This document shows, one piece after another, positions 1 to 64,000 of a stretch of DNA of 64,000 nucleotides. The position numbers were made by a program, and so were the translations under genes. Every line of letters begins with the position of its first letter. Position 1 is the first letter of the stretch. The notes under the pieces were generated by a model. That model was not told the DNA's origin and did not search any database. It was given only the letters and a program-made list of their open reading frames with translations. This DNA is from Sulfuricurvum sp. (GTDB lineage: Bacteria; Campylobacterota; Campylobacteria; Campylobacterales; Sulfurimonadaceae): NCBI RefSeq assembly GCF_028681615.1, contig NZ_JAQUHV010000001.1:434001-498000 (forward strand), written 5' to 3'.

Positions 1-179
1 TTGATTGTTTTTTTAACGCCGTCTTCAACCACGTTAAAACTTTCGATGTAGCCTTTATCAGCCAAAATTGCAACAACTGCTTCTACTACTTTAGAGTGAA
101 CCAAAGTTGTTACATCCAATCTGCGCATTGCAGCATTACGGATACGAGTCAACGAATCCGCGATCAAATCATTAATCAT
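1..179 (-). CDS. rpsH: 30S ribosomal protein S8 (partial)
   Basis: The first 59 codons of S8, cut by the window edge. It begins [16 protein letters not shown], the usual S8 start, and binds the central domain of 16S rRNA in the small subunit. An AAGGAAAAAA-type ribosome site lies just upstream. It is the last gene seen of the S10-spc operon and follows rpsN, which is the standard spc order. The C-terminal half lies outside the window. Confidence 0.95.
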
Positions 180-257
180 TTTTTTTCCTTATCTAATCAT
201 TAGGAGTTTCTTGCCAGGTAAAAGGCCGAGGGAGTCATAAACACCCTCTCCGTGTTT

Positions 258-443
258 TTACCAAGAAGACTTTCTAACGCCTGGGATTAACCCTTCGTTT
301 GCCATTTTACGGAAGCAAACGCGACAAATTCCGAAATCGCTGATAACAGAGTGCGGACGACCGCAGATCTGACAACGAGTGTATGCGCGAACTGCAAATT
401 TTGGTGTGCGAGCCGCTTTAGCGATCATTGACTTTTTAGCCAT
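258..443 (-). CDS. rpsN: 30S ribosomal protein S14, type Z
   Basis: S14 of the short, zinc-binding type, 61 residues. Two CxxC pairs (CQIC near residue 24 and CRVC near residue 40) form the zinc ribbon, so this is the C+ form and not the longer zinc-free paralogue. It sits in the head of the small subunit. Its start codon touches the end of rplE (shared base 443), suggesting translational coupling in the spc operon. Confidence 0.97.
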
Positions 444-988
444 TATTCTCTCCCTTTAGCAAAAGGCATACCGAGCATTTCAAGAAGCTTGAAAGCATCC
501 TTGTCAGCTGTTGCAGATGTAACCACAGTGATGTTCATCCCGTGGATTTGCATAATTGAATCATAATCAACTTCCGGGAAAATCAACTGCTCGGTCAAAC
601 CGAAGTTGTAGTTCCCGCGACCGTCAAAACCGTTACGTGGAATACCACGGAAGTCTTTAACACGTGGAAGTGATACAGAGATCAATTTATCCATGAAATC
701 GTACATTTGAGTACCGCGAAGTGTTACTTTAACACCAACCGGCATCCCTTCACGTACTTTAAAACCCGCAACCGATTTTTTTGCAACAACAACTGAAGCA
801 CGTTGGCCTGCGATGTTGCTGATCGTATCTTGGATGCTTTGGATCAATTTGTTGTCTTTCATGGCAAAACCACAACCGACAGAAATCACTACTTTTTCCA
901 ACATCGGGATTTGCATTGCATTGCTGATCCCAAGTGCTGTTTGAAGTTCTGGTTTAAGAGCCAAATATTTATCTTTTAGTCGTGCCAT
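443..988 (-). CDS. rplE: 50S ribosomal protein L5
   Basis: L5, 181 residues, the normal length. It binds 5S rRNA and contacts the P-site tRNA in the central protuberance. The conserved segments [17 protein letters not shown] and the C-terminal MNITVVTSA are visible. It lies between rplX and rpsN in canonical spc order, with only 2 bases between it and rplX. Confidence 0.97.
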
Positions 989-990
989 GA

Positions 991-1224
991 TTACGCCTCT
1001 ACTTTGCGGACATTCGATGCATCGATCGGCATCTCTTTGCTCATAAATCCGCCTTGTGGATTTTGTTCGCTAGGTTTGATCGCTTTTTTAGCAACACGGC
1101 AACCTTTAACGATTACTTTGTTTTTCTTAGGCATAACTTGAAGCAATTCTGCTTTAGTACCTTTGTCATCACCGGCGATCACTTCAACAATGTCGCCTTT
1201 TTTGAAATTAAATTTTGCCATCAT
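991..1224 (-). CDS. rplX: 50S ribosomal protein L24
   Basis: L24, 77 residues, an assembly-initiating protein that binds the 5' domain of 23S rRNA. The KOW motif is clear in [19 protein letters not shown]. The start is ATGATG. The first ATG overlaps the rplN stop as ATGA, favouring coupled translation from 1224, but the second ATG at 1221 is equally possible. It is shorter than the about 105-residue E. coli protein, as is common in this phylum. Confidence 0.95.
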
Positions 1225-1589
1225 ACAACCTCTGGAGCAAGTGATACGATTTTCATGAAACCTGCGTAACGAACTTCACGGCTTACAGGTCCGAAAATAC
1301 GCGTACCGATCGGCTCACGTTTTTTATCAAGGATAACTGCTGCATTTTCGTCGAAACGGATAAGTGAACCGTTTTCACGGTGTACTTCTTTTTTCGTACG
1401 AACAACAACCGCTGTTACGACTTGACCTTTTTTGATCTTACCGGTTGGAGCCGCTTTTTTAACAGAAGCGATGATAACATCTCCTACTGTTGCATAACGA
1501 CGTTTTGAACCGCCAAGAACCTTAATACACATGATCTCTTTTGCACCTGTGTTATCGGCTACCGCTAAACGAGTAAAACTTTGAATCAT
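1221..1589 (-). CDS. rplN: 50S ribosomal protein L14
   Basis: L14, 122 residues, full length. It opens [18 protein letters not shown], the family signature, and ends SLAPEVV. It sits on the 50S face that contacts 16S rRNA and L19. The start overlaps the rpsQ stop by 4 bases, so the two are probably translated in a coupled way. Confidence 0.97.
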
Positions 1590-1837
1590 ACGTTCGCTCC
1601 TTTAACAAGAGTTTTAAGGCGGAACGATTTACTTTTTGAAAGTGGACGACATTCGATCGCGATCACTTCATCACCAATGTTTAGTTGGTTGTTTTCGTCA
1701 TGAATCATGTATTTTTTGAAACGTTTTACCGTTTTGTGGTAACGTGGGTGCATAACACGGCGTTCAACAACGATAGTTGCTGTTTTTTCGCCTGCTTTTG
1801 TAACTACGATACCTTGAATTTCACGTTTATGTGTCAT
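1586..1837 (-). CDS. rpsQ: 30S ribosomal protein S17
   Basis: S17, 83 residues, an OB-fold primary binder of 16S rRNA. The motifs [24 protein letters not shown] and [12 protein letters not shown] are all typical. It lies 10 bases after rpmC and overlaps rplN by 4 bases. Confidence 0.97.
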
Positions 1838-1847
1838 AGCTCTGCCC

Positions 1848-2033
1848 TTACTTCACTGCGTTCATAGCAGTGTTAATGCGTGCAATGTCTTTTTTAGCCG
1901 TGCGAAGTTCGCTCGTGTTAGTCAATTGCATCATTTTTTGCTTAATTTTCAAAGTGAAAAGCTCAATTTTTTTCTCTTTGAGCATCCCTTGAAGTTCAGC
2001 AGCTGTTTTGTCGTTCAAATCAGTATATTTCAT
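1848..2033 (-). CDS. rpmC: 50S ribosomal protein L29
   Basis: L29, 61 residues, a two-helix protein at the polypeptide exit tunnel near L23. It begins [15 protein letters not shown] and ends with an [12 protein letters not shown] helix. It starts inside the last codons of rplP (14-base overlap), a tight linkage within the S10 operon. Confidence 0.96.
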
Positions 2034-2445
2034 TGCTCATCTCCGCAGTTACAATTTTGGTTTTGAACGGAAGTTTTTGCATCGCAAGCGCTAATGCTTC
2101 ACGTGCAAGAGTCTCTTCAACACCACCCATTTCAAAAATGATACGGCCTGGTTTGATGTTCATTACCCATTGGTCAACAGAACCTTTACCTTTACCCATA
2201 CGCACTTCAAGTGGTTTGGCAGTCAATGGTTTAGCCGGGAACACGCGGATCCAGATTTTACCTTGACGTTTGATATGACGGTTTGCTGCAATACGAGCCG
2301 CTTCGATTTGACGAGAGTTAATACGTCCCGCTTCCGTTGCTTTGAATCCGATAGAACCGAAATCAAGTTTGTTAGCATTTGTAGCGTAACCACGGTTACG
2401 CCCTTTCATCATTTTACGATATTTCGTACGTTTAGGCATCAACAT
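2020..2445 (-). CDS. rplP: 50S ribosomal protein L16
   Basis: L16, 141 residues. The N-terminus [19 protein letters not shown] is diagnostic, and the loop near the A-site [11 protein letters not shown] is present. Start at 2445 gives MLMPK; the second Met, two codons later, is an alternative. It lies two bases after rpsC and overlaps rpmC. Confidence 0.97.
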
Positions 2446-2447
2446 GA

Positions 2448-3158
2448 TTAGTTAGCCTTTCGTCGTGGACGACGTTGTTGATCTTCGCCACGCTCTTCTT
2501 TAGATTCTTTTGCTTCTGGTTGGATACCTTTAGTGAGAACTTCACCTTTGAAAATCCAAACTTTGATACCGATTACACCGTAAGTAGTGTGCGCTTCAGC
2601 AAAACCGTAATCGATTTTTGCACGAAGCGTATGCAACGGTACGCGACCTTCAAGGTACCACTCAGTACGAGCGATCTCAGCACCGCCAAGACGTCCTGCT
2701 ACTGAAACTTTAATACCTTTAGCGCCTGCACGTTGTGCATTTTGCATAACTTTTTTCATCGCGCGGCGGAACGCTACACGTTTTTCAAGTTGAGTCGCAA
2801 CGTTTTCTGCAACGAGTTGTGCAGAAGCTTGTGCTTTTTTCTCTTCTTTGATGTTAACTGCTACCGGTTTACCGATAAGGTTTTGAAGAGATTCTTTAAT
2901 TTTTTCAATGTCAGAACCTTTCTTACCGATGATGATACCAGGACGAGCTGCAATGATTGTAACGCGAAGACGTTTCGCAGTACGCTCGATTACGATGTTG
3001 CTCACACCAGCGTAGTAGAGTTCTTTTTTCAAATAGGTACGGATTTTATGATCTTCGCCCAATGAAACCGCAGCTGTTTTAAAGTTAGGGAACCAACGAG
3101 ATTCCCAGTTGCGGTTGATACCGAGACGAAGTCCGATAGGATTAACTTTATGACCCAT
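2448..3158 (-). CDS. rpsC: 30S ribosomal protein S3
   Basis: S3, 236 residues, located at the mRNA entry channel. It has the N-terminal [13 protein letters not shown], a KH type-2 domain with [13 protein letters not shown] around residues 75-88, and the C-terminal S3 domain. The C-tail is rich in Glu, Arg and Lys (residues 215-236), a low-complexity extension often seen in this family. It lies between rplV and rplP. Confidence 0.97.
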
Positions 3159-3160
3159 AA

Positions 3161-3478
3161 TTATTTACCCTCTACTTCTACCAAAATGTGTGCTGTCGGC
3201 TTGCGGATTCCAGAAGCGGTACCACGTGCACGTTGAGTGAAACGTTTAAGTACCGGACCGTTATCAACGCGGCATGATTTGATAATACAATCTTCCGCAT
3301 CGATACCGCTGTTAGCTACTGCTGACGCAACCACTTTAGCGATGATTCTAGCCGCTTTGTTCGGAGTAAACTCCAACGCAGCCATAGCTTGCTCTGCATT
3401 CATTCCTTGAACTTCGCGAGCGATCAAACGAGATTTAGTCGGAGATACGCGAACGAATTTTAATAGTGCTCTTGCCAT
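3161..3478 (-). CDS. rplV: 50S ribosomal protein L22
   Basis: L22, 105 residues. It lines the nascent peptide exit tunnel by its long beta-hairpin. The [17 protein letters not shown] start and the C-terminal [14 protein letters not shown] hairpin tip are present. It is placed between rpsS and rpsC with 2-9 base gaps. Confidence 0.96.
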
Positions 3479-3487
3479 ATCTCTTCC

Positions 3488-3769
3488 TTATTTCCCGATT
3501 TTCTTTTGTACAGAACCTTTATGGCCCTTAAACGTACGTGTTGGTGCAAATTCACCAAGTTTGTAACCGATATGGTTTTCCGTTACGAAAACCGGTACAA
3601 ACTGACGGCCATTGTGAACGGTAAAAGTCAAACCGATCATATCTGGCAAGATCACACTACGGCGTGACCAAGTTTTGATAGGTTTGTTGCTTTTCGTCTC
3701 TTTGGCAGCAATCACTTTTTTCATAAGGTGTCCATCAACAAATGGTCCTTTTTTTACTGATCTAGCCAT
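3488..3769 (-). CDS. rpsS: 30S ribosomal protein S19
   Basis: S19, 93 residues, in the head of the small subunit with S13. It starts [15 protein letters not shown] and has the typical [14 protein letters not shown] and [13 protein letters not shown] segments. It follows rplB by 3 bases. Confidence 0.97.
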
Positions 3770-3772
3770 TAT

Positions 3773-4612
3773 CTACCTCTTCGGATTGGATTTACGGCGA
3801 GTAATAATCAATTTATCACTTGCTTTCTTCTTACGTGTTTTAGCACCTTTAGTCGGTTTACCCCACGGAGTAACCGGGTGACGTCCTGAATTCGTTTTAC
3901 CTTCACCACCACCGTGCGGGTGATCGATAGGGTTCATCGCAGAACCACGCGTTTGAGGACGGATACCCATGTGACGTGTACGTCCAGCTTTACCAAGAAC
4001 GATGTTGATGTACTCTTCGTTACCGACAGTACCGACAGTCGCCATACATTCACCCAAAACATAACGCATTTCACTAGATGGAAGACGTACAGATACATAC
4101 TTGCCTTCACGACCCATGATTTGTGCAGATGTTCCGGCTGAACGAACGATTTGTCCGCCTTTACCCGGTTTAAGCTCGATATTGTGAACCGTTGTCCCGA
4201 CAGGGATGTTCATCAATTTCATCGCGTTACCCGCTTTAATATCCAATCCGCTTTCAGCAGAAGCGATAACATCACCTACTACCAAACCTTTAGGTTGGAG
4301 GATGTAACGTTTGTCACCGTCTACGTAGTTGATAAGAGCGATACGGCAGTTACGGTATGGATCGTATTCAATTGCAGCAACAGTTCCGGTAACACCGAAT
4401 TTGTTACGTTTGAAATCGATGATACGGTAAAGCTTTTTAGCTCCCGCTTCTTTATGACGAGATGTGATACGACCGTTGTTGTTACGTCCGGCAGCTGCAG
4501 GAAGTTTGATCAACAAAGAACGAACAGACGCTTTTGCCGTGATGTCCGAGTTGTCAACGTTTGTATAGAAACGTCGGCTCGGGGTGGTTGGTTTATACGT
4601 TTTGATCGCCAT
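3773..4612 (-). CDS. rplB: 50S ribosomal protein L2
   Basis: L2, 279 residues, near the peptidyl transferase centre and needed for subunit joining. The conserved C-terminal [15 protein letters not shown], containing the functionally important His, is intact, as is the [12 protein letters not shown]-binding patch. Start at 4612 gives [14 protein letters not shown]. It is separated from rplW by one base. Confidence 0.98.
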
Positions 4613-4613
4613 A

Positions 4614-4895
4614 TTACACCGCCAAACTATCGATTTGTGCGCCTTCTGGCAATTTCACATAAAACTTTTTAAAGTCGTTTTGTTTGCCAGCAAGACCGCG
4701 GAAACGTTTAACTTTTCCGCTTTGGTTTAATGAGTTTACACGAGCCGGAACGATTCCGAAATACTCTCTAAACACCTCTTTAAGAGCGTTCTTTGTCATA
4801 CGTGGAGACGTTTGAACAACGATTACACCCTCTTCTTGAAGACCAAGGGTCTTCTCTGTATACAGGATTGATTTGATATCAGTAATATCTGCCAT
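4614..4895 (-). CDS. rplW: 50S ribosomal protein L23
   Basis: L23, 93 residues, the docking site at the exit tunnel for trigger factor and SRP. It contains [10 protein letters not shown] and the [15 protein letters not shown] loop. The N-terminus is slightly shorter than in E. coli. It is tightly packed between rplD and rplB. Confidence 0.96.
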
Positions 4896-4896
4896 C

Positions 4897-5508
4897 TTAG
4901 CTCTCTTTAGTCAGATTTTCCCATACCGCTTTTTCGATAACCACCGAACGGTATGTCGCAGCCAAAAAGGCGTTGAGTTCATTCTCTTCTACAACATATG
5001 TAGAAGCAATGTTACGGAATGCAAGATAGGTATTCTCATCGAGAATCTTTTTCACCAACAACGCATCACGAACATTCAATGCATTGAACAACGCCAATGC
5101 GTCTTTTGTTTTACCAGTCGGAACTTCGATCGAATCAACGATGAATAACTTTCCAGCTGTAGCCAAAGCATCCAAAGCACATTTAAGTGCAAGTTTCTTT
5201 TGCTTTTTATTGATCTTTTGATCGTAGTTACGACCCGTGTTTGGACCATGTGCAATCGCACCGCCAACAAAGATCGGTGAACGACGTGAACCGGCACGTG
5301 CGCCACCTTTACCTTTTTGAGCCCATGGTTTCTTACCACCACCGCTAATAGTCGAACGGCTTTTTACAGACGCTGTATTAGAACGGATACTCGCTTGATA
5401 CGATTTAACGTACAAATAGAGGTTATGTGGGTTGATACCGTTAAAGCTCTCAGGCAATGCCAATTCAGAGGCTTTTTCGAATTTTTCGTTCAGTACAATC
5501 GCGCTCAT
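4897..5508 (-). CDS. rplD: 50S ribosomal protein L4
   Basis: L4, 203 residues. Its internal loop reaches the exit tunnel, visible here as the Gly/Arg-rich [19 protein letters not shown] near residue 55. In E. coli L4 also represses the S10 operon, but nothing in the leader here lets me confirm that control. Its first base is shared with the last base of rplC. Confidence 0.97.
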
Positions 5509-6083
5509 TATTTCACTACCTTTACTCGACCTAGTGCACCGTTAGCGCCTGGGATTGAACCCACAACAACCAACACACCGTTTTCTGCGTCGTATGACAT
5601 TACTTCATTTTTAACAGTAACTTGTTCGTTACCGTATTGACCTGACATTTTACGTCCTTTTTGGACTTTACCAGGCCATTCGCGGTTACCGATAGATCCA
5701 CCGGTACGGTGGAAACGGTGACCGTGTGCACCAGGTCCGCCGGCAAAATTCCAACGTTTCATAACGCCGGTAAAACCGCGACCTTTAGTATTGAAAGACG
5801 ATTTAACCGTTTTTGCATCTGCCAAAGGAGCCATATCCAAATCACCTGCTTCGGTGTTTGCAACTTCTAAAGTAGCGAATTTGTTGAATTCAGCAGAAAG
5901 ATTATATTTCTTTTGTTGACCTTCAACCGGTTTGTTCGTCGATTTGCCTTGGCTGTATGCTACAAGAGCAACGCCGTCATTCACTTCACAAACTTTGATC
6001 TCTTTTACTTTTAAAAGAGTTACAACTTTGCTCGGAACGCTGATAGTTCGGCTCATGCCGATTTTTTCTACAATGTATTCCAC
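5508..6083 (-). CDS. rplC: 50S ribosomal protein L3
   Basis: L3, 191 residues, an early assembly protein near the peptidyl transferase centre. It shows the family signature [20 protein letters not shown], with the Gln-methylation-type region and [14 protein letters not shown] downstream. It follows rpsJ by 10 bases. Confidence 0.97.
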
Positions 6084-6093
6084 ACCCTACTCC

Positions 6094-6405
6094 TTACTTG
6101 TCCATAGAGCGAACTTCTACGTCCACTTCCGGAGCCAAGTCAAGCTTCATCAAAGAATCAACTGTATCTGGCGTAGCCGACACGATGTCGATCAAACGTG
6201 CGTGCATACGAATCTCAAATTGCTCACGTGAGTCTTTATTGACGTGCGGAGATTTAAGAACCGTATATTTACGAATCTTGGTTGGCAAAGGGATCGGTCC
6301 GCGGATTTCCGCACCCGTTCGCTTTACAGCTTCAACAATAGAGGCAACTGAACGATCAAGTACACGATGATCGTATGCTCTAAGTTTCAAACGAATTTTT
6401 TCCAT
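6094..6405 (-). CDS. rpsJ: 30S ribosomal protein S10
   Basis: S10 (NusE), 103 residues, first gene of the operon. It joins the 30S head and also takes part in transcription antitermination with NusB. The segments [19 protein letters not shown] and [19 protein letters not shown] are diagnostic. A ribosome site AAGGAAAAATT precedes the ATG, and the operon promoter lies about 60-85 bases upstream. Confidence 0.98.
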
Positions 6406-6462
6406 AATTTTTCCTTAGATAAAAGAACTCGTCAGTCAATGCTGACTATATAAGGCGGCGAA

Positions 6463-6491
6463 ATTATACCGACATACCCAGCCAGGGTCAA
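6463..6491 (-). promoter_or_regulatory. Sigma-70 promoter of the S10 operon
   Basis: Reading the minus strand, TTGACC (6486-6491) and TATAAT (6463-6468) are separated by exactly 17 bases. This is close to the sigma-70 consensus and lies about 58 bases upstream of the rpsJ start. It is the only good promoter seen ahead of the operon. Confidence 0.85.
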
Positions 6492-6530
6492 GGATTTTAG
6501 GGGTAAAAACGGTGTATTAATGTAAATTTA

Positions 6531-6549
6531 CTTCCTTTTAATAAGGAAG
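6531..6549. promoter_or_regulatory. 7-bp perfect inverted repeat upstream of the ATPase gene
   Basis: CTTCCTT (6531-6537) and AAGGAAG (6543-6549) flank a 5-base loop and are followed on the plus strand by CTATATTTTTT. It could be a terminator-like hairpin or a symmetrical operator for the divergent ATPase gene starting at 6578. The function is not established from sequence. Confidence 0.4.
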
Positions 6550-6577
6550 CTATATTTTTTAGGGTATCATTTTGGGT

Positions 6578-7645
6578 ATGAATACCTTACTTGATGAGTA
6601 TTATCGATACGATTTGCATAATGCTGGATTTATTGAACGTAAACATTCAATCGGCGAAGAAAACACACTGATATACGGAATAGCACAATCGGGAAAGACG
6701 TCTCTGATTAAAAGCTATCTACTGTCACATAAAAAATCAACCTATCTCTATTTTGATTGCCGCGACTGCCGTCTCGATATCAATGAGCTGAATGGCTCAT
6801 TAAAAACATTTTGCCGCGATAATAAGATTTCCATCCTTGCTCTGGACAATTATAATGAATCGATTGAACTCTTTGAACTTGATCAAATTATCCTGTCAAG
6901 CGAAGAAGCACTTGAATTGCCCTTTCATACTATCCGTCTTGAGCTGCTCGATTATGAGGAGTTTTTGGCATTCGAAAGCAAATTCGACAGTACCGCCCTC
7001 AACCACTTTTTCCAATTGGGCGGATTTCCGGCCATGCACAAAATTGCCAGTGAAGACCGAGTCCTCTATCTACAAAATATTTTGAACCGTGCATTAGAGC
7101 CGATCGAATTTTCTATTCTCTCACAAGCTTCAAAAATGGTAACGCAGAAAGTCTCTGCTTTCAACCTCTATGAACGGCTCAAAGGGGAACGCAAAATTTC
7201 CAAAGACAAACTGTATCTGCATTTGCAATCACTTTTTGATCGCGGCTATCTCAAATCACTGGGTAAATTCAACCATCCCAGTGCTGTCAAAAAACTCTAT
7301 CTATGTGATATTGCCATCAAACACGCCCTTGTCCTACAAAAACATTTCGGGCGTATTTTTGAAAATCTCGTTTTCTCCGAGCTTGATAAACGTCATGTCG
7401 AATGTTATTATGATGAAGGGATCGATTTTTATCTCCCGCAGAGGGGACAAATTATTATCGCGTCCCCTTTTGCCAATGAACATGCTCTTTTTAAGAAAGT
7501 AGAAGCATTGGAGGCATTTATCGTATCCAATCGTGTTAGAGAAGTGATCGTAGTAACGATGAATTTGGAGAGTACCCTCTCGCATCCCGTCTCTCGGATC
7601 GAGATGATTCCGTTTGAACGGTGGGCACTGGGAGATGATACTTAG
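6578..7645 (+). CDS. AAA family ATPase with DUF4143-like C-terminus
   Basis: A 355-residue P-loop ATPase. Walker A is GIAQSGKT at about residues 34-41, and a Walker-B-like ILALDN follows near residue 87. The C-terminal half (RIFENLVFSEL, then GIDFYLP) resembles the DUF4143 region found on archaeal- and bacterial-type AAA ATPases of unknown role. The start was taken at the ATG 6578, although a TTG two codons upstream is possible. It is transcribed away from the S10 operon and meets the next gene tail to tail with a 4-base overlap (TTAG). The substrate is unknown. Confidence 0.75.
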   Translation: MNTLLDEYYRYDLHNAGFIERKHSIGEENTLIYGIAQSGKTSLIKSYLLSHKKSTYLYFDCRDCRLDINELNGSLKTFCRDNKISILALDNYNESIELFELDQIILSSEEALELPFHTIRLELLDYEEFLAFESKFDSTALNHFFQLGGFPAMHKIASEDRVLYLQNILNRALEPIEFSILSQASKMVTQKVSAFNLYERLKGERKISKDKLYLHLQSLFDRGYLKSLGKFNHPSAVKKLYLCDIAIKHALVLQKHFGRIFENLVFSELDKRHVECYYDEGIDFYLPQRGQIIIASPFANEHALFKKVEALEAFIVSNRVREVIVVTMNLESTLSHPVSRIEMIPFERWALGDDT

Positions 7646-8304
7646 AAGCGATAATTCAGCCCTACGAACGGTCCTTTGAACGTTGCATCGGCATTTATAT
7701 TGAAATGGTCGCTGATGCGCAGAGATTCATAGCGATACCCTGCCTGAGCACTCAACCCTTGCACAATTTTCCAACTGGCTTTGATCCGAGCGTCGGTTAA
7801 TGAATCCCCGCTGTATTCAATGTATTTCAGACTCCCCTCCACTGAAAGCGGAGAGAGCGGAGGGGTAATGCCGATTCCCAAATAACCCATCGGGATCACC
7901 TCTTTGAACGATTGATTATCCACCCCTTCAATTTTCCCCTCAAGAACTTTAAACGTCATACCGATATCCAAATCGATGACATTATCCATAATCTCATAAT
8001 AGGGTGTGATATCAACTTGATCCAATGAAACTTTACTGACGGTTGCTCCGTCCAAACCGCTATAAGAAATTTCAGGTGTCAAATCGACCCGCACATTCGG
8101 TATCAACGGAGCGGGATGTTCAAAATAAAGTCCTACTTGGTACCCTGATTCGTGATCGCTTCCAAAATGGGTTTGTGTCGTTTTGTAGTTAAAGTCTCCG
8201 CTGGCGGTAGAAGTGTAGTAGTCAACCTCCGCACCGAAGCCCAAAATAGTGGCGGCAGATGCCGTGACTGATGTTAAACACAATGCTAAAATTATTGATC
8301 TCAT
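7642..8304 (-). CDS. Outer-membrane beta-barrel protein (TIGR04219-like)
   Basis: A 220-residue secreted protein with a short signal peptide (MRSIILALCLTSVTASA, probable cut before ATI). The mature part has alternating hydrophobic strands and ends GPFVGLNYRF, with the terminal Phe expected of an outer-membrane barrel. It resembles the TIGR04219 family of small barrels seen in Campylobacterota and gammaproteobacteria; this is a recollection of family style. The ligand is unknown. It is divergent from rnhB across an 86-base gap. Confidence 0.7.
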   Translation of the reverse strand: MRSIILALCLTSVTASAATILGFGAEVDYYTSTASGDFNYKTTQTHFGSDHESGYQVGLYFEHPAPLIPNVRVDLTPEISYSGLDGATVSKVSLDQVDITPYYEIMDNVIDLDIGMTFKVLEGKIEGVDNQSFKEVIPMGYLGIGITPPLSPLSVEGSLKYIEYSGDSLTDARIKASWKIVQGLSAQAGYRYESLRISDHFNINADATFKGPFVGLNYRF

Positions 8305-8390
8305 GTTAAAAATCCTTTTTTTAGGAATGATACCTTATTTAATGTGAACGCATTCGATACAATATCAATATTTTTACAGATGGACCGATT

Positions 8391-8939
8391 ATGAATCTTT
8401 GCGGAATAGATGAGGCAGGACGGGGACCGCTGGCAGGGCCGCTTACCATTGCCGGAGTCATTTTAAATCGTCCGATAGACGGGCTTAACGACTCTAAAAA
8501 ACTGACTGAGAAAAGACGGGAAGCCCTCTTTGATCGCATTTGTGAACACTCCACCTATCATATTGTACGGTTTGATGCGGAACAAATCGACGAACTGGGA
8601 ATATCCGCATGTCTGGCAGCCGGACTGCGTGAGATCATGTCGGTAATCGGAGAAGCCGATTATTTATATGATGGCAATTCGACGTTTGGCGTCAGTGGTC
8701 TTACAACACTCGTGAAAGCCGATGCGACAATACCCGAAGTTAGTGCCGCATCGATTTTGGCGAAAGTGACACGAGACCGTGAAATGGTAGAACTAAGTGC
8801 CCTCTATCCGCAATACGGATTTGAAGGACATAAAGGATACGGCACTGCTTCCCACGTTGAAGCGATCCGTCAATACGGCTATTGTGACATCCATCGTAAA
8901 ACATTTAAATTAAAAGCGTTACAACCCTCGTTGTTTTAG
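8391..8939 (+). CDS. rnhB: Ribonuclease HII
   Basis: RNase HII, 182 residues, removes RNA from RNA-DNA hybrids and single ribonucleotides from DNA. The catalytic signature GIDEAGRGPLAGPL opens the protein, giving Asp and Glu of the DEG motif. Further acidic residues lie in LNDSKKLT, and the Asp of VKADATIPEVSAASILAKV is also present. The family's usual GYGTASH motif is seen near residue 145. Confidence 0.96.
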   Translation: MNLCGIDEAGRGPLAGPLTIAGVILNRPIDGLNDSKKLTEKRREALFDRICEHSTYHIVRFDAEQIDELGISACLAAGLREIMSVIGEADYLYDGNSTFGVSGLTTLVKADATIPEVSAASILAKVTRDREMVELSALYPQYGFEGHKGYGTASHVEAIRQYGYCDIHRKTFKLKALQPSLF

Positions 8940-8950
8940 AACCTCATCGC

Positions 8951-8956
8951 TATAAT
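8951..8956 (+). promoter_or_regulatory. Possible -10 box (TATAAT)
   Basis: An exact TATAAT hexamer starts 26 bases upstream of the chosen start at 8977. No convincing -35 hexamer is seen, which is usual in Campylobacterota. Confidence 0.45.
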
Positions 8957-8976
8957 TGTCTAAAAAAGAGAATAGT

Positions 8977-9204
8977 ATGGTTTCCCTCACTCATATCGAA
9001 GCGGCACTTGCAGCTGTAGACGCCGAAATAAAAGCGCTCTTGTACAATCAGTCGTTGTCACTCTCTGAGAAAGATGAAAAGATGCTGCCGTTATTACGGG
9101 AGAGTAAAGTGCTGAAACAGACCCATGAAGACTTGTGTTATTTACGGGATAATCCGCCGAGCAGCCCAAACGGCTGCAAAGCGGGAAGCTATAGAAAAGA
9201 GTGA
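8977..9204 (+). CDS. Small hypothetical protein, helical
   Basis: A 75-residue acidic, mostly helical protein that I do not recognise (MVSLTHIEAALAAVDAEIKA...). I place the start at ATG 8977, behind AAAAAAGAG. The in-frame TTG at 8956 overlaps a TATAAT hexamer at 8951-8956 that is probably this gene's own -10 box. The C-terminus carries PPSSPNGCKAGSYRKE with one Cys. It runs between rnhB and a convergent HDOD gene, with 3 bases between the two stops. Confidence 0.6.
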   Translation: MVSLTHIEAALAAVDAEIKALLYNQSLSLSEKDEKMLPLLRESKVLKQTHEDLCYLRDNPPSSPNGCKAGSYRKE

Positions 9205-9207
9205 TTT

Positions 9208-10020
9208 TTACGCAGCAGCAAGAATTTTTTCAACGGCTTCGTCAAAGAGGTTTTGATTCATGCCGTACTCTTCGATCAGTTCACGTGCATTTTTTAGGGT
9301 TGAATCTGTGATCGTTCCATCCAGATTGATTGCTTCTTTTGCTACTTTGAGAAATTTTGCCATCTCTTGTGTTTCAGGGTCTGATGCATCTTCAGGTTCA
9401 TTGGCAAAACGGATCAAATGGACCAAATCAGGATCAAAATTCCATCGGAAAAAGAGTGTTGCAGTCACATCTTCCGATTTACTGCCGCAAGCAGCAATTT
9501 CGGACTGCTTAATAGATGAGCCCTTTTGTAAATTGTCACTCAAGAGTGCTGTTTGTTTCGACTCAATCAAATAACGGCTGATCACCACTTTGCCCAATTC
9601 CAATAAAAAAGACGCCAACGAAAGATGGCCCAACATGGAACGGTCAACTTTGGATACCCATCGGCTTACCAATGCATTTTGAAGTTGAGAGCGAGCCAAA
9701 TAGGTCTCTTTGGTCATACCGTACGGTGAAAGATCGATATCCATACACGAATTGGCTGCCGAAGCGATTGTAAACGTACGTACGGCTTCTTTACCTAAAA
9801 GAGAAATCGCATGGGCGACATCCGTGACGGTTCGGCTGAGGCCGTACATCGGTGAATTGGCTGTTTTCAAAATATACGCAGTAATAATCGGATCATCTTT
9901 AATCGCATCGGCCATATCGCTAATCCCCTTATCGGGATTGTTGAATACCGCTTCAACTTTTTGGACCGTTTCAGGGAGCATCGGGACATGCTCTATTTGT
10001 TCCATTAATTCTGGTTTCAT
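9208..10020 (-). CDS. HDOD domain protein
   Basis: A single-domain HDOD protein of 270 residues. Residues 10-205 carry the fold (LPETVQKVEAVFNNPD, then ILKTANSPMYGLSRTV and AISLLGKEAVRTF). HDOD domains are catalytically silent relatives of HD phosphohydrolases used in signalling. The metal-binding HD pair is absent here. A second HDOD protein lies at 58740. No partner gene is adjacent, and the target is unknown. Confidence 0.85.
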   Translation of the reverse strand: MKPELMEQIEHVPMLPETVQKVEAVFNNPDKGISDMADAIKDDPIITAYILKTANSPMYGLSRTVTDVAHAISLLGKEAVRTFTIASAANSCMDIDLSPYGMTKETYLARSQLQNALVSRWVSKVDRSMLGHLSLASFLLELGKVVISRYLIESKQTALLSDNLQKGSSIKQSEIAACGSKSEDVTATLFFRWNFDPDLVHLIRFANEPEDASDPETQEMAKFLKVAKEAINLDGTITDSTLKNARELIEEYGMNQNLFDEAVEKILAAA

Positions 10021-10141
10021 TTACTTCTCCACACAAAAATTTGCAATAGTGTTGAAATGATTATAGGCTAATGTATGTTAAATTTATTCTTTAAGATGTA
10101 ATTTTAAAAATGATTTTGATAAAAGTGTGAGAAAAAGGGGT

Positions 10142-10255
10142 AATAAGGGACTCCCCACCAGATACCTGCGGCACAAAACATGAACGGGTGTGCTGCTGTA
10201 TTCCTACCCTGACACGGTGTCCGCTCATGCCCTTGCACAGGTCTAGAGGAGAGAG
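10142..10255 (-). ncRNA. ffs: Signal recognition particle RNA, small (4.5S) type
   Basis: On the minus strand the apical motif UCAGG-GUA-GGAA-UAC-AGCAG is present, with the GGAA tetraloop on a GUA/UAC stem. This is the SRP54/Ffh-binding signature. The 5' arm CTCTCCTCTAGACCTG pairs with the 3' arm CAGGTATCTGGTGGGGAG to close a long hairpin. The transcript should start just after the TATAAT at 10261-10266 and end near the CCCCTTTTT run at about 10131-10140. The ends are approximate. It works with Ffh and FtsY in co-translational targeting. Confidence 0.88.
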
Positions 10256-10260
10256 GCGGA

Positions 10261-10289
10261 ATTATACCAAACTGTTGGGCTAAATGCAA
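10261..10289 (-). promoter_or_regulatory. Promoter of the SRP RNA gene
   Basis: Minus-strand TATAAT (10261-10266), with TTGCAT (10284-10289) 17 bases upstream. The GC-rich discriminator TCCGCC follows, as is common for stable RNA genes. Confidence 0.65.
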
Positions 10290-10329
10290 GATGGCATCTT
10301 TTTTGCTTTTTTAAATTTTGCAGTTTCAC

Positions 10330-10357
10330 TAAACATTTAGAGTGTTTCAGTCGATAT
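10330..10357 (+). promoter_or_regulatory. Sigma-28 (FliA) type promoter of fliD
   Basis: TAAA at 10330-10333 and TCGATAT at 10351-10357 match the flagellar sigma-28 pattern. The block CGATATAGTCTGTA is identical to that upstream of the second flagellin gene (near 22349-22361 on the minus strand), which supports a shared regulator. Confidence 0.65.
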
Positions 10358-10391
10358 AGTCTGTACGTAATATAAAGTAAAAGGATTTACT

Positions 10392-11789
10392 ATGTCAGTC
10401 AGTTCACTGGGAGCAGGAGCAGGGGTACTCACACAGACTGTTATTGATCAGCTCAAAGCGGCTGATACAAAAGCCATTATTACCCCGCTTGATGACAAGA
10501 TAACTTTACAAAAACAAAAAGACAGTGCTTTAAGCCTTTTAGGTAGTCTACTTACAACATTCCAAGCCAGTGCAAATGCGTTGGATGATGACGCGCTATA
10601 CCAAAAACGAACTGTTTCCGGTGCAACAAGTTCTGTAAGTGTTACTGCAAATGCAGGTGTTGCCATACAATCATTTTCTATTTCTAATACTGTTTTGGCA
10701 AAAAAAGATGTACAAGAATCCGGTAGTTTTGCTGATACAACGTCCACAATATCCAGTGGCAGTGGGACAATGAAATTGACTGTAAATGGAACCAACTATG
10801 ATATCGCGTATACTTCATCAACAACGTTAGACGATCTCAAAACTGCTATCAATAATGTAGCTGGAGACAGTGTAACGGCCAGTACGCTCCAAGTTGGTAC
10901 AGGTGATTATCGTCTTATTCTTACTTCTAATGCAACTGGGGCCAATCAAGCTATCAGTATCACAGATTCGAGCGGAGGAACTTTAAATAACCAATTGTTA
11001 GCGTATGATGCATCTACTAATACAAACGGCATGCAGACAATTCAAGCAGCATCCGATGCGTCATTTAAATACAACGGTATTACTCTCACCCGAAGCAGCA
11101 ATACAGTTAGTGATGTTGTAACAGGAATGACAATCAACTTGCTCCAAGATAGCGGGAGTGCCAATATATCGATTACTCAAGATACGGCATCTATCAGCGA
11201 TGCAATGAGCTCATTTGTAACCAATTATAATAGTCTTACTTCTCAAATAACCAATATGACTACAACCGATACGACTGCTGGTAAGGTTGGAATTTTTAAC
11301 GGTGATAGCACGATTTATGGTATTACACGTGCAATTAATCAAATTGTTACTTCAGTCAACAGTGATGGATTGTCACTTCCCCAGTTCGGAATAGATATGG
11401 CACAAGATGGTACAATGAGTTTTAATAGTTCTACATTTATCTCCAAATTCAATGAGAATAATGCCCTTTCTGAAAAATTTTTCAGCGGTTTAACAACAAC
11501 GGATACCTCCGGAAACACGACATCTGTCGACGGTGTCTTTACCTCGATGAATCTATTAATGAAACGATATACAGCTTCAAGCGGTATTATGGAGACTTTA
11601 ACGACCGGTTCAGCAACTGATCTTAAAGCTTTGAATGACAATAGAACAAAATCACAAGCACTTCTTGACGCACGATATGCAGCTATGGCGGCGCGCTTTA
11701 GCCAATATGATACGATTATGAACAAATTAACTAATAGTTTTTCTTCTCTTTTAACGCAAATCAATGCCTATTCAAATGGTAGTAACTAA
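10392..11789 (+). CDS. fliD: Flagellar filament cap protein FliD (HAP2)
   Basis: FliD, 465 residues, forms the pentameric cap that helps flagellin fold at the filament tip. The N-terminal coiled region (GVLTQTVIDQLKAADTKAIITPL) and the C-terminal helix (LNDNRTKSQALLDARYAAMAARFSQYDTIMNKL) are the conserved polymerisation parts. The middle is Ser/Thr-rich and variable. It is strongly polar and almost free of Cys. A good ribosome site AAAGGA precedes the start. It stands immediately upstream of the pse genes, consistent with a filament assembly and glycosylation cluster. Confidence 0.95.
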   Translation: MSVSSLGAGAGVLTQTVIDQLKAADTKAIITPLDDKITLQKQKDSALSLLGSLLTTFQASANALDDDALYQKRTVSGATSSVSVTANAGVAIQSFSISNTVLAKKDVQESGSFADTTSTISSGSGTMKLTVNGTNYDIAYTSSTTLDDLKTAINNVAGDSVTASTLQVGTGDYRLILTSNATGANQAISITDSSGGTLNNQLLAYDASTNTNGMQTIQAASDASFKYNGITLTRSSNTVSDVVTGMTINLLQDSGSANISITQDTASISDAMSSFVTNYNSLTSQITNMTTTDTTAGKVGIFNGDSTIYGITRAINQIVTSVNSDGLSLPQFGIDMAQDGTMSFNSSTFISKFNENNALSEKFFSGLTTTDTSGNTTSVDGVFTSMNLLMKRYTASSGIMETLTTGSATDLKALNDNRTKSQALLDARYAAMAARFSQYDTIMNKLTNSFSSLLTQINAYSNGSN

Positions 11790-11820
11790 GCAGCAAAAAA
11801 ATTGGTATCAATTTTGCTTA
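11790..11820 (+). terminator. Possible hairpin after fliD
   Basis: GCAAAA...ATTG and CAATTTTGC just after the fliD stop form an imperfect stem with a short bulge, followed by TTAATTCT. This is weak support for a terminator separating fliD from pseB. Confidence 0.35.
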
Positions 11821-11821
11821 A

Positions 11822-12859
<1,038 letters not shown>

Positions 12860-12861
12860 GT

Positions 12862-13989
12862 ATGATCCCCTACTCTACCCAGCTGATCGAAGAGGATGAT
12901 ATTGCCGCCGTTACAGAAGTCCTTAAAAGTTCCCATCTAACCCAAGGCGCCAAGGTCGAAGAGTTTGAAGAAGCGATTGCAGGCTATGTCGGAGCACGCT
13001 ACTGCATCGTTTTTAATTCGGCCACTTCAGCCCTCCATGCGGCATATGATGCATGCGGAATCGGTCACGGCGACGAGATTATCACGACACCGATCAGTTT
13101 TGTAGCCACCTCCAATATGGCAATCGCACTCGGAGCCAAACCGATATTTTGTGACATAAAAAATGACGGTAATATTGATGAAAACTTTATTGAGGCTCTC
13201 ATAACACCCCGAACCAAGGCAATCGTCCCTGTCGACTTCGCCGGAAAACCGGTCGCGATCAAAGTACTCAACAGCATCGCTAAAAAACACGGCCTGAAAG
13301 TCATCGAAGATGCATCACATGCGCTAGGCAGTAGCATTAATGGAGAAAAAATCGGTTCGTTTGCGGATATGACCGTATTCAGTTTCCATGCCATCAAACC
13401 GATCACAACCGGTGAAGGGGGAGCCGTTGTAACCGATAACGAAGAATTTGCCCGGGCTCTTCGGTTATTCCGCTCTCACGGGATCATCAAAAAGCAGCTG
13501 TGGAATTCGGATATGGTGAGTCTGGGATATAATTTTCGGATGACCGAATTTGCCGCGGCACTGGGACTCTCCCAACTGAAAAAACTGAACCGTTTTATCG
13601 ATATACGAGAAAGTATCGGCCACTATTACGATGAACGTTTTCAAGGGCATAATCTCTTTTCGACTATCCCTATCGATTCAAGCGAGCAAAGTGCACGCCA
13701 TCTTTATCCTCTTTTACTCTCTCCTGCACTGCACTGCGTTAAAGAGGATATTTTTTCTGAGCTGCAAACCAGGGGTCTTGGAGTGCAAGTTCACTATAAG
13801 CCGATCTATCAAAACAGCTTTTATAAAGAACTTTACGGAGAGATGAGGCTGAGCAATACCGAATATTTTTACCGATCGGAACTCTCTATCCCATGCCATC
13901 AAAAGATGACGATGGAAAATGCCGCTCATGTCGCAGATACGCTCTTGGAAGTTATTGAAAAATACGCTTATCGCGGATGCAGTTTTTAA
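12862..13989 (+). CDS. pseC: UDP-4-amino-4,6-dideoxy-sugar aminotransferase PseC
   Basis: PseC, 375 residues, a DegT/DnrJ/EryC1-type PLP enzyme that aminates the PseB product at C4. The PLP lysine is Lys179 in FSFHAIKPITTGEGG. The other conserved segments are EDASHALGS near residue 150 and NSATSALHAAYDA near residue 52. It lies second in the pse operon. The length and order fit PseC rather than PseE-like relatives. Confidence 0.95.
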   Translation: MIPYSTQLIEEDDIAAVTEVLKSSHLTQGAKVEEFEEAIAGYVGARYCIVFNSATSALHAAYDACGIGHGDEIITTPISFVATSNMAIALGAKPIFCDIKNDGNIDENFIEALITPRTKAIVPVDFAGKPVAIKVLNSIAKKHGLKVIEDASHALGSSINGEKIGSFADMTVFSFHAIKPITTGEGGAVVTDNEEFARALRLFRSHGIIKKQLWNSDMVSLGYNFRMTEFAAALGLSQLKKLNRFIDIRESIGHYYDERFQGHNLFSTIPIDSSEQSARHLYPLLLSPALHCVKEDIFSELQTRGLGVQVHYKPIYQNSFYKELYGEMRLSNTEYFYRSELSIPCHQKMTMENAAHVADTLLEVIEKYAYRGCSF

Positions 13990-13998
13990 AGGAGTTTT

Positions 13999-14688
13999 AT
14001 GAACGTTGCAATCATCCCTGCCCGCGGCGGCAGCAAACGGATTCCGCGTAAAAACATCAAATCCTTTTGCGGGAAACCGATCATCGCCTACAGTATCCAA
14101 GCGGCACAAGCTTCCGGACTCTTTGATCGCATTATTGTTACGACCGACGATGAGGAGATTGCCGATGTCGCCCGCAGTTACGGCGCAGAGGTCCCTTTTA
14201 TGCGCCCTTATGAGCTCAGCGACGATCATACGGCAACGATCCCTGTCATTGCCCATGCGATTCAAATTCTGCAGGAGCAAGGAGACAGTATTGATGCTGC
14301 ATGCTGTATTTATGCGACGGCACCGTTTGTCCGGAGCGAAGATATCCAAGCGGCATACAATGCACTCATAACACATCGTAAAGAGTATGCTTTTCCCGTA
14401 ACCACCTTTCCGTTTCCGATTTTTCGGGGAGTAAACCGTGACGAGGAAGGAAACATCGAAATGTTTTGGCCGGAACACTTCGCTACAAGAAGTCAGGATT
14501 TGCCCGAAGCCTATCACGATGTAGGCCAATTTTACTGGGGTAAACCCGATACATGGCTAAATGGGACACCGATTTTTTCAAAAGCCGCTACTACCGTTGT
14601 ATTACCCCGCCATCTGGTCCAAGACATCGATACCCCCGAGGACTGGCTGCAAGCCGAATTGATGTTTAAAGCTGTATTCCCCTCATGA
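13999..14688 (+). CDS. pseF: CMP-pseudaminic acid synthetase PseF
   Basis: PseF, 229 residues, activates pseudaminic acid with CTP to CMP-Pse, the donor for Maf. It is a cytidylyltransferase of the NeuA type: the nucleotide loop is IPARGGSKRIPRKNIKSFCG at residues 5-24, and IYATAPFVRS is another core motif. A strong site AAAGGAG precedes the ATG. It overlaps the next gene by 4 bases (ATGA). Confidence 0.95.
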   Translation: MNVAIIPARGGSKRIPRKNIKSFCGKPIIAYSIQAAQASGLFDRIIVTTDDEEIADVARSYGAEVPFMRPYELSDDHTATIPVIAHAIQILQEQGDSIDAACCIYATAPFVRSEDIQAAYNALITHRKEYAFPVTTFPFPIFRGVNRDEEGNIEMFWPEHFATRSQDLPEAYHDVGQFYWGKPDTWLNGTPIFSKAATTVVLPRHLVQDIDTPEDWLQAELMFKAVFPS

Positions 14689-16007
14689 ATCTCCTGATCC
14701 GTGCCGACTCTTCCAGTCAAATCGGGTTAGGCCATATTATGCGCGATCTCGTTTTAGTACAGCAATACCCAGAAGCGTCCGTCATCTTCGCCTGTCGTGA
14801 TTTAAACGGAAATATCATCGATACCATCCCCTATCCCGTCCATGTTCTCGCTTCCGACACATCGGAAGAACTCGTCGAGTGCATTATCTCACACGAGATT
14901 GATGTTGTCGTATTCGATCATTACGGTATCGATGCCGCATATGAAAAACGGATCAAAGAGCAAACCGGCGTAACGATTCTAAGTATGGATGATACCTATC
15001 AGCCCCATTACTGCGATATCATCTATAATCCGAATGTTTATGCTCAAAATCAACGCTATAGAGATCTTGTACCCAAATTTTGTGAAGTCCAGTGTGCCAA
15101 ACCGCTGATACGGGAAGAATTCAGCCTCGCCAAACAACATCCTAAACCTTTGAACGATGCCGTATTTATTTCGATGGGGGGAAGCGATCCGATGAATCTC
15201 TCGATGCAAATCGTACAATCACTTCCCTCAGATACCTATGCCAATCTTGTAACTACCACCTCGAATCCTCATCTTAACGAGCTCCGGCACTATGCCGCAG
15301 AACATCCGAATATCCGCCTGCACATCAATGCTTCAAATATCGCAGAGCTCATGCATGAGTGCTCGTCTGCCATCATAACCCCAAGCTCGATCGCACACGA
15401 AGTGATGTTTATGGAACTCCCTTTTATCGCGATCCAAAGTGCCGATAACCAAAGTGAGTTCGTTGCCTATATGAAACGCCAAGGGCTTCTTGTAATGGAA
15501 CATTTTGATCAGGGTCAGTTTCAAACGCTATTAGGGCGATTAACGCTTCGTCTGATTCCGTTTACGGAATTGAACGATACAGAAAAAGAGATGATCCTCG
15601 CATGGCGGAATCATCCTGATATCCGAATGTGGATGCTCACTTCACATGAAATCTCTCTCGATGAACATCTCCGTTTTATAGAGTCACTCAAAAACCGGTC
15701 CGATAAACGCTATTTTTTAGTCCGCCAGGCTAATGATTACCTCGGCGTTGTCGATTTAACTGATATTACATTAACCTCAGCAGAGATAGGGATCTATACA
15801 AATCCCGATAAACGAGGTGCCGGAACCCTCTTAATGGATGCATTGATCCGATACGCGTTTAACACGCTGAAACTGACCGAGCTTATCGCCAATGTATTCA
15901 TCAATAACGAAAAAGCTAAACGTTTGTATCAAAAATTCGATTTTACAGAAACCGATCGAGCCATCCATAACGGCAAAGAAATGATCACATTGGAGCGTAC
16001 CCTATGA
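14685..16007 (+). CDS. pseG: Fused PseG hydrolase - PseH acetyltransferase
   Basis: A 440-residue fusion of two pathway enzymes that are usually separate. Residues 1-282 are PseG, the UDP-sugar hydrolase that removes UDP from UDP-2,4-diacetamido-trideoxy-altropyranose (RADSSSQIGLGHIMRDL, then ISMGGSDP and PSSIAHEV, which are MurG-like donor-binding signatures). Residues 285-440 are a GNAT domain matching PseH, which acetylates the 4-amino group (EKEMILAWRNHPDIRMWM, IGIYTNPDKRGAGTLLMDAL, then VFINNEKAKRLYQKFDF). No other pseH is found in the window, so the fusion supplies that step. It overlaps pseI by 4 bases. Confidence 0.93.
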   Translation: MNLLIRADSSSQIGLGHIMRDLVLVQQYPEASVIFACRDLNGNIIDTIPYPVHVLASDTSEELVECIISHEIDVVVFDHYGIDAAYEKRIKEQTGVTILSMDDTYQPHYCDIIYNPNVYAQNQRYRDLVPKFCEVQCAKPLIREEFSLAKQHPKPLNDAVFISMGGSDPMNLSMQIVQSLPSDTYANLVTTTSNPHLNELRHYAAEHPNIRLHINASNIAELMHECSSAIITPSSIAHEVMFMELPFIAIQSADNQSEFVAYMKRQGLLVMEHFDQGQFQTLLGRLTLRLIPFTELNDTEKEMILAWRNHPDIRMWMLTSHEISLDEHLRFIESLKNRSDKRYFLVRQANDYLGVVDLTDITLTSAEIGIYTNPDKRGAGTLLMDALIRYAFNTLKLTELIANVFINNEKAKRLYQKFDFTETDRAIHNGKEMITLERTL

Positions 16008-17047
16008 CTATCGGAAACCATAATCTGAATGAAAAAGTTTTTATCATCGCCGAACTTTCTGCTAATCATAACGGCTCGCTTGATACCGCACTGCGTACCA
16101 TCGATGCCATGAAAGAATCCGGTGCCGATGCGATCAAACTCCAAACCTATACGCCCGATACGATCACCCTCGATTGTGACAGCGATATGTTTACTATTTC
16201 ACAGGGGACCCTGTGGGACAAACGAAAGTTCCACGATCTCTATGCCGAAGCGATGACACCGTGGGAGTGGCATAAAATTCTCTTCGAGCATGCACACAAT
16301 CTGGGGATGGAAGCGTTCTCTTCCCCTTTTGATCCGAGTGCCGTCGATTTTCTCTCCGGTCTCAATGTTCCGGCCTATAAAATCGCCAGTTTTGAAATCA
16401 CCGATATCCCCCTCATCGAATATACTGCTGCCAAAGGAAAACCGATTATCATCTCCACCGGCATCGCCACTCTCAATGACATAGAAGATGCATTGGATGC
16501 CTGTAAACGGGTTGGAAACGATCAGATCACCCTTCTCAAATGCACCTCCGCCTATCCGGCCGCACTCGAAGAGATGAATTTGCTGACCATCCCCGATATG
16601 ATATCCCGCTTCGGCATCACCGTGGGCCTCTCTGATCATACAATGAGTCTGAGTGCCCCTGTAGCCGCCGTTACCCTCGGAGCACGCGTCATCGAAAAGC
16701 ATTTTATTCTGGATCGGGGAATGGGGGGTGCGGACAGTGCATTTAGTTTGGAACCTCACGAGTTTAGAGCGATGGTAGATGCCGTACGTGATACCGAAAA
16801 ACTAATGGGTAAAGCAACCTATGAATTGAGCCCGAAAAGTTTGAAATCACGCGAATTCTCCCGAAGTCTTTTCATCGCAGAAGATGTAAAAGCCGGAGAA
16901 CCGATCACTATGACAAATGTACGCTCAGTTCGCCCGGGATTTGGCCTCTCACCCAAATATCTTTCTGAGATTTTAGGGAAACACTTTAGTGCAGATTTTT
17001 CCAAAGGAACACCGCTTAGTTTAGATTTAATTCAGGAAAACGGCTAA
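16004..17047 (+). CDS. pseI: Pseudaminic acid synthase PseI
   Basis: PseI, 347 residues, condenses the free six-carbon sugar with phosphoenolpyruvate to make pseudaminic acid. The NeuB-type TIM barrel covers residues 12-275 (FIIAELSANHNGSLDTALR, DAIKLQTYTPDTIT, KCTSAYPAALEEMNL, GLSDHT). A SAF domain follows at about 285-347 (RSLFIAEDVKAGEPIT, then VRPGFGLSP). It is last of the pse run, giving a complete route from UDP-GlcNAc to CMP-pseudaminate within 11852-17047. Confidence 0.95.
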   Translation: MTIGNHNLNEKVFIIAELSANHNGSLDTALRTIDAMKESGADAIKLQTYTPDTITLDCDSDMFTISQGTLWDKRKFHDLYAEAMTPWEWHKILFEHAHNLGMEAFSSPFDPSAVDFLSGLNVPAYKIASFEITDIPLIEYTAAKGKPIIISTGIATLNDIEDALDACKRVGNDQITLLKCTSAYPAALEEMNLLTIPDMISRFGITVGLSDHTMSLSAPVAAVTLGARVIEKHFILDRGMGGADSAFSLEPHEFRAMVDAVRDTEKLMGKATYELSPKSLKSREFSRSLFIAEDVKAGEPITMTNVRSVRPGFGLSPKYLSEILGKHFSADFSKGTPLSLDLIQENG

Positions 17048-17085
17048 GAACGTGGTAATAAAAGCATTCTCATAAAATATTTCAC

Positions 17086-17091
17086 TATAAT
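17086..17091 (+). promoter_or_regulatory. Possible -10 box upstream of maf
   Basis: An exact TATAAT, 44 bases upstream of the GTG start at 17135, with a T-rich region before it. It suggests the maf gene can be transcribed on its own. Confidence 0.5.
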
Positions 17092-17134
17092 CCTAATACT
17101 TAGTGAATGAACAAATCATAATCAAGGAAACAGT

Positions 17135-19048
17135 GTGGAAGAAACGATATATGAAAAAAATTTATCCGCCCTTTTGGGGGTAAATCCTTCTCTTGCCGCT
17201 AATTTATTTTCTGTAAGTGCCAACGCAAAGTTTTCAGTTTATCAGGGCCAAGAACTTATTGACATCAATATTATTGAAAATGATTCACACCGCTATCTCT
17301 ATGATGCACCCATCGCCGATTTGGAAAAATCTGTTCAGGACGCTGAAGCAGAGTATTCCCGCTATCCCGTTCTCTTTTATTACGGAATAGGTAACGGAAT
17401 TTTTTATAAGCTCATTTCAGCAAACCCGGCACATAAACACATCATTATTATCGAACCGGAAATAGAGTTACTCTATATCGCGTTAAATTTTATCGATATT
17501 GCAGAAGATATCCAAAGTGAGAGAATCATTCTTCAGCTATCATCTCACATGACCTTTGGCGAAGGGATTAGACTCGTCTACAAAGGGGATATCAAACCCT
17601 ATGTTAAACTCTATAACTTGCAGATTCACGCTCCTTTTTATGACCACTACCAACGAGATATTCAAGAGATGAACAACCTTTTAATCCGAAGTTTTAAACA
17701 AATGGTTCTTAACCACGGAAATGACACCAATGATGCCCTTATCGGTATAGAACAGCATATTTACAATCTCCCTACTATGATTGAAAACTATAAAGTTGTA
17801 GAGCTTATTAAACAAAATAAAAACAAAAATGCCGTCATTATCTCTACCGGTCCTTCATTGGCGAAACAACTTCCATTACTGAAAGCCTATGCTCCCTATA
17901 TGACATTGGTTTGTATCGATGCATCTTTACCGATCTTACAAGAACATGGGATTATTCCTGATATCGTTGTTTCGATGGAACGGGTAGAGCTAACCTCTAA
18001 ATTTTTTGAGAATCTCGATCCAGCCGTTAAAGAGAACACCTATTTTGTTGTCTCTTCTCTAACACATAGAAAAAGCGTCACAAATCTTACGGGCTGCAAA
18101 CTAGCGTTGGCTATGCGTCCACTGAGCTATATGCGATTCTTTGAAATGCCGGAATTTGGCTATATCGGTTCCGGAATGAGCGCAGCGAATCTTGGATACC
18201 AACTAGCCTACTATATGCAACATCAGAATATACTTCTTATCGGTCAGGATCTCGCCTATGCTGATGATGGCAGAAGCCATTCAAAAGGGCACATTTTCAG
18301 TGAAAACGAGGTTCAGCATAGACAAAATGACTTGATCGTAACCCGATACGGCGGAGAAGGCTTTATTAAAACAACTATCATTTGGGATATGTTCCGAAAC
18401 TTTTTTGAAAAAGATATTGAAGCCACGTCAAATGAAGGAATTTCTACCTATAACTGCACAGAGGGGGGAGCACGCATCCACGGATCAATCGAAAAACCCT
18501 TTTCAGACGTACTTCGTGATACAGTGGGAATGGATACCCCTAAAATACCTATCCATATAGATCGTACTCCTCCTGAGGAGATTCCTACACTTCTCAAACA
18601 TGCTTATGACAAAACACAGGAGATGGTTGATTACGGTTTAGAGTTTAAACTCGAAGTCGAAACTCTTTTTCTGGATATAGTTGAAGAGATTGAAATCTTA
18701 GAAGAACACAATAAAAACAATTCTCTCGAAAAAATTAACTATGAAAATCTCATCCTTCTTTCGGAAAAAATTGATGTCATTAAAGAAAAAGTTGAAAGTC
18801 TCGAGTTCTCAAAGATGTTTATCGATACTGTTCAGTCTTATATTTTTCATCAGGAGCTTGATTTGGCTAAAATCGTTGTCCAAAATGCAGAAAGCGAATT
18901 AGAAAAAAAAGCAAAGCTTATCGAGTGGATCATTGCTCACCGATATTGGCTATTTTCTCTTGCTGGAGGAATAGAAGCAGAATTGACAGCGATCACAAGA
19001 GGTCGTCCACCATTGATCGAAATCTGTCACCATATGAAATTAATTTAA
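17135..19048 (+). CDS. Motility accessory factor Maf, flagellin glycosyltransferase
   Basis: A 637-residue protein of the Maf family (DUF115, 6-hydroxymethylpterin pyrophosphokinase MptE-like core). In Campylobacter and related bacteria Maf proteins transfer nonulosonic acids to flagellin. The core is visible at residues 225-420: NAVIISTGPSLAKQLPLL, VCIDASLPIL, VSMERVE, and GSGMSAANLGYQLAYYM, followed by LIGQDLAYADDGRSHSKGH. The C-terminal third is helical. The start is GTG with AAGGAA five bases upstream. The neighbouring pse genes supply the CMP-Pse substrate, and the flagellins next door are the likely acceptor. Confidence 0.88.
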   Translation: MEETIYEKNLSALLGVNPSLAANLFSVSANAKFSVYQGQELIDINIIENDSHRYLYDAPIADLEKSVQDAEAEYSRYPVLFYYGIGNGIFYKLISANPAHKHIIIIEPEIELLYIALNFIDIAEDIQSERIILQLSSHMTFGEGIRLVYKGDIKPYVKLYNLQIHAPFYDHYQRDIQEMNNLLIRSFKQMVLNHGNDTNDALIGIEQHIYNLPTMIENYKVVELIKQNKNKNAVIISTGPSLAKQLPLLKAYAPYMTLVCIDASLPILQEHGIIPDIVVSMERVELTSKFFENLDPAVKENTYFVVSSLTHRKSVTNLTGCKLALAMRPLSYMRFFEMPEFGYIGSGMSAANLGYQLAYYMQHQNILLIGQDLAYADDGRSHSKGHIFSENEVQHRQNDLIVTRYGGEGFIKTTIIWDMFRNFFEKDIEATSNEGISTYNCTEGGARIHGSIEKPFSDVLRDTVGMDTPKIPIHIDRTPPEEIPTLLKHAYDKTQEMVDYGLEFKLEVETLFLDIVEEIEILEEHNKNNSLEKINYENLILLSEKIDVIKEKVESLEFSKMFIDTVQSYIFHQELDLAKIVVQNAESELEKKAKLIEWIIAHRYWLFSLAGGIEAELTAITRGRPPLIEICHHMKLI

Positions 19049-19124
19049 AATGAAAATAAGATTGTGAGAAGAATGGAATTTTACATTCCATGTTTACTAA
19101 AGCGTTTTCACGATAATGCGTTAC

Positions 19125-19140
19125 GCAGTCATAAGACTGC
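19125..19140. terminator. Hairpin between maf and flagellin 1
   Basis: GCAGTC and GACTGC form a perfect 6-bp stem with an ATAA loop, 16 bases beyond the flagellin stop on the minus strand. No U-run follows, so it may only stabilise the mRNA end. Confidence 0.35.
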
Positions 19141-19145
19141 TATAT

Positions 19146-19171
19146 GAAATTGTTACTATTGTAACAATTTC
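19146..19171 (-). terminator. Palindrome spanning the stop codon of flagellin 1
   Basis: GAAATTGTTAC and GTAACAATTTC are perfect 11-bp arms around TATT and include the TAG stop of the flagellin gene. The second flagellin has the same core (TTGTTAC/GTAACAA) at its own stop near 20804-20821. It is probably a 3'-end mRNA hairpin. Confidence 0.45.
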
Positions 19172-20634
19172 AATACGTTCTGCTGTACAGCATTTGCCTG
19201 ACTCATAGCATAACTTCCTGATTGGGCAAGAATGTTATATTTAGAGAAGTTCGCAGATTCTGCCGCAAAGTCAACATCACGGATGTTTGATTCTGCCGCT
19301 TTAACGTTAACTTGAGTAACCGAAATATTATTAACGGTTGAAACCAGCTGATTTTGTACCGAACCGAGGTCTGAACGAACGCGGTCAAGCATTTTTTGTG
19401 CTGTTTCTGCAATACTCATTACCGCCATCGCACCTTTAAGTGTTGTTACACCTGCTGTTTTATCTGCTGTAATGTTCTCTGCATTCGAGTTGGCATTGAA
19501 GCCCATAGCACTCGCGATATCGGCACTGATTGCACCGCGGATATCACGGAGATTGACTGTTTTTTCAGCCAAACCGGAAGACATACCGACACCGGCTGTT
19601 GAAATACCGCGGATGTCTTTTCCGTCCAAACGGGTCAAGCTCAAACGGCCATAGTTCTCAACCGCAGCTGCAGATAGACCTGCAATGGCATCAACGCCGG
19701 TACCGGAGACTTTGATCCCCCGTCCATCCGCACTGTTAAGAACCAAACGCCCGCGGCTGTCTACGGATGCGACAACACCGGTAGTATCTTTAACCGCATT
19801 GATCGCTGCTACCAACGCACCGTTTTTATCATTCGCTTTTACATCGACAAGTCCGATAGTAACACCGTTGATGGTCAATCCGCTGATAGTACCGGATGCA
19901 ATCACTGCACCTCCCGTTGCTTGAACGCTAAAAGACGCTTTTACCCCCGTTTTATCCGATGATTTGTTAATGATCTCTGACAATACACCAAGACCGGTAC
20001 CGGCACCTGTAGAAATAACAACCGATTCAAGAGTGATATCGTTTTTACCGTCTACTGCCGAGAAAGTAAGTGTTGCAGCTGAAACACCGGCCACAATCGT
20101 GCCACCTGTCTCAAAACGTGTTTGACCGATTTTATCAGAACTGGTTGCTCCGATAGACGCTTTAACACTTTGATTTGAGTATGCACCGATTTGGAACTCT
20201 TTATTGGTAAATTGACCGGAAAGAAGTTGTTGACCATTGAATGAAGTGGTACCCGCAATGTTGTCAAGCTCTTCCATCAAACGGGTAATATCCGCTTGAA
20301 GCGCTTTACGAGAATCGGTTGTTTGACCGTCTTGTGCCGCTTGAGTCGCTTTCGTTTTAATCGTATCGAGAATTTTGAGCTGTTCATCCATCGCTTTATC
20401 AGCCGTTTGGATAATACTGATACCGTCATTTGCATTGGAAATTGCTTGTCCGAGTGCACTTGATTGTGAACGAAGTGAATCCGCAATCGCCATCCCTGAA
20501 GCATCGTCCGCCGCACTGTTAATACGAAGACCTGAAGAAAGTTTTGACAATGAACTGTCCAAATTACGGTTGTTCATTGACGCAGATGTATGCGCATTTA
20601 ACGCTGCAATATTGGTGTTAATTCTGAAACCCAT
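19156..20634 (-). CDS. Flagellin (sigma-54 type copy, FlaB-like)
   Basis: Flagellin of 492 residues, the subunit of the external filament. The N-terminal D0/D1 ([39 protein letters not shown]) and C-terminal D1/D0 ([19 protein letters not shown]...NVLKLLQ) are conserved, and the middle is variable. The D1 segment around residues 86-105 ([19 protein letters not shown]) is the Campylobacterota type known to escape TLR5. It is preceded by a sigma-54 promoter motif. It is nearly identical to the next gene at 20810 and differs mainly at both ends. I leave the symbol blank because flaA and flaB cannot be told apart by protein sequence. Confidence 0.96.
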
Positions 20635-20686
20635 GATAAATCCTTAGGAAGTTTTTTGCATCCGTGCAATTCTAAAAATTTATAAA

Positions 20687-20702
20687 AGCAAAAAATATTC
20701 CA
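20687..20702 (-). promoter_or_regulatory. Sigma-54 (RpoN) promoter of flagellin 1
   Basis: On the minus strand, TTGGAATATTTTTTGCTT carries GG (20700-20701) and GC (20688-20689) exactly 10 bases apart, the sigma-54 -24/-12 geometry. It lies about 55 bases upstream of the flagellin start at 20634, matching late flaB-type control. Confidence 0.65.
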
Positions 20703-20809
20703 AAAATGATTATTAACTAATAGTATAAAGAAAGAAGATTGAATAAAAAGGAGGGAGATGCCTCCCCATCGGGAGACATCTAAAAGAAAGCGATACTTTA
20801 AGCTTGTTA

Positions 20810-22288
20810 CTATTGTAACAAACGAAGTACGTTTTGTTGTACTGCATTCGCTTGAGTCATAGCATAACTTCCTGATTGGGCAAGAATGTTATATTTAGAG
20901 AAGTTCGCAGATTCTGCCGCAAAGTCAACATCACGGATATTTGATTCTGCCGCTTTAACGTTAACTTGAGTAACCGAAATATTATTAACGGTTGAAACCA
21001 GCTGATTTTGTACCGAACCGAGGTCTGAACGAACGCGGTCAAGCATTTTTTGTGCTGTTTCTGCAATACTCATTACCGCCATCGCACCTTTAAGTGTTGT
21101 TACACCTGCTGTTTTATCTGCTGTAATGTTCTCTGCATTCGAGTTGGCATTGAAGCCCATAGCACTCGCGATATCGGCACTGATTGCACCGCGGATATCA
21201 CGGAGATTGACTGTTTTTTCAGCCAAACCGGAAGACATACCGACACCGGCTGTTGAAATACCGCGGATGTCTTTTCCGTCCAAACGGGTCAAGCTCAAAC
21301 GGCCATAGTTCTCAACCGCAGCTGCAGATAGACCTGCAATGGCATCAACGCCGGTACCGGAGACTTTGATCCCCCGTCCATCCGCACTGTTAAGAACCAA
21401 ACGCCCGCGGCTGTCTACGGATGCGACAACACCGGTAGTATCTTTAACCGCATTGATCGCTGCTACCAACGCACCGTTTTTATCATTCGCTTTTACATCG
21501 ACAAGTCCGATAGTAACACCGTTGATGGTCAATCCGCTGATAGTACCGGATGCAATCACTGCACCTCCCGTTGCTTGAACGCTAAAAGACGCTTTTACCC
21601 CCGTTTTATCCGATGATTTGTTAATGATCTCTGACAATACACCAAGACCGGTACCGGCACCTGTAGAAATAACAACCGATTCAAGAGTGATATCGTTTTT
21701 ACCGTCTACTGCCGAGAAAGTAAGTGTTGCAGCTGAAACACCGGCCACAATCGTGCCACCTGTCTCAAAACGTGTTTGACCGATTTTATCAGAACTGGTT
21801 GCTCCGATAGACGCTTTAACACTTTGATTTGAGTATGCACCGATTTGGAACTCTTTATTGGTAAATTGACCGGAAAGAAGTTGTTGACCATTGAATGAAG
21901 TGGTACCCGCAATGTTGTCAAGCTCTTCCATCAAACGGGTAATGTCCGCTTGAAGCGCTTTACGAGAATCGGTTGTTTGACCGTCTTGTGCCGCTTGAGT
22001 CGCTTTCGTTTTAATCGTATCAAGAATTTTTGTTTGTTCATCCATCGCTTTATCAGCCGTTTGGATAATACTGATACCGTCATTTGCATTGGAAATTGCT
22101 TGCCCCAATGAGCTCGCTTGTGAACGAAGTGAATCCGCAATCGCCATACCGGATGCATCATCCGCCGCACTGTTAATACGAAGACCTGAAGAAAGTTTTG
22201 ACAATGAACTGTCCAAATTACGGTTGTTCATTGAAGAAGCAGTATGCGCATTAAGCGCCGCAATATTCGTGTTAATTCTGAAACCCAT
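20810..22288 (-). CDS. Flagellin (sigma-28 type copy, FlaA-like)
   Basis: A second flagellin of 492 residues. From about residue 87 to 478 it is identical in protein to the copy at 19156, and about 1 kb of DNA is also identical as far as I could compare by eye. Differences cluster near the N-terminus ([20 protein letters not shown]) and at the C-terminus ([11 protein letters not shown]). A sigma-28 motif lies upstream, so it is probably the major filament subunit. Two copies with different sigma factors resemble flaA/flaB of Campylobacter. Confidence 0.96.
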
Positions 22289-22305
22289 GATAAATCCTTT
22301 TATCG

Positions 22306-22325
22306 CAAGAGCTTTTTGCTCTTAA
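22306..22325 (-). promoter_or_regulatory. 5'-UTR hairpin of flagellin 2
   Basis: On the minus strand, CTTAAGAGC pairs with GCTCTTGCG around an AAAAA loop, with AAGAGC/GCTCTT as the perfect core. It lies between the sigma-28 promoter and the ribosome site AAAGGA, so it would be in the leader mRNA and could affect stability or translation. Confidence 0.45.
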
Positions 22326-22355
22326 GTTAGTTCAGCGTCCTTGCTGTTACAGACT

Positions 22356-22383
22356 ATATCGGGACATAAACAAAAAACTTTAA
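22356..22383 (-). promoter_or_regulatory. Sigma-28 (FliA) type promoter of flagellin 2
   Basis: The minus strand reads TTAAAG (22378-22383), then CCGATAT (22356-22362). The continuation ATAGTCTGTA repeats exactly that at the fliD promoter. The 15-base spacing fits the sigma-28 pattern. Confidence 0.7.
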
Positions 22384-22444
22384 CGATTTTGTAAAAAATT
22401 TTGTTACACTTTCGCAACTCATCCATATATATAGGATTCACTTT

Positions 22445-24664
22445 TTGAAACTCATCATCGTAGAGTCTCCGGCTAAAGCCAAGACTATCAAAAACTTTCT
22501 CACTAAAGATTACGAGGTTATTGCCTCCAAAGGGCATATCCGTGACCTCCCGAAAAATCGTTTCGGCATTAAAATCGATGACGAGAAAATCGTTGCCGAA
22601 TATCGGATCAGCGAAGACAGTACCGCAACGGTCAAACAGATACAGGAATTGGCCAAAAAAAGCGATACCATTTATATCGCGACCGACGAAGACCGCGAAG
22701 GAGAAGCAATCGGATGGCATATCGCCCATGCAATCGATAAAGATCCCGAATCACTGCCCCGGATCGTATTCCATGAGATTACCAAAAATGCGATCATTCA
22801 TGCACTCGAAACACCGCGTACCATCGATATGGATCGTGTCAATGCCCAACAGGCACGCCGATTGCTCGATCGTATCGTAGGGTATAAACTCTCACCTCTC
22901 CTTGCTTCTAAAATCCAAAAAGGGTTGTCGGCTGGACGGGTACAATCCTCTACCCTCAAAATCGTCGTCGACCGTGAACGTGAAATCCGTGCGTTTATTC
23001 CCGAAGAATATTGGACAATCGATACACTGTTCAAAAAAGATATTGAAGCGACTCTCGTCAGTTTTGAAAATGAAAAAATCGACAAACTCACGATCAAAAC
23101 CGGTGATGAAGCTGCACGTATCGTAGATTCTCTCAAAAAAGAGGCGTTTAAAGTCGGTGAAATTGAGACCAAAGAGCGTAAATCCTCTACCCCTCCTCCG
23201 TTTATGACGTCAACGCTTCAACAAACCGCCTCATCTCAACTCGGTTTTTCTCCGAAAAAGACCATGATGGTTGCCCAAGCACTTTATGAGGGGGTCAAAA
23301 CTCCCGAAGGCACCAGCGGGGTCATCACCTATATGCGTACCGATTCACTCAATCTTGCGGCGGAAGCGGTGGAAGCGGCGCGTGAAGTCATCTTGAACCG
23401 TTACGGCAAAGAGTATCTGCCTGCACAAGCAAAAGTGTATACGAAAAAGTCCAAAGGGGCGCAAGAGGCGCATGAAGCGATCCGCCCTACCATGCTCGGC
23501 TTTACTCCGGAAGTTGCTGCGACTTATCTAAAACCCGATGAGATCAAACTCTATCGTCTCATTTACAACCGCTTTTTAGCATGTCAAATGAACGATGCGC
23601 GATTTGAGCAACAAAGCATTACTTTTGAAAGCCCGAAAGCGCAGTTCCGCGCAACGGGGCGTAAACTCTTGTTTGACGGTTTTTACCGTGTGACCGGAAG
23701 CGATGACAAAGACAAATTGCTCCCTTCGCTTACCACAGGAGATGCGATCGATATCCAAAGCATCACCCCAGAACAGCACTTTACCGAACCGCCGGCACGT
23801 TATTCCGAAGCAAGTCTGATTAAAAAACTCGAATCGGAGGGGATCGGCCGACCGTCGACCTACGCACCGACGATCAGTACCCTCCAGGCTCGTAACTACA
23901 TCGAGATCGAAAAACGGGCCATCATCCCGACCGAGATTGCCTTTACCGTAACCGAGATGTTGGAAAACCATTTTAATGAAATCGTCGATGCATCCTTTAC
24001 CGCGACAATGGAAGAGACGCTGGATGAAATCGGTGAAGACGGCAAATCGTGGCATAAAATTTTGCTCGATTTTTATTATCCGTTTATCGAAAAAATCGAA
24101 GCGGGAAAAACCAATATCGTCAGTCTTAAAATGGCTAAACCGCTTGGCCGAAACTGTCCTCAATGCGGAAGTGAACTGCTCCTGCGCTCGGGACGTTTCG
24201 GAGAGTTTATCGCCTGCAGCGGTTTTCCGAAGTGTAAATACACCGAACAAACGGAAGAGAACCAAAAAGAAAACCCTGCGACTCCTGATGAAGTGAGCGA
24301 AGAGGTGTGTGACAAATGCGGCAGTGCTATGGTCGTGAAAAACGGTCGTAACGGGAAATTCTTGGCATGCAGCGGCTATCCGAAATGCAAAAATACCAAA
24401 ACGCTGAATCAAGAGACAAAATTCTCAGAAGTACCGTGTCCTGAATGCAGCGGAAAACTTCTTTGGAGACAATCCCGCCGCGGTGCATTTTGGGGGTGTG
24501 AACATTATCCGAAATGTAAATTCATCTCCAAATTCGAGCCAAGTGATAAAAAATGCCAAGTCGAAGGGTGCGGAGGTGCATTGGCGCCGCGGACGTATCG
24601 CAATAAAGAAGTGTATGAGTGTGTCAAATGTAAGGACCGTACACCAAGAGAGGAAAATGCGTGA
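22445..24664 (+). CDS. topA: DNA topoisomerase I
   Basis: Type IA topoisomerase, 739 residues, relaxes negative supercoils. The Toprim domain opens at IIVESPAKAKTIKNFL, with TDEDREGEAIGWH following. The active Tyr is Tyr296 in ITYMRTDS. Residues about 570-735 hold three four-Cys zinc ribbons (CPQCG...CSGFPKC, CDKCG...CSGYPKC, CPECS...CEHYPKC) and a fourth, variant one (CQVEGCG...CVKC). The start is TTG, matching the usual protein N-terminus, and AGGA lies about 9 bases upstream. It overlaps the next gene by 4 bases. Confidence 0.97.
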   Translation: MKLIIVESPAKAKTIKNFLTKDYEVIASKGHIRDLPKNRFGIKIDDEKIVAEYRISEDSTATVKQIQELAKKSDTIYIATDEDREGEAIGWHIAHAIDKDPESLPRIVFHEITKNAIIHALETPRTIDMDRVNAQQARRLLDRIVGYKLSPLLASKIQKGLSAGRVQSSTLKIVVDREREIRAFIPEEYWTIDTLFKKDIEATLVSFENEKIDKLTIKTGDEAARIVDSLKKEAFKVGEIETKERKSSTPPPFMTSTLQQTASSQLGFSPKKTMMVAQALYEGVKTPEGTSGVITYMRTDSLNLAAEAVEAAREVILNRYGKEYLPAQAKVYTKKSKGAQEAHEAIRPTMLGFTPEVAATYLKPDEIKLYRLIYNRFLACQMNDARFEQQSITFESPKAQFRATGRKLLFDGFYRVTGSDDKDKLLPSLTTGDAIDIQSITPEQHFTEPPARYSEASLIKKLESEGIGRPSTYAPTISTLQARNYIEIEKRAIIPTEIAFTVTEMLENHFNEIVDASFTATMEETLDEIGEDGKSWHKILLDFYYPFIEKIEAGKTNIVSLKMAKPLGRNCPQCGSELLLRSGRFGEFIACSGFPKCKYTEQTEENQKENPATPDEVSEEVCDKCGSAMVVKNGRNGKFLACSGYPKCKNTKTLNQETKFSEVPCPECSGKLLWRQSRRGAFWGCEHYPKCKFISKFEPSDKKCQVEGCGGALAPRTYRNKEVYECVKCKDRTPREENA

Positions 24665-25176
24665 AAATCGGGCTTTTGTCAGACACCCATACTAAAAAAG
24701 GGCGTTCGCAAAAAGCAATCGATCATCTTAAATCTCAAGGAGCTGAGTTTTTGATTCATGCCGGGGACATCGTCAAACCTGAAATCCTCGAGCAACTCAA
24801 AAATAGCGGATTACGTTATGTTGCCGTGTATGGCAACAATGACGCCGGTTTGATCGAACATCACACCAGATACAACCTTGTTCAAGAACCGCACTATTTT
24901 AAACTCGGCGGTGTCAGTTTCAAGTTAATGCATCTGCCGTTTTATATGAATGCCGATGCCGAAGTAATCATTTTCGGACATACGCACGTATTTGAATGCG
25001 ATTTTAAAAATCGTACCCTCTTTCTCAATCCGGGAGAAGTATGTGCACGGGACAAGCCGTTTTCGAGCTGTGCCATGCTTGAAACAACGGACACAAACCT
25101 AACCGTTACCCATTATTCCCGTGCAGTCGGAAACGATGTATTCGAAGAACGTCACTATATTTTTGAGAGATCGTAA
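24661..25176 (+). CDS. YfcE/MJ0936-type metallophosphoesterase
   Basis: A 171-residue small phosphodiesterase of the calcineurin-like fold. The metal ligands are in SDTH (residues 7-10), HAGDIV, VYGNND and FGHTHV. Relatives such as MJ0936 and YfcE cleave phosphodiesters, but the biological substrate is unknown. The start GTG overlaps the topA stop (GTGA), so it is co-translated with topA. Confidence 0.85.
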   Translation: MKIGLLSDTHTKKGRSQKAIDHLKSQGAEFLIHAGDIVKPEILEQLKNSGLRYVAVYGNNDAGLIEHHTRYNLVQEPHYFKLGGVSFKLMHLPFYMNADAEVIIFGHTHVFECDFKNRTLFLNPGEVCARDKPFSSCAMLETTDTNLTVTHYSRAVGNDVFEERHYIFERS

Positions 25177-25222
25177 ATCTGCTTCGTATGAGGCAATCTT
25201 CAGTGCCATAGCGGCAAGCGTA

Positions 25223-25245
25223 CCTGAAAGGATTTTATTCCTTCA
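25223..25245. promoter_or_regulatory. Hairpin in the leader of bioB
   Basis: CTGAAAGGA and TCCTTCAG form a stem with one bulged A around TTTTAT, about 18 bases upstream of the bioB start. It could be a leader hairpin or an operator. No known biotin regulator site is recognisable. Confidence 0.35.
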
Positions 25246-25263
25246 GCATTCCAAAGGAAAAAT

Positions 25264-26112
25264 ATGAAAAAAATCTTTTTATGCTCTATCTGCAATATCA
25301 ACAGCGGAACCTGTAACGAAGATTGTAAGTTTTGTTCTCAAAGTGTCAAATACAAAGCGGACATCGAGCGATACAAACAAAAGCCGATAGATCAGATTTT
25401 AGAAGAGGCTCGCCGACTCGAAGGACTCGGAGCACTTGGATTTTGTCTCGTTACGGCACAAAAAGGGTTAGATGATAAAACTCTCGAATTTGTCTGCAAT
25501 GTCGCATCCACACTTAAACGCGAAGTTCCCCGCCTCCGTCTTATCGCCTGCAACGGCACAGCGTCACTGGAACAGCTTCAAGAACTAAAACGATCCGGGG
25601 TGAGCGCTTATAATCATAATCTCGAGACCAGCCGTGCCTTTTACAGCCAAGTCTGCACAACCCATCCGTGGGATGAGCGATACGAAACCTGTGAAAACGT
25701 AAACCGATCCGGGCTTAAACTCATCAGCGGCGGAATCTTCGGGATGGGTGAGACACAAGAGGATCGTATCAGTATGCTAGAATCCTTAAAAGAGCTCAAT
25801 CCGATCTCCGTTCCTCTCAATTTTTATCATCATAATCCGGCATTGCCGCTCAATCCCAATCCGCTCACCATCGATGAATCGTTGAATCTCATCACTCTTG
25901 CACGGAAGATCTTAGATAAAGCCGATCGGATTATGATTGCCGGAGGGCGCGAAATCACCTTCAAAGAACGCCAGCATGAAATTTTTGAAGCGGGTGCAAA
26001 CAGCATCGTTATCGGGAACTATCTCACAACTGCCGGACGCGAAGCCCATACGGATCTAAAAATGCTCCAAGAGCTCGGATTTGAAATTGCGTTGTCACCT
26101 GAGGATAAGTAA
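25264..26112 (+). CDS. bioB: Biotin synthase
   Basis: BioB, 282 residues, inserts sulfur into dethiobiotin to make biotin. The radical-SAM cluster CNEDCKFC (CxxxCxxC) is at about residues 18-25, and the second cluster's ligands include the Cys in RLIACNGT. The protein is shorter at both ends than the 346-residue E. coli enzyme, as in other Campylobacterota. The start is after AAAGGAAAAAT. No other bio gene is near. Confidence 0.92.
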   Translation: MKKIFLCSICNINSGTCNEDCKFCSQSVKYKADIERYKQKPIDQILEEARRLEGLGALGFCLVTAQKGLDDKTLEFVCNVASTLKREVPRLRLIACNGTASLEQLQELKRSGVSAYNHNLETSRAFYSQVCTTHPWDERYETCENVNRSGLKLISGGIFGMGETQEDRISMLESLKELNPISVPLNFYHHNPALPLNPNPLTIDESLNLITLARKILDKADRIMIAGGREITFKERQHEIFEAGANSIVIGNYLTTAGREAHTDLKMLQELGFEIALSPEDK

Positions 26113-26146
26113 GTTATAATAACACAAAAGGGAGAGGAGGTAATCC

Positions 26147-26503
26147 GTGTCACAGTCGGTATTATTAACCATCGCCCGTCAGTCTATTGAAGAGGTACTG
26201 CAAGCAGAGCGCTCTATAGACAGGGAAAAGCTGCTTGAAGAATATCCTGTTCTAAATCAGCCGATGGCTACTGAGATTACTCTGTATTTAAACGATAAAA
26301 TACGGGGAAATTCAAAAAGTGAGTCACCGGAGCGATCCCTTCTCGATGATATTATTCACAATGCTAAAATAGCTGCTTTTCAAGATGAAAATTTCGATCC
26401 GCTTGTCACTTCCGAATACCTTCATACTGCAATAGAATTAACCTTATTTAGTGCGGAAGGGCCGCTCAGTCACAAAAGCAGCCCTATTTTGAAAGACCAA
26501 TAA
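26147..26503 (+). CDS. Short AMMECR1-like protein
   Basis: A 118-residue protein that I read as a reduced AMMECR1 domain. LLTIARQSIEEVL fits the N-terminal helix. The strand MATEITLYLNDKIRGNS corresponds to the family strand that normally ends LRGCIG, and NAKIAAFQDENFDPLV matches the characteristic helix and DPRFPPL-type turn. ELTLFSAEGPL is the following strand. The rest of a normal (about 180-200 residue) AMMECR1 domain is missing. The family's function is unknown. The start is GTG with a strong GGAGGT. Its 3' end overlaps the opposite gene by 20 bases. Confidence 0.6.
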   Translation: MSQSVLLTIARQSIEEVLQAERSIDREKLLEEYPVLNQPMATEITLYLNDKIRGNSKSESPERSLLDDIIHNAKIAAFQDENFDPLVTSEYLHTAIELTLFSAEGPLSHKSSPILKDQ

Positions 26504-27437
26504 TATAATTAGCAATCGCGAAACCGTGATTTAATCCCAAAGCAATCGAACCGCCTGATTCTTGGGTAATGTCTCCGGCGACAAAAAGTCCCGGAATATT
26601 GGTTTGATAGTTCTCATCATGGACCGGCTTACCGTCCTCTTCCTGAATTCCGCTGCCTGACAAAAATCCGCTCGGTGTTGTCCCTCCGATCGCATAAACA
26701 ATCCGGTCAAACAGCTCCGACTCACCATCGCTGAAAACGACTTTCACTTTCCCGCTCTCACTCTCAAGCTCGACAATTTCGGTATTCAACATTGCCTGTA
26801 ACAAGCCCTCGCTCATCGCTTTGTAAATGTCGGCTTGATTGGTCGGATTTGCACGACGAAATGTCCCCCGACGATAGCAGATTGTAACCGCATTGCGATC
26901 ACACAATTCAACCGCATATTCGATTGCAGAATCACCGCCGCCGACGACCATAACCCTTTCGCCTTGCGAACATCCGTCAAGGGTATAATGCACTTGGTTT
27001 TTGATCGATGGAGGAATTTTGTAATCGGGTTTATTAGGTTTCCCCATGCGACCGATAGTAACGACTACATATTTAGCCTTTATACTTCCACCCGCGATAA
27101 ATACTTCAAAACCACCTTCTGTTTTCACTATTTTTTGTACTTCGGTGTGTGTTTTAAGTTCAACCGCTTCATTGTCCAGCAACTGGTCAAAAAAGTCCAA
27201 TGTAGATTCTTTCGTTCCGTCCATAAAATAGATGCTTCCGTCCAATTCTACTTTTTGTCCTTTCCAGTCTTTATCTACCCGTTTATTATCTTTGTAAAAT
27301 TTACGAATCGTAGCATTATGGTTTTCATCTTTTTCCAACAACACGATATCCCGCATACCCAAAGCATAACTCTCTATCGCTGTCGCTATCCCGGCAGGAC
27401 CTGCACCGATTATTGCCAACTCATAAATATGTTCCAT
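26484..27437 (-). CDS. FAD/NAD(P)-dependent oxidoreductase (thioredoxin-reductase fold)
   Basis: A 317-residue flavoprotein. The FAD-binding GAGPAGIATAIE is at residues 11-22, the NAD(P) site VVGGGDSAIEYAVEL is near residues 164-178, and the second FAD motif GLFVAGDITQ is near 283. The redox CxxC of thioredoxin reductase is absent, so it resembles YpdA or ferredoxin-NADP reductase type enzymes. The substrate is unknown. Two tail-to-tail genes overlap here by 20 bases. Confidence 0.8.
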   Translation of the reverse strand: MEHIYELAIIGAGPAGIATAIESYALGMRDIVLLEKDENHNATIRKFYKDNKRVDKDWKGQKVELDGSIYFMDGTKESTLDFFDQLLDNEAVELKTHTEVQKIVKTEGGFEVFIAGGSIKAKYVVVTIGRMGKPNKPDYKIPPSIKNQVHYTLDGCSQGERVMVVGGGDSAIEYAVELCDRNAVTICYRRGTFRRANPTNQADIYKAMSEGLLQAMLNTEIVELESESGKVKVVFSDGESELFDRIVYAIGGTTPSGFLSGSGIQEEDGKPVHDENYQTNIPGLFVAGDITQESGGSIALGLNHGFAIANYIIGLSK

Positions 27438-27513
27438 TCGTGCTCCTAGATTTTCTATTATAAATACTCTATCACAAAGAGGGATAAAATTCGATTTATG
27501 TTATCATTGTTGT

Positions 27514-27846
27514 ATGTACTATGTCATTCAACGTCACCAAGGTGGCCCTAAAAAACATTATCTTGCTTATACTGTTCCTAAATACATCAGTTCAGAGAAC
27601 AGTCAAAATATCATTTTTGAGTTCACTCAAAACGGTGTCACGAAACGTAAATGGGCACCTAAAGAGGAAATCATACTCCTTACGGATGATAAAGAACTGT
27701 TCCAAAGTACTTTGGAGAAACTGGAAGCCTTAAAAGCTTCCCATCTTGAAAAAATTGATGCGGCGGAGGCACAATTAAATCAGGAGATTCTATCCCTTTT
27801 AAACACGATGCAGACAGCATTTCAAGCCATTAAGAAAAACAATTAA
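27514..27846 (+). CDS. Hypothetical protein
   Basis: A 110-residue protein, not recognised. The N-terminal half looks like a small beta-rich unit (MYYVIQRHQGGPKKHYLAY...FEFTQNGVTKRKWAPKEEIILL). The C-terminal half is a likely coiled coil (FQSTLEKLEALKASHLEKIDAAEAQLNQEIL). No clear ribosome site is visible. It is a free-standing gene between the FAD enzyme and the OmpA-like gene. Confidence 0.5.
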   Translation: MYYVIQRHQGGPKKHYLAYTVPKYISSENSQNIIFEFTQNGVTKRKWAPKEEIILLTDDKELFQSTLEKLEALKASHLEKIDAAEAQLNQEILSLLNTMQTAFQAIKKNN

Positions 27847-27882
27847 ACCCTATTTAGCAACAATTCACATACATTCTTGTGC

Positions 27883-27888
27883 TATAAT
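27883..27888 (+). promoter_or_regulatory. -10 box of the OmpA-like gene
   Basis: An exact TATAAT, 36 bases upstream of the ATG at 27924, with the ribosome site GAAGGAG (27908-27914) between them. No strong -35 hexamer is present. Confidence 0.55.
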
Positions 27889-27923
27889 TCTCTATTCACA
27901 AATGTCTGAAGGAGACTTGTATC

Positions 27924-28958
27924 ATGAAAAAATTAGTATTTTCCTCTTTGCTCGCTGCGACATTACTTAGTGCCAGCGACTATAACTATGAAGTTTCGCC
28001 AATGGCGGGTTATGCATTCCCTAGTGCACAGGATCTTAAAGATCATGGTGTTTATGGTGCTGAAATGCAATTTAATAATCTAGACAGTGTTATTAAACCT
28101 GAATTATCCGTTTTGTTCAGCGATGCCGATTATCAAAATGGAGCCGGTAAAACTGATATTTTCCGTTCAGCTATTAACGGCGTTTATGATTTTGATAAAA
28201 GTAACAATATTACTCCGTTTGTTAAAGCAGGTCTTGGCTATGAAACAATGAGTAATCATCAATACGATAACCACAACAGCGCGTTTGCGGATGCAGGTGC
28301 CGGTGTAAAAGTAGGCATTACCGATCAAATCGCCCTTAAACTCGAAGCGATCGAAATGTTGAAATTCAACCATTTCAACTGGGATAACAATCTTTTGTTA
28401 ATGGCGGGGCTTAACTTTGCATTCGGTGAAAAAGTACAACCTGCTGCTCCTGTTCCCACTCCGGTACCGGTCCCAACTCCAAAACCTGTCGTAGCTGCTC
28501 CGGCACCGAAACCGGTTGTTGTAGCTGCTCCGATCGATAGTGATGGAGACGGTGTATTTGATCCTCAAGATAAATGTCCTGACACTCCTAAAGGATTCAA
28601 AGTAGATTCTGACGGTTGTCCGTTAAAAGCGACACTTCACTTGAACTTTGCAACCGATTCAAATAAAGTCGATGCAGAAGGAACAGCTAAAGTGGATGCA
28701 TTCGCATCATTCCTAAAAGAGAGCCCTGCTTATAAAGCAAATATCGTAGGTCATACTGACAGTACCGGTTCGGATAAATACAACCAAAAACTTTCAGAAA
28801 AACGTGCAGAAGCCGTTAAAAACATGCTTATTAAAGACGGTGTAGCGTCTGAACGTTTGACATCTGAAGGTATGGGTGAAAAAATGCCGGTTGCTTCTAA
28901 TAAAACCAAAGAAGGACGTGCTGAAAACCGTCGTATCGAAGTGGAACTTTGCAAATAA
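27924..28958 (+). CDS. OmpA-family outer membrane protein
   Basis: A 344-residue porin-like protein similar in layout to OprF and CadF. A signal peptide (MKKLVFSSLLAATLLSA) is followed by an eight-stranded barrel to about residue 175. A Pro/Val-rich linker (residues 178-210) and a Ca-binding type-3 repeat (DSDGDGVFDPQDKCPDTP, about 211-228) follow. The C-terminal OmpA domain (LHLNFATDSN, VGHTDSTGSDKYN, EGRAENRRIEVEL) binds peptidoglycan. It probably anchors the outer membrane to the wall. The gene has its own promoter and a terminator behind it. Confidence 0.92.
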   Translation: MKKLVFSSLLAATLLSASDYNYEVSPMAGYAFPSAQDLKDHGVYGAEMQFNNLDSVIKPELSVLFSDADYQNGAGKTDIFRSAINGVYDFDKSNNITPFVKAGLGYETMSNHQYDNHNSAFADAGAGVKVGITDQIALKLEAIEMLKFNHFNWDNNLLLMAGLNFAFGEKVQPAAPVPTPVPVPTPKPVVAAPAPKPVVVAAPIDSDGDGVFDPQDKCPDTPKGFKVDSDGCPLKATLHLNFATDSNKVDAEGTAKVDAFASFLKESPAYKANIVGHTDSTGSDKYNQKLSEKRAEAVKNMLIKDGVASERLTSEGMGEKMPVASNKTKEGRAENRRIEVELCK

Positions 28959-28976
28959 GCTAAGTGTTCTTTTCTC

Positions 28977-28996
28977 TTTCCCGCATCCGCGGGAAA
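28977..28996 (+). terminator. Terminator between ompA-like gene and msrA
   Basis: TTTCCCGC and GCGGGAAA form an 8-bp perfect stem with an ATCC loop, followed on the plus strand by TACTCTTCTACTTTTT. It lies between convergent genes. Confidence 0.7.
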
Positions 28997-29003
28997 TACT
29001 CTT

Positions 29004-29537
29004 CTACTTTTTAACTTTATCCTCGAATTTTTTCATGAATTTTTCTATCTTAGGTGCGATTACCGCATAGCAGTACCCTTGTGTCGGGTGTTCCGCATAA
29101 TAGTTTTGGTGGTATTCTTCAGCAGGAAAAAATACAGGAGCTGGAGAAAGTTCGGTTACAATCTGCTCACTCCACCCCTTTTGTGCTTCTGCCATCGAAC
29201 CGAGTGCTTTCTCTTTTTGATCGTCATTTATGTAAAAAATGACAGAACGGTATTGTGTCCCGCGATCTGCTCCCTGAGCATTTAACGTTGTGGGATTATG
29301 TACTTCCCAAAAAATTTCTAAAATCTGTTCATAATTGATAATCTCAGGATCATACGTAATTTCAACCACTTCAGCATGTCCAGTTGCACCGCTGCATACT
29401 TGTTCATAATTAGGATTTGGACGTGCTCCACCTGCATAACCGCTGATAGCACTGCACACTCCATTTACTCGATTATAAACCGCTTCAATACACCAAAAAC
29501 ACCCGCCGCCCAAAAGGGCTTTTTCACTGCATCCCAT
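29004..29537 (-). CDS. msrA: Peptide methionine sulfoxide reductase MsrA
   Basis: MsrA, 177 residues, reduces methionine-S-sulfoxide in proteins. The active-site motif GGCFWC is at residues 11-16 (nucleophilic Cys13), followed by the family features GYAGG, NYEQVCSG-TGHAE and YHQNYY. It has no obvious signal peptide, so it is cytosolic. It is convergent with the OmpA-like gene. Confidence 0.94.
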   Translation of the reverse strand: MGCSEKALLGGGCFWCIEAVYNRVNGVCSAISGYAGGARPNPNYEQVCSGATGHAEVVEITYDPEIINYEQILEIFWEVHNPTTLNAQGADRGTQYRSVIFYINDDQKEKALGSMAEAQKGWSEQIVTELSPAPVFFPAEEYHQNYYAEHPTQGYCYAVIAPKIEKFMKKFEDKVKK

Positions 29538-29614
29538 ACTCGCTCCTAATTTTTAGGTGATTATCCGCTTTTTCAACTGCTAAACGGCTCAGATACGAAA
29601 AGCACTTTTAAAAT

Positions 29615-30682
29615 TTAAGAACAGCAAGAGCCCCCGCTGCAACTTTTATTTTTTTTGTTCAAACGAGCTTGAATCAAGTTATAGGCAATCAATACAAGTA
29701 AAATACCGGCTCCGATATTCTCTATCCACCCATGGGCTTCTTGATGGGAAAGCATCCCGCGTATTGCAGTCGCATCAAAAAAGAGATCGAATACTATCCC
29801 GAATCCGACACTCCCGATGATAATACTGCCTAAATATATGATTAATGCCTTAGTCCCAAGCATCGATTTCACAACCCCCATAGTCACCGTATTGGTTGCC
29901 GGTCCCGCACTCAAAAATACAAACGCGGCTCCGGGAGAAACCCCAGCTAAAATCAACGATGCGGCAATCGGTAACGAAGCGGTTGCACAGACATACATTG
30001 GAGCCGCAATCGCTACGGCAATAAGATACCCTAACCATCTGCTGTCCGTAAAATAATGACTCAAATTCCCAGGAATCATCATCGAGATAAAGGCACCGAT
30101 AATTAATCCCCATAACAACGGGGATGCGATCCCTCCCAACAATGAGACAAACCCGTAATGTAGCGCACGTTTAAGAGAAAAAGAGCGTACACGATTGACT
30201 TCAGGTGCGGGATTATTGATACGAATCGTTTGCTGGGCTTTCGGATTGAGTGAAAATTTTGCGACGGGAGATACGTGTTGTTTAATCAGCACATTAGCCA
30301 AACTGCCCGCAATAATGGCAATAATACTGGAAGTAATGACCCTATAGAACGTAAACGCCCAGCCGAACATTCCATAGGTTGCCAAAATCGAATCAACCCC
30401 CGTAATCGGCGTTGAAATCAAAAAGGATAATACCGCACCCTCGGATGCACCTTTTCGCTTTAGCTCGGCAGCAAAGGGAATAACACTGCACGAGCACAAT
30501 GGAAGCGGTATTCCAAAGAGTGTCCCTTTAAACACAGATTTCCAACCTCGCGTTCCCAGCTGCTTGGTTATTAAATCCTCAGGAACCAGCTCGTGCAATA
30601 TTCCGGCAATCAATACACCGACAACAATAAAGATTCCCATCGATGCACACAAATTCCAAAACGACGATGCTAATGCCTCCAC
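29615..30682 (-). CDS. SO_0444-type permease, Cu/Zn efflux (PF03773)
   Basis: A 355-residue membrane protein of the PF03773 (DUF318) permease group, with about eight membrane helices. LCSCSVIPF near residue 62 and STPITGVDS are core motifs of the SO_0444-like metal efflux transporters. The very C-terminus is Cys-rich (KNKSCSGGSCCS), consistent with soft-metal binding. The start is GTG with AAGGATAAGAGG upstream. The substrate is inferred from family and from the C-tail; arsenical or other metal transport cannot be excluded. Confidence 0.8.
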   Translation of the reverse strand: MEALASSFWNLCASMGIFIVVGVLIAGILHELVPEDLITKQLGTRGWKSVFKGTLFGIPLPLCSCSVIPFAAELKRKGASEGAVLSFLISTPITGVDSILATYGMFGWAFTFYRVITSSIIAIIAGSLANVLIKQHVSPVAKFSLNPKAQQTIRINNPAPEVNRVRSFSLKRALHYGFVSLLGGIASPLLWGLIIGAFISMMIPGNLSHYFTDSRWLGYLIAVAIAAPMYVCATASLPIAASLILAGVSPGAAFVFLSAGPATNTVTMGVVKSMLGTKALIIYLGSIIIGSVGFGIVFDLFFDATAIRGMLSHQEAHGWIENIGAGILLVLIAYNLIQARLNKKNKSCSGGSCCS

Positions 30683-30855
30683 CCTCTTATCCTTTTTAAA
30701 ATTAATAATTATTATCGAATTATGACTCTTAATCCTTTCTATCTCATAAAAAGCTTGAATTACCCTCTTTTGCTCTTTTACTATTAATTTTTGCGTTACC
30801 GTTGAGTAACTTTAGAACTGTACGATTCTAAATATATTTACAAAAGGAGACCCAA

Positions 30856-30936
30856 ATGGAAAAAATGACCCCATTAGAAAAAATGTTAGTCAAAAAACTT
30901 CGTCAATCCAAACGCGCCAGCTGGATGGTAGACTAA
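30856..30936 (+). CDS. Possible small protein, 26 residues
   Basis: An ORF of 26 codons (MEKMTPLEKMLVKKLRQSKR, then ASWMVD) that stands alone in a 437-base gap. It has a strong ribosome site AAAGGAG eight bases upstream and a 5-bp hairpin (TTGCC/GGCAA, 30945-30960) just after its stop. It is basic and amphipathic, with a Trp near the C-terminus. Real translation is plausible but not proved. The rest of 30683-31119 is AT-rich leader and promoter DNA without another gene. Confidence 0.5.
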   Translation: MEKMTPLEKMLVKKLRQSKRASWMVD

Positions 30937-31006
30937 ATCACATTTTGCCGCTCGAGGCAATCACTCTTCAAAATCTTTCACTCTTCTTATTAACTCTTTT
31001 TAACGT

Positions 31007-31012
31007 TATAAT
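31007..31012 (+). promoter_or_regulatory. -10 box of the Cpx-like operon
   Basis: An exact TATAAT; transcription from about 31019 would give a 100-base leader before the gene at 31120. Confidence 0.5.
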
Positions 31013-31064
31013 TGGCTTTACATTCGTTTATAGTTCTTTTGCCCTTCGTTAACATCGCTGCGTC

Positions 31065-31099
31065 ATACTGCCGGATGTACCCTCGTGATGAGGCAGTAT
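31065..31099 (+). promoter_or_regulatory. Leader hairpin upstream of the Cpx-like operon
   Basis: ATACTGCC (31065-31072) and GGCAGTAT (31092-31099) are perfect arms. A second possible stem, CCTC/GAGG, lies inside at 31081-31093, so two alternative structures can form. It sits just before the ribosome site (AAGGAG 31108-31113) and may control translation. Confidence 0.5.
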
Positions 31100-31119
31100 C
31101 TGTAACCAAGGAGTATCCT

Positions 31120-31362
31120 ATGATTCGATTCGTCATCCTCCCAATATTGAGTTGTGCCTTTCTTGCGGCATCCACACCGACACCTATTGATATGGCATCT
31201 GATTTGAATCTGTCCGCCAATCAGATCAAACAACTGCAGCAAATCGATACGACTGTTGAACAGGTAAAACGTCATTCTTATGCAAAAAAGATCGAAGTTC
31301 TTAATCCGGAACAGCGCAAGCTTTTTTTTGCACGATACAAAACAATCTGTACCAATGACTAA
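31120..31362 (+). CDS. Small periplasmic protein, CpxP/Spy-like
   Basis: An 80-residue exported protein (signal MIRFVILPILSCAFLAAS). The mature part is helical, with a degenerate LTxxQ-like repeat: DLNLSANQIKQLQQI and EVLNPEQRKLFFARYK recall the Spy/CpxP pattern. I start at ATG 31120 behind AAGGAG, leaving out upstream codons that overlap the leader. It precedes a response regulator by 12 bases and a kinase, as cpxP goes with cpxRA, so a role as sensor partner is an inference. Confidence 0.6.
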   Translation: MIRFVILPILSCAFLAASTPTPIDMASDLNLSANQIKQLQQIDTTVEQVKRHSYAKKIEVLNPEQRKLFFARYKTICTND

Positions 31363-31374
31363 AAAAGGGGAATA

Positions 31375-32040
31375 ATGCTTCAAGCATTAATGGTCGAAGA
31401 CGACCCGGACATTACGACACTGCTCGTTAACTATTTGAAAAACTACGGTATCGCCGTAAATGCCGTCTCTACGCCTATGGCAGGGCTTAATCTGTTAGAT
31501 ACGGATCATTTTGATCTCATTATTTTGGATTTAACTCTGCCGCAAATGGATGGATTGGAATTGTGCAAAGCGATCCGTCTCAAAACGGACATTCCCATTC
31601 TGATTTCAAGTGCCAGAAGTGATATCAACGATAAAATTATCGGGCTCGAATACGGTGCAGACGACTACCTTCCAAAACCGTATGAACCGCGTGAACTTAT
31701 TGCACGGATTAAAAGCGTATTACGCCGTTATCGACCGACTCTGGAGAAAAAAAACAAGCTTTTTATTTTGAATGAGCATGAACAAACCATTACCTTTAAC
31801 GGTGTTCCGCTGTCCCTTACTCGAGCTGAATACGAACTGTTATCCCTCTTTATTCTCCATCCCAATCAAACGCTTAGCCGTGATTTCCTCTCAAACAATT
31901 CTGAAGCGATTTCATGGGAAAGCTCTGCTCGCACTATTGATGTGATCATCAGTCGTTTACGACAAAAAATAGAAAAAGACCCAAAAAATCCCCGCTTCAT
32001 CCACTCCGTACGAGGCAGCGGGTATCGTTTTTCCGGATAA
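31375..32040 (+). CDS. OmpR/PhoB-type response regulator
   Basis: A 221-residue regulator. The receiver domain has MVEDDPDI and phosphate-accepting Asp52 in LDLTLPQMDG, with KPY (Lys about 101). The C-terminal winged helix (residues 125-220) includes LTRAEYELLSLF and RGSGYRFSG. It is paired with the kinase 3 bases downstream. Function is inferred as envelope stress or metal response; the target genes are not known. Confidence 0.9.
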   Translation: MLQALMVEDDPDITTLLVNYLKNYGIAVNAVSTPMAGLNLLDTDHFDLIILDLTLPQMDGLELCKAIRLKTDIPILISSARSDINDKIIGLEYGADDYLPKPYEPRELIARIKSVLRRYRPTLEKKNKLFILNEHEQTITFNGVPLSLTRAEYELLSLFILHPNQTLSRDFLSNNSEAISWESSARTIDVIISRLRQKIEKDPKNPRFIHSVRGSGYRFSG

Positions 32041-32043
32041 TCA

Positions 32044-33300
32044 ATGATACACAGTATTTTTCTCCGCATTACCCTTTTTTTTCTTGTTACCTTTATCGGG
32101 ATGGGAGTGGGATTTTATACTATTCACCAACGGCTTACCCAAGAATACAATCACGCTATCGAACTGGAAGCAAAAAACCTTTTGCTGGTTTTACGTAAAA
32201 GTATTTTTCTAGATCCTCCCATGCGAAAAGATTTTTTAGAAGCACAAGGGTATCATGTCGCTCAGCCGCATCCGGATCTTACCAAAACACTTCAAAACGC
32301 CCTTACAACCATTCCTGAAGACTACCCTGAACCCATAAAAGACTCACTCAAAGAAGGTCGAATACAAATTTTAAAAGATACCAATAATCTCTATATCTAT
32401 CTAACCAAAGCAACGCCGCCATTACTGATCATTAAAACCGATGCAGCCAAACAACCGCTTTGGCCGGAGGCACTGTTTATTTCACTCATCCTTGCTTTAT
32501 TGTTATTGTATTGGCTCATTATCAAGACTCTGTTCCCGCTTAAGATGTTGATTCATTCCATTACCACGTATGGGAAAGAGGGAATTTATACACCGATTAA
32601 AAGTACCAATAAAGATGAGATTTCTCTTGTGGCCAATGCACTGGATGGGGCAATGCATAAAAATCAGATACTGCTTGAGGCACGCAGACTCTTTTTACGC
32701 AACATTATGCATGAGCTTAAAACACCGATTACCGTCGGAAAATTATCGCTCCCTTTTCTCAAAAAAGGGGAAGAAAAATCGATTTTAGAACGGGCATTCA
32801 ATCGTATGGAACATCTGATCGCGGAATTGGTAAGAGTCGAACAAATCACTTCAGGAGCCCTTTCACCCCATTTAAAAGAGTGTGATCCAAAAGAGTTGGT
32901 CCATAAAGCCAAAGAGCTATTGTTCCTCAATGATGAAACCATAGAAGCCACCTATGACGGAAATTCTATTTATGCCGATTGCGATGTTTTTGTAACCGTA
33001 TTTAAAAATTTGATCGATAATGCGGTTAAATACAGCAATGAGGGAAAAGTTCGCATTCTCCAGAACAACACCCGTATTTTCTTTTATAATAAAGGTGAAC
33101 CTTGGCCTTCGGAATGTACCTTAAAATCGATCAGTGAACCGTTCTTTCATCACAATGAAAATCCAAATAGTTTTGGACTTGGTCTCTATATTGTCAAATC
33201 CATTCTTGATGCCCATAATTTTACTCTCGATTACCGGTACGAATCAGGATATCACTGCTTTATCCTAGAGTGCCGGAACCCGCTTTTAATGAACGATTGA
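32044..33300 (+). CDS. Sensor histidine kinase (CpxA/ArsS-like)
   Basis: A 418-residue membrane kinase. Helix 1 is at about 7-27, a periplasmic sensor spans about 30-140, and helix 2 is at about 142-162 (LFISLILALLLLYWLI). HAMP-like and dimerisation segments follow, with phosphate-accepting His223 (NIMHELKTP). The ATP-binding part has VFKNLIDNAVKY and FGLGLYIVKS. The last 41 bases overlap the opposite kinase gene at 33260. It forms a two-component pair with the regulator at 31375. Confidence 0.88.
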   Translation: MIHSIFLRITLFFLVTFIGMGVGFYTIHQRLTQEYNHAIELEAKNLLLVLRKSIFLDPPMRKDFLEAQGYHVAQPHPDLTKTLQNALTTIPEDYPEPIKDSLKEGRIQILKDTNNLYIYLTKATPPLLIIKTDAAKQPLWPEALFISLILALLLLYWLIIKTLFPLKMLIHSITTYGKEGIYTPIKSTNKDEISLVANALDGAMHKNQILLEARRLFLRNIMHELKTPITVGKLSLPFLKKGEEKSILERAFNRMEHLIAELVRVEQITSGALSPHLKECDPKELVHKAKELLFLNDETIEATYDGNSIYADCDVFVTVFKNLIDNAVKYSNEGKVRILQNNTRIFFYNKGEPWPSECTLKSISEPFFHHNENPNSFGLGLYIVKSILDAHNFTLDYRYESGYHCFILECRNPLLMND

Positions 33301-35818
33301 GTCGGATCTCAAAACACGCCCCCAGGTTCGAATTATAAACGCTGAGTTTTCCTAAAAAGTGTTTTTCAATAATTGTTTTAGCCATATAAAGCCCGATTCC
33401 TGTCCCTTGCGACTCAAATTTCGTTGTAAAATAGGGATCGAAAATTTTATCTATAATCTTATTCGGTATGCCCCCGCCTGTATCCTCTACACTAATCGTG
33501 CAATATTTCTCATCATTCTGGCAGCGAATATAAATAACCCTTTTATCTCCCCGATGCTGTTCAATCGCTTCACGGGCATTATTGATGAGATTGATAAGTA
33601 CCTGTTTTAACTCGTTCGGATACACGAGAACTTCTGTATCAGGGTCAATGTCTCTCTCAATAGTAATTTTTTTACGGACTAATAATGGCCCAAGCAATGC
33701 TTCAACATCACTAATCAACGTGTTGATATTGACCGAGATTTGGTCTCTGTCATGTTTGAAAAAATTACGGAAATCATCGATAGTCTGAGACATATATTCG
33801 ATTTGTGCCTCGGCGATCTCAATCACTTTTGCTGCCTCTTGGGATCCTCCTATAGAACAGCTAAGATTCAATCGCGTCATGGAGAGACCCAAAATATTCA
33901 GAGGCTGCCGCCACTGGTGTGCAATGGATTCAAGCATCGAACCGATTTCAGCCATTTTAGCTTGCTGCATTAACAGTTTTTCCTGCTTACGATTTTTTTC
34001 AACCGCCTTTTCAATCTCCTCTTGAAGCCGCTGATTGAAGGTTTCCAACTCATCGGTCCGTTGACGTACCAGTACATCAAGGCGACGGTTTTTATACGCG
34101 ATCACAATAAACAAGACCCCCATAAAACCGGCAATCCCCCAAACCAGACTGTAATTGATCGGTTCATTTTTCTCCATTACGAGCCAGCTGCCATGAATCG
34201 CCTGATATTCTGACTGGGTAATAGAAGCCAATACTTTGTCTGAAATAGAAGCCAACATCCCCCAGTCATTGCGAAAAGCAAAAGCAAGTTCATATCGGTA
34301 CGGTGTTTCTCCGACTACCTTTAGACGCTTAAGATTATAATGTTCTATCAAATAACTGACAGTACCAAGCCCTTCAACACATGCGTAGGCTTCACCTGAA
34401 GCCACTTTTTTGAGTGCCTCCAATGAACTATCCGCCAACACCGGTATGATTTTCGGATAGTACTTTCGTAAAATTTCTTCACTCGCATACGATCGTACTA
34501 CCGCTACTTTTTTTCCGTTTAGATCATTTAAATCATTCACATATCCGACACCTGAATCCGCTACGATAACCATCGACTGTTTTAAATACGAACGGCTAAA
34601 TACGAGATTTTCCTGTCGCTTTTCGGTAATAGCGGCACAGGAGAGCATATCAAGGTCTTTATTTTGGACGGCACGTAATGAGTCGCTCCAGAGTCTACGG
34701 CTGTAATCAACCTCAAAATGAATTCCCAATCGCTTTTCAAGTAAACTCAAATAAGAGGCGCTGATCCCTATATGCCTCCCTTTTTCATCGATTGATTCTA
34801 CCGGAGGCCAATTTTGATCAACCCCGACACGCACTACCGGATGGGCTTTCAGCCACGCTTTCTCTTTTGCGGTTAAATTCAGCGTACTGTGTTTGTAGAT
34901 TAACGGATCAAAAGAAGGGATGGACGGAACCACACCCATCAGACGATATCCCTGTGCAATCATTTCCAGACGTATCGGTTCGATCGAACCGAACGCGGTA
35001 TTCGGACGAAATGCGAGCTCTTTAAGGACTCTTCCTTCGTAGATCAATGCATCAAGCGATTTATGTTGAGGATTATAGTTACGGTAAATCAGCTCAGCAG
35101 TCTCTTCGATATGATCAAATGCCCAAAGCCATCCTCGCATTGAAGCATCATAAAAAGCTTCTGCCCTTTGCGGATGTTCGAGTGTTTCTTTTTTAGTGGT
35201 GAATAAAATATCGCTGTAAAAATCAAATCCGTAATCTTTAGGGTGGATGGCATGGGTCTCTATCCCGGCTTTTTGGAGGATATAAGGCTCATTTGAGAGA
35301 TATGCGACCATGGCATCGGTATCACGGCGTGCCAACGACATTGGGTCATACGAATGTTTTTGCACATACAGATCTGTCGTACGCAAACCGACACTGCGGA
35401 GCATTGCCTGCATTTCCGCACCCTCCACCGTATCGCCCGTCAACATGACACGCTTATTTTTCAGATCTTGCGCTTTGGTTATATTGGAATCTTTTCGGGT
35501 GAGCAACATCATAGGAGAAGATTGAAATACTGCCGCCATCAATACCAGCGGGGCACCGTTGATGTAATCCACAATCAACGATGAACGCCCCACCCCGTAT
35601 TGCGCTTTCCCTTTCATCACTGCATCAAAAGGATCTTGTCGATTTTGCGCATCCAAAATGGTAACGTCCAACCCGGCGTCCGAGTAATACCCATTTTCTT
35701 TGGCCACATAATATCCCGCAAACTGAAATTGGTTCAGCCAGGACAGTTGTAATGTCACCGATTCTCTCGACCATGCGACACTCATAAAAAAGAGTAATAA
35801 AAGTAGCAGCTTTTTCAT
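33260..35818 (-). CDS. Histidine kinase with NMT1 and SBP_bac_3 periplasmic domains
   Basis: An 852-residue sensor kinase (858 if the TTG at 35836 is used). It has an N-terminal signal (MKKLLLLLLFFMSVAWS). Residues about 20-315 resemble NMT1/THI5-type binding proteins (LSWLNQFQFAGYYVAKENGYY), and about 335-555 resemble SBP_bac_3 amino-acid binding proteins (VVRVGVDQNWPPVE). Next come a membrane helix (SLVWGIAGFMGVLFIVIAY), a coiled coil and a kinase core with H-box IAHQWRQPLN (His about 634). The N-box is LINLINNAREA, and the G motif is GTGIGLYMAK. I prefer ATG 35818 since an exact TATAAT (35840-35845) would put transcription start near the TTG. The ligand is unknown. No regulator gene is adjacent on this strand. 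Confidence 0.85.
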   Translation of the reverse strand: MKKLLLLLLFFMSVAWSRESVTLQLSWLNQFQFAGYYVAKENGYYSDAGLDVTILDAQNRQDPFDAVMKGKAQYGVGRSSLIVDYINGAPLVLMAAVFQSSPMMLLTRKDSNITKAQDLKNKRVMLTGDTVEGAEMQAMLRSVGLRTTDLYVQKHSYDPMSLARRDTDAMVAYLSNEPYILQKAGIETHAIHPKDYGFDFYSDILFTTKKETLEHPQRAEAFYDASMRGWLWAFDHIEETAELIYRNYNPQHKSLDALIYEGRVLKELAFRPNTAFGSIEPIRLEMIAQGYRLMGVVPSIPSFDPLIYKHSTLNLTAKEKAWLKAHPVVRVGVDQNWPPVESIDEKGRHIGISASYLSLLEKRLGIHFEVDYSRRLWSDSLRAVQNKDLDMLSCAAITEKRQENLVFSRSYLKQSMVIVADSGVGYVNDLNDLNGKKVAVVRSYASEEILRKYYPKIIPVLADSSLEALKKVASGEAYACVEGLGTVSYLIEHYNLKRLKVVGETPYRYELAFAFRNDWGMLASISDKVLASITQSEYQAIHGSWLVMEKNEPINYSLVWGIAGFMGVLFIVIAYKNRRLDVLVRQRTDELETFNQRLQEEIEKAVEKNRKQEKLLMQQAKMAEIGSMLESIAHQWRQPLNILGLSMTRLNLSCSIGGSQEAAKVIEIAEAQIEYMSQTIDDFRNFFKHDRDQISVNINTLISDVEALLGPLLVRKKITIERDIDPDTEVLVYPNELKQVLINLINNAREAIEQHRGDKRVIYIRCQNDEKYCTISVEDTGGGIPNKIIDKIFDPYFTTKFESQGTGIGLYMAKTIIEKHFLGKLSVYNSNLGACFEIRLNRSLKAGSGTLG

Positions 35819-35918
35819 GGCTAAGAGTGTATCCAAAGAATTATATTTTCATACTTAGAAGCAATTATGCTCCATTTAGATAAAATCGCGACACTATTTA
35901 TTACGCAAGGTCTCTGTT

Positions 35919-38900
35919 ATGTCGGTCAAACAAACGCTTCTAGAAACACTCACCCACCGTCCTCTCATCATCGACGGTGCGATGGGAACCCAGCTTCAAG
36001 AGCGTACCGACAAAATTCCCGAGAGTGCATGGGAAGGGCTGGAGGGGTGTAACGAACTTCTCAACGTTACCTGCCCCGAAGTTATGAGCGATATTTTTCA
36101 TGCTTACCTCACCGCCGGAGCCGACCTCATCACGACCAATACCTTCGGCGCTTTTAGCTGGGTACTTGATGAATACGGGATCGGCCATCGCGCCTACGAG
36201 CTCTCTCGCGCCGGTGCCGCTGTATGTAAAGCCGAATGCGATAAGTTTTCGACCCCGCAACATCCCCGTTTTGTCCTCGGTTCCATCGGACCGGGAACGA
36301 AGCTCCCCTCTCTCGGGCATATCCATTATGACGAGATGTACGCGGGGTATTTAGAGTGCTGTCTGGGTCTTATCGACGGCGGATGCGATATTTTCCTCCT
36401 CGAAACCTGTCAAGACCCGCTTCAAATCAAAGCGGCACTCCATGCCTGCGAAGCCGCGAATAAAGAGCGCGGTACTTCATTGCCTATCATGGTCTCCGTG
36501 ACTATCGAACTAGCCGGAAGTATGCTTATCGGAACCGATGCGCAAACGATTGCAACGATTTTGGAGCCGTTTGACATTATCAGTCTGGGATTCAACTGCG
36601 GTACTGGACCGGAACAGTACGGCAAACATGTCAGAACCCTCTCAGAGGTATGGGGAAAACCGATATCGGTTCATGCCAATGCGGGACTCCCTCAAAACAG
36701 AGGCGGCTATTCATACTATCCGATGGGACCCGATGAGTTTGCCCAGCTGCAATGTGACTTTTTAAATTACGACGGTGTCAGCTTCCTCGGCGGATGCTGC
36801 GGAACCACTCCTCAGCATATTCGCGCACTCGTCAATAAAGTCTCTACGATTGCCCCTAAAAAACCCAGCGGAACAACACCTCCTTCTATCGCATCGCTGT
36901 TCAATACGGTTGAGCTTATCCAAACCCCTGCCCCGCTGCTCATCGGAGAGCGTTCCAACTCGACAGGCTCCAAAGCGTTTCGCGAACTGATCATTGCAAG
37001 CGACTACGAGGGGACACTCAGTGTCGGTCAGGCACAAGTACGCGACGGTGCCCATTGTCTGGACGTCAACGTCGAGTTTGCCGGACGTGACGGTGCGGTG
37101 GATATGGCACACGTCATGAGACTCTACAACCAAAAAATCCCTATCCCTCTCATGCCCGATGCGACACGGGTCAACACGATGGAAGAAGCGCTCAAATGCA
37201 TCGGCGGCAAGCCGATCATCAACTCGGTCAATCTCGAAGACGGGGAAGATCGTCTGGATGCGATCTGTTCCCTCGCCAAAAAATTCGGAACCGCACTCGT
37301 GTGTCTCGTCATCGATGAAAAAGGGATGGCAAAAACGACGGAAGATAAAATGCGCATTGCGGACCGTATCTACGATCTGTGTGTCAACCGCCACGGTATT
37401 GATCCACGCAATCTGATGTTTGATATGCTCACGTTTACAGTAGGAAGCGGAGACGTGGAATACCGTGATGCTGCCATCCAAACGCTCGAAGCGATCCGTC
37501 AGCTCCATACCAAATATCCCAACGTCGGCTCAACGCTTGGATTATCCAATATCTCTTTCGGACTCAGTATGAATGCCCGAGTCTATCTGAACAGTGTCTT
37601 TTTACACCACTGTATCGAAGCGGGTATGACGTCTGTCATCATCAATGTCAAACACATCGTACCGCTCTCTAAAATGTCTGAAGAAGATCGCTCCATTTGT
37701 GAAGAACTGCTCTTCTCTCCTGATGATCAGTCGCTCTTTAAATTTATCGAACATTTCAGTGACAAGACCATTGATAACTCTAAAAACGATGAAGAATACG
37801 AGGCTATGAGCGATGAAGAAAAAATCGCCAAACTCCTCATCGACGGTGATAAAGAGAGAATGATCCCTCTGGTAGAAAAAGCGCGTCACGTGATCAATCC
37901 CGATAGAATCGTCAATGAAATCCTCATTGATGCGATGAAAATCGTCGGTGAGCTTTTCGGATCGGGGAAAATGCAGCTGCCGTTCGTGTTGCAGAGCGCC
38001 GAGACGATGAAGACAACTGTCGATTATCTCAACCCTTATCTCTCCAAACAGGAAAAAGATACCGACACCACCCTTGTGATCGGAACCGTTAAGGGAGATG
38101 TCCATGACGTCGGCAAAAATCTCGTCGATATCATCCTCTCCAATAACGGTTTCAAAGTAATCAATGTCGGGATTAAAACGGAGCTTGAAGAGTATCTCGA
38201 CGTTATGAGAACCAAAGAAATCCACGCTATCGGGATGTCAGGATTGCTGGTTAAATCGACCCAAGTCATGAAAGACAATTTGGAAACGATGGCCAGCATG
38301 GGGATCACGACTCCGGTACTGCTTGGTGGAGCTGCACTTACCCGCAGCTTTGTGGATGATTTTTGCCGACCGATCTACAAAGGGGCGATCTTTTACTGCC
38401 GAGACGCCTTCGACGGGGTTATCGCGATGAGCCGCATCGAAAAATACAATGCCGATCCGAGTGTCGGACTCGATACACGACTCGGCGGAGACATGGTGGA
38501 ACGTGCGACCAAAGAAGTAATCGACATAGTGATTCCTCCGTTTGAAGAGATAAAAATGCCAAGCGAGGTCAGAATCCCGACCCCTCCGTTTTGGGGACGT
38601 CGCGTATTACGCAAAGAACAGCTCGATTTTGACATGGTATGCGAATGGGTCAATAAACGCAGTCTTTTCAAAATGCATTGGGGATACAAACGTGCAGGAA
38701 TGCCGGTAGATGAGTACAAAAAACTGCTTGAAACCAAAGTCTATCCAGCGTATGAGCGGATCAAAAATGAAATCGTAAAACGCGGATTGTTTGACCCTAC
38801 CGTGATTTACGGATACTATCCCGTCCGAAGCAGCGATCAGGAACTCCTCATTTTTGACGAGAGCTACGGATGGAATATCGATGAAAATGCCAATCGCCAA

Positions 38901-39416
38901 CCGCTTGATGAAGTGATCGGGAATGCCAAATATGTCTTTGAATTTCCGCGCCAGCGTAAAGCCCCGCATCGCGCTCTGAGCGATTTTTTTGCCCATACAC
39001 GTGATGATGTGCTTCCGCTAAGCTGCGTCAGTGTCGGAGATAAATTCAGTGAGTATGAAAAAGAGCTCTACGCCAATAATGAGTATTTGGAATATAACAT
39101 GGTGCACGGTTTCGGGGTAGAACTTGCCGAAGCCTTAGCCGAAGTGGCGCACAAGCAAATCCGGCTCGATCTGAATATTGCAAGCGATGATGAAGGATTT
39201 AGTTTGCGTGATGTTCGCCTAAACCGCTACGCAGGAGCACGGTACAGCTTCGGGTATCCGGCATGTCCGGATCTCGAACCGAGCCGTATCATCTTTGATC
39301 TGTTGAGTCCGGAAGAGTTCGGTATTACCCTCTCCGAGACCTATCAAATTCACCCGGAACAAAGTACGACGGCTCTGGTCGTCCATCACAAAGAGGCAAC
39401 GTACTACAATATTTGA
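35919..39416 (+). CDS. metH: B12-dependent methionine synthase
   Basis: MetH, 1165 residues, methylates homocysteine from methyl-tetrahydrofolate by way of cobalamin. The homocysteine domain (residues 1-310) carries the zinc ligands in GFNCG and GGCCGT. The pterin domain follows at about 335-600 (ERSNSTGSKAFRELI), and the B12 cap and B12 domain at about 640-880, with GDVHDVGKN holding the axial His. The C-terminal reactivation domain runs to the end (DPTVIYGYYPVRSSDQ and RYSFGYPACPD). It is complete in length and is the largest gene here. Confidence 0.97.
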   Translation: MSVKQTLLETLTHRPLIIDGAMGTQLQERTDKIPESAWEGLEGCNELLNVTCPEVMSDIFHAYLTAGADLITTNTFGAFSWVLDEYGIGHRAYELSRAGAAVCKAECDKFSTPQHPRFVLGSIGPGTKLPSLGHIHYDEMYAGYLECCLGLIDGGCDIFLLETCQDPLQIKAALHACEAANKERGTSLPIMVSVTIELAGSMLIGTDAQTIATILEPFDIISLGFNCGTGPEQYGKHVRTLSEVWGKPISVHANAGLPQNRGGYSYYPMGPDEFAQLQCDFLNYDGVSFLGGCCGTTPQHIRALVNKVSTIAPKKPSGTTPPSIASLFNTVELIQTPAPLLIGERSNSTGSKAFRELIIASDYEGTLSVGQAQVRDGAHCLDVNVEFAGRDGAVDMAHVMRLYNQKIPIPLMPDATRVNTMEEALKCIGGKPIINSVNLEDGEDRLDAICSLAKKFGTALVCLVIDEKGMAKTTEDKMRIADRIYDLCVNRHGIDPRNLMFDMLTFTVGSGDVEYRDAAIQTLEAIRQLHTKYPNVGSTLGLSNISFGLSMNARVYLNSVFLHHCIEAGMTSVIINVKHIVPLSKMSEEDRSICEELLFSPDDQSLFKFIEHFSDKTIDNSKNDEEYEAMSDEEKIAKLLIDGDKERMIPLVEKARHVINPDRIVNEILIDAMKIVGELFGSGKMQLPFVLQSAETMKTTVDYLNPYLSKQEKDTDTTLVIGTVKGDVHDVGKNLVDIILSNNGFKVINVGIKTELEEYLDVMRTKEIHAIGMSGLLVKSTQVMKDNLETMASMGITTPVLLGGAALTRSFVDDFCRPIYKGAIFYCRDAFDGVIAMSRIEKYNADPSVGLDTRLGGDMVERATKEVIDIVIPPFEEIKMPSEVRIPTPPFWGRRVLRKEQLDFDMVCEWVNKRSLFKMHWGYKRAGMPVDEYKKLLETKVYPAYERIKNEIVKRGLFDPTVIYGYYPVRSSDQELLIFDESYGWNIDENANRQPLDEVIGNAKYVFEFPRQRKAPHRALSDFFAHTRDDVLPLSCVSVGDKFSEYEKELYANNEYLEYNMVHGFGVELAEALAEVAHKQIRLDLNIASDDEGFSLRDVRLNRYAGARYSFGYPACPDLEPSRIIFDLLSPEEFGITLSETYQIHPEQSTTALVVHHKEATYYNI

Positions 39417-39492
39417 TTGTAGTATTTTAATGATACGTGCTGTACCATATCGTATTAACCGCAATTCATTAAATGGGATTAAAAATCAACGG

Positions 39493-40245
39493 ATGTTACA
39501 GACTCAAACCATTTACGAAGAGACTAAGCGGCTTTCCGTCTTATTTGTAGAAGACGATGACCCCATTCGTCAGCGAACGGCAGAAATCTTAGAAGATTAT
39601 TTTTACCGTGTCGATACGGGAATTGATGGAATCGATGCCCTCGAAAAATTCAACCATTATTTCGTTTCGAAACAAAAATACTACGATTTAGTCATTTCTG
39701 ATATCCAAATGCCGAGAATGAATGGAGTTGAACTAACGGCTGAACTCTACGCCATACGCCCCGATCAACCGATCATCATTCTCTCGGCGCATACGGAAGC
39801 CGAATATCTCATTACCCTGCTCAATTATGGAGTTGCCCAGTTTATCACCAAACCGATTCAATACCAAGAGATGCTCGATACCCTCCATAAAGTATGCAAA
39901 AAAATCAATACGGCCATAACCGTCATACCGGAAAATAGACATATCATCGCTTTAGATGAAGATACCTGCTGGGACAACGAGAAAAAAAAGTTAATCTGCC
40001 GCGGAAGCGATGCTTCCCTAACCAAATATGAAATTCATTTAATGACATTACTGACTTCAAAGTTTGAGCAGGTGTGCAGCAGCGATGATATTCTCCATCA
40101 TTTCTATCTCAATAATATCGATGTCAGTTCAGATAATCTTCGCGGAATGATGATGCGTCTTCGAAAAAAACTCCCGGAAAACACCCTCTCCAGCATCTAT
40201 GGCTTGGGATATCGTCTCTCTTACTCACATGCTAAACCTCTCTAA
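39493..40245 (+). CDS. Response regulator, OmpR-like, orphan in sequence
   Basis: A regulator of 250 residues from ATG 39493 (271 from 39430; the ribosome site is unclear for both). The receiver (residues 15-130) has VLFVEDDDPIRQRT and Asp70 in LVISDIQMPRMNG. The C-terminal DNA-binding domain is atypical: SLTKYEIHLMTLL and IYGLGYRLS match OmpR-type wings. It starts the operon that includes FecR, OmpA and CHASE2-kinase genes, so the kinase at 41320 is its probable partner. Confidence 0.8.
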   Translation: MLQTQTIYEETKRLSVLFVEDDDPIRQRTAEILEDYFYRVDTGIDGIDALEKFNHYFVSKQKYYDLVISDIQMPRMNGVELTAELYAIRPDQPIIILSAHTEAEYLITLLNYGVAQFITKPIQYQEMLDTLHKVCKKINTAITVIPENRHIIALDEDTCWDNEKKKLICRGSDASLTKYEIHLMTLLTSKFEQVCSSDDILHHFYLNNIDVSSDNLRGMMMRLRKKLPENTLSSIYGLGYRLSYSHAKPL

Positions 40246-40294
40246 GCAAAGACGCGATAAAATCTATTTCGTATTCATCCCATAAAGGACAAGT

Positions 40295-40717
40295 GTGAAA
40301 TCACTCATTATCATTCTGGCATTTGTGCTGAGCGCATGGAGTTCAGAATCGGTAGCTTTTATTAAAAATATACACAATGATGCACGTGTAAAAAGAGACG
40401 ATGCGGTTCACACGGCAAAAATCGGGGAATATCTTTTTAGCGGGGATACGATTCATACCGGAAAAAACAGCTCTATAGGACTCTCTTTCAACGACGGAAC
40501 ACGAATCGCTATCGGTCCTGAGAGTGAATTCATTATTAACGATTATCTCTTTCAACCCACCAAAAAAGATTTTAAATTCAATGTGACCCTACCCAAGGGG
40601 ACAATGGTATTTGAATCAGGGAAAATCGGGAAATTAGCTCCTGAAAAAGTAAATATCAAAGTTCCGCAGGGAATTATCGGTATTCGCGGTACGAAATTTA
40701 TTGTGGATGCCGAATAA
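40295..40717 (+). CDS. FecR-domain protein, exported
   Basis: A 140-residue protein with a signal peptide (MKSLIIILAFVLSAWS). The FecR-type beta domain follows: GDTIHTGKNSSIGLSFNDGT, TRIAIGPESEF and the closing KVPQGIIGIRGTKFIVDA are characteristic. FecR domains typically link a signal at the membrane to kinases or sigma factors. Here no sigma factor is near. Start GTG 40295 follows AAAGGAC. It ends 2 bases before the OmpA gene. Confidence 0.8.
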   Translation: MKSLIIILAFVLSAWSSESVAFIKNIHNDARVKRDDAVHTAKIGEYLFSGDTIHTGKNSSIGLSFNDGTRIAIGPESEFIINDYLFQPTKKDFKFNVTLPKGTMVFESGKIGKLAPEKVNIKVPQGIIGIRGTKFIVDAE

Positions 40718-40719
40718 TT

Positions 40720-41316
40720 ATGGAACCGTTCTTCTTATGGAGTGCTATTCTATTATCGCTCCCTTTTATAACCTCGACACCCAAAACGACAGTGATTTTA
40801 CTCGATAACGAATCTGCACACAATGCCGTTGCCGTTTCTAGCGATGCAGGAAATGTGATTGTGGATCAACCCTATTTTTATACGGTACTGACCGCCTCGG
40901 ACAAACAGCCCTCTCCAGTTACAAAAGGTGATCCGGATGCAATACGTCAGAAATACGCAGAGCAACTGAATTGTCTTCCAAGCAAACCGGTTTCACTCCT
41001 GTTTTATTTCGAGTCCGGAACCTCTGAACTGACCGAATCATCAAAAAATCAGATCAATGAGCTCATCGACCTGATCGCGTCACGAGAACCTGCAGCGGTA
41101 GACATTATCGGACATTCCGATCGTGCAGGCGAAGCCGAACAAAATCATCAATTGGCATTGGAACGTGCCAAAACAGTCGAAAAATATCTGCAAGAACACA
41201 ATGTAACTTTGGTACGAAGTTCTGTCACATCGTACGGAGAAAATGATCCGCTAATCCCAACCGAAGACGGTGTAGCGGAACCTCAGAATCGCCGTGTAGA
41301 AGTCATAGTACGCTAA
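40720..41316 (+). CDS. OmpA C-terminal domain protein
   Basis: A 198-residue exported protein. An N-terminal signal or anchor (MEPFFLWSAILLSLPFIT) is followed by a linker. The OmpA-type peptidoglycan-binding domain covers about residues 88-198 (LFYFESGTSELTESSKNQI, IIGHSDRAGEAEQN, EPQNRRVEVIV). The beta-barrel of classical OmpA is missing. It is packed between FecR and CHASE2-kinase genes, so it may tether that sensor to the wall. Confidence 0.82.
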   Translation: MEPFFLWSAILLSLPFITSTPKTTVILLDNESAHNAVAVSSDAGNVIVDQPYFYTVLTASDKQPSPVTKGDPDAIRQKYAEQLNCLPSKPVSLLFYFESGTSELTESSKNQINELIDLIASREPAAVDIIGHSDRAGEAEQNHQLALERAKTVEKYLQEHNVTLVRSSVTSYGENDPLIPTEDGVAEPQNRRVEVIVR

Positions 41317-41319
41317 TAT

Positions 41320-43395
41320 ATGAGACGCCGACTTTTCATTTCCGGCTTGTTTATCCTTACGACTCTCTTTTATCTTCTATGGTGGCTTTCTCCTCTGCTC
41401 ACCTATATGGATTACAAATTTTATGACCGTCTAAGCCATACTTTTCCTTCCGCTCACTCTCCTGAGCATACCGTTATCGTCGAAATTGACGACAAGAGTT
41501 TGAAAGCATTGGGTCAATGGCCGTGGCCTCGTATTATTACGGCTAAACTTATTGAGAAGATAGCCGATGCCAACCCTTCCGCTATCGTACTGGATATGGT
41601 TTTTTCAGAACCGGATCGCACCTCTCCCTCGACTCTGCGGTCCTTTTATAAAACGGTTTTAGATCTCAATATGTCGATCAGCGGGTTACCCGAATCTTTG
41701 CAAGACAATGATGCTGTTTTGTCCGATGTAATCGCCCGTTCCCCGATCATTTTACCGGTTTTTTCGAATACCGACACCCAAAGCAGTGTCTGTATATTGC
41801 CCAATAGCGTAACCTACACACCCACTCTTCAGAAGATCGATCTGTACGATTTGGATCCCTTGGTCTGTAATTTACCCTATTTCCAACAACGTTCCCGCGG
41901 CATCGGACATATTCATGCGGCGGCCGATGAAGACGGCATCCTAAGACGGTTGTCTCTTGTTATGCGCCATCAGGATCTATGGATTCCGACATTGGGAATA
42001 GCGGCAATCGCATCCGTTAAACCCGGAGTTCATTTCACTCCGACTTCATCGCTTTTTGGAACGATGCAGCTGAGCATCAATAGTCAAAACTTTTTGGTTG
42101 ATCGCCATGCGGAAGCACTCCTCGCTTTTTACCCGCACGATTCTTATGAAAAGATTTCAGCCTATGATATCCTCAACGCTACAGTAAAACCTGATCGACT
42201 CAAAGGAAAATATGTTTTGATCGGCTCTACCGCAAACGGGCTGGACAGTACCTATACAATGAGTGACGGATCAATCCGTTCCGGGGTGTTTATCCATGCA
42301 ACCGCCATCGAAAACATTCTAAACGGCGATTTGGCCGTTCAACCCTCCCTCTATCGAGTGATTCATATCTTAGTTTCTTTTATTGTCGCTCTGGCGTTGC
42401 TGATACAAATGATTCGAAAACGCTATATGAGTGTTGTATGGATCTTTTTGGCCACATTGTCGATTGCCGCAGCATTTACCGCTCTGTCATGGCACTATCA
42501 CCTTTACCCGTCCATCGGATATTTTATCGTCCCATTGAGTGCATACTTGTTTATCTTGGCTATGTTCATGTTTTTCATCGATTATCGCGATAAAAAAATA
42601 TTCATTGAAGAGATACAGCGTGCCGAGCGTCAAAAGAAACAACTCGAAAGCGCCTTAAATCAGAGTGAACTGGAAATCGAATACCAAAAAGCAATGGTAT
42701 TGCAACAGTCCAAACTGGCTGCCATGGGGGAGATGATTGACAATATCGCCCATCAATGGCGTCAACCGCTCAATTTGCTCGGCACCATTGTTCAGCATGC
42801 AGAGTTTGCTTTTGCAAAAGGGAAAGTGGATGGAGCCTATATGCATCAAATGAGTACGGAATCCATGGAGCAAATTCTCTTTATGTCGCAAACCATAGAA
42901 GATTTTCGCAACTTTGTCAAACCGGATCGCAAAAGTATCCCGTTTGATCTCAATCTTCCTATCCAAGAAGCTCTTCAACTTTTAAATGGGATGCTAAAAT
43001 CCAACGGGATAACGGTCAATGCAGAGTACTCCGACACGGAGTTGATGGTAATGGGTTCACCAAGCGAATTCAAACAAGTGATCATTAATCTCTTGCAAAA
43101 TGCCAAAGACGCTCTAATGGAAAACAATCGAATGAACCCTCAGCTTCACATCAATGTATCGGCAAAAGGCGAAAATGCGATTGTGACAATTCTGGATAAC
43201 GGAGGCGGGATTCCGTCCGCTGTCATCGAACGTATTTTTGAACCGTATTTTACGACTAAACAAGAAAACGGTGGAAGCGGCATCGGTTTATATATATCCA
43301 ACGCGATTATTCGGACGAAGATGGGAGGGGAAATCAGTGTGATTAACGTAGAAGATGGTGCACTCTTTGCTATTCTTCTTCCACTGATCTCCTAA
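41320..43395 (+). CDS. CHASE2-domain sensor histidine kinase
   Basis: A 691-residue kinase. Membrane helix 1 is at about 7-27, and a CHASE2 periplasmic sensor spans about 30-345 (VIVEIDDKSLKALGQWPWPR; GVFIHATAIENIL). Three more helices follow at about 350-425, then a coiled coil. The kinase core has His478 in IAHQWRQPLN, with INLLQNAKDAL and GGSGIGLYIS later. CHASE2 sits in many bacterial kinases and cyclases; the ligand is unknown. It is last in the regulator-FecR-OmpA-kinase operon. Confidence 0.9.
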   Translation: MRRRLFISGLFILTTLFYLLWWLSPLLTYMDYKFYDRLSHTFPSAHSPEHTVIVEIDDKSLKALGQWPWPRIITAKLIEKIADANPSAIVLDMVFSEPDRTSPSTLRSFYKTVLDLNMSISGLPESLQDNDAVLSDVIARSPIILPVFSNTDTQSSVCILPNSVTYTPTLQKIDLYDLDPLVCNLPYFQQRSRGIGHIHAAADEDGILRRLSLVMRHQDLWIPTLGIAAIASVKPGVHFTPTSSLFGTMQLSINSQNFLVDRHAEALLAFYPHDSYEKISAYDILNATVKPDRLKGKYVLIGSTANGLDSTYTMSDGSIRSGVFIHATAIENILNGDLAVQPSLYRVIHILVSFIVALALLIQMIRKRYMSVVWIFLATLSIAAAFTALSWHYHLYPSIGYFIVPLSAYLFILAMFMFFIDYRDKKIFIEEIQRAERQKKQLESALNQSELEIEYQKAMVLQQSKLAAMGEMIDNIAHQWRQPLNLLGTIVQHAEFAFAKGKVDGAYMHQMSTESMEQILFMSQTIEDFRNFVKPDRKSIPFDLNLPIQEALQLLNGMLKSNGITVNAEYSDTELMVMGSPSEFKQVIINLLQNAKDALMENNRMNPQLHINVSAKGENAIVTILDNGGGIPSAVIERIFEPYFTTKQENGGSGIGLYISNAIIRTKMGGEISVINVEDGALFAILLPLIS

Positions 43396-43410
43396 CAAAA
43401 CCGCATTGCA

Positions 43411-44583
43411 CTACTTTTTTTCCCACACTTTGTCTATCCATTCCCCCATTTTCGCTTCATACCCACTGTTTTTAAATTCGACGAATTTGAGTGGTTTCGA
43501 GAGATATTTTTGATCCACCCATCCGCCGAAGTCGTGCGGATATAGATACCCTTTGTGCTGTTGGCGCAAATGTTCGGGGATATTAAGAATAACACCGTTT
43601 TTGACGGCTTGCTGCGCCGCATTTATGGCGTTATATGCCGTATTGGATTTAGGTGAGGCACACAGGAAAATGACCGCTTGCGCAAGGATAATCCGGGATT
43701 CCGGATAACCGATCATTTTAACGCTCGTCATCGCCGAAGTGCAGAGGGTAAGTGCCTGAGGGTTCGCATTCCCGACATCTTCGCTTGCCAAAATCACAAG
43801 ACGGCGCGCGATAAATTCCGGCGGTTCTCCCCCTTCGATCAAACGGGCGAGATAATAGATCGCCGCATCGGGATCGCTTCCCCGGATACTCTTGATGAGC
43901 GCAGAAGCGAGATCGTAATGCACCCCCGCTTCCGAGCTACCCAATGACTGCGCAGCAGGACGGAGCGATTTGAGCAGTTCCAACGTTATCGGTTTGTTCA
44001 GCGCGGTTGATACTTCGAGAAGTTTGAGCATTGCACGCGCATCTCCCCCCGAACCGGCTATCAGATATTCACGTGCATCCTCTTGCATTTCCACCTTGGT
44101 GCGCACTAACAAATCGGCTAACGCTTCATGCGTAATCGTGTGAAGTTCAAACAACAGCGAGCGCGATCGCATAGCGGCTGTAAGGGAGAAATAGGGGTTT
44201 TCCGTTGATGCACCGATCACTAACACACTGTTTTTTTCCATAACCGGCAGTAACACCTCCTGCTGATTTTTTGCAAGGCGGTGAACCTCATCGATAAAAA
44301 TCAGAGGCTTTGTCAGTGAATTTTCGTATTGGTCAAAAATCTTGCGGAGCTGTTCAATTTTGAGAGAAGTTGCATTAAACTCATAAAAGGGAAGACCCAT
44401 TACATCGGCGATAATCCGTGCCAGTGTCGTTTTACCGCAACCGGGAGGACCGTAAAAAAAAGAGTGGGTGAGAGTTCCCCCTTCGCACAATGAACGCAAA
44501 GGGGCATCGGGCGAACAGAGGTGAGGCTGCCCTACCACATCGTCAAATTTTTTTGGACGAAGCAGATAGGTAAAGTCCGCCAC
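43411..44583 (-). CDS. rarA: Replication-associated recombination protein A
   Basis: RarA/MgsA, 390 residues, an AAA+ ATPase that works at stalled forks with SSB. Walker A GPPGCGKTTL is at about residues 45-54, and Walker B IFIDEVHR at about 96. Sensor 1 is IGASTENP. The C-terminal tetramer domain has LIEGGEPPEFIARRLVI and QQHKGYLYPHDF. It is first seen of a minus-strand run with kdsD, rluB-like and yjbQ upstream. Confidence 0.94.
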   Translation of the reverse strand: MADFTYLLRPKKFDDVVGQPHLCSPDAPLRSLCEGGTLTHSFFYGPPGCGKTTLARIIADVMGLPFYEFNATSLKIEQLRKIFDQYENSLTKPLIFIDEVHRLAKNQQEVLLPVMEKNSVLVIGASTENPYFSLTAAMRSRSLLFELHTITHEALADLLVRTKVEMQEDAREYLIAGSGGDARAMLKLLEVSTALNKPITLELLKSLRPAAQSLGSSEAGVHYDLASALIKSIRGSDPDAAIYYLARLIEGGEPPEFIARRLVILASEDVGNANPQALTLCTSAMTSVKMIGYPESRIILAQAVIFLCASPKSNTAYNAINAAQQAVKNGVILNIPEHLRQQHKGYLYPHDFGGWVDQKYLSKPLKFVEFKNSGYEAKMGEWIDKVWEKK

Positions 44584-44585
44584 TT

Positions 44586-44984
44586 TTAGCCTGCAATTAC
44601 TTTGATAATGACTTCGCGCGCTTGACGGGGACCGTCAAATTCGCCGAAGAAAACACCTTGCCATTTCCCGAACATCGGACGACCCTCAAATACCGGGATA
44701 GTGACCGACGCACCCATGCGGGAAGATTTGAGATGTGCCGCAGCATTGTCCCCGACGTGAGAATATTTCGCATCACTCGGAATGACAGTAGAGAGTGCCG
44801 TTAACAAATCCCGGCGAAGGTTTTGATCGGCATTTTCAAATAAAAAAACGCTTCCCGTCGTATGAGGGGTGAAAACGATACAGATCCCCTCTTTGATCCC
44901 TGATTTGATTACGGCTTCTTTTACTTCCGCACTGATGTCCATGAGCTGTGTTTTATGACTGGTCGGGAATTTAAGTGTTTTCAT
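44586..44984 (-). CDS. YjbQ/UPF0047 family protein
   Basis: A 132-residue protein of the UPF0047 family. It has the typical FTPHTTGSVFLFENAD with conserved His and HVGDNAAAHLKSSRMG. Some members have been reported to have thiamine phosphate synthase-like side activity, but the true role is not settled. It overlaps the pseudouridine synthase gene by 4 bases. Confidence 0.85.
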   Translation of the reverse strand: MKTLKFPTSHKTQLMDISAEVKEAVIKSGIKEGICIVFTPHTTGSVFLFENADQNLRRDLLTALSTVIPSDAKYSHVGDNAAAHLKSSRMGASVTIPVFEGRPMFGKWQGVFFGEFDGPRQAREVIIKVIAG

Positions 44985-45928
44985 TTTTTGTTACCTCTTT
45001 CAAAATTTTTCTCAGGTTTGTATTTATTCGTACCGAAAGGTTCATTGGACGGCTTCGGCTTGACCTTTGCCTTGTCTTTTACGAATGTCTTTTTCGCCGG
45101 TTTGGCATCTGATTTTTCGAACACTTTCGGAGCTTTTTTTTCATTTTTTTGTTTAATTTTTTCCGCTTTTTCTACGGCATCCAAAAATTCTCTCAACGAT
45201 GTGTATTCGCTTCTCTCCAAAAAGCGTACTTTTCCGGTCGGAAGATTATTGAGTTCGATTCCTCCGAAACTGAGCCGTTTCAAGTCCACGACTTCCGCAC
45301 CGAAATGGGCGAAAAAACGGCGCAGTTCACGATTCTGTCCTTCGCCGATAGCGACTTTGAGAATGGAGTAGTCGCCTTGGTCTTTTTGTACCTGATAGGC
45401 ATAGAACGGCGCGAAACTCATAGGACCCGCATCCGCATGCTCGTGCGCTCCGGCACTCGCATCTTCAAGTTCCAGCCCTTCACCCATGGCGATCTTCATC
45501 CCCTCGGTAACGGGACCTTTGATCTTGATTTTATAGACCCGTTCCATTTTGGAGGTCATCAGTGCCGTCGCCACCCGTGATGCGTCGGTCAGCAGAAGCA
45601 GCCCCTCGGACGCAAAGTCGAGACGACCGACAGGGATGTAATGACGATATTGTTTCGCGAGTGAATCGTAAATCGTTTTACGCCCCTGCGGATCTTTTTT
45701 TGTCACCAGTTCGCCGCGCGGTTTGTTATAAACGATAACCGTAAACTGATCGTTCGGAACAATCTTGTTCCCGCTGATCATGACATTGGCGGTACGTTCA
45801 TCGACCTGCGTAGCCGGATTGGTTTCGATTTCACCGTCAATCCGCACGTATCCGTCTAAAATCGCCTGGTCGGCTTCGCGGCGTGAATAGGTCGAATAGT
45901 GGGCGATAAATTTGTTAAGTCGCATCAT
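44981..45928 (-). CDS. Pseudouridine synthase, RsuA/RluB family
   Basis: A 315-residue enzyme. The S4 domain is at residues 2-60 (MRLNKFIAHYSTYSRREADQ), and the catalytic core has the Asp in PVGRLDFASEGLLLLT. It converts a uridine in 23S or 16S rRNA to pseudouridine. A Lys-rich tail of about 65 residues (from about residue 250) is an extra RNA-binding or linker region. RluB is the closest by style, but RluE and RluF relatives cannot be excluded. It is linked by 4-base overlaps on both sides. Confidence 0.87.
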   Translation of the reverse strand: MMRLNKFIAHYSTYSRREADQAILDGYVRIDGEIETNPATQVDERTANVMISGNKIVPNDQFTVIVYNKPRGELVTKKDPQGRKTIYDSLAKQYRHYIPVGRLDFASEGLLLLTDASRVATALMTSKMERVYKIKIKGPVTEGMKIAMGEGLELEDASAGAHEHADAGPMSFAPFYAYQVQKDQGDYSILKVAIGEGQNRELRRFFAHFGAEVVDLKRLSFGGIELNNLPTGKVRFLERSEYTSLREFLDAVEKAEKIKQKNEKKAPKVFEKSDAKPAKKTFVKDKAKVKPKPSNEPFGTNKYKPEKNFERGNKK

Positions 45929-46893
45929 GAGATACCTGCTTCCACGAGTGTATGAAGATGCAATGCACCTTGGATTACGCCGTTAGTGTCGGTCACTACC
46001 AGCAACTGGATTTTTTTGTTTTCGATCAGTACCAATGCATCACTGGCAAGCATAGTCGAGTCATCGATGACGAGAGGGTTTTTCGTCGCATATTCTTTCG
46101 CGGATGCATCTAATGAGAATGTCTCACTCATCAGCGCCCTGCGAATATCACCGTCACTGAGCAGCCCGGAGAGTTTCCCTTCGCCGTTTGTGAGCATTAC
46201 CGTCCCCAAACGCCCTTCGCTGAGTTTTAAAATCGCCTCTTTGAGCGGGGTATTTTCATTGACGATCGGAAGATCCGACGTACGCATCAAATCGGACACT
46301 TTGACAAACAGACGTTTCCCCAGCGCACCGCCGGGATGAAACGAGGCAAAATCTTCTTTTTGGAAATTACGCGCCTTCATCAAACACACCGCCAACGCAT
46401 CCCCCATAGCGAGAGTCAACGTGGTTGAGCTGGTAGGTGCGATATCGAGCGGACACGCTTCATGCTCAACATTAATATTGATCACTTCATCGCTGTATCG
46501 TCCAAGCGTCGAAGCGGCATTTCGGGTCATCCCGATCAAAGGGATGTCAAAACGCTTGATATGCGGCAGGATGGAGCTCAACTCCGGACTCTCACCGCTG
46601 TAGCTAATCGCCAAAACCGCATCTTCTTTACCGATCATCCCAAGATCGCCGTGCAATGCTTCGGTAGGATGAAGAAAAAAGCTCGGTGTTCCGGTCGAGG
46701 CAAACGTCGCAGCGATTTTAGCCCCGATAAGTCCTGATTTTCCGACTCCGGTGATGACAAGTTTCCCCTTACACTCTAAGATTATTTTGACGGCACGCTC
46801 AATTTCAGCTCCGAGCTTTTCAGCGCCTTCACGGAGAGCTTGTGCTTCAATTTCAAGTGTGTTTTTGGCTATTGCGATATAATCGTTGTTCAT
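45925..46893 (-). CDS. kdsD: Arabinose-5-phosphate isomerase (KpsF/GutQ)
   Basis: KdsD, 322 residues, supplies arabinose-5-phosphate for Kdo. It has a SIS domain near residues 35-170 (GKLVITGVGKSGLIGAKIA, AISYSGESPEL), with two CBS domains after it (DLMRTSDLPIV and further LLSDGDIRR). I begin at MNNDYIAIAKNTLE, giving 46893, instead of the far upstream Met. The strand has an exact TATAAT 7 bases before the ATG, so the mRNA may be almost leaderless. Confidence 0.9.
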   Translation of the reverse strand: MNNDYIAIAKNTLEIEAQALREGAEKLGAEIERAVKIILECKGKLVITGVGKSGLIGAKIAATFASTGTPSFFLHPTEALHGDLGMIGKEDAVLAISYSGESPELSSILPHIKRFDIPLIGMTRNAASTLGRYSDEVININVEHEACPLDIAPTSSTTLTLAMGDALAVCLMKARNFQKEDFASFHPGGALGKRLFVKVSDLMRTSDLPIVNENTPLKEAILKLSEGRLGTVMLTNGEGKLSGLLSDGDIRRALMSETFSLDASAKEYATKNPLVIDDSTMLASDALVLIENKKIQLLVVTDTNGVIQGALHLHTLVEAGIS

Positions 46894-46900
46894 AAAGATA

Positions 46901-46906
46901 ATTATA
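46901..46906 (-). promoter_or_regulatory. -10 box 7 bases from kdsD ATG
   Basis: TATAAT on the minus strand, 7 bases from the ATG at 46893. Normal spacing places the first transcribed base at or within two bases of the ATG. Confidence 0.45.
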
Positions 46907-46924
46907 GCCGAAATAGGCTTTATT

Positions 46925-46942
46925 TTCCCGTCATTGCGGGAA
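46925..46942. promoter_or_regulatory. Hairpin between kdsD and nnr
   Basis: TTCCCG and CGGGAA around TCATTG form a perfect 6-bp stem in the divergent gap. It may be an operator or a repeated palindrome; only one copy is seen in the window. Confidence 0.35.
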
Positions 46943-46968
46943 TAACTATCCAAAAAGGTACTTTTAGA

Positions 46969-48360
46969 ATGCAAAATATTTTTGTTGAAGTAACCTCGCT
47001 AGACAAACGGTGCATAGAAACATTTGCCCTTAGCGAAGAGGTGATGATGGAACATGCCGCAAATACCATTGCACAATTGATTCGCTCTCGCTTTACCCCT
47101 CATTCCTCTCTCCTCATCGTCTGCGGCAGCGGCAATAACGGTGCGGACGGATTGGCTTTGGCACGGCTGCTTGAGGGAGAATACCGTGTTACGGTACATC
47201 TTCCCCTCGGTGCAAGTTCACCGCTCGCACACCTTCAGCGTGAGCGTATCGAATCGCTAGGGATGAAACACTCTTCCGTAGAAGGTGATTATGACATTAT
47301 CGTCGATGCACTTTTCGGCAGCGGGCTCAATCGCCCGCTCGGTCCGAGTGCGGTTGAGATTATTGAACAGATGAATAGTATGAGCGGAGCAAAAATCGCC
47401 TGCGATGTCCCCAGCGGACTCTATCCCGACGGTACATTCGGAAATAGTGTTTTTGATGCCGATATCACCGTCACGATGGGAGGGCTCAAACGTTCATTAT
47501 TTAGCGATTCCGCCAAAGAGATCACGGGAGAAATACTCGTTGCCAACTTGGGAGTTCCTCGCCATTTCTATGAGACTGAATCCTCATGGAAACTGCTCGA
47601 AACTACAGATTTAAACCTGCCCCATCGAACCCATGCTTCAACCCACAAGGGGAGTTACGGCCATTTAAGTGTTGTCTGCGGAGAAAAAATAGGCGCTTCG
47701 GTCATTGCCGCTTCTGCAGCTTTGCGTTTCGGCACAGGACTCGTCAGTATCATCAGCAATGAAAATGTCACTATTCCGCATGAATTGATGCAAAGCCATT
47801 CGCTCCCTTCTGGGACTACCGCTATTGCTTTGGGAATGGGTCTTGGAGAAGAATTTTGCGACGATGAGTTGTCTCAGCTCTTGGACAATACCCATCCGAT
47901 GATTTTGGATGCCGATATTTTTTACCATCCGATATTTCCAGACCTTTTAAAACGCCCGAATATCGTCCTCACTCCGCATCCAAAAGAGTTCACCCAAATT
48001 TTACGTCTTACCGGCATAGCCGACATCGATGTGAATACACTTCAAAACGACCGGTTCGGCTATGTTGAGCAATTTTGTGCGGTTTATCCTAACACCGTGT
48101 TAGTTCTAAAAGGTTCTAACGTTATCATCGGCGCAGGCGAAGTGTTTTACATCAACCCGCACGGTACGGTCGCATTAGCCAAGGGAGGAAGCGGCGATGT
48201 GCTCAGCGGACTGATCGGCGCATTGCTGGCCCAGGGCTATTCACCGCTCGATGCCGCAATACAGGGGTCTTTGGCACACACGATTGCAGCAAAGCATTTT
48301 GAAAAAAACAATTATGCCCTCACCCCATTTGATTTAATAGAAAGAATTTGTATTTTATGA
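46969..48360 (+). CDS. nnr: Bifunctional NAD(P)H-hydrate epimerase/dehydratase
   Basis: Nnr, 463 residues, repairs damaged NADH and NADPH. The N-terminal NnrE epimerase (residues 1-205) has CGSGNNGADGLALARLL and DALFGSGLNRPL. The C-terminal NnrD dehydratase (about 215-463) has LTPHPKEF and GTVALAKGGSGDVLSGLIG. I take ATG 46969 with AAGG 11 bases upstream; the earlier in-frame Met lacks homology. It overlaps purN as ATGA. Confidence 0.93.
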   Translation: MQNIFVEVTSLDKRCIETFALSEEVMMEHAANTIAQLIRSRFTPHSSLLIVCGSGNNGADGLALARLLEGEYRVTVHLPLGASSPLAHLQRERIESLGMKHSSVEGDYDIIVDALFGSGLNRPLGPSAVEIIEQMNSMSGAKIACDVPSGLYPDGTFGNSVFDADITVTMGGLKRSLFSDSAKEITGEILVANLGVPRHFYETESSWKLLETTDLNLPHRTHASTHKGSYGHLSVVCGEKIGASVIAASAALRFGTGLVSIISNENVTIPHELMQSHSLPSGTTAIALGMGLGEEFCDDELSQLLDNTHPMILDADIFYHPIFPDLLKRPNIVLTPHPKEFTQILRLTGIADIDVNTLQNDRFGYVEQFCAVYPNTVLVLKGSNVIIGAGEVFYINPHGTVALAKGGSGDVLSGLIGALLAQGYSPLDAAIQGSLAHTIAAKHFEKNNYALTPFDLIERICIL

Positions 48361-48914
48361 AAAGAATTGTAGCCCTCTTTAGCGGCGAGGGGACCAACCT
48401 CGCCAATCTGATCGAAAAGATCCATCATAAACACGCACTCATAACGTGCGCCATTACCAATAACCCAAACGCAGGGGGAATTGCCAAAGCCAGAGCGGCT
48501 GGAATCCCGGTCGAAATTTGTGACCATACAGAATACGAAAATCGTGAGGAGTATGATGCCGCATTAGTTGAAATGATTCGTGAGTATGACCCTGATTTAG
48601 TCGTTTTATGCGGTTTTATGCGGATTCTTACCCCGGTATTTACCTCACAAATTCGTTCTATCAATCTTCACCCCTCCCTCCTCCCCGCCTTCAAAGGCGC
48701 CCGTGCGATCGAGCGGAGTTTTGAAAGCGATGAAAAAATATGCGGCGTCAGTGTTCACTGGGTCACCGATGAGTTAGACGGCGGTGAAATCATTGTTCAA
48801 CGCTCGTTTACCAAAAGCGCGGATGAGACGCTGGAGAGTTTCACAGCAAAAATTCGTTCCATCGAACACGAAATTTTACCTCTGGGGATTATGAGTCTTC
48901 TCAAAGATTCCTAA
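48357..48914 (+). CDS. purN: Phosphoribosylglycinamide formyltransferase
   Basis: PurN, 185 residues from ATG 48357, which shares ATGA with the nnr stop. It formylates GAR in purine synthesis with 10-formyl-THF. Motifs include LFSGEGTNLANLIE, INLHPSLLPAFKG (with the catalytic His) and VHWVTDELDGGEII. Other pur genes are outside the window. Confidence 0.94.
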   Translation: MKRIVALFSGEGTNLANLIEKIHHKHALITCAITNNPNAGGIAKARAAGIPVEICDHTEYENREEYDAALVEMIREYDPDLVVLCGFMRILTPVFTSQIRSINLHPSLLPAFKGARAIERSFESDEKICGVSVHWVTDELDGGEIIVQRSFTKSADETLESFTAKIRSIEHEILPLGIMSLLKDS

Positions 48915-48965
48915 CAGAATCCTTATGTTATAAACCCCACATTAATCTCCAAAGGAGCCAATTTT

Positions 48966-49742
48966 ATGCACACTTTACAAATCGGAAAATATACTCTCGG
49001 AAGCCGTCTTATCGTCGGAAGCGGCAAATACGACTCCTTTGAAACAACCAAAGCGGCAACCTTGGCTTCGGGCTCGGAGCTGATTACCGTTGCGGTACGT
49101 CGTCTCAATATCACCAATCCGAACGAACCTAACTTGCGTGATACGTTTGCCGGAACCAAAGTGAAGTTTCTACCCAATTCTGCCGGATGTACCACTGCCG
49201 AAGAGGCAATTACCCTGTTTCGCCTCACCCGCGAAGCGACAGGGATCGACTTAATCAAACTCGAAGTAATCGGGGATACCCAAAAAACGCTCTATCCCGA
49301 TGTATTGGAAACTATCAAAGCATGTGAAGTATTAGCAAAAGACGGCTTTACGATCATGGCGTACACCAGCGATGATCCGATTATGGCGCGCCGTCTCGAA
49401 GATGCGGGTGCTCATGCGATCATGCCGCTTGCCGCACCGATCGGTTCTGGGCTCGGAGTCCAAAACCGTTATAACATCGTGTTTGTACGCGAAGCGGTTA
49501 AAGTGCCGATTATCGTCGATGCAGGAATCGGATGTGCCAGTGATGCGGCAGTTGCAATGGAGCTCGGAGCAGACGGCGTTTTGACCAATACGGCGATTGC
49601 CCAAGCGCAAAATCCGATGATGATGGCGGAAGCAATGAAGAATGCGGTAATTGCAGGGCGTTTGAGCTATTTAGCGGGACGTATTCCGAAACGCCCGTAT
49701 GCCACTGCGAGTTCTCCCGTAGACGGAATGATCCAGTTTTAA
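48966..49742 (+). CDS. thiG: Thiazole synthase ThiG
   Basis: ThiG, 258 residues, forms the thiazole part of thiamin from DXP and the ThiS thiocarboxylate. The signature includes [23 protein letters not shown] (Lys for the Schiff base) and [21 protein letters not shown] ribosome site AAAGGAG precedes it. No other thi gene is adjacent. Confidence 0.95.
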
Positions 49743-49749
49743 TACTCTA

Positions 49750-49997
49750 ATACTTTTCTTTTTCATAAGAAAAGTATCAAAAGAAAATCGCCCTCACCCC
49801 AGAACGCTGGCGGTACGCTTTGCCCTTCGGCACGCGACCTTGCTCTTGGTGTGGTGTGAGGGCAAAATTATTTCTATAAAAAAATCCCCGTGATCCATTA
49901 CATAGAGCCGTTCCGAAGGCAGTAGTGCCGAGAGGAACGAGCGTTCTTGGATCACAGTATGATCTTTTGGTACTTTTCTGACTAAACAGAAAAGTAC
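49750..49997. mobile_element. Candidate MITE-like hairpin element
   Basis: A 248-base unit without a gene between convergent thiG and the MFS gene. Each end is a perfect hairpin with 11-bp arms (49750-49777 and 49970-49997, sharing TACTTTTCT/AGAAAAGTA). Taken with the flanking CAAAAGA, the two ends form imperfect 35-bp terminal inverted repeats with about 28-29 matches. Inside lie an arm pair GCCCTCAC/GTGAGGGC (49790-49797, 49856-49863) and a nested long hairpin (49890-49955). It may be a non-autonomous transposon, or simply terminators with a structured RNA. No other copy is visible in this window. Confidence 0.45.
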
Positions 49998-50004
49998 ATA
50001 TATA

Positions 50005-51237
50005 TCAAACTTCTATATAATCCAAATCTTTATGAAACGTATCGTGCGTTAACACCAATGCGATAATCGCCAGAGTAAACGAAACCGCTCCAACAATCGC
50101 CCCCGCATATAACACCCCGACACTCCCTTTCAATAGTATAAATGAAGAGGTGATCGGGACTACCGCACCACGAACAAAATTAGGGACGGTCGTTGCAACT
50201 GTAGCGCGTATGTTTGTTCCGAACTGCTCCGCCGCCATCGTGATGAAGAGGGCCCAATAGCCGCAGAAAATACCCAGGGCAAATACCACAATATAAAATT
50301 GTTCGGCACTTGCACCTTGAAGCGTATAGTAATAGAGGACGCTTGCGAGAGAGAAAGCCATAAAAAGTGAAAACGCTTTTTTACGGCTTTTCATGATTTG
50401 AGAGAGATAACCGCTCCCTAAATCACCGATTGCCAAACCGATATAACAGTACATTAACGCTTTCCCTGCAGTGACATCTCCTGTGATTGCCAACGCTTTG
50501 GCAAACTCCGGTGAAAACATCACCAAAATACCGACTACGTACCACAGTGGTATACCGATGGCTATGGCCTTGATGTATTTGGTAAATAATCTTTTGTGGG
50601 TAAAGAGGGCAAAAAAATCGCCCCGCTTGACATCATCACTGACATGATGTTTAAACATTCCCGATTCTGTGACTTTGAAACGCAGCACGAGAAGCATAAA
50701 GCCTAAAACTGCCCCGAAGATATAGGCATTGCGCCATGCGAAATGTTCCGCGACCAAATCTGCCGCAACAACACCTAAAACACCGAAACTGGCAATTGTC
50801 ATGATCCCGTAGCCACGGAGATGTTTCGGAAGAATTTCCGCCACGAGAGTAACACCTGCCCCCAACTCGCCCGCCAAACCGATACCGGCGATAAAACGCA
50901 GAGCCGCATACTGTTCGACATTGGTGACAAATGCATTGAGCAAATTGGCCAGAGAATAGAGGATAATCGAGGCAAACAATACCGATAGCCGCCCCCTTTT
51001 ATCTCCCAATATTCCCCACAAAATACCTCCGATGAGCATCCCACCCATTTGCATGTTGAGGATAATCGAACCCCAAGAGGTGACGGCGTCTCCGCTAAGA
51101 CCGAGTTCTTGGAGGCTTGCAACACGTACAACTCCAAACAAAATCAGATCGTAAATATCGACGAAATACCCCATCGCGATAACGATGACGGGGAGAATTA
51201 AAACTTGCCGTACAATAGAAAGTCGAGAGTCAGTCAT
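50005..51237 (-). CDS. MFS transporter, metabolite:H+ symporter type
   Basis: A 410-residue, 12-helix major facilitator. The loop 2-3 motif GDKRGRLSVL (residues 78-87) and the second-half fold are visible. It recalls the MHS-like sugar/organic-acid:proton symporters. The substrate is unknown. It lies 9 bases after the SNF-family symporter gene, so the two are likely one operon, and it is followed by a terminator hairpin at 49970-49997. Confidence 0.8.
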   Translation of the reverse strand: MTDSRLSIVRQVLILPVIVIAMGYFVDIYDLILFGVVRVASLQELGLSGDAVTSWGSIILNMQMGGMLIGGILWGILGDKRGRLSVLFASIILYSLANLLNAFVTNVEQYAALRFIAGIGLAGELGAGVTLVAEILPKHLRGYGIMTIASFGVLGVVAADLVAEHFAWRNAYIFGAVLGFMLLVLRFKVTESGMFKHHVSDDVKRGDFFALFTHKRLFTKYIKAIAIGIPLWYVVGILVMFSPEFAKALAITGDVTAGKALMYCYIGLAIGDLGSGYLSQIMKSRKKAFSLFMAFSLASVLYYYTLQGASAEQFYIVVFALGIFCGYWALFITMAAEQFGTNIRATVATTVPNFVRGAVVPITSSFILLKGSVGVLYAGAIVGAVSFTLAIIALVLTHDTFHKDLDYIEV

Positions 51238-51246
51238 TAAATCCCT

Positions 51247-52590
51247 TTAAATCGTAATAACGCCCATAAGATTGAGCATAACAAAAATTAGTGCGACAGG
51301 CGCAACATAGCGGATATTAAATCTCCATACGGGATAAAACCATCCCATATGTGTTTTGAGCACCGAGGCAACACGTTCTTTTTCCATAACATGACCTACG
51401 AAAATCGCCATAATCAATCCCGCAAACGGCAGCAATACCGCTGAAGTGATGTAATCCGCCCAATCAAAGAAGTTTTTACCATCCCATGTCAGAAGCGTAG
51501 AAGTCGAATCGATTTCCGACATAATCGCAACGATCCCGAAAACATAAAAGAAAAGTCCCATCGATACTGCCGCTTTAAATCGGCTCATATCCCAACGGTC
51601 GATTAGATACTGCACCATCGGTTCAACAAGCGAAACTGCCGAAGTCAATCCTGCAAAAGCAAGCGCAAGGAAAAATAGGATCGAAAGGATATTTCCTACC
51701 CCACCCATCGCATGAAAAACGGTAGGAAGCGAAATAAAGACGAGGCCGGGACCTTTTGCAGGCTCAGCACCATACTGAAATAAAAAGGTAAAGAGAAACA
51801 GACCTGCCGCAAGCGCAATCAACGTATCAGCAGCAATAACGAACAACGCTGAACGGACGATATTGCTCTCCTTGGGAAGTGACGCTGAATAAATCATAAT
51901 TGCACCCATACCGAGAGAAAGGGTAAAAAATGCATGCCCAACCGCTACTGCAAACGCTTCCGAAGTAAGCTTGCTCCAATCGGGGACAAACATATAGGAA
52001 ACCGCTTTGCTAAAACTCTCCATATTCATCGCATAAATAAGCATCCCTCCGATAATAAGCATCAATGCCGGCATTAAAATCAGGTTGAATTTTTCAATCC
52101 CCCCCTTAATCCCACGGATCAAAACACCTGTCGTAATCAAAAATGCAATCGTATGAAAGAAAACCTGTCCGATCATATCTTGCTTTAAAAACTGGTTGTA
52201 AAGGCTCTCCGCTTCCGGAACAGTAGCCGGCAAAGTTCCAAAACTCAAAATAATATAGTGAAAAATCCATCCGATAACGACAGAGTAATAAAACATCACC
52301 AATGTTCCGGAAAGTCCCATGAAACCGGCATATTTCCATTTCTCTTTATGTCGCGGAGCCAACTCTTCAAACGCGCCGACACCGTCACGACGGCCTAGAT
52401 ATCCGATCATCATCTCCGCAATCATGACCGAAAATCCGACAAACATCACTGTAAGAAGGTAAACGAGAACAAATGCCCCACCCCCATATACGCCGGTAAT
52501 ATAAGGAAATTTCCAAATATTTCCCAACCCTACAGCTGAACCTGCCGCCGCCATTAAAAATCCCCATCGGCTAAAATGTGCTATTTTCAT
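51247..52590 (-). CDS. Sodium:neurotransmitter symporter family (SNF) transporter
   Basis: A 447-residue, 11-12 helix sodium-coupled transporter of the LeuT fold. The N-terminal signature is GFLMAAAGSAVGLGNIWKFPY, and helix 6 has GHAFFTLSLGMGAI. Typical substrates are amino acids, but which one cannot be read. The gene has a -10 box (52662-52667 on the minus strand) in the divergent region shared with the tRNA promoter. Confidence 0.88.
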   Translation of the reverse strand: MKIAHFSRWGFLMAAAGSAVGLGNIWKFPYITGVYGGGAFVLVYLLTVMFVGFSVMIAEMMIGYLGRRDGVGAFEELAPRHKEKWKYAGFMGLSGTLVMFYYSVVIGWIFHYIILSFGTLPATVPEAESLYNQFLKQDMIGQVFFHTIAFLITTGVLIRGIKGGIEKFNLILMPALMLIIGGMLIYAMNMESFSKAVSYMFVPDWSKLTSEAFAVAVGHAFFTLSLGMGAIMIYSASLPKESNIVRSALFVIAADTLIALAAGLFLFTFLFQYGAEPAKGPGLVFISLPTVFHAMGGVGNILSILFFLALAFAGLTSAVSLVEPMVQYLIDRWDMSRFKAAVSMGLFFYVFGIVAIMSEIDSTSTLLTWDGKNFFDWADYITSAVLLPFAGLIMAIFVGHVMEKERVASVLKTHMGWFYPVWRFNIRYVAPVALIFVMLNLMGVITI

Positions 52591-52661
52591 TCTCTTCCTT
52601 CAACTGTTTATCTGCGAATCTATTAGCAAAATCGGTTCCTTTTAGACAAAGAACTATGAGG

Positions 52662-52667
52662 ATTATA
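52662..52667 (-). promoter_or_regulatory. -10 box of the SNF transporter gene
   Basis: Minus-strand TATAAT at 52662-52667, about 72 bases upstream of the ATG. Its -35 area overlaps that of the divergent tRNA promoter (52686-52691). Confidence 0.45.
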
Positions 52668-52685
52668 GCAAAATTGCAAAAGCTA

Positions 52686-52714
52686 TTGACATCCGAGCAA
52701 TTTTAAATTATAAT
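52686..52714 (+). promoter_or_regulatory. Consensus sigma-70 promoter of the tRNA cluster
   Basis: TTGACA (52686-52691), 17 bases, TATAAT (52709-52714): a perfect consensus. It starts 46 bases upstream of tRNA-Pro and would transcribe all five tRNA genes. Confidence 0.9.
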
Positions 52715-52759
52715 TTCGCCTCACTAATTTAGCTCACTCGAGTAAAGTTAGATGAAGGT

Positions 52760-52837
52760 CGGGGCGTAGCTCAGTCTGGTTAGAGTACTTGGTTTGGGAC
52801 CAAGGGGCCGGAGGTTCGAGTCCTCTCGCCCCGACCA
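52760..52837 (+). tRNA. tRNA-Pro (TGG)
   Basis: A complete cloverleaf with an encoded CCA. Acceptor CGGGGCG pairs with CGCCCCG, and the anticodon arm CTTGG-TTTGGGA-CCAAG gives TGG (Pro, decoding CCA and CCN by wobble). It is first in the cluster. Confidence 0.97.
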
Positions 52838-52886
52838 TGTTTTTTTTCTTTTTTGTATCATTTCAAACAGATTCTTTATTACAGAT

Positions 52887-52964
52887 GGTGGGTGTAGCTC
52901 AGTCGGTTAGAGCATCAGGTTGTGGTTCTGAGGGTCGTGGGTTCGATCCCCATCACCCACCCCA
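52887..52964 (+). tRNA. tRNA-His (GTG)
   Basis: Cloverleaf with the extra 5' G (G-1) paired to the discriminator C, as expected for His. Acceptor GTGGGTG/CACCCAC, anticodon GTG in loop TTGTGGT, encoded CCA. Confidence 0.97.
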
Positions 52965-53017
52965 TTTGTTTCTGGTTTGAAACACCTTTGATACACGATG
53001 TTTTAGAAGGCGATTGT

Positions 53018-53094
53018 GCGTTCGTAGCTCAACTGGATAGAGTAACGGACTTCGGATCCGTAGGTTATAGGTTCGAACCCTATCGGGCGCACCA
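53018..53094 (+). tRNA. tRNA-Arg (TCG)
   Basis: Acceptor GCGTTCG/CGGGCGC; the anticodon stem ACGGA/TCCGT holds loop CTTCGGA with anticodon TCG (Arg CGA). Encoded CCA. Confidence 0.95.
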
Positions 53095-53105
53095 TATATA
53101 CTCAT

Positions 53106-53182
<77 letters not shown>

Positions 53183-53199
53183 CCTTAGACTTTTTATGT

Positions 53200-53284
53200 G
53201 CGGATGTGGTGAAATTGGTAGACACGCCAGACTTAGGATCTGGTGCCTAACGGTGTGAAGGTTCAAGTCCTTTCATCCGCACCA
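53200..53284 (+). tRNA. tRNA-Leu (TAG), target of integration
   Basis: Class II tRNA, 85 bases, with acceptor GCGGATG/CATCCGC, anticodon loop CTTAGGA (TAG, Leu CTA) and a variable arm GCC-TAAC-GGT. Encoded CCA. Bases 53225-53284 form the left att repeat of the inserted element, so the 3' part of the gene was replaced on integration without losing function. Confidence 0.95.
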
Positions 53285-53287
53285 TCA
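53225..53287 (+). repeat. attL, 63-bp direct repeat
   Basis: Left att copy, within tRNA-Leu. It is 60/63 identical to 58612-58674; the three differences sit in the TAAC loop of the variable arm. Confidence 0.9.
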
Positions 53288-53294
53288 ATCGATA

Positions 53295-53306
53295 AACCCC
53301 TATTTT
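53295..53306 (+). repeat. 12-bp terminal inverted copy, left
   Basis: AACCCCTATTTT, the reverse complement of 58565-58576. It lies 7 bases inside attL. Its role is unknown; an integrase or excisionase site is possible. Confidence 0.5.
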
Positions 53307-53369
53307 TATGGGCATCGGTAGACTTTCTTTAACAATAAATCAACTAACTTTTCTACTTAATATTTACTC

Positions 53370-53415
53370 GGGTTACGGTTTGGGTTACGGTTTTCCCTAA
53401 TAATTCATAATAAAT
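53370..53415 (+). repeat. 46-bp direct repeat, left arm
   Basis: Identical to 58489-58534 over 46 bases. It begins with a tandem GGGTTACGGTTT unit (two copies) and continues with CCCTAATAATTCATAATAAA. It lies about 80 bases inside attL; I interpret it as an arm-type integrase binding site. Confidence 0.75.
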
Positions 53416-53509
53416 CAGCGTAAAATCTCTTTTTATCTCGTTACCTTTTGAAACGCGTCTCATCTATTTCCATATTTATTTCGATGTATTATTAAGTTAT
53501 ACTAGACGC

Positions 53510-54241
53510 ATGGAAATTTTCATTTTATTTTTTTTATTGTCTCTTGGGGCTTGGATTTTATTCAAGAATAAAAAAGCACCTATTGAAGTTACGAATATAC
53601 AAAGAAGTACGTCCACTAATAAGCTCAATAGTCAAAACTATGCTGCTTATAAAGAGTTCCAAGATGTAATCATTGGCTACATGGCTTCACCAACACTAAA
53701 TGATTCATATTTTTCTCTTGAGTCCTTAAACAACTATACAAAAATTTATCATACGCCCGATGAAGTGCCCCTGCAACCTACTGAATGCGTTGTCCCAGTC
53801 ACAAAACTTTATGATCCTTTAAAAAAGTCATTTTTGCCATATTCCCTTTTAGGTGTCAAGGGTAATAGCAATGGGAAATTTTCTAGTGAAGTTTTTTATC
53901 AATTTTTAATTTCACTGTACACCTATGTTTGGATTGATAAGGAATATGGAGATACTAAGTGGAAAATGGAAATGCTAGATTCTTTCTACAAATCATCACC
54001 TGAATATTCATCAATAAAACAGCATATTTTTGGCAACAAACCAATATCAAAAGTTTGGGCGAAATGGGAGCTTTCTAAAATTAGCGGAATTGGAGATAAA
54101 ACAGCCGATCTTCTTATTGAAAACAAAGTTTATTGTCTTGGTGATCTTATCGAATGTTCTGACCAAAAGCTCAAAGATTTTGGATGTAACAAGTGCATCA
54201 AAATCAAGAAAGAAATGCTTGAAAATGGAGTTAGAGGCTGA
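53510..54241 (+). CDS. Membrane-anchored protein with C-terminal helix-hairpin-helix
   Basis: A 243-residue protein of unknown function in the left part of the element. The N-terminus is a membrane helix (MEIFILFFLLSLGAWILF). The middle (about 40-175) is not recognised. The C-terminus has a helix-hairpin-helix-like segment (SKISGIGDKTADLLIENK, about 190-207), typical of DNA binding. It is the only plus-strand gene in the element, AT-rich by eye, and could be cargo. No clear ribosome site precedes the ATG. Confidence 0.6.
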   Translation: MEIFILFFLLSLGAWILFKNKKAPIEVTNIQRSTSTNKLNSQNYAAYKEFQDVIIGYMASPTLNDSYFSLESLNNYTKIYHTPDEVPLQPTECVVPVTKLYDPLKKSFLPYSLLGVKGNSNGKFSSEVFYQFLISLYTYVWIDKEYGDTKWKMEMLDSFYKSSPEYSSIKQHIFGNKPISKVWAKWELSKISGIGDKTADLLIENKVYCLGDLIECSDQKLKDFGCNKCIKIKKEMLENGVRG

Positions 54242-54275
54242 AATATACCCTTTTATAAGGCTTCTATGTTACATT

Positions 54276-54593
54276 TTACTTTAATGACTTTATCCCCATT
54301 GATCGCATCATCTCTTTATAATCCTTCTTGGATACAAAAACGTGATTATCGATCATTTTAAAAATAGAGTTCACCATATTCATGTCAGTAACAAATCTCA
54401 TCTTATCATTAATACTCATTGGATAGACAACATCATCAAGCCAAAATCTAAGATTATAAAGTATTTCAGCTTGAAGCCGTAAAAGTGAAACATCACTCAC
54501 CCCTATCTCTATTTTGGTTTTGGATAGGTTGAGAGGCTTAAACGGCTTGATTTTGGGTAACTCTTGGATAAATTCCAGTTTATTCAATCTCAT
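54276..54593 (-). CDS. Hypothetical element protein
   Basis: A 105-residue protein (MRLNKLEFIQELPKIKPFKP...), predicted mostly helical, not recognised. It starts inside the end of the HTH gene (14-base overlap), so it depends on that gene for translation. It is last of the element's main minus-strand run. Confidence 0.5.
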   Translation of the reverse strand: MRLNKLEFIQELPKIKPFKPLNLSKTKIEIGVSDVSLLRLQAEILYNLRFWLDDVVYPMSINDKMRFVTDMNMVNSIFKMIDNHVFVSKKDYKEMMRSMGIKSLK

Positions 54594-54999
54594 TGAGTTT
54601 GACCGTTATCGCTTCTTTTTTACCCGTGTATTCGCACGTAGCGACCAAGCCCGTATCAATGAAAGAGGTTTGTTTCTCTATCCGTTCTAGTTGACTTATA
54701 ATATCATTCCGCACCGTTGCAAGGTCTTTTAATGTTGCCCCAGTGAAGTCAAAATTCTCTATTGCATCATCGATCTTTTTTAAATGCTTCAAGAGCTGCT
54801 CATATTTTGCCTTGACTGTAAATTGATATGTTTCTTTGAGAGTTGCCAGTGATTGGAATTTCATATCATTCAACTCATCTTGGAACAATCGCCCCCACTG
54901 TATTAGGGTAGGCTTCGAGGTCTTTAACTCTATAACTATTTTGTCAAAGCTCAAACCACTCGCACGTAACTGTAAAAACTTCTTTTGTTTTTCGTTCAT
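54580..54999 (-). CDS. HTH protein, terminase-small-subunit-like in style
   Basis: A 139-residue protein with ATG 54999 preceded by GAGGAGA. An N-terminal helix-turn-helix (KQKKFLQLRASGLSFDKIVI, then TSKPTLIQWGR) is followed by a long helical region likely to form a coiled coil (YEQLLKHLKKIDDAIENF). The arrangement recalls the DNA-binding part of phage terminase small subunits or HTH_23-like transposon regulators. I cannot assign it firmly. Confidence 0.5.
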   Translation of the reverse strand: MNEKQKKFLQLRASGLSFDKIVIELKTSKPTLIQWGRLFQDELNDMKFQSLATLKETYQFTVKAKYEQLLKHLKKIDDAIENFDFTGATLKDLATVRNDIISQLERIEKQTSFIDTGLVATCEYTGKKEAITVKLNEIE

Positions 55000-55105
55000 T
55001 TTCTCCTCTTTTTGCCGTTTTTTCTTGTACAAACTCACACCCCCTATAAATCCCGATGGAGACGGAGTTTCAAGGATGTTTTACTGAGCCGTTTTTCTTA
55101 TACAC

Positions 55106-55825
55106 TTAACGCGCGTGAGACTTACGGATATAAGCGTCTGCTTTGAGCATAGCCGATTCGATCATCTCCGACGGTTTGAGAGCTTCGCCATTGCGCCAGT
55201 ATTGCCCTTTAAATGAATACTCAACACGGGTTAATGGATAACCCAACTTATTTGCTTCTTGCTTATCGTATGCCCTTACTTGGACGTACTGAGGCTTTGG
55301 AGGCTGATAGTAAACGGTTGTTTTTTTAAATACTGCTGTACCTTGCCTTTTGCATAGTGACCTATGATCTCTCGTATTGGAATAATCGCACCACTTTAAC
55401 CCGACTAAATCGATACAACGATCAAAGCGGGATAACTTGATAGGCTCATCCCATACGCTCACAAATTCATCCAGTATCGCGCGTCTTTGGATTGCTCCAT
55501 CATTCAAGGCGAGTTCTGTTTTCTCATACTGCTGTAATCCATGAAAATGAAGCTCTAAGCCTTTTCCGTTTCCGTACCTAATCATAGGTATGGACTGCCC
55601 CCTTTTGTGATGCAAGAGAGCTACAAACACCGCCGACTTTGGTAATGAACGCATCATTAACCGCCTCCATTCTCGTTTCTGTTCTGCTGAAGGTCTGATC
55701 GGTGAACATTTCATGATTTCAAGCTGACCGCCTAAAATCTCCTCGATCTTCTTTGCTGTGTATAAATCTGCGTCGCCAGTCGATACTTGCAAGACGACGC
55801 TATCAATAGCCGTCACCCGTTGCAT
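55106..55825 (-). CDS. Rep_trans-like replication initiation protein
   Basis: A 239-residue protein. SRFDRCIDLVG (about 132-142) and RAYDKQEANKLGYPLTRVEYS (about 195-215) match the pattern of the replication initiation factor family PF02486, RxDxxxD and YDKxxE...RvE, found in filamentous phages and rolling-circle elements. It probably nicks a plus origin or primes replication of the excised circle. The catalytic Tyr is not certain from sequence. The 67-base gap to the gene upstream and the 106 bases downstream are candidate origin regions. Confidence 0.6.
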   Translation of the reverse strand: MQRVTAIDSVVLQVSTGDADLYTAKKIEEILGGQLEIMKCSPIRPSAEQKREWRRLMMRSLPKSAVFVALLHHKRGQSIPMIRYGNGKGLELHFHGLQQYEKTELALNDGAIQRRAILDEFVSVWDEPIKLSRFDRCIDLVGLKWCDYSNTRDHRSLCKRQGTAVFKKTTVYYQPPKPQYVQVRAYDKQEANKLGYPLTRVEYSFKGQYWRNGEALKPSEMIESAMLKADAYIRKSHAR

Positions 55826-55892
55826 ATTTAGCGCGGCGGGGGTATAATGTCGGTATCAGATTTCCTGCATCACTCCTGCCGCTATCCTATGG

Positions 55893-56123
55893 TTAGTCGG
55901 CATATCCTAAAAACTTCATAGCCTTTTCTCGATCATTGATTGATCTTAATTTGACCGTTGCCTCTCCAAGTTCCGCCCATCTATCTTTCAAAATTCCTTT
56001 ATTTACTAAATCACACATATACTGATTAGCATTAGAAATGTAATTAAAATCTGTCGCAGTTTTTTCACCATGATTGAATATGGTTTCTAAGATATGGTAC
56101 TTATGAGATTTACGTTTACTCAT
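55893..56123 (-). CDS. Small element protein, possible winged helix
   Basis: A 76-residue protein (MSKRKSHKYHILETIFNHGEK...). The sequence from HKYHILETIF to KDRWAELGE resembles a small winged-helix unit. Its function is unknown. It starts by a 4-base overlap with the gene upstream. Confidence 0.5.
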   Translation of the reverse strand: MSKRKSHKYHILETIFNHGEKTATDFNYISNANQYMCDLVNKGILKDRWAELGEATVKLRSINDREKAMKFLGYAD

Positions 56124-56305
56124 TCCACACCGCCTTCTATGCGTTGAAGCTCACTATAAACCTCAGCCAGTACCTCGTTAGTGGGAATGTTCCCGCCAAA
56201 TAGGTTAGCAACTGCTTTTAGCACCAAGTAATCAAAACACTCTTGACCGCTAAAGTTATTAGCGTGATCGATTTCATCTATAAAGGTCTGTAGCTCTGTT
56301 CTCAT
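56120..56305 (-). CDS. Small acidic element protein
   Basis: A 61-residue acidic protein (MRTELQTFIDEIDHANNFSG...), not recognised. It overlaps the AlpA-like stop by 4 bases (ATGA) and the following gene by 4, so all three are translated in a coupled way. Confidence 0.5.
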   Translation of the reverse strand: MRTELQTFIDEIDHANNFSGQECFDYLVLKAVANLFGGNIPTNEVLAEVYSELQRIEGGVE

Positions 56306-56478
56306 GCAGCAACCTTATGACTGTCAATCCATGCATTCAATTCGTCACGGTCGAAATAAACCCGCTTCCCTATTTTAATAAATGGGATGGATCTGTCAAA
56401 AATCATCTTTCGTAAAAATGAAACTAATAGTCCAGTGTGTTCGGACGCCTCTTGGATGGTTTGTAAACGTTTTGTCAT
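56302..56478 (-). CDS. AlpA-like/excisionase HTH regulator
   Basis: A 58-residue protein translated from ATG 56478: MTKRLQTIQEASEHTGLLVS, then FLRKMIFDRSIPFIKIGKRV and YFDRDELNAWIDSHKVAA. The pattern is the HTH_17 excisionase domain (TIQEASEHTG...IGKRVYFDRDELNAWI). In phages and satellites such proteins control the integrase or act as excisionase. It lies between the integrase and Rep genes, as in satellites. Start follows AAGGCTCACAA. Confidence 0.75.
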   Translation of the reverse strand: MTKRLQTIQEASEHTGLLVSFLRKMIFDRSIPFIKIGKRVYFDRDELNAWIDSHKVAA

Positions 56479-56547
56479 TTGTGAGCCTTTACGACTCGGT
56501 ACCGCGTCTTATTATGATTACTTAAGTATTGATATTATGCGTCAGAA

Positions 56548-56585
56548 GCAATGGGCTTAGGGGTACTTTTTTTTGCACCCTAACG
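56548..56585. terminator. Imperfect hairpin after the 220-residue element gene
   Basis: TTAGGGGTAC and GCACCCTAA flank an 8-T run, just beyond the gene ending at 56594 (minus strand) and ahead of the alpA gene. It could end the integrase transcript. The loop contains the U-run, so a classic terminator is uncertain. Confidence 0.35.
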
Positions 56586-56593
56586 GGGGTTAA

Positions 56594-57256
56594 TTATCCA
56601 GCTTTATTTGCTGAATATCTCACATGAAGTTCTACGGCTGTCTGGTATTGAAACTCCATTTTGAGGAAATTATTTATTTCTATACCTTCTTTATATTTAT
56701 GATCGTATTGGAAATATCGTTCCAGTAGTTCATTAACTACATTCAAAATCTTTTTAGTAGGTCTAATCTTATCCGTTAATTCTACGCTCAAATATGATGC
56801 AAGAAATAGAAAATTATCGTATATTCTATTTTTAGTAAGTTGCTTTAATTTCTCATATTTAGTGATCTTAGCTACAAACGATTGCAATGCCTTTGCTGAT
56901 TGTTCATCGCCCATATTCTTTGCAAGGTCTATTAGGTCGCTTGCGTTGTTGATATGTGTATTAAGAAGTTTGCTTTTTTTCTTACCATTCCACTTTTCCA
57001 TCGGTACAACGCGCGTGTTGTAATAGTGAAATAATAAATCAGTGTATTCTATAACGGGTAATAGATTAACCAGCATCTCATCATCTATGCAGGACGTTCG
57101 GCATTGTAACGCCCGTTTCAGTGCATCGGCTCTAAGGTTAGATTGATACAACCCTTCATCGTTCCATTCGGCTACAGAATCGGGAATATTATCTCGACAT
57201 ATAAACCCTTTGGGGAATGAGGCTTGAAACTGATCTATAATTTCATTGTATCCCAT
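56594..57256 (-). CDS. Hypothetical protein downstream of integrase
   Basis: A 220-residue, mainly helical soluble protein, not recognised (MGYNEIIDQFQASFPKGFIC; NRIYDNFLFLASYLSVEL). It begins 2 bases after the integrase stop, so it is cotranscribed with it. Confidence 0.55.
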   Translation of the reverse strand: MGYNEIIDQFQASFPKGFICRDNIPDSVAEWNDEGLYQSNLRADALKRALQCRTSCIDDEMLVNLLPVIEYTDLLFHYYNTRVVPMEKWNGKKKSKLLNTHINNASDLIDLAKNMGDEQSAKALQSFVAKITKYEKLKQLTKNRIYDNFLFLASYLSVELTDKIRPTKKILNVVNELLERYFQYDHKYKEGIEINNFLKMEFQYQTAVELHVRYSANKAG

Positions 57257-57258
57257 AA

Positions 57259-58467
57259 TTACCCCTCCACTTCTGCATCTATTACAACGGTAGCCTCTAC
57301 ACTCATAAACTGATTAAGCACCGTTTCGACTACATGGGATTTTGTTGCAAGATTGATATTCGAATAACGTGCCGTTGTTGATTGATCGGAATGTCCTAAT
57401 GCTTGACCGATTGAATGGAGACTTAACCCAGCGTTGGCGGCGGCGTATCCAATGAGGTGACGTGTGTCATGTATCCGCATCTTTTCTATTCCAGCGGTTT
57501 TGAGTAATTCCGCCCACTCATGGCGCGGGTTGGATCGCTTTACTGCTCCCCGTGTTGGTGTGAACACTAAGCCCTCTTTTTGTATTCCCATAAGCTCCAG
57601 CGCATTAAGTAAAATCAGCATTAACGGATAAGTCTCATTTCGTCGTGCCTTGTTTGTCTCTGATGGAATCTCATAATAACCCGCTTCGATATGTATCCAC
57701 TCCCAGCGCAGTGATAGGACTTCATTCAATCGTCGCCCAGTAATTAAAAAGGAGAATAGCGCCCTATAAGTGGGATCGGTGTGAGTGATGATAGCTGTAA
57801 TGAGTTTACGCGCTTTGTCGGATTCGATCTCGAAATATTGCTTATTATCATATCTTGGAACGCTCAATTTTTTAGCAGGGTTTTTGACAATATAATCATG
57901 CTCGATTGCATACTCAAACATCGGACGGCAATAATCGACGACGGTATCCGCTGTCCTCGTTGCTTTGCCTAATTCTAAAATAGTGTTGATAATCTTCTGC
58001 AAGTGGGCGGCAGTGATTTTCTTGATTTCAGTTTGTCCGATAACGGGACTAATCCATTTTTCGACAAAATAGCGGATCTCTTTTAAATACTTAGGACTGC
58101 TTTTGTGTGTTTTGCTTTCCAGATACTCATCGAATAATTTATCAAACGTAATCTTTCGGACGGCTTGGAGTGTACCGTCTTTAAACGCGGTCGCCGTCTG
58201 CTCTAGTCCATTCGCTTTGAGTTCGTCAAGTGTTTTGCGTAGCGTTCGTGATCGGTCGGTTATGGTAACGGTTCGACGTGATGAACTTTTGCCATTATGC
58301 ACCCGTATCACCACTTTAAACGGCTTATCTTTTGGAAGTCGTTTTGATAGCTCTTCGACGGTGATCTCTTTTACTTCATCGAATAGATTGCTTTCATCTT
58401 TGAATAGCATCCCTTTGTAATCTGTAATCTTGATCGCGTTGTCTGTCGTTGCCATTGTCGCCGTCAT
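57259..58467 (-). CDS. Tyrosine recombinase integrase
   Basis: A 402-residue site-specific integrase. The catalytic set is visible: Arg246 in TGRRLNE, Lys273 (TNKAR), His333-x-x-Arg336 in HDTRH, His359 in LGHS and the nucleophile Tyr368 (ARYSN). The N-terminal part (about 20-180) is the arm- and core-binding domain. It is the rightmost gene, transcribed inward from attR, with the 46-bp repeat 21 bases upstream, so self-control through this repeat is likely. Confidence 0.92.
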   Translation of the reverse strand: MTATMATTDNAIKITDYKGMLFKDESNLFDEVKEITVEELSKRLPKDKPFKVVIRVHNGKSSSRRTVTITDRSRTLRKTLDELKANGLEQTATAFKDGTLQAVRKITFDKLFDEYLESKTHKSSPKYLKEIRYFVEKWISPVIGQTEIKKITAAHLQKIINTILELGKATRTADTVVDYCRPMFEYAIEHDYIVKNPAKKLSVPRYDNKQYFEIESDKARKLITAIITHTDPTYRALFSFLITGRRLNEVLSLRWEWIHIEAGYYEIPSETNKARRNETYPLMLILLNALELMGIQKEGLVFTPTRGAVKRSNPRHEWAELLKTAGIEKMRIHDTRHLIGYAAANAGLSLHSIGQALGHSDQSTTARYSNINLATKSHVVETVLNQFMSVEATVVIDAEVEG

Positions 58468-58488
58468 TGTTTGAGCTTATTAATATAA

Positions 58489-58534
58489 GGGTTACGGTTT
58501 GGGTTACGGTTTTCCCTAATAATTCATAATAAAT
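58489..58534 (+). repeat. 46-bp direct repeat, right arm
   Basis: A perfect copy of 53370-53415, in the same orientation and 77 bases inside attR. It also forms the upstream region of the integrase gene. Confidence 0.75.
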
Positions 58535-58564
58535 GGTAGCTAACTATAACTTAAGTAATCCCGT

Positions 58565-58576
58565 AAAATAGGGGTT
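58565..58576 (+). repeat. 12-bp terminal inverted copy, right
   Basis: AAAATAGGGGTT, the reverse complement of 53295-53306. Confidence 0.5.
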
Positions 58577-58611
58577 AGTAGTAAATGATAATAGATTAAG
58601 ATAACGCTATT

Positions 58612-58674
58612 CGCCAGACTTAGGATCTGGTGCCGCAAGGTGTGAAGGTTCAAGTCCTTTCATCCGCACCATCA
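58612..58674 (+). repeat. attR, 63-bp direct repeat
   Basis: A partial tRNA-Leu copy: it lacks the acceptor 5' half, so it is not a functional tRNA. It has GCAA where tRNA-Leu has TAAC in the variable arm. The crossover point lies within this repeat. Confidence 0.9.
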
Positions 58675-58739
58675 CTTTTTAAATGCCTATTTCAGGCACT
58701 TCTTCATGAAACTTCTTCTATTGTGACCAAATTTATCTC

Positions 58740-59960
58740 TTACCCCATGGCTTCATCAAACTGATTTACTTTTTCCATCGCTTCTGCAATGATCGGTTCC
58801 AGCCTCGCATAATCAATATTGTATTTTTTCAAGAAATGTTCAATCCCCTCATTATCAGCCATCTCAACCGCACGGACTGTTGTAAGCAATTCCCCGTAAA
58901 AACCATCTCCTTCAAACAATGCTCTCTCAATTTCAGGAGCTACGTTAAGCCGTTTGAGGATATCTCTATGAGGAATATGAAAGAGTAAGTGTATCAATGA
59001 AAGCATTCCTACAAAATAGGCCGTAGCCATCTGTTGTTTGCTAGGAGACGGTGTCATCAAAGCTAAAAGCTTGGTCATAAGCTCTGTCCGGTTTACAACC
59101 ATAAGGAGCAGAGGTATCGTATTTTCATCCGATTCCTGTGCCTCTGAAAACATCAAGAGCATTATCCAGTGCGAAAGCGGTTCCCGTCCCATAAGGGTCA
59201 AGACATGGCGGATAGATGAGACGGGATTTCGGAGAGAAAAAACCGCTGAATTGATAAAACGGATCAACTTGAGACTGACCATGTGATTAAGTTCAAACGC
59301 TTTTACCAACTCATCGATGGAAACATCTCTCTGCAGCATGTTCCACAGGTTGATTACAGACTCTTGATCAATAGAAAACGAAGGGTTTTCAAGCACTCTG
59401 GGTTTGGATATAAAATATCCCTGAAAATAACTAAACCCTTTTGCCACACATTCCGCGTGGATCGCATGCGATTCAATTTTCGATCCGATTACGATTAACC
59501 CCTGATTTTGAAGCTTTTCGACATCATCGCGCTTGATCCGTCCGCTTCTTGGAATATCAATTTTAAGATACTCTAAATAAGGGAAAATAGGGGCAAATTT
59601 CTCAATATTTTCCGGAGTATATGCAAAATCATTCAAGGCGAACCGATATCCTTGCCCAGAGAGCTTTGCCAGATGTTTACAAAGAGGAGGGTCAATCGCA
59701 ATGTCTTCCATGAGAGCATAAACAATCCTCTCTTTCGGGAGCAGATCAAGCAGTTCATGGAACACAAATCGATAGTCGGCACGGATAAATCCAATCCGTT
59801 TCCCCAATATCCGATCAACTCCGAATGAACTTTGAATGTCGTTAATCAACGTTGCGGTTGCCTGAGGCGTATTATTTTGCCCTGAATAAAAAAGATCATA
59901 TGCAAAAAGAGCCCCTCTCTCATTCACAATAGGTTGACGCCCGATATAGCTATTTCCCAT
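58740..59960 (-). CDS. EAL-HDOD signalling protein
   Basis: A 406-residue YuxH-type protein. Residues 1-190 are a degenerate EAL domain (AYDLFY in place of EAL, LNDFAY in place of DDFG), so c-di-GMP cleavage is unlikely. An HDOD domain follows at about 200-400 (VSLKLIRFINSAVFSLRNPV, LMGREPLSHW). It is the last of a three-gene signalling run, 5 bases after the GGDEF-EAL gene. Confidence 0.85.
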   Translation of the reverse strand: MGNSYIGRQPIVNERGALFAYDLFYSGQNNTPQATATLINDIQSSFGVDRILGKRIGFIRADYRFVFHELLDLLPKERIVYALMEDIAIDPPLCKHLAKLSGQGYRFALNDFAYTPENIEKFAPIFPYLEYLKIDIPRSGRIKRDDVEKLQNQGLIVIGSKIESHAIHAECVAKGFSYFQGYFISKPRVLENPSFSIDQESVINLWNMLQRDVSIDELVKAFELNHMVSLKLIRFINSAVFSLRNPVSSIRHVLTLMGREPLSHWIMLLMFSEAQESDENTIPLLLMVVNRTELMTKLLALMTPSPSKQQMATAYFVGMLSLIHLLFHIPHRDILKRLNVAPEIERALFEGDGFYGELLTTVRAVEMADNEGIEHFLKKYNIDYARLEPIIAEAMEKVNQFDEAMG

Positions 59961-59965
59961 AACCC

Positions 59966-62428
59966 TTAATTCCCTTCGACTAATACAGCGGACGGTTCGT
60001 AAAAATAGTACCCTTGTGAGGCATCGATACCAATCTCTTTGACTCGTTTAAATATCTCTTCATTGGCAACAAACTCAGCAACCACGTCAATCCCCATTTC
60101 ATGCGCAAAATCACAAATATGCTTAACGAAAATCTGCGCATTTCGATCATGCGGCAGATTTTTGATCAAGGAAGCGTCAATTTTAAGCGTGTCAATGTTC
60201 AGTTTGAGCAAATGATCAAAATTCGAATATCCCGAACCGAAATCATCGATAGCAAAATGACATCCGATCGCTTTAAAACGATCCACAAACGCACTCACGG
60301 AAGCATAGTTTTCAATCCCTTCGCTTTCCAATATTTCAAAAATCATCAATTGCCCTACTCCGTTATCGCTAATGACTTGTTCCAGGTAATCGGCTAATTC
60401 AGGGTTTACAAGGTCTTGGGTCGAAAGGTTCAGACTCACAGGCAGTTTAGACGTTTTAAAAACTTCCACAACTTGTTCAATCATAATTTTTGTCAATTCG
60501 GGATAGAGCTTCGTTTTTTTTGCAATGTCTAAAAAGAGATAAGGAGAGCTTACACTTCCATCTGCCTCAATCAGACGCATCAGGGCTTCGTATTTGATAA
60601 TCGCACCGCTGTGATTATCGACAATCGGTTGAAAATAGGGAACTATGCGCGCTTCTTCAATGGCCTCTTTAATCCGCTTATACCAAGCAATGTTGTTCTC
60701 TTGCTCATGCTTGGATTCGGACGAAAAGATTTCCAGACTGTGCCGCTGCCGTTTTGCCAGTTTCAGTGCCGCAGTCGCATGTTCCAAAACTCTGTCGCTC
60801 AACCTAGCAACTCCGACGGTAATCGTAAGGACTATCTCAATTCCCTCAATCACGAACGATTCTTTTTGCGTCGCAACAATCAACTCTTCTAAAAAAGTTA
60901 TAAACAAGTTAAGCTCACTGCAGTGGGAAGCAACCAATGCATACTCGTCACTTCCCATTTTATAAAGAGCAATATTTTTCTGTGAAGCTATCTTTAGGCG
61001 AAGCCAGTGCCCGTATCCGCCTAAAATAGCATCTCCGATTGCAACCCCGTATACTTCGTTAATATCACCGAATCGGTCAATATTGATAATGGCAAGGGCA
61101 CAGACATCCTCTCCACGTAACGCTTCAACCAAAGTAAATCGATTAGGCAAATCGGTAATTTGATCAGTTGTTAGATGGTATCTGAGCTGTTCGCGCTGAC
61201 CAAACGAATGCATTGCAAACCCGATATCTCCTGCTAATTCCTCAAGCATACTTATCTCTTTGGGCTCAAATCCCTCTGAACGTTTCGCATATAGAGTCAT
61301 CACGCCTAACGGTGAAGAATCCATAGCGCTGACCAGCGGAAGTGAAATGACCGATCCGTATCGCCCTTTTTCTGCAATAAAACGCCATGCTCCCCATGAA
61401 CTTTCATGCTCCAAATGCTCGATAACGACCGTTTTGTTCTCTCTGATCGCCCGAATACTCGGATCCCCTTCATCAATTTTCATCCCTTCAAACGTGGTTG
61501 TCATTTTTGGATACAAATATCCCGTAGAATCGTTCGAATACGCTTTAAGTATCAGTGCATCTTTCTCTTTCAGTGCAATGTGACATAACTCATATCCCGG
61601 ATGTTCGGCCAAACGCTGACACGAGTCTTCTAACAACTCATCAATATTTTTAGCGGTAATCAATAGTTGATTAATATCGGCAACCGTACGAAGTATTCCA
61701 TCCAGATAGCGTGATTCGTTCAGAGCATCTTGAAGATGGTTTTGCTGGGTTTGCATTGAATGAAAAGTATCAAACAATGTCTGATCAAGGATGGAGAGTT
61801 CTTCGATCAAATATTTTTCCTGTGCTCCGTCTTGATTTTGTGCACGCCGTGTTATCCGCTCAAGCGGTCCAATTACGAGCCAACGAACACCGCTTAACAC
61901 ACTTAAAGCAACTACTCCCAAAATGAGAAAGAGGATTGTTCCGTATAACATTGCCATATGATTGAGCCGTTCAAAAATAAATCCTCTGTCTAAATCGATC
62001 AGTAATACGGCTGTCTTTTTTTCTGCCCCTGAGTAATAGTTCAGTTCGCTTGAATAATGGAGCTGCTCATCCTCTACCAACTCTTTTGAAATAGTTGATA
62101 ACGGAACATACCCCTCATCGATCAATTTTCCGGTTAACGAACGTGAAGAAGAGACAGCAATACTGTTACCGTCCATTGACAAGGAAAGTACCCCAAATGC
62201 GCCGTCGATTGCACATGCTTGATCCAATAGAGTTTGGATAGTTTCCAAACGATTTTGCTGGAGCGATTTTTGGATATCTTCTTCCAGACGAAAAATATTT
62301 TGATTTATATTTTCAGAAATATAGTTCAGCGTTCCAATCCGTTCAACATAATAAAAACTGCCCGATAAAGTCCCGATAATCAGAAAAAAACCGATTAGGC
62401 TTAAAAAAGCAAACCGTTGTATTTTCAT
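59966..62428 (-). CDS. Membrane GAF-GGDEF-EAL protein
   Basis: An 820-residue c-di-GMP protein. Helix 1 is at about 8-27, a periplasmic region follows, and helix 2 is at about 160-180. A GAF-like domain covers about 240-400, then GGDEF at about 410-550 and EAL at about 570-815. The GGDEF motif is GSDEY, so the cyclase is probably inactive or regulatory. The EAL catalytic set looks complete (YEALMRL, SLNLS, FEILESE, DDFGSGYSN, LKID, VAEFV, QGYYF), so a phosphodiesterase is likely. It overlaps the upstream binding-protein gene by 4 bases. Confidence 0.88.
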   Translation of the reverse strand: MKIQRFAFLSLIGFFLIIGTLSGSFYYVERIGTLNYISENINQNIFRLEEDIQKSLQQNRLETIQTLLDQACAIDGAFGVLSLSMDGNSIAVSSSRSLTGKLIDEGYVPLSTISKELVEDEQLHYSSELNYYSGAEKKTAVLLIDLDRGFIFERLNHMAMLYGTILFLILGVVALSVLSGVRWLVIGPLERITRRAQNQDGAQEKYLIEELSILDQTLFDTFHSMQTQQNHLQDALNESRYLDGILRTVADINQLLITAKNIDELLEDSCQRLAEHPGYELCHIALKEKDALILKAYSNDSTGYLYPKMTTTFEGMKIDEGDPSIRAIRENKTVVIEHLEHESSWGAWRFIAEKGRYGSVISLPLVSAMDSSPLGVMTLYAKRSEGFEPKEISMLEELAGDIGFAMHSFGQREQLRYHLTTDQITDLPNRFTLVEALRGEDVCALAIINIDRFGDINEVYGVAIGDAILGGYGHWLRLKIASQKNIALYKMGSDEYALVASHCSELNLFITFLEELIVATQKESFVIEGIEIVLTITVGVARLSDRVLEHATAALKLAKRQRHSLEIFSSESKHEQENNIAWYKRIKEAIEEARIVPYFQPIVDNHSGAIIKYEALMRLIEADGSVSSPYLFLDIAKKTKLYPELTKIMIEQVVEVFKTSKLPVSLNLSTQDLVNPELADYLEQVISDNGVGQLMIFEILESEGIENYASVSAFVDRFKAIGCHFAIDDFGSGYSNFDHLLKLNIDTLKIDASLIKNLPHDRNAQIFVKHICDFAHEMGIDVVAEFVANEEIFKRVKEIGIDASQGYYFYEPSAVLVEGN

Positions 62429-63324
62429 GGTAACAACCTATCGGTTTTGACATGCTGCGTATTCAGATGGGTAATGATTTCTTTAGGCACTTTTGCATAC
62501 ATCCACTTTATCTGCTTCGTACTGGACATAAACTCTTCGTAACTCTGCCCCTCCAAATATCCTTTGATCGTCTCATAATATTCTCTCGGATTGCTATTGA
62601 AATGCTCCACCGACAAGGCAAATAGCTCTCGTAAATGGGCAAACTCTTTTGCTCGTCCCAGGACTACCTGTTCATTTACAAAAAGAGCATCAACAACGAA
62701 GAAATTTTCCATACTTCGAGTCGATGCGATAGGCTTAAAGCCTTTTTTGATTAACTCTGAAAGATACGGCTCATATGAGATGATTATGATAGGTTTTTTG
62801 CCAAATTCTGTCGTAGTAATACTTTTCTGGGAGGCATCCATTTTGCGGAACTTACTGCTATCCAACCCGTACTCAGAAATGAATGCTTCAAAAAAATCAT
62901 CTTGCAACGATCCTTGTTCTATATATACATCGACACTCTCTTTAGAAAAACGGATTTCTTCTATCGAGTGGTTTGAGACGATTGCATCCGCGCCGAAAGA
63001 GCGATCGATCAAAAAAACCGGTTTGATAGTATTGGCATGTTTGAAATGCAGTAATTCATATTGGGTTGCGGTAAAACCTTGTGTAAATCCCCGTTCATAC
63101 AGACGGGCATTATCACTCAAATCAACCAGCCAAATGAAACGAAACGGGGTATTCTCCAACCACCCTTTTTCCTGAGCGTATATAAACGGGGTAAATCCAA
63201 CCCACGGATTGGTTGATATTTGAATTTTCGAAGATTCAGTCGAACGGTTCACGTAAAAATATATGATGGCTGCGGCACTCATCAAAAGAACCAAGACAAA
63301 ACCCAATACGCGCACTTTTTTCAC
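62425..63324 (-). CDS. NMT1-like periplasmic solute-binding protein, membrane anchored
   Basis: A 299-residue protein. A signal anchor (VLGFVLVLLMSAAAIIYFYV) has no lipobox. The periplasmic part resembles NMT1/SsuA-type binding proteins (NPWVGFTPFIYAQEKGW; TATQYELLHF). No ABC transporter is near, so it is probably a sensor for the GGDEF-EAL protein with which it overlaps by 4 bases. The ligand is unknown. Confidence 0.78.
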   Translation of the reverse strand: MKKVRVLGFVLVLLMSAAAIIYFYVNRSTESSKIQISTNPWVGFTPFIYAQEKGWLENTPFRFIWLVDLSDNARLYERGFTQGFTATQYELLHFKHANTIKPVFLIDRSFGADAIVSNHSIEEIRFSKESVDVYIEQGSLQDDFFEAFISEYGLDSSKFRKMDASQKSITTTEFGKKPIIIISYEPYLSELIKKGFKPIASTRSMENFFVVDALFVNEQVVLGRAKEFAHLRELFALSVEHFNSNPREYYETIKGYLEGQSYEEFMSSTKQIKWMYAKVPKEIITHLNTQHVKTDRLLP

Positions 63325-63478
63325 TCCTATCTCTTTTCAATATCAACATAAGTAAATAATAATACACTATTTCTTTATAAATGTTCTAAAGCATTTTTTC
63401 ATCTTGCATGAGAAAGAAAAAATTACGTTTCATTCCCTTAATGCTACAATTGCATTTATCTAGTATTTTTGGAGTCTC

Positions 63479-64000
63479 ATGCGTCTTTTGATCAGTTTAT
63501 TTCTCGGATTTATATCTTTGTGGGGGATAGACGGGTACAACGGTAAAAGTATTATTATTACCCTCCCTTCGCCTGCGGGAGTCGTTTCCATGAATGAACT
63601 GAACGTCAGCGTTTTATCCCATCCACTCGATCCGACCAAAGGGATCGTCTTTCTTCCGATTGATTATTATACGCCTAGCGGTGACATCAATCTTACCTGG
63701 ATTTCCCCGGGAAAAATCACTCCTCTAACGTTAAACGTCCAAAGTGCCCCATATCCTATTGAAACACTTAGCGTTGATCCTGCGCTCGTATCTCCTCCTC
63801 CGGAGGCGTTGGAGAGAATTGCCCGTGAACGTGCGGAAGCGATGGCGATTTACGGGCACTTTACCCCGATACGGTATTGGAACAAACCTTTTATCAAACC
63901 GATCGAGTCGATCATTACCAGTGAGTACGGTTCTGCTCGCACTTATAACGGAAGCCTCAAAAGCTATCACGGCGGAGTCGATTTTAGAGCCAAAACCCCT
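63479..64000 (+). CDS. M23 family metallopeptidase (partial)
   Basis: The first 174 codons of an exported peptidase, cut by the window edge. A signal peptide (MRLLISLFLGFISLWG) precedes a beta-rich N-terminal domain. At the end, SEYGSARTYNGSLKSYHGGV with the following Asp gives the first zinc ligands of LytM-type M23 endopeptidases. The ribosome site is TTGGAG. It probably trims peptidoglycan crosslinks, as in cell-shape peptidases of this phylum. Confidence 0.85.
   Translation, partial: MRLLISLFLGFISLWGIDGYNGKSIIITLPSPAGVVSMNELNVSVLSHPLDPTKGIVFLPIDYYTPSGDINLTWISPGKITPLTLNVQSAPYPIETLSVDPALVSPPPEALERIARERAEAMAIYGHFTPIRYWNKPFIKPIESIITSEYGSARTYNGSLKSYHGGVDFRAKTP

Follow-up and report, generated by a model that had tools for sequence, protein, structure and literature searches.

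The question raised by this locus is what function is served by a long direct repeat lying just inside both ends of a 5.4-kb element, which sits in the 3' part of a tRNA-Leu(TAG) gene within the 64-kb stretch of DNA analysed here (the window). A sequence-only reading had taken the two copies for arm-type integrase sites and had supposed that the right one could also be autoregulatory. The coordinates of the relevant features are collected in Table 1. Besides a tyrosine integrase at the right end, reading left, and an HTH_17 excisionase-like protein, the element contains several short genes without assigned function and a 243-aa protein (53510-54241, plus strand), the sole large gene in the opposite direction, which gives a weak helix-hairpin-helix match and is possibly cargo. 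A 152-aa HTH protein (54580-55038, minus strand) weakly matches a phage large terminase family and might belong to a phage satellite as its small-terminase-like gene. No match to the element was found in the plasmid collection, and the comparison of empty sites within the genus demonstrated that the tRNA-Leu locus of several relatives is taken by other elements.

Table 1. Positions, within the window, of the integration target, the att core copies, the putative arm-type sites and the recombination genes
Feature	Position	Strand	Basis or remark
tRNA-Leu (TAG), intact, integration target	53200..53284	+	ARAGORN
Left att core copy, 63 bp, anticodon stem to tRNA 3' end	53225..53287	+	Direct repeat with 58612-58674, 95% identical
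Left arm-type pair (putative), 2 x GGGTTACGGTTT, pitch 12 bp	53370..53393	+	Same place as in other two-ended elements
Left 22-bp extension	53394..53415	+	Identical to right copy, outside the conserved tandem design
HTH_17 / excisionase-family protein, candidate Xis	56302..56478	-	PF12728 4.6e-9; TIGR01764 4.6e-10
Tyrosine integrase	57259..58467	-	PF00589, PF22022, PF14659; alignment with relatives
Right arm-type pair (putative), 2 x GGGTTACGGTTT, directly upstream of int	58489..58512	+	
Right 22-bp extension	58513..58534	+	Carries TATTAT on the int strand
Right att core copy, 63 bp, tRNA-Leu 3' part	58612..58674	+	Direct repeat with 53225-53287, 95% identical

The 46-nt direct repeat itself is real: positions 53370-53415 and 58489-58534, 5119 bp apart, are 100% identical in the same orientation, and a perfect match of this length inside 5.4 kb is not a product of chance. 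As had been noticed by eye, each copy starts with a tandem, namely two perfect GGGTTACGGTTT units, which are followed by TCCCTAATAATTCATAATAAAT; the 22 bp after the tandem are AT-rich, and no hairpin in the 46-mer rose above those of shuffled sequences. The distance of about 80 bases to the core was confirmed as well, since the left copy begins 83-86 bp past the tRNA 3' end/core and the right copy stops 77 bp short of the core. Nor is the repeat spread over the genome: the exact 12-mer GGGTTACGGTTT occurs four times in the entire 2.66 Mb, all four units being inside the element and none scattered in the chromosome, while every other match has a mismatch. Closer to the core, a perfect 12-bp inverted repeat, AACCCCTATTTT / AAAATAGGGGTT, was observed at 53295-53306 and 58565-58576; in the joined circle it flanks the att core, and similar CCTA-T-rich-AGG stretches are found near the core in many relatives.

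Relatives of the integrase were sought in the same order of bacteria, Campylobacterales to judge by named records, and 79 genome stretches around them were examined, with 20 more added later to reach the far ends of the elements. A tandem direct repeat ahead of int recurs in these relatives with differing letters: the units between the int start and the tRNA fragment include, among others, GGGTACGGTTT, GGGTGACCAA, TTACCCCACTTT, TTTACCGCAA, AGGTGATACTTT and GGGTACACATTA, the motif type of the L046 integrase locus is GGGTACGG, and most tandems have a 12-bp pitch. The automatic tandem test was passed by 43 of the 75 integrase loci against 5 of the 627 other ORFs of the same loci, and the tandem upstream of the integrase reached a shuffle p<=0.01 in 49 of 76. 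About 40% of the integrases failed the automatic test; some pairs are degenerate, wider-spaced or invisible, and wrong start codons may be behind part of the failures.

The same motif stands in direct orientation at both ends of 26 elements of 4.75-36.7 kb, the one in the window included; this set joins the elements that passed the strict test with those whose weaker pairs were read directly beside an independently found core. In the first, shorter stretches the far-end motif was detected in 10 elements, inverted in none, and each time beside a direct repeat fitting an att core. A strict scan of the longer stretches with each element's own unit yielded the direct orientation in 21/47 and the inverted one in 0/47, and with the units of other elements there were matches in 7 of 2,209 tests. 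The left pair is situated at a median of 61 bp inside the core in the 26 elements, usually at 25-105 bp; the distances of 2 and 4 bp (L058, L118) are artefactual, the core match there extending beyond the tRNA, and that of 217 bp (L111) stems from a duplicated tRNA end. Target genes include tRNA-Leu, tRNA-Glu and tRNA-Met, and the core of L131 and L146 is no recognised tRNA. End-to-end exact identity amounts to 9-31 bp in the other 25 two-ended elements versus 46 bp here, and the 22-bp extension is not common to the relatives; the arm sites proper would be the 24-bp tandem. Recent copying from one end to the other, or the presence of a further site, may account for the additional 22 bp.

Some loci display additional repeats. 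In L047 and L048 a second, different tandem (TTTGATGCCAT-like units twice) was read by eye just past the tRNA core; it suggests that the same tRNA hosts another element, as expected of arrays, and L042 has a comparable TTCTAACC pair. The end (4030-4283) of the 4283-bp contig of L045 holds, one after another, an arm pair, the tRNA core and a further GGGTACAA, as would be the case in an excised circle or at the junction of a tandem array; a search for terminal overlap of this contig found none.

If these repeats are arm-type sites, the motif is predicted to track the N-terminal domain of the integrase. Approximately 100 residues, alignable among relatives, precede the SAM-like core-binding domain in this protein and are a candidate arm-binding domain. 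Among 51 integrases, motif distance correlated with N-terminal-domain distance (Mantel r 0.49; partial r 0.35 given the catalytic domain; both p 0.001 by permutation, values that are optimistic because related elements are non-independent samples), and the partial correlation with catalytic distance given the N-terminal domain was -0.05. The correlation thus fits arm-type sites. The single-sequence AlphaFold model of the integrase (mean pLDDT 36.5) was too poor to use. No relatives of the integrase were found in viral contigs, and among the matches listed phage integrases share at most about 27% identity with it.

A cruder but independent test was a scan of DNA alone, in which the pattern GGGTACGGTNNNGGGTACGGTTT was run against 84,980 genomes. 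It returned 15 matches, 11 of them beside tRNA genes or integrases. Six lie 50-66 bp past tRNA-Leu in loci of the Campylobacterota type, one of these being binned under another phylum, and five, from other phyla, are at tRNA ends or integrase genes (one at tRNA-Gly, one at a tRNA 3' end, two at apparent integrase starts and one at an integrase 3' end near a tRNA-like end). The rest comprise two matches within unrelated coding genes and two unexplained ones; the contexts of L175, L176, L179 and L184 were read by eye from the sequence. The window's own motif had no match in viral contigs or in the genome collection.

Taken together, the relatives strongly support, at the level of sequence comparison, the supposition that the repeats are arm-type sites: the motif is found at either end and oriented identically, its distance from the core is conserved, and its sequence is element-specific and tracks the integrase N-terminal domain. 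We consider it very probable that the repeats serve the tyrosine integrase of the element as its P and P' arm-type binding sites, and we infer integrase binding, a need of the sites for recombination and a bridging role. In the excised circle, the tRNA-Leu core would carry a tandem 12-bp pair on each side, the two pairs pointing the same way. The arm pairs would be bound by the N-terminal domain of the integrase and the tRNA core acted on by its core-binding and catalytic domains, and the small HTH_17 protein would assist excision. After integration one pair would be left at each end, the right one being in the int leader, and integrase bound there would probably damp its own expression.

As to this second role of the right copy, the supposed spacing of 21 bases upstream of int holds for the first possible start (58467), but the alignment with relatives favours the second Met (58455), at which the distance becomes 33 bp, and suggests that this is the true start. 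Where found, the tandem pair usually lies 4-45 bp before int, in the leader of nearly all the relatives having it. In 51 relatives TATAAT-like hexamers on the int strand, counted by hand, occur 15-30 bp before the pair at about twice the density (56 over 16 positions) seen further up (62 over 40). The idea of an autoregulatory site is made plausible by this position and by the precedent of IntS of ICEMlSymR7A, which represses its own expression (PMC11963761), but a search for a sigma-70-type promoter upstream of the right pair in this element gave no match, and the TATTAT at 58526-58531 on the int strand is a weak -10 candidate read from the sequence, without statistical support in this element. 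On balance, we give autoregulation of int by the right pair a little less than an even chance.

Other functions of the repeats have to be weighed against this evidence. That the sites belong to the excision factor (the HTH_17 protein) or to some other accessory DNA-bending protein, and not to the integrase, seems very unlikely to us. The element does encode a candidate Xis, and direct repeats near the core are a frequent form of Xis site in known systems; however, such sites usually occupy one arm, whereas the repeats here are on both, the tandems covary with the integrase N-terminal domain, and a search of the related loci at E<=1e-3 recovered the window's Xis-like protein in only about nine, two-ended tandems being far more widespread. 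The 12-bp tandem units also look like iterons, and a 239-aa protein (55106-55825, minus strand) has an RFDRCIDL-like stretch resembling that of some Rep proteins or replication initiators, so that replication iterons or rolling-circle origin sites for this Rep-like protein were another candidate. We regard it as extremely unlikely and rejected it for lack of linkage to a conserved replication gene: the protein belongs to no Pfam, PHROG or NCBIfam family and has a relative in one other locus only (L146, 26%), while the tandems occur in elements of up to 37 kb with unrelated gene content and are invariably positioned relative to the att core and int. No relative of the Rep-like protein was found in viral contigs, and its single-sequence AlphaFold model was too poor to use.

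The length of the identity deserves separate consideration, because 46 bp exceed both what arm sites need and what any other element here displays. Perfect identity extending over 22 bp for which relatives show no conservation points to recent copying, or to gene conversion, between the ends, and the copies might accordingly be a recombination core themselves or a functionless leftover of an older duplication. Yet the 63-bp tRNA core repeat already delimits the element, and the 24-bp tandem recurs at the same place, with a different sequence, in many elements, a pattern that neither drift nor a single duplication would produce; such an origin is, in our estimation, exceedingly improbable. Because nearly all relatives with a tandem have it immediately ahead of int, one may also suppose that the right copy is no more than an int-promoter operator for a separate regulator, and that the left copy is a decoy. 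This supposition, the probability of which is practically negligible, was set aside, since in every case the distal copy goes with the att core, and the motif varies in step with the integrase domain.

The arm-type sites proposed here are of an already known kind, and it is their regularity across an order of bacteria that is interesting; a limited literature search found no description of arm sites in Campylobacterales. We tentatively propose, with doubt slightly prevailing, that the integrases of the whole order, and some beyond it, share one attP design, i.e., a tRNA core flanked on either side by a direct pair of 12-bp pitch, of which the right one falls in the int leader, and that the 12-bp word is readable from, and perhaps predicted by, the N-terminal domain. 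If true, this would constitute a readable specificity code marking the two ends of mobile elements. From the motif immediately ahead of int, the far end of an element can be predicted without gene annotation, and matched pairs of integrase and motif would let the arm-binding code be worked out. A single repeat noticed by eye thereby becomes a family-wide, testable att architecture.

Integrases of the lambda Int type have arm-type (P) sites, and in mycobacteriophage L5 such sites are paired on either side of the core. The element described here resembles these systems in having short repeated sites on each side of the core, off the crossover and on the element side, and an integrase with an extra N-terminal region; with L5 it shares paired direct repeats on each arm. 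It differs in that its two pairs agree in sequence and orientation, in the near-constant 12-bp pitch, in the extension of the copies to 46 identical bases, and in that its arm sites are predicted. In the Mesorhizobium element ICEMlSymR7A, five arm-type motifs around the core (TGKTGGTATC) were experimentally tested (PMC11963761); arm-type motifs around the core and an integrase gene beside attP are common to both elements, whereas the motif and the number of sites differ, and ours are predicted from sequence. In Oenococcus prophages, 10-bp direct repeats on both arms of attP were proposed as arm-binding sites, and divergence of the integrase N-terminus was matched to different repeats (PMC8074189). 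That Gram-positive phage group possesses six unevenly spread repeats, in contrast to the regular tandem pair at each end of the elements in Campylobacterales.
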